A DNA stretch of 5,507 nucleotides from Sulfolobus sp. SCGC AB-777_G06 (lineage in GTDB: Archaea; Thermoproteota; Thermoprotei_A; Sulfolobales; Sulfolobaceae), in the NCBI GenBank assembly GCA_003086555.1, contig QEFN01000055.1:1-5507 (forward strand), read 5' to 3'. The notes under the pieces are model-generated. The model was not told where the DNA came from and ran no database searches. It worked only from the letters and a program-made list of their open reading frames with translations. The position numbers and the translations under genes were made by a program. Shown piece after piece: positions 1 through 5,507 of the stretch; position 1 is the first letter of the stretch; the number at the start of each line of letters is the position of its first letter.

Positions 1-1
1 C

Positions 2-88
2 CTGAGGAGCGTGGAGGCGTTCCTCAGGTTCGTTGAACGTTATTTAGGTGGACCGTCGGGGCTGATGAAAATCTTTAAGTTACGTTAA
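2..88 (+). CDS. C-terminal end of an unidentified gene (5' end outside window)
   Basis: An open frame enters from the left edge and ends at TAA 86-88, giving 28 residues that finish in GLMKIFKLR. The segment alternates hydrophobic and charged residues (SVEAFLRFVERYL), which fits an amphipathic C-terminal helix. I do not recognise the family. The orientation of the integrase fragment implies that sequence left of the tRNA belongs to the integrated element, so this could be an element gene. Its stop codon overlaps the stop of the minus-strand ORF at 85-219, the tight convergent packing typical of viral or plasmid genomes. Twenty-eight codons open by chance is quite possible, hence the low confidence. 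Confidence 0.35.
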   Translation: MRSVEAFLRFVERYLGGPSGLMKIFKLR

Positions 89-219
89 AGTCCCATAACT
101 GCTGTAAATATTTCAAATGAGTGAAAATGATGTCCACACTCACAGCTGCTTAGACAAAATTCAATTTTTCGCACAAATGAGGGATCTTTGCCGTCTTCTT
201 TCAACTCTACACAAATCAC
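85..219 (-). CDS. Small Cys/His-rich ORF, possible metal-binding protein of the element
   Basis: A GTG at 219 opens a 44-codon frame ending at TAA 85-87. The C-terminal half holds C22, C26, C28, H30, H31 and H33, a C-x3-C-x-C-G-H-H-x-H cluster that could bind zinc. It is preceded by an acidic/basic stretch (VELKEDGKD). The frame stays open upstream of the GTG for a further 29 codons without an ATG. The GTG lies about 30 bp from the centre of the TATA box at 246-252 read on the minus strand, which suits a leaderless or near-leaderless transcript. I recognise no family. The opposite strand also has a 44-codon ORF (117-251), but that frame looks less protein-like and runs into the TATA box. Confidence 0.35.
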   Translation of the reverse strand: MICVELKEDGKDPSFVRKIEFCLSSCECGHHFHSFEIFTAVMGL

Positions 220-225
220 GGCAAA
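187..225. repeat. 8-bp inverted repeat sharing the TTGCC/GGCAA core with the operator
   Basis: TTTGCCGT at 187-194 and ACGGCAAA at 218-225 are exact reverse complements separated by 23 bp. Together with the repeat at 234-267, the region carries four TTGCC or GGCAA half-sites (starting at 188, 220, 236 and 261). It may be an auxiliary regulator site, although it also lies inside the candidate small ORF. Confidence 0.25.
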
Positions 226-233
226 AATTGATG

Positions 234-267
234 GGTTGCCAATGCTTATAAACGCGAATTGGCAACC
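234..267. repeat. Perfect 10-bp inverted repeat flanking a TATA box (candidate operator)
   Basis: GGTTGCCAAT at 234-243 and its exact reverse complement ATTGGCAACC at 258-267 flank a 14-bp spacer (244-257) containing TTATAAA. The dyad centre (250.5) almost coincides with the TATA centre. A dimeric regulator bound here would cover the TBP/TFB site, so repression of the divergent transcripts (int fragment to the right, small ORF to the left) is the simplest inference. The repeat is seen directly; the operator role is inferred. Confidence 0.6.
246..252. promoter_or_regulatory. TATA box, probably bidirectional, for int(N) and the small divergent ORF
   Basis: TTATAAA on the plus strand reads TTTATAA on the minus strand, so it can serve both directions. 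An archaeal start site about 26 bp from the centre falls near 275 on the plus strand, just before the TTG codons at 277 and 286. On the minus strand it falls near 223, just before the GTG at 219. Both spacings suit leaderless or short-leader Sulfolobales genes. Confidence 0.5.
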
Positions 268-457
268 ATAATACGGTTGGCGTTCTTGGGCGAAAAAACA
301 ACGTCGTTATAAATTCGGCGACTATATTTTACGCGAAAGAAAAGGTCGGTATTACGTTTACAAGATAGAGTATGAGGACGGTAACCCAAGGGAACGTTAC
401 GTAGGTCCTTTAGCTGACGTAGTTGAATCGTATCTAAAAATGAAAGAAAATAGCATT

Positions 458-484
458 GGGGGTATTAGGGGGTATTCCCCTAAT
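458..484. repeat. Tandem GGGGGTATT repeats and 8-bp hairpin abutting the tRNA 3' end
   Basis: GGGGGTATT occurs at 458-466 and again at 468-476, a 10-bp period or about one helical turn. The second copy forms part of a perfect hairpin: arm ATTAGGGG (464-471), loop GTATT, arm CCCCTAAT (477-484). The hairpin ends three bases from the tRNA discriminator base. Read on the minus strand it follows the tRNA and is followed by a T-rich tract (about 433-451), so it could end the tRNA transcript. It could equally be an integrase-binding element next to the attachment core. Confidence 0.45.
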
Positions 485-487
485 GAG

Positions 488-531
488 GGCTCGGGCCGGG
501 ACTTGAACCCGGGACCTACGGGTCCACAGCC
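488..531. other. Probable attachment-site core (3' half of tRNA-His)
   Basis: int(N) reads straight into the 3' end of the tRNA, which is the arrangement left by SSV-type integration. In SSV1 the attachment core is about 44 bp and covers the 3' half of the target tRNA up to the anticodon region. The right boundary given here is only that analogy. A second copy should lie to the left of the window, next to int(C). Confidence 0.5.
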
Positions 532-563
532 CGTCGCTCTAACCAGGCTGAGCTACCCGAGCC
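488..563 (-). tRNA. tRNA-His (anticodon GTG)
   Basis: The minus strand folds into a full cloverleaf. The acceptor stem is GCTCGGG (562-556) with CCCGAGC (495-489). The D stem is GCTC/GAGC with GG in its loop. The anticodon stem ACGGG/CCCGT holds the seven-base loop CTGTGGA, with anticodon GTG at 527-525. The T stem is CCGGG/CCCGG with loop TTCAAGT. An extra G at 563 pairs with C73 at 488, the G-1:C73 pair that identifies histidine tRNA, so the isotype call does not rest on the anticodon alone. CCA is not encoded and there is no intron. The 3' half is the apparent integration target of the element at the left, and the gene remains intact. Confidence 0.96.
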
Positions 564-602
564 ACTTTGTGTCCCAGCCAATTAGAGTTTAACGAGTTGT
601 AG

Positions 603-610
603 AATTTAAA
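603..610 (-). promoter_or_regulatory. Candidate TATA box for tRNA-His
   Basis: The minus strand reads GTTTAAATT here, which would place transcription start near 581 and give a leader of about 18 bases before the tRNA. A weaker alternative, GTTAAAC near 588-594, would start transcription at about the first tRNA base. The rest of 564-694 shows no gene. Confidence 0.35.
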
Positions 611-694
611 CTTAAAGCTGAATAACATTCAACAAACTACGCTACAATAAGGAGAACCAATTTTCCAACGGTATGCAGAAAGACGCTTAAAGGC

Positions 695-1933
695 TCAATT
701 ACTTCTCCCCTTTCTTTTCATGTATTCCTCTTTTATCTTGTCTAACAAAATTCTTGCTATTACGCTCTTGTAATCCTTACCTAGCTTCTCGATCTTGTCG
801 TCACTTATAACGATGACTTCATTGAACTCCGACGAGAAAGCTATATCTTTTCTCCTAGCATTATTCGCGACGATCATATCAAATTTATGTCTTTCTTTCT
901 TTAACTTAGCTTTCTCTATTAATTCTTCATCATCCTTAGCAGTTTCGGCAGCAAAACCCACTAAGAACACCTCGTATTTCCTAATCGTTGAAGAGATCTT
1001 AGGAGTTTTTTCCAATTTGACTTCTGGAACCGCAGTATGGCTATCGATTTTGCTTTCTGCAGTGCTCACTGGTCTGAAGTCCGCAGGGGCACCTGCAAGG
1101 ATTACTATATCGTAACCCTCCTTGACTAATTTTTCCACCTCGTCCGCCATCTCCGCGGTTGTAGTTACTGGTACAGTCCTAATATATGGTTTATGATGTG
1201 TAGATAAGGGTCCATGAACCAGCACTACGTCAGCTCCCCTGAAGTAAGCCTCATTAGCTATATCAACTCCCATAGTCCCGCTACTGGGGTTTGAGATAAA
1301 CCTCACCGGGTCTATGAACTCTCTAGTCGGTCCAGCGGTAACTACAATTCTGAAACCAGTCAAGTCTTTACCCCTAAGCATATAAGTGACTATATACTGG
1401 GTTAGGTAATCCACTTCCGGATAGTGTGCTAAGTCCTTAATTATCATGGGTTCTATTATCTCTACACCGAATGATCTTAACTTTTGCAAATTGTCCCTTA
1501 ACTGAGGGGAATGATACATTGGTAAGTGCATTGCTGGGACTATTACTACCTTCTTCTTCATTCCTATGAAGTTCAGGGCTGTAAGTGTTACCGGAGTGTC
1601 CCCTATCCCGTTGGCAATTTTTGAGATTGTGTTAGCAGTTGCAGGGGCTATGATAAATACGTCGTAGTCCTCAGCCAACTCTACGTGTTCCAGTTCGCCA
1701 CCTATTTGCGTTATAACATCATTACCGGTAGCCCAATGGAACATAGTAGGTGAGATGAGTTTACTTGCATCTTCGCTCATTATCACCTTTACTTCGGCTC
1801 CCCTTCTCATTAAGCTCCTAGCCAGATCTAGGGACTTATAAATGGATACACTTCCAGTAACGCCGAGCAAGAGCCTCTTACCTTTAAGCTCTTCCGAGAT
1901 CTCTCCGATGATCCTCTTGGATGGGTGTACCAT
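695..1933 (-). CDS. coaBC: Bifunctional phosphopantothenoylcysteine decarboxylase / phosphopantothenate-cysteine ligase
   Basis: CoaB joins 4'-phosphopantothenate to cysteine using a nucleotide triphosphate, and CoaC decarboxylates the product with FMN to give 4'-phosphopantetheine for CoA. The 412 residues show both halves. The N-terminal flavoprotein domain (about 18-190) has GVTGSVSIYKS at 24-34, EHVEL with H83 as the likely catalytic histidine, APATANTISKIANG at 96-109 and PAMHLPMY at 133-140. The ligase domain (about 193-400) has TAGPTREFIDPVRF at 199-212, NPSSG at 215-219 and the loop VKLEKTPKI at 305-313. Most bacterial enzymes have Asn where H136 stands in the PAM motif. ATG 1933 is the only likely start, because an in-frame stop lies three codons upstream. 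The gene diverges from ard1 across 45 bp. It was probably transcribed alone, since the tRNA promoter follows downstream. Confidence 0.93.
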   Translation of the reverse strand: MVHPSKRIIGEISEELKGKRLLLGVTGSVSIYKSLDLARSLMRRGAEVKVIMSEDASKLISPTMFHWATGNDVITQIGGELEHVELAEDYDVFIIAPATANTISKIANGIGDTPVTLTALNFIGMKKKVVIVPAMHLPMYHSPQLRDNLQKLRSFGVEIIEPMIIKDLAHYPEVDYLTQYIVTYMLRGKDLTGFRIVVTAGPTREFIDPVRFISNPSSGTMGVDIANEAYFRGADVVLVHGPLSTHHKPYIRTVPVTTTAEMADEVEKLVKEGYDIVILAGAPADFRPVSTAESKIDSHTAVPEVKLEKTPKISSTIRKYEVFLVGFAAETAKDDEELIEKAKLKKERHKFDMIVANNARRKDIAFSSEFNEVIVISDDKIEKLGKDYKSVIARILLDKIKEEYMKRKGRSN

Positions 1934-1978
1934 TAAGTGTCAGACATAAATTTAAACTACGGATAAAAACCTTATATT
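1934..1978. promoter_or_regulatory. Divergent promoter region between coaBC and ard1
   Basis: The 45 bp hold two TATA-like boxes. AAATTTAAAC (1948-1957) is centred 26-27 bp before the ard1 ATG, so that transcript is probably leaderless. GATAAAAAC (1962-1970), read on the minus strand as GTTTTTATC, would start coaBC about six bases before its ATG. The two preinitiation complexes would overlap, so the genes may compete or be co-regulated. No ribosome binding site precedes either ATG. Confidence 0.6.
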
Positions 1979-2482
1979 ATGGAGTTCGCCGAAACGAAGA
2001 AATACGGAGCTTTCATAGTTAGATTGGCAAGGATTACTGATATAGACCAGATTGTAAAGATTAACAGACTAACCCTCCCAGAAAATTACCCATACTACTT
2101 CTTCGTAGAACATTTAAAGGAATATGGGGGTGCGTTTTATGTAGCTGACATAGACGGAGAAGTAGTAGGATATATTATGCCCAGAATAGAGTGGGGGTTC
2201 AGTAACGTTAAACAGATACCTACGTTAGTCAAGAAGGGTCACGTAGTTTCAATAGCGGTATTGGAAAAATTCAGGAAAATGGGAATCGGTACGGCGCTTT
2301 TACAGAACTCCATTAAAGCTATGAAAGAAGTATATGAGGCTGAAGAGGTCTATTTAGAAGTGAGAGTGTCAAACGCGCCAGCAATATCGCTTTATAAAAA
2401 ACTAGGGTTTTCCGAAGTAAAGGTGTTAAAGCACTACTATGCAGATGGAGAAGACGCTTATTTAATGGCTCGCCCTCTCTAG
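1979..2482 (+). CDS. ard1: N-terminal protein acetyltransferase, Ard1/Naa10-like (RimI family)
   Basis: This GNAT enzyme moves acetyl from acetyl-CoA to the N-terminal amino group of many cytosolic proteins; in Sulfolobus, Ard1 is the broad-specificity N-terminal acetyltransferase that acts among others on Alba. The 167 residues match the length I recall for Sulfolobus Ard1 and share its hallmark blocks. LPENYPYYFF (33-42) is in the substrate loop. GYIMPRIEWGFSN spans 64-76. The acetyl-CoA motif R-x-x-G-x-G is R99-K-M-G102-I-G104. YLEVRVSN (125-132) carries E127, APAISLYKKLGF (133-144) follows, and the tail is DGEDAYLMARPL. E35, H88 and E127 occupy positions linked to catalysis in this enzyme. 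The ATG at 1979 fits a leaderless transcript. The 3' end overlaps the convergent phosphoesterase gene by 21 bp; the conserved MARPL tail shows the overlap is not a miscalled stop. Confidence 0.92.
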   Translation: MEFAETKKYGAFIVRLARITDIDQIVKINRLTLPENYPYYFFVEHLKEYGGAFYVADIDGEVVGYIMPRIEWGFSNVKQIPTLVKKGHVVSIAVLEKFRKMGIGTALLQNSIKAMKEVYEAEEVYLEVRVSNAPAISLYKKLGFSEVKVLKHYYADGEDAYLMARPL

Positions 2483-2929
2483 CTCTACTGAATTATTAGA
2501 CGAGTCGAAAATTAAATAGTAGCCATCTTCCAGACTACCGGCTGAATATACTCTTGTTTTTCCTACACCATACTCCTTCTGAGAACGTAAATGACCGTGA
2601 ATAAGCAGTTCTGGGGACTCTGAGAGTATTTTCCCTAGAATCAGCTGTGAACCGTAAGATGTCCTAGGCTGGAAGTGGGTTATAACAATCTCAGTAGAGA
2701 AGTCTACAGATAAATTCCCAAAGGTTGTGGTAATCAGCTTGTTTCTCTGCCTTAGGTGCTTTTGAGTTGTTATGTTATCCATTTCACCGAGTATTCCGTA
2801 ATAGTTAGATATGTACTGAGGGCATTCTACATCTCCTAAGCCTACTATGTAGTCTACACTTAACGAATTAAGGAACTCTATCACATCCCCTTTGCATGGA
2901 GTTAAAGTAATTAACGCCGTTTTTGTCAT
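2462..2929 (-). CDS. Calcineurin-like metallophosphoesterase homolog with degenerate metal site
   Basis: The 155-residue product has the outline of small YfcE/MJ0936-type phosphodiesterases: GD (32-33), GEMD (48-51), VITHF with H85, HGHLR (111-115) and a final YSAGSLEDGYYLI strand. Several ligands differ from the family. The N-terminal D-x-H appears as T10-P-C12, the Asn of GN-x-D is E49, and the last His of GH-x-H is R115; D33, H85 and H113 remain. It may bind metal differently, be inactive or serve as a scaffold. I chose ATG 2929 over GTG 2938 because GGTGA at 2939-2935 lies five bases before it and overlaps the GTG. The gene begins 62 bp inside the CitG-like gene and is the last of the operon. 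It is probably translationally coupled. The natural substrate is unknown. Confidence 0.7.
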   Translation of the reverse strand: MTKTALITLTPCKGDVIEFLNSLSVDYIVGLGDVECPQYISNYYGILGEMDNITTQKHLRQRNKLITTTFGNLSVDFSTEIVITHFQPRTSYGSQLILGKILSESPELLIHGHLRSQKEYGVGKTRVYSAGSLEDGYYLIFDSSNNSVELERASH

Positions 2930-3758
2930 ACCACTCACCTAGTTTGAAGAGAGCAATCCCCACAGCCACTATATCTGCTGTAGAGCCCGGGTTATATCCG
3001 TTTTCCAAAAGGAACTTATCTAGTTCATTTATTAATTTTGGATTTTCTAAAGCCTCACATGACATTTTAGAAACTGTTATAGCCGTCCTTCCCCCGTGTT
3101 TTCTCCATATTAGCCCGTCAGGGACTTGACATAGGACTGATAGAAAACCTTCGAGTACACCCTTTTCCATTCCCAGTTTTTCTATCTTATCGGCAACTAA
3201 CTTAGAGTACTTATAATCTTCAAGCATATTTTTGACAGCACTATCTGAGGATGAGTGTAATAAGACTTCGTAAAGGGGGAGTTTTCCCATACTTTTATAG
3301 TCGAAACCGCTGTCTACCTCGCCCAAGTAACTTAATCCTAATATTTGTAACGACTTTGAGAAATAAATAGAGTCGTTCTCGTCTAAACTCCTGATGGTTA
3401 CCGAGGCTTTTTTTAGCGTGTCGTCTAGGGATCTGGAAATAGAGGAATAAGCTATAGGGATCATTTGGATAAACGTGCCTAGAATAGCGAAATTTATTCC
3501 CAATTCCATACTTTTTAGTACAGCCTTGTATAAAGAGTCAAACAAAGGTTTCTCTTTCCTAAGTCCCCTCTTACATAATTCTTTATAATACTCCTTAGAT
3601 ACTAGTGCGGAGAGTACCAAGTCCTTAAAGCTTACGGATTTAATGTCCCTCCGTCTCGACGCGTTACCAGGTTTATCATAAAATGCCTCTTCTACAGTAG
3701 ACGAAGAAAGGATGAAAGAGATCGAGTTACAAAATTCTTCTAATGTACCCAGGGACAT
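2868..3758 (-). CDS. CitG/MdcB-like triphosphoribosyl-dephospho-CoA synthase homolog
   Basis: CitG enzymes convert ATP and 3'-dephospho-CoA to 2'-(5''-triphosphoribosyl)-3'-dephospho-CoA and adenine, the precursor of the citrate lyase and malonate decarboxylase prosthetic group. This 296-residue all-helical protein keeps the family blocks: DKPGNASRRRD (28-38), ELGINFAILG (85-94) for the usual G-x-N-x-x-L-G region, VPDGLIWRKHGG (212-223), INELDKFL (243-250) and NPGSTADIVAVGIALF (256-271). Sulfolobales are not known for citrate lyase, so the product may serve another carrier or be a different ribosyl compound. ATG 3758 is preferred to GTG 3767 because GGTGA (3768-3764) lies five bases upstream of it. 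It overlaps the nucleotidyltransferase gene upstream by 32 bp and the phosphoesterase downstream by 62 bp. Family membership is fairly sure; the reaction is not. Confidence 0.8.
   Translation of the reverse strand: MSLGTLEEFCNSISFILSSSTVEEAFYDKPGNASRRRDIKSVSFKDLVLSALVSKEYYKELCKRGLRKEKPLFDSLYKAVLKSMELGINFAILGTFIQMIPIAYSSISRSLDDTLKKASVTIRSLDENDSIYFSKSLQILGLSYLGEVDSGFDYKSMGKLPLYEVLLHSSSDSAVKNMLEDYKYSKLVADKIEKLGMEKGVLEGFLSVLCQVPDGLIWRKHGGRTAITVSKMSCEALENPKLINELDKFLLENGYNPGSTADIVAVGIALFKLGEWYDKNGVNYFNSMQRGCDRVP
2935..2939 (-). promoter_or_regulatory. Ribosome binding site of the phosphoesterase gene
   Basis: GGTGA sits five bases before ATG 2929, matching the CACCTCA end expected of Sulfolobales 16S rRNA. 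It lies inside the CitG-like gene and decides against GTG 2938, which falls within the site. Confidence 0.65.
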
Positions 3759-4650
3759 CTCTATCACCTACAACTATAATGGGTTTTTCACATTCAACTA
3801 GCATCCCATTAGCTTCAATTTTCCTCGATTTAAAGAGGAGTGTGGAGTATATCCCCTCATAAGACACTAAAATTTCGGGCTTCAGTCCCACTTTTCCTGA
3901 GACCACGTTGACGTTGTGTAAAATAACTTTAGATGGGTAAAATAGTGCATCACAGCTACCGTTTTCTACCTCAGCCGTTATAGTTATCTCTCCCTTCCTC
4001 TTGCATACTTCCTTACACGGTCTCTGTGGTCTCGGATCCACGAAGAGAATAGAGAACTTTATTCCTTTTATCACACCCCGAGTCCTTTTATCATATAATT
4101 GCTTAGAATAGTCTAAAGTTAGCCCGTAATTACGTGAGGTCTCAACAATCCAATCTTTATCTTCTTCAAAGCCGTCAAAGTTATTCATAACATGTAGAGT
4201 GTCTTCACAACCGTATATTACTATATCGAGGTCTGAGTTTTCATGGTTAATCCCCGCTAACAAGCTCCCCGTTATTCCTATTTGTCTGACTCCTAAGGCT
4301 GTATAAAGTTCGAGAAATGAGATTTCGTGTTTAGAACCAGACGTGTGCTTAATTAATTCTAACGCTTTTTCTTCTGGTTTTAAATGCTTTGAAACACTGG
4401 AAAGTCTTAATATAGGGAAAGTTACATCACAGCATGGTTCCATGAGGAACTCTTGATTTAGTCTAAGCATGTTATTTACACCGTAATATTTTAGCACTCT
4501 TTCGTACCCTTTCCATAATCCTTCCCCTGTATAGACATACTTTAACATGGCGTAGATGTAACCGTAAGGGTTTACATTAGAGAATACTAAGTATATGTTT
4601 CTGTCCTTGTCCACTATAATGTCTTTATCAAGGAAATAATCTCTTCCCAT
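3727..4650 (-). CDS. Archaeal predicted nucleotidyltransferase (pol-beta fold, COG1665-like)
   Basis: The 307 residues centre on a polymerase-beta nucleotidyltransferase motif: GITGSLLAG at 125-133 followed by SDLDIVIYG at 139-147, with D140 and D142 as likely metal ligands and D205 (ILFVD) a candidate third. The N-terminal part, IYLVFSNVNPYGYIYAMLKY (19-38), matches the start of an archaeal family annotated only as predicted nucleotidyltransferase. The C-terminal part (about 218-307) looks like a small beta-rich domain ending in VVGDRDVPGYIRRIL. Cysteine pairs C73/C74 and C212/C216 could bind metal. Substrate unknown. ATG 4650 fits the family start, and GAGGT (4662-4658) lies seven bases before it. 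It overlaps the DUF1464-like gene by 37 bp and the CitG-like gene by 32 bp, so the three are probably co-translated. Pairing with a CitG homolog recalls the CitG/CitX and MdcB/MdcG pairs, but sequence similarity to CitX or MdcG is not evident. Confidence 0.72.
   Translation of the reverse strand: MGRDYFLDKDIIVDKDRNIYLVFSNVNPYGYIYAMLKYVYTGEGLWKGYERVLKYYGVNNMLRLNQEFLMEPCCDVTFPILRLSSVSKHLKPEEKALELIKHTSGSKHEISFLELYTALGVRQIGITGSLLAGINHENSDLDIVIYGCEDTLHVMNNFDGFEEDKDWIVETSRNYGLTLDYSKQLYDKRTRGVIKGIKFSILFVDPRPQRPCKEVCKRKGEITITAEVENGSCDALFYPSKVILHNVNVVSGKVGLKPEILVSYEGIYSTLLFKSRKIEANGMLVECEKPIIVVGDRDVPGYIRRIL
3764..3768 (-). promoter_or_regulatory. Ribosome binding site of the CitG-like gene
   Basis: GGTGA five bases before ATG 3758, inside the upstream nucleotidyltransferase gene and overlapping the alternative GTG at 3767. 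It has the same spacing as the site for the phosphoesterase gene. Confidence 0.65.
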
Positions 4651-5507
4651 CCTTTCAACCTCACGTAGTCTATCGGTGTGCCGACACTTTCGAGGAAGTT
4701 AACGTAATTCCTGAATATACCTCCGAATAAAGCGTTAGCAATATAAGCTGAACCTACCGACGACTCCTTAAATTTGAAGTTATGCTTAATACCGAAAGGT
4801 ACTTCCCACTTTTTATTACCGGATATTATGATCGGTATTTTATACTGAGCCGAATACCACTCCGAGAGTATTTGTAAGAGTTTTAATCCCCTAGCCCAAT
4901 TTCCTCGCGTATATATAGTGTCTTTATTTATCTTCGAGTATTTGCATAACAAGTAAGCCACTTCACCGTCCAAGAAACCAGCCGAGTTAACTCCGGGCAT
5001 TATACTTCCCCCTAACCCGTCTACAACTTTCCCGTCAATTACTACTAGAAATGACGAAAAAGAAGAACCCACTTCAACCAAGACGAAACTATCATACATG
5101 GTTCTGTAGAAGAAAGCGGAAGCTACTTTATCAGCCGTACCCATGTCGATGAGGTTTATTTTCTTGTTCTCATCTACGCTTTTTAATTCTATGACCCCGG
5201 GTACGGTAAAGGCGTTATGTAATAACTTAGCTGAGATTATAAAATTTCGTAAAGGACCATCAATGTCAGGGTCTTTTAGGGTCATGAGGAAAATGTCTCT
5301 ATTAGTGATTTCTGAAATCCTTTTAAACGGCAACCCATGTCCTGAAGGCAGTGCTACTCCATTAGGTCTAAGGTCGGATATAGCTTTGACCAGAGTACTT
5401 GATGCTTTACTGACAAGCTCTGTAGGAACGGAGAAAAACTTTATTATCCTTCCCATCTCGTCGACAAAAGCAAATTCATATGTCCTACTACCGGGATCTA
5501 CTCCCGC
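4614..5507 (-). CDS. DUF1464-like ASKHA-fold protein, predicted kinase (5' end outside window)
   Basis: The frame is open from the right edge, giving 297 visible residues beginning AGVDPGSRTYEF. The GVDPGS block is the phosphate-1 loop expected at the N-terminus of sugar-kinase/Hsp70-type (ASKHA) proteins. A start at ATG 5456 would therefore delete the active-site strand, and the true start probably lies only a few codons beyond the window. Further matches to archaeal DUF1464, about 350 residues and sometimes labelled predicted butyrate kinase, are SGHGLP (55-60), DMGTADK (121-127), EVGSSFSSFLVV (145-156), DGLGGSIMPG (162-171) and ISGNKKW (228-234). It presumably binds ATP and phosphorylates a small molecule; the substrate is not known. 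It is the first gene of the operon visible here, and its last 37 bp overlap the nucleotidyltransferase start. Confidence 0.75.
   Translation of the reverse strand, partial: AGVDPGSRTYEFAFVDEMGRIIKFFSVPTELVSKASSTLVKAISDLRPNGVALPSGHGLPFKRISEITNRDIFLMTLKDPDIDGPLRNFIISAKLLHNAFTVPGVIELKSVDENKKINLIDMGTADKVASAFFYRTMYDSFVLVEVGSSFSSFLVVIDGKVVDGLGGSIMPGVNSAGFLDGEVAYLLCKYSKINKDTIYTRGNWARGLKLLQILSEWYSAQYKIPIIISGNKKWEVPFGIKHNFKFKESSVGSAYIANALFGGIFRNYVNFLESVGTPIDYVRLKGWEEIISLIKTL
4658..4662 (-). promoter_or_regulatory. Ribosome binding site of the nucleotidyltransferase gene
   Basis: GAGGT seven bases before ATG 4650, inside the DUF1464-like gene. The GGT lies seven bases from the ATG, as at the two downstream genes. 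Confidence 0.5.

Follow-up and report, generated by a model that had tools for sequence, protein, structure and literature searches.

The window analyzed here (5,507 nucleotides of contig QEFN01000055.1 from Sulfolobus sp. SCGC AB-777_G06) most likely carries, at a tRNA-His gene, an int(N) left as a fossil by a fusellovirus or pSSVi-like element. Suicidal integrases are described as having the recombination site inside their own gene, which is split upon integration (PMC8371274); every feature that can be seen here is in accord with that mechanism. We are very confident that the window holds the right-hand border (attR plus the integrase N-terminal fragment, int(N)) of a small SSV-type element with such an integrase, the element being a fusellovirus or else a satellite plasmid of the pSSVi kind. 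The relevant features, in window coordinates, are as follows.

2..105, plus strand: 3' end of a transposase gene of ISC1217 type (its final codons at 2-88), together with the adjoining end of the insertion sequence (IS), from sequence identity and the domain of a homologue.
171..289, plus strand: control region upstream of the integrase gene, also conserved in pSSVi, SSV1, and ASV1 (blastn from 171, 185, and 187, respectively).
184..228, no strand assigned: inverted repeat with arms 184-194 and 218-228, from a repeat search, 91% complementary.
234..267, no strand assigned: perfect 10-bp inverted repeat with arms 234-243 and 258-267 around a TATA-box-like sequence (~245-252), from a repeat search.
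272..487, plus strand: int(N), encoding the N-terminal domain of an integrase of SSV type; its frame stays open from 272 onward through the tRNA region and past 580.
464..484, no strand assigned: G+C hairpin with arms 464-471 and 477-484 on the element side of the att core, seen in the sequence.
487..532, minus strand: att core, the 3' half of tRNA-His(GTG), from displaced partial copies in related genomes.
487..562, minus strand: intact tRNA-His, anticodon GTG, the sole tRNA called by ARAGORN.
695..1933, minus strand: coaBC (phosphopantothenoylcysteine decarboxylase/synthase), with PF04127 and PF02441, conserved beside tRNA-His.
1979-2482, plus strand: GNAT acetyltransferase, a further chromosomal gene to the right.

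The plus-strand frame at 272-580 matches PF07935 (SSV1_ORF_D-335) over residues 12-81 with an E value of 1.4e-26, above the curated cutoff, and it also matches the PHROG profiles phrog_23443 (1.9e-27) and phrog_5127 (integrase, 1e-13). A tblastn search of 50,697 phage records with the int(N) peptide matched 59, of which 57 are named Sulfolobus and 2 Betafusellovirus; SSV1 aligned at 62% over 77 amino acids (E=2e-21), bearing out the proposed kinship with fusellovirus integrases. The closest named DNA match is pSSVi (blastn, 80% over 171-529, E=2.5e-85), ahead of SSV1 (78.6% over 185-525) and ASV1 (75.5% over 187-556). The original prediction had described positions 305-445 as nearly identical to the N terminus of the SSV1 integrase. 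The homology holds, as the PF07935 match attests, while the wording was somewhat strong for a DNA identity of 85.5% over a 138-bp int(N) stretch (82.6% to pSSVi) and for the amino acid identity given above. The similarity also reaches further to the left than the limits first set for the fragment, to ~171 with pSSVi or 185 with SSV1. Judged from these alignments, the homology to SSV-type integrases goes beyond chance. A chance resemblance, or a misassembly of viral DNA onto a chromosomal tRNA gene, is extremely improbable in view of the E values (1e-26 and 2.5e-85) and of the same junction type at tRNA-His in three related genomes (G203, G205, and G196).

The int(N) fragment lies antisense to the intact tRNA at one border and runs into the 3' end of that gene, as had been claimed: ARAGORN places tRNA-His at 487-562 on the minus strand, the open frame 272-580 traverses it, and the DNA similarity to pSSVi extends to 529. 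All 76 bases of the tRNA are 100% identical in G195, G196, G204, G205, and G207, and displaced copies of ~43-46 nucleotides are found in G204, G205 (inverted), G206, G185, and G189. The coaBC gene adjoins tRNA-His also in G195, in G203 to G207, and in others; the named closest relatives of CoaBC include Sulfolobus acidocaldarius SUSAZ and Acidianus. A scan of genome contigs for coaBC relatives kept at least 80 loci, the majority in bacteria and remote archaea.

The arrangement shares with the SSV1 integrase D-335 (NC_001338) the PF07935 N-terminal domain, an att site within the gene, and the antisense orientation to the tRNA. It differs in its target, as proposed at the outset: an SSV1-identical int(N) in G190 adjoins tRNA-Arg(ccg), in contrast to tRNA-His in the window. 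G190 also served as a positive control, with the C-terminal fragment, int(C), at 2839676-2840494 and int(N) at 2854955-2855191, in the predicted int(C)-then-int(N) order and with SSV1-sized spacing; in G188, int(C) is likewise followed by int(N) on one strand at ~6.5 kb. With pSSVi (NC_013777, Saccharolobus solfataricus P2), the window shares the control region, int(N), the hairpin, and the start of the att core. However, pSSVi has a whole int gene, its attP is unlike that expected here (91% over 35 nucleotides to tRNA-His), and the frame in the window lacks a start codon. The integration target of pSSVi is a tRNA-Arg gene.

In the reading that we favor, the element would have carried within its own integrase gene an attP copying the 3' half of tRNA-His, and this site would have recombined with the host tRNA-His gene. 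The exchange would have rebuilt the tRNA intact while cutting the integrase gene in two, keeping int(N) at the tRNA and sending int(C) and a partial tRNA copy far to the left. The body of the element would later have been lost or broken, leaving a start-less fossil with an IS nearby. We infer the split itself, since the window shows neither int(C) nor a second tRNA half.

Two properties of the window, neither of them noticed in the original prediction, bear on the state of the element. After the stop at 269, the frame has no ATG, GTG, or TTG ahead of the conserved int(N) domain; its first start is at 440, within the fragment, so that the 272-580 frame offers neither the start codon nor the full-length frame of a functional integrase. 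The same position in G205 and pSSVi does have a start codon, and its lack in the window may reflect faulty assembly if the contig is metagenomic. The second property is the IS at the left end. Positions 1-105 are 98% identical to G187 (copies in G198 and G187 are 96 to 98% identical), and a homologous open reading frame in G193 (L156:650-1774) matches PF04693 (DDE_Tnp_2, "ISC1217") with an E value of 5.8e-118. The similarity to pSSVi begins at 171, and 106-170 yielded no identified feature; ~55-65 bp separate the IS from the conserved region. The IS tail indicates the closeness of an IS alone and not the loss of the element. No virion or core virus genes are visible within the window, which begins 486 bp to the left of the tRNA.

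We searched window positions 1-1933 against 214 genomes of one order, all of which matched, most of them at the tRNA only. The 31 genomes G177 to G207 were taken for Sulfolobaceae, and in 28 of them, tRNA-His was searched up to 20 kb on the element side (G181, G198, and G202 had no usable tRNA-His). An int(N) is fused to tRNA-His in three of the 28: G203, G205, and G196. G203 and G205 resemble the window in having an int(N) of SSV1/pSSVi type fused to tRNA-His between glmM and coaBC; their int(N) sequences are 75% and 70% identical to pSSVi at the amino acid level, respectively, and both keep possible start codons. The G196 int(N) belongs to the SSV-Lassen branch and contains two stops. In G206, in addition, a partial tRNA-His copy with an int(N) fused to it lies ~12.7 kb away from the intact gene. 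A weak match at tRNA-His in G186 was rejected as an int(N) site on reading. In a tree of int(N) sequences, built by a quick method from 138 columns and with many forks unresolved, the window falls near pSSVi, G201-Ser, and G203; G205 stands apart and distant from G203, and the Lassen/tRNA-Ala group takes in G196 and the G206 copy. On this tree, elements from at least two integrase branches have used tRNA-His, and the site was probably entered three times or more.

Several rearrangements were seen at this site. The int(N)-bearing tRNA-His of G196 (G196:C1:1774648-1778747; L123, L116) is inverted relative to glmM and coaBC. In G205, an inverted tRNA-His half (L114:16663-16707) lies 3 kb from the gene, beside another int(N). 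A scan for virus gene remnants near a tRNA-His int(N), which covered G205 only, found a fragment matching an end-filament protein (phrog_6848, E=6.4e-27) together with phrog_9637 (function unknown) at L114:16982-17793, beside the tRNA-His int(N); we take the end-filament protein to be a fusellovirus protein. The sequence beside tRNA-His is nearly identical in G187, G206, and G207.

The element-side neighbor of tRNA-His in many genomes is glmM (PGM/PMM domains), which lies within 40 kb in 14 of the 28. The intervening gaps, obtained by subtracting coordinates by hand and accurate to a few bases, measure ~62 bp in G191, 63 in G190, 65 in G193, 209 in G201, 585 in G203, ~881 in G188, 2140 in G195, 2559 in G194, 7347 in G205, 11553 in G207, ~18093 in G204, 19813 in G206, 26239 in G186, and 33687 in G189. 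In another 13 genomes, glmM is further away, on the opposite side, or on a separate contig; G196 was left uncounted. We read the gaps of 62 to 65 bp (G191, G190, and G193) as empty sites, and the 585 bp in G203 contain hardly anything beyond int(N) with its control region, the rest of the element being gone. The junction is thus variable among related species, as anticipated, both in the presence of int(N) (3/28) and in gap lengths from 62 bp to 33.7 kb. The nearest relative found is G195, with 92% identity over 460-1933. Its tRNA-His has no int(N) and carries a G+C hairpin of ~26 bp resembling the tail of int(N), which we read as a more eroded remnant that need not stem from the same event as that of the window. 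We rejected G195 as a clean empty site on account of this hairpin, of what looks on reading like part of a transposase, and of the 2.1-kb gap to glmM.

In the 31 genomes, PF07935 gave 207 matches (29 genomes) and PF16795 gave 62 (19 genomes), of which 28 are strong int(C) matches (E below 1e-20). PF16795 has zero matches in G183 and G200, against 10 and 12 int(N), respectively. These counts bear on the possibility that the element persists on the left as a live or complete provirus or satellite, in which case int(C) and a tRNA-His half would be found several kilobases away and the IS would be a mere passenger. Relatives do hold complete split pairs at other tRNA genes, with int(C) and int(N) ~4-15 kb apart (G192, G188, and G190), and the int(N) of the window retains 83-86% DNA identity to pSSVi/SSV1 over 138 bp in an open frame. 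However, the domain has no start codon ahead of it, the IS lies ~55-65 bp from the conserved region, and int(N) is often without a partner. At the three tRNA-His int(N) sites in relatives (G203, G205, and G196), no int(C) was found within the ~20 kb searched (0/3). We therefore consider a live provirus unlikely. An old remnant, which the original prediction had kept as a fallback, is the likelier state: the frame has no start, an IS tail forms the left end, and the site in G195 is eroded. The orientation, which had been taken to place the element to the left, agrees with the order in the G190 control; it is the continued presence of the element there that is disfavored.

The use of tRNA-His as an integration target is already known in Sulfolobales: Table 5 of PMC3718332 lists tRNA-His[GTG] insertions for the S. 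islandicus strains REY15A and HVE10/4. That table shares the tRNA target with the window and also records "intN fragment" scars at other tRNA genes; it differs in leaving the integrase type at tRNA-His unnamed. The accessible portions of the literature that we searched, mostly open access, did not mention any int(N) of SSV type at tRNA-His. Among the best 25 of 192 phage records matching window positions 484-540, ranked by coverage times identity, the best spindle-virus match is ASV1 (85.7% over 42 nucleotides). No named fusellovirus in the searched phage collection seems to use tRNA-His, since a near-perfect tRNA half would have ranked first. IMG/VR contained no exact match for the tRNA-His core pattern or for the control-region pattern, and the SSV1 integrase query returned two loci there, SSV1 itself and a relative at 44%.

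A different type of element occupies the same tRNA-His in G189, where a tRNA-His half lies ~63 bp from glmM, the intact gene 33.6 kb further on, and the insert carries an undivided tyrosine recombinase (L132:18238-19287, L146:7186-7229). The plasmid pBEU9E1 (NZ_CP077714, Saccharolobus shibatae; L238) has a copy of the tRNA-His 3' half (93% over 44 nucleotides), as does the G189 insert. In both, an undivided integrase gene lies near the tRNA-His half, unlike the split int in the window, and they probably use a different integration scheme. The scar in the window is a well-formed specimen of a known type at a repeatedly hit target gene, and it adds to SSV-type integration a clear instance at tRNA-His. 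Together with its relatives, it presents one tRNA gene between glmM and coaBC as a docking site for several different elements.

For comparison across targets, we fetched 80 int(N) loci, chosen from the listed part of 217 integrase matches; an antisense tRNA called by ARAGORN abuts the end of int(N) in 74 of them. An arrangement of a TATA box within an inverted repeat was recognized by pattern at 25 of the 80 loci, including the SSV1-identical one. The repeat at 234-267 is possibly an operator-like site for control of the integrase, with the TATA box itself a putative assignment. The G+C hairpin pattern is found to the left of 67 of the 74 int(N)-bearing tRNA genes and in 19 of 880 control stretches. 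Within 45 nucleotides of tRNA-His, it occurs at 4 of 29 sites (the window, G203, G205, and G195), three of which have int(N), and at none of the three empty tRNA-His sites; the pattern misses the imperfect stem of G196. Folded as antisense RNA, the window hairpin reaches -11.4 kcal/mol (z -1.63), with 12 of 200 shuffles as good.

Such recurrence could mean that int(N) is kept by selection, either as a domesticated small DNA-binding protein or as a replacement 3' trailer or terminator for the tRNA. The matched part of int(N) is stop-free in 64 of the 80 loci, int(N) pieces are much commoner than int(C), and the hairpin, enriched at int(N)-bearing tRNA genes, persists alone in G195. However, the other 16 loci contain stops in the matched part, and the int(N) frame of the window itself is start-less. 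The hairpin sequence also encodes a recurrent integrase motif, it folds only mildly better than its shuffles, and it is dispensable, being absent at 25 of the 29 tRNA-His sites. Selection on int(N) therefore appears distinctly improbable to us, and we retain the reading of the window as the fossil of an integrated element.

Scars of this kind raise the question of how integrases that destroy themselves upon integration persist and change targets. The mean identity of int(N) is 0.752 within the same genome, 0.742 for the same tRNA in other genomes, and 0.685 otherwise; when the tRNA-Ala rows are left out, these means become 0.814, 0.735, and 0.730, respectively. In aligned identity, genome and tRNA labels both exceed 200 of 200 shuffles. 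An ungapped comparison, blurred by misalignment, gave a higher mean for the same tRNA (0.695) than for the same genome (0.61), opposing the within-genome reading. On the int(N) tree, genome labels require 45 changes against a shuffled mean of 64.8 (0/200 as low), and tRNA labels require 54 against 59.4 (3/200 as low). By these comparisons, the likeness of int(N) by tRNA is real and comes mainly from the tRNA-Ala group. Examples of int(N) that are alike within one genome despite different tRNAs are L179, L194, L202, L207, and L218 of G203, whereas tRNA-Ala int(N) are instead alike across genomes. The within-genome likeness is compatible with bursts of a single lineage or with copies exchanging sequence. 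That by tRNA, seen chiefly at tRNA-Ala, agrees with inheritance or with element lineages that retain their target.

A speculative and rather unlikely extension is that int(N)-tRNA junctions form a genome-resident archive of N-terminal domains with varied att sites. These would outlast the elements, perhaps as tRNA 3' trailers, exchange sequence among themselves, and lend new tRNA targets to incoming suicidal-integrase elements by homologous recombination. The idea draws on the 207 int(N) against 28 int(C), on the within-genome identity without the tRNA-Ala group (81%, versus 73.5% for the same tRNA elsewhere and 73% otherwise), and on a nonsense codon common to four int(N) of G205. The nonsense codon is codon 4 in all four (L161, L182, L186, and L195), and their start regions are much alike. 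Three lie beside different tRNA genes (Gly-GCC, Val-GAC, and Gly-CCC), no tRNA was called by L182, and the upstream flanks have diverged. The common nonsense codon suggests either exchange between remnants after inactivation or an integrase acting in trans.
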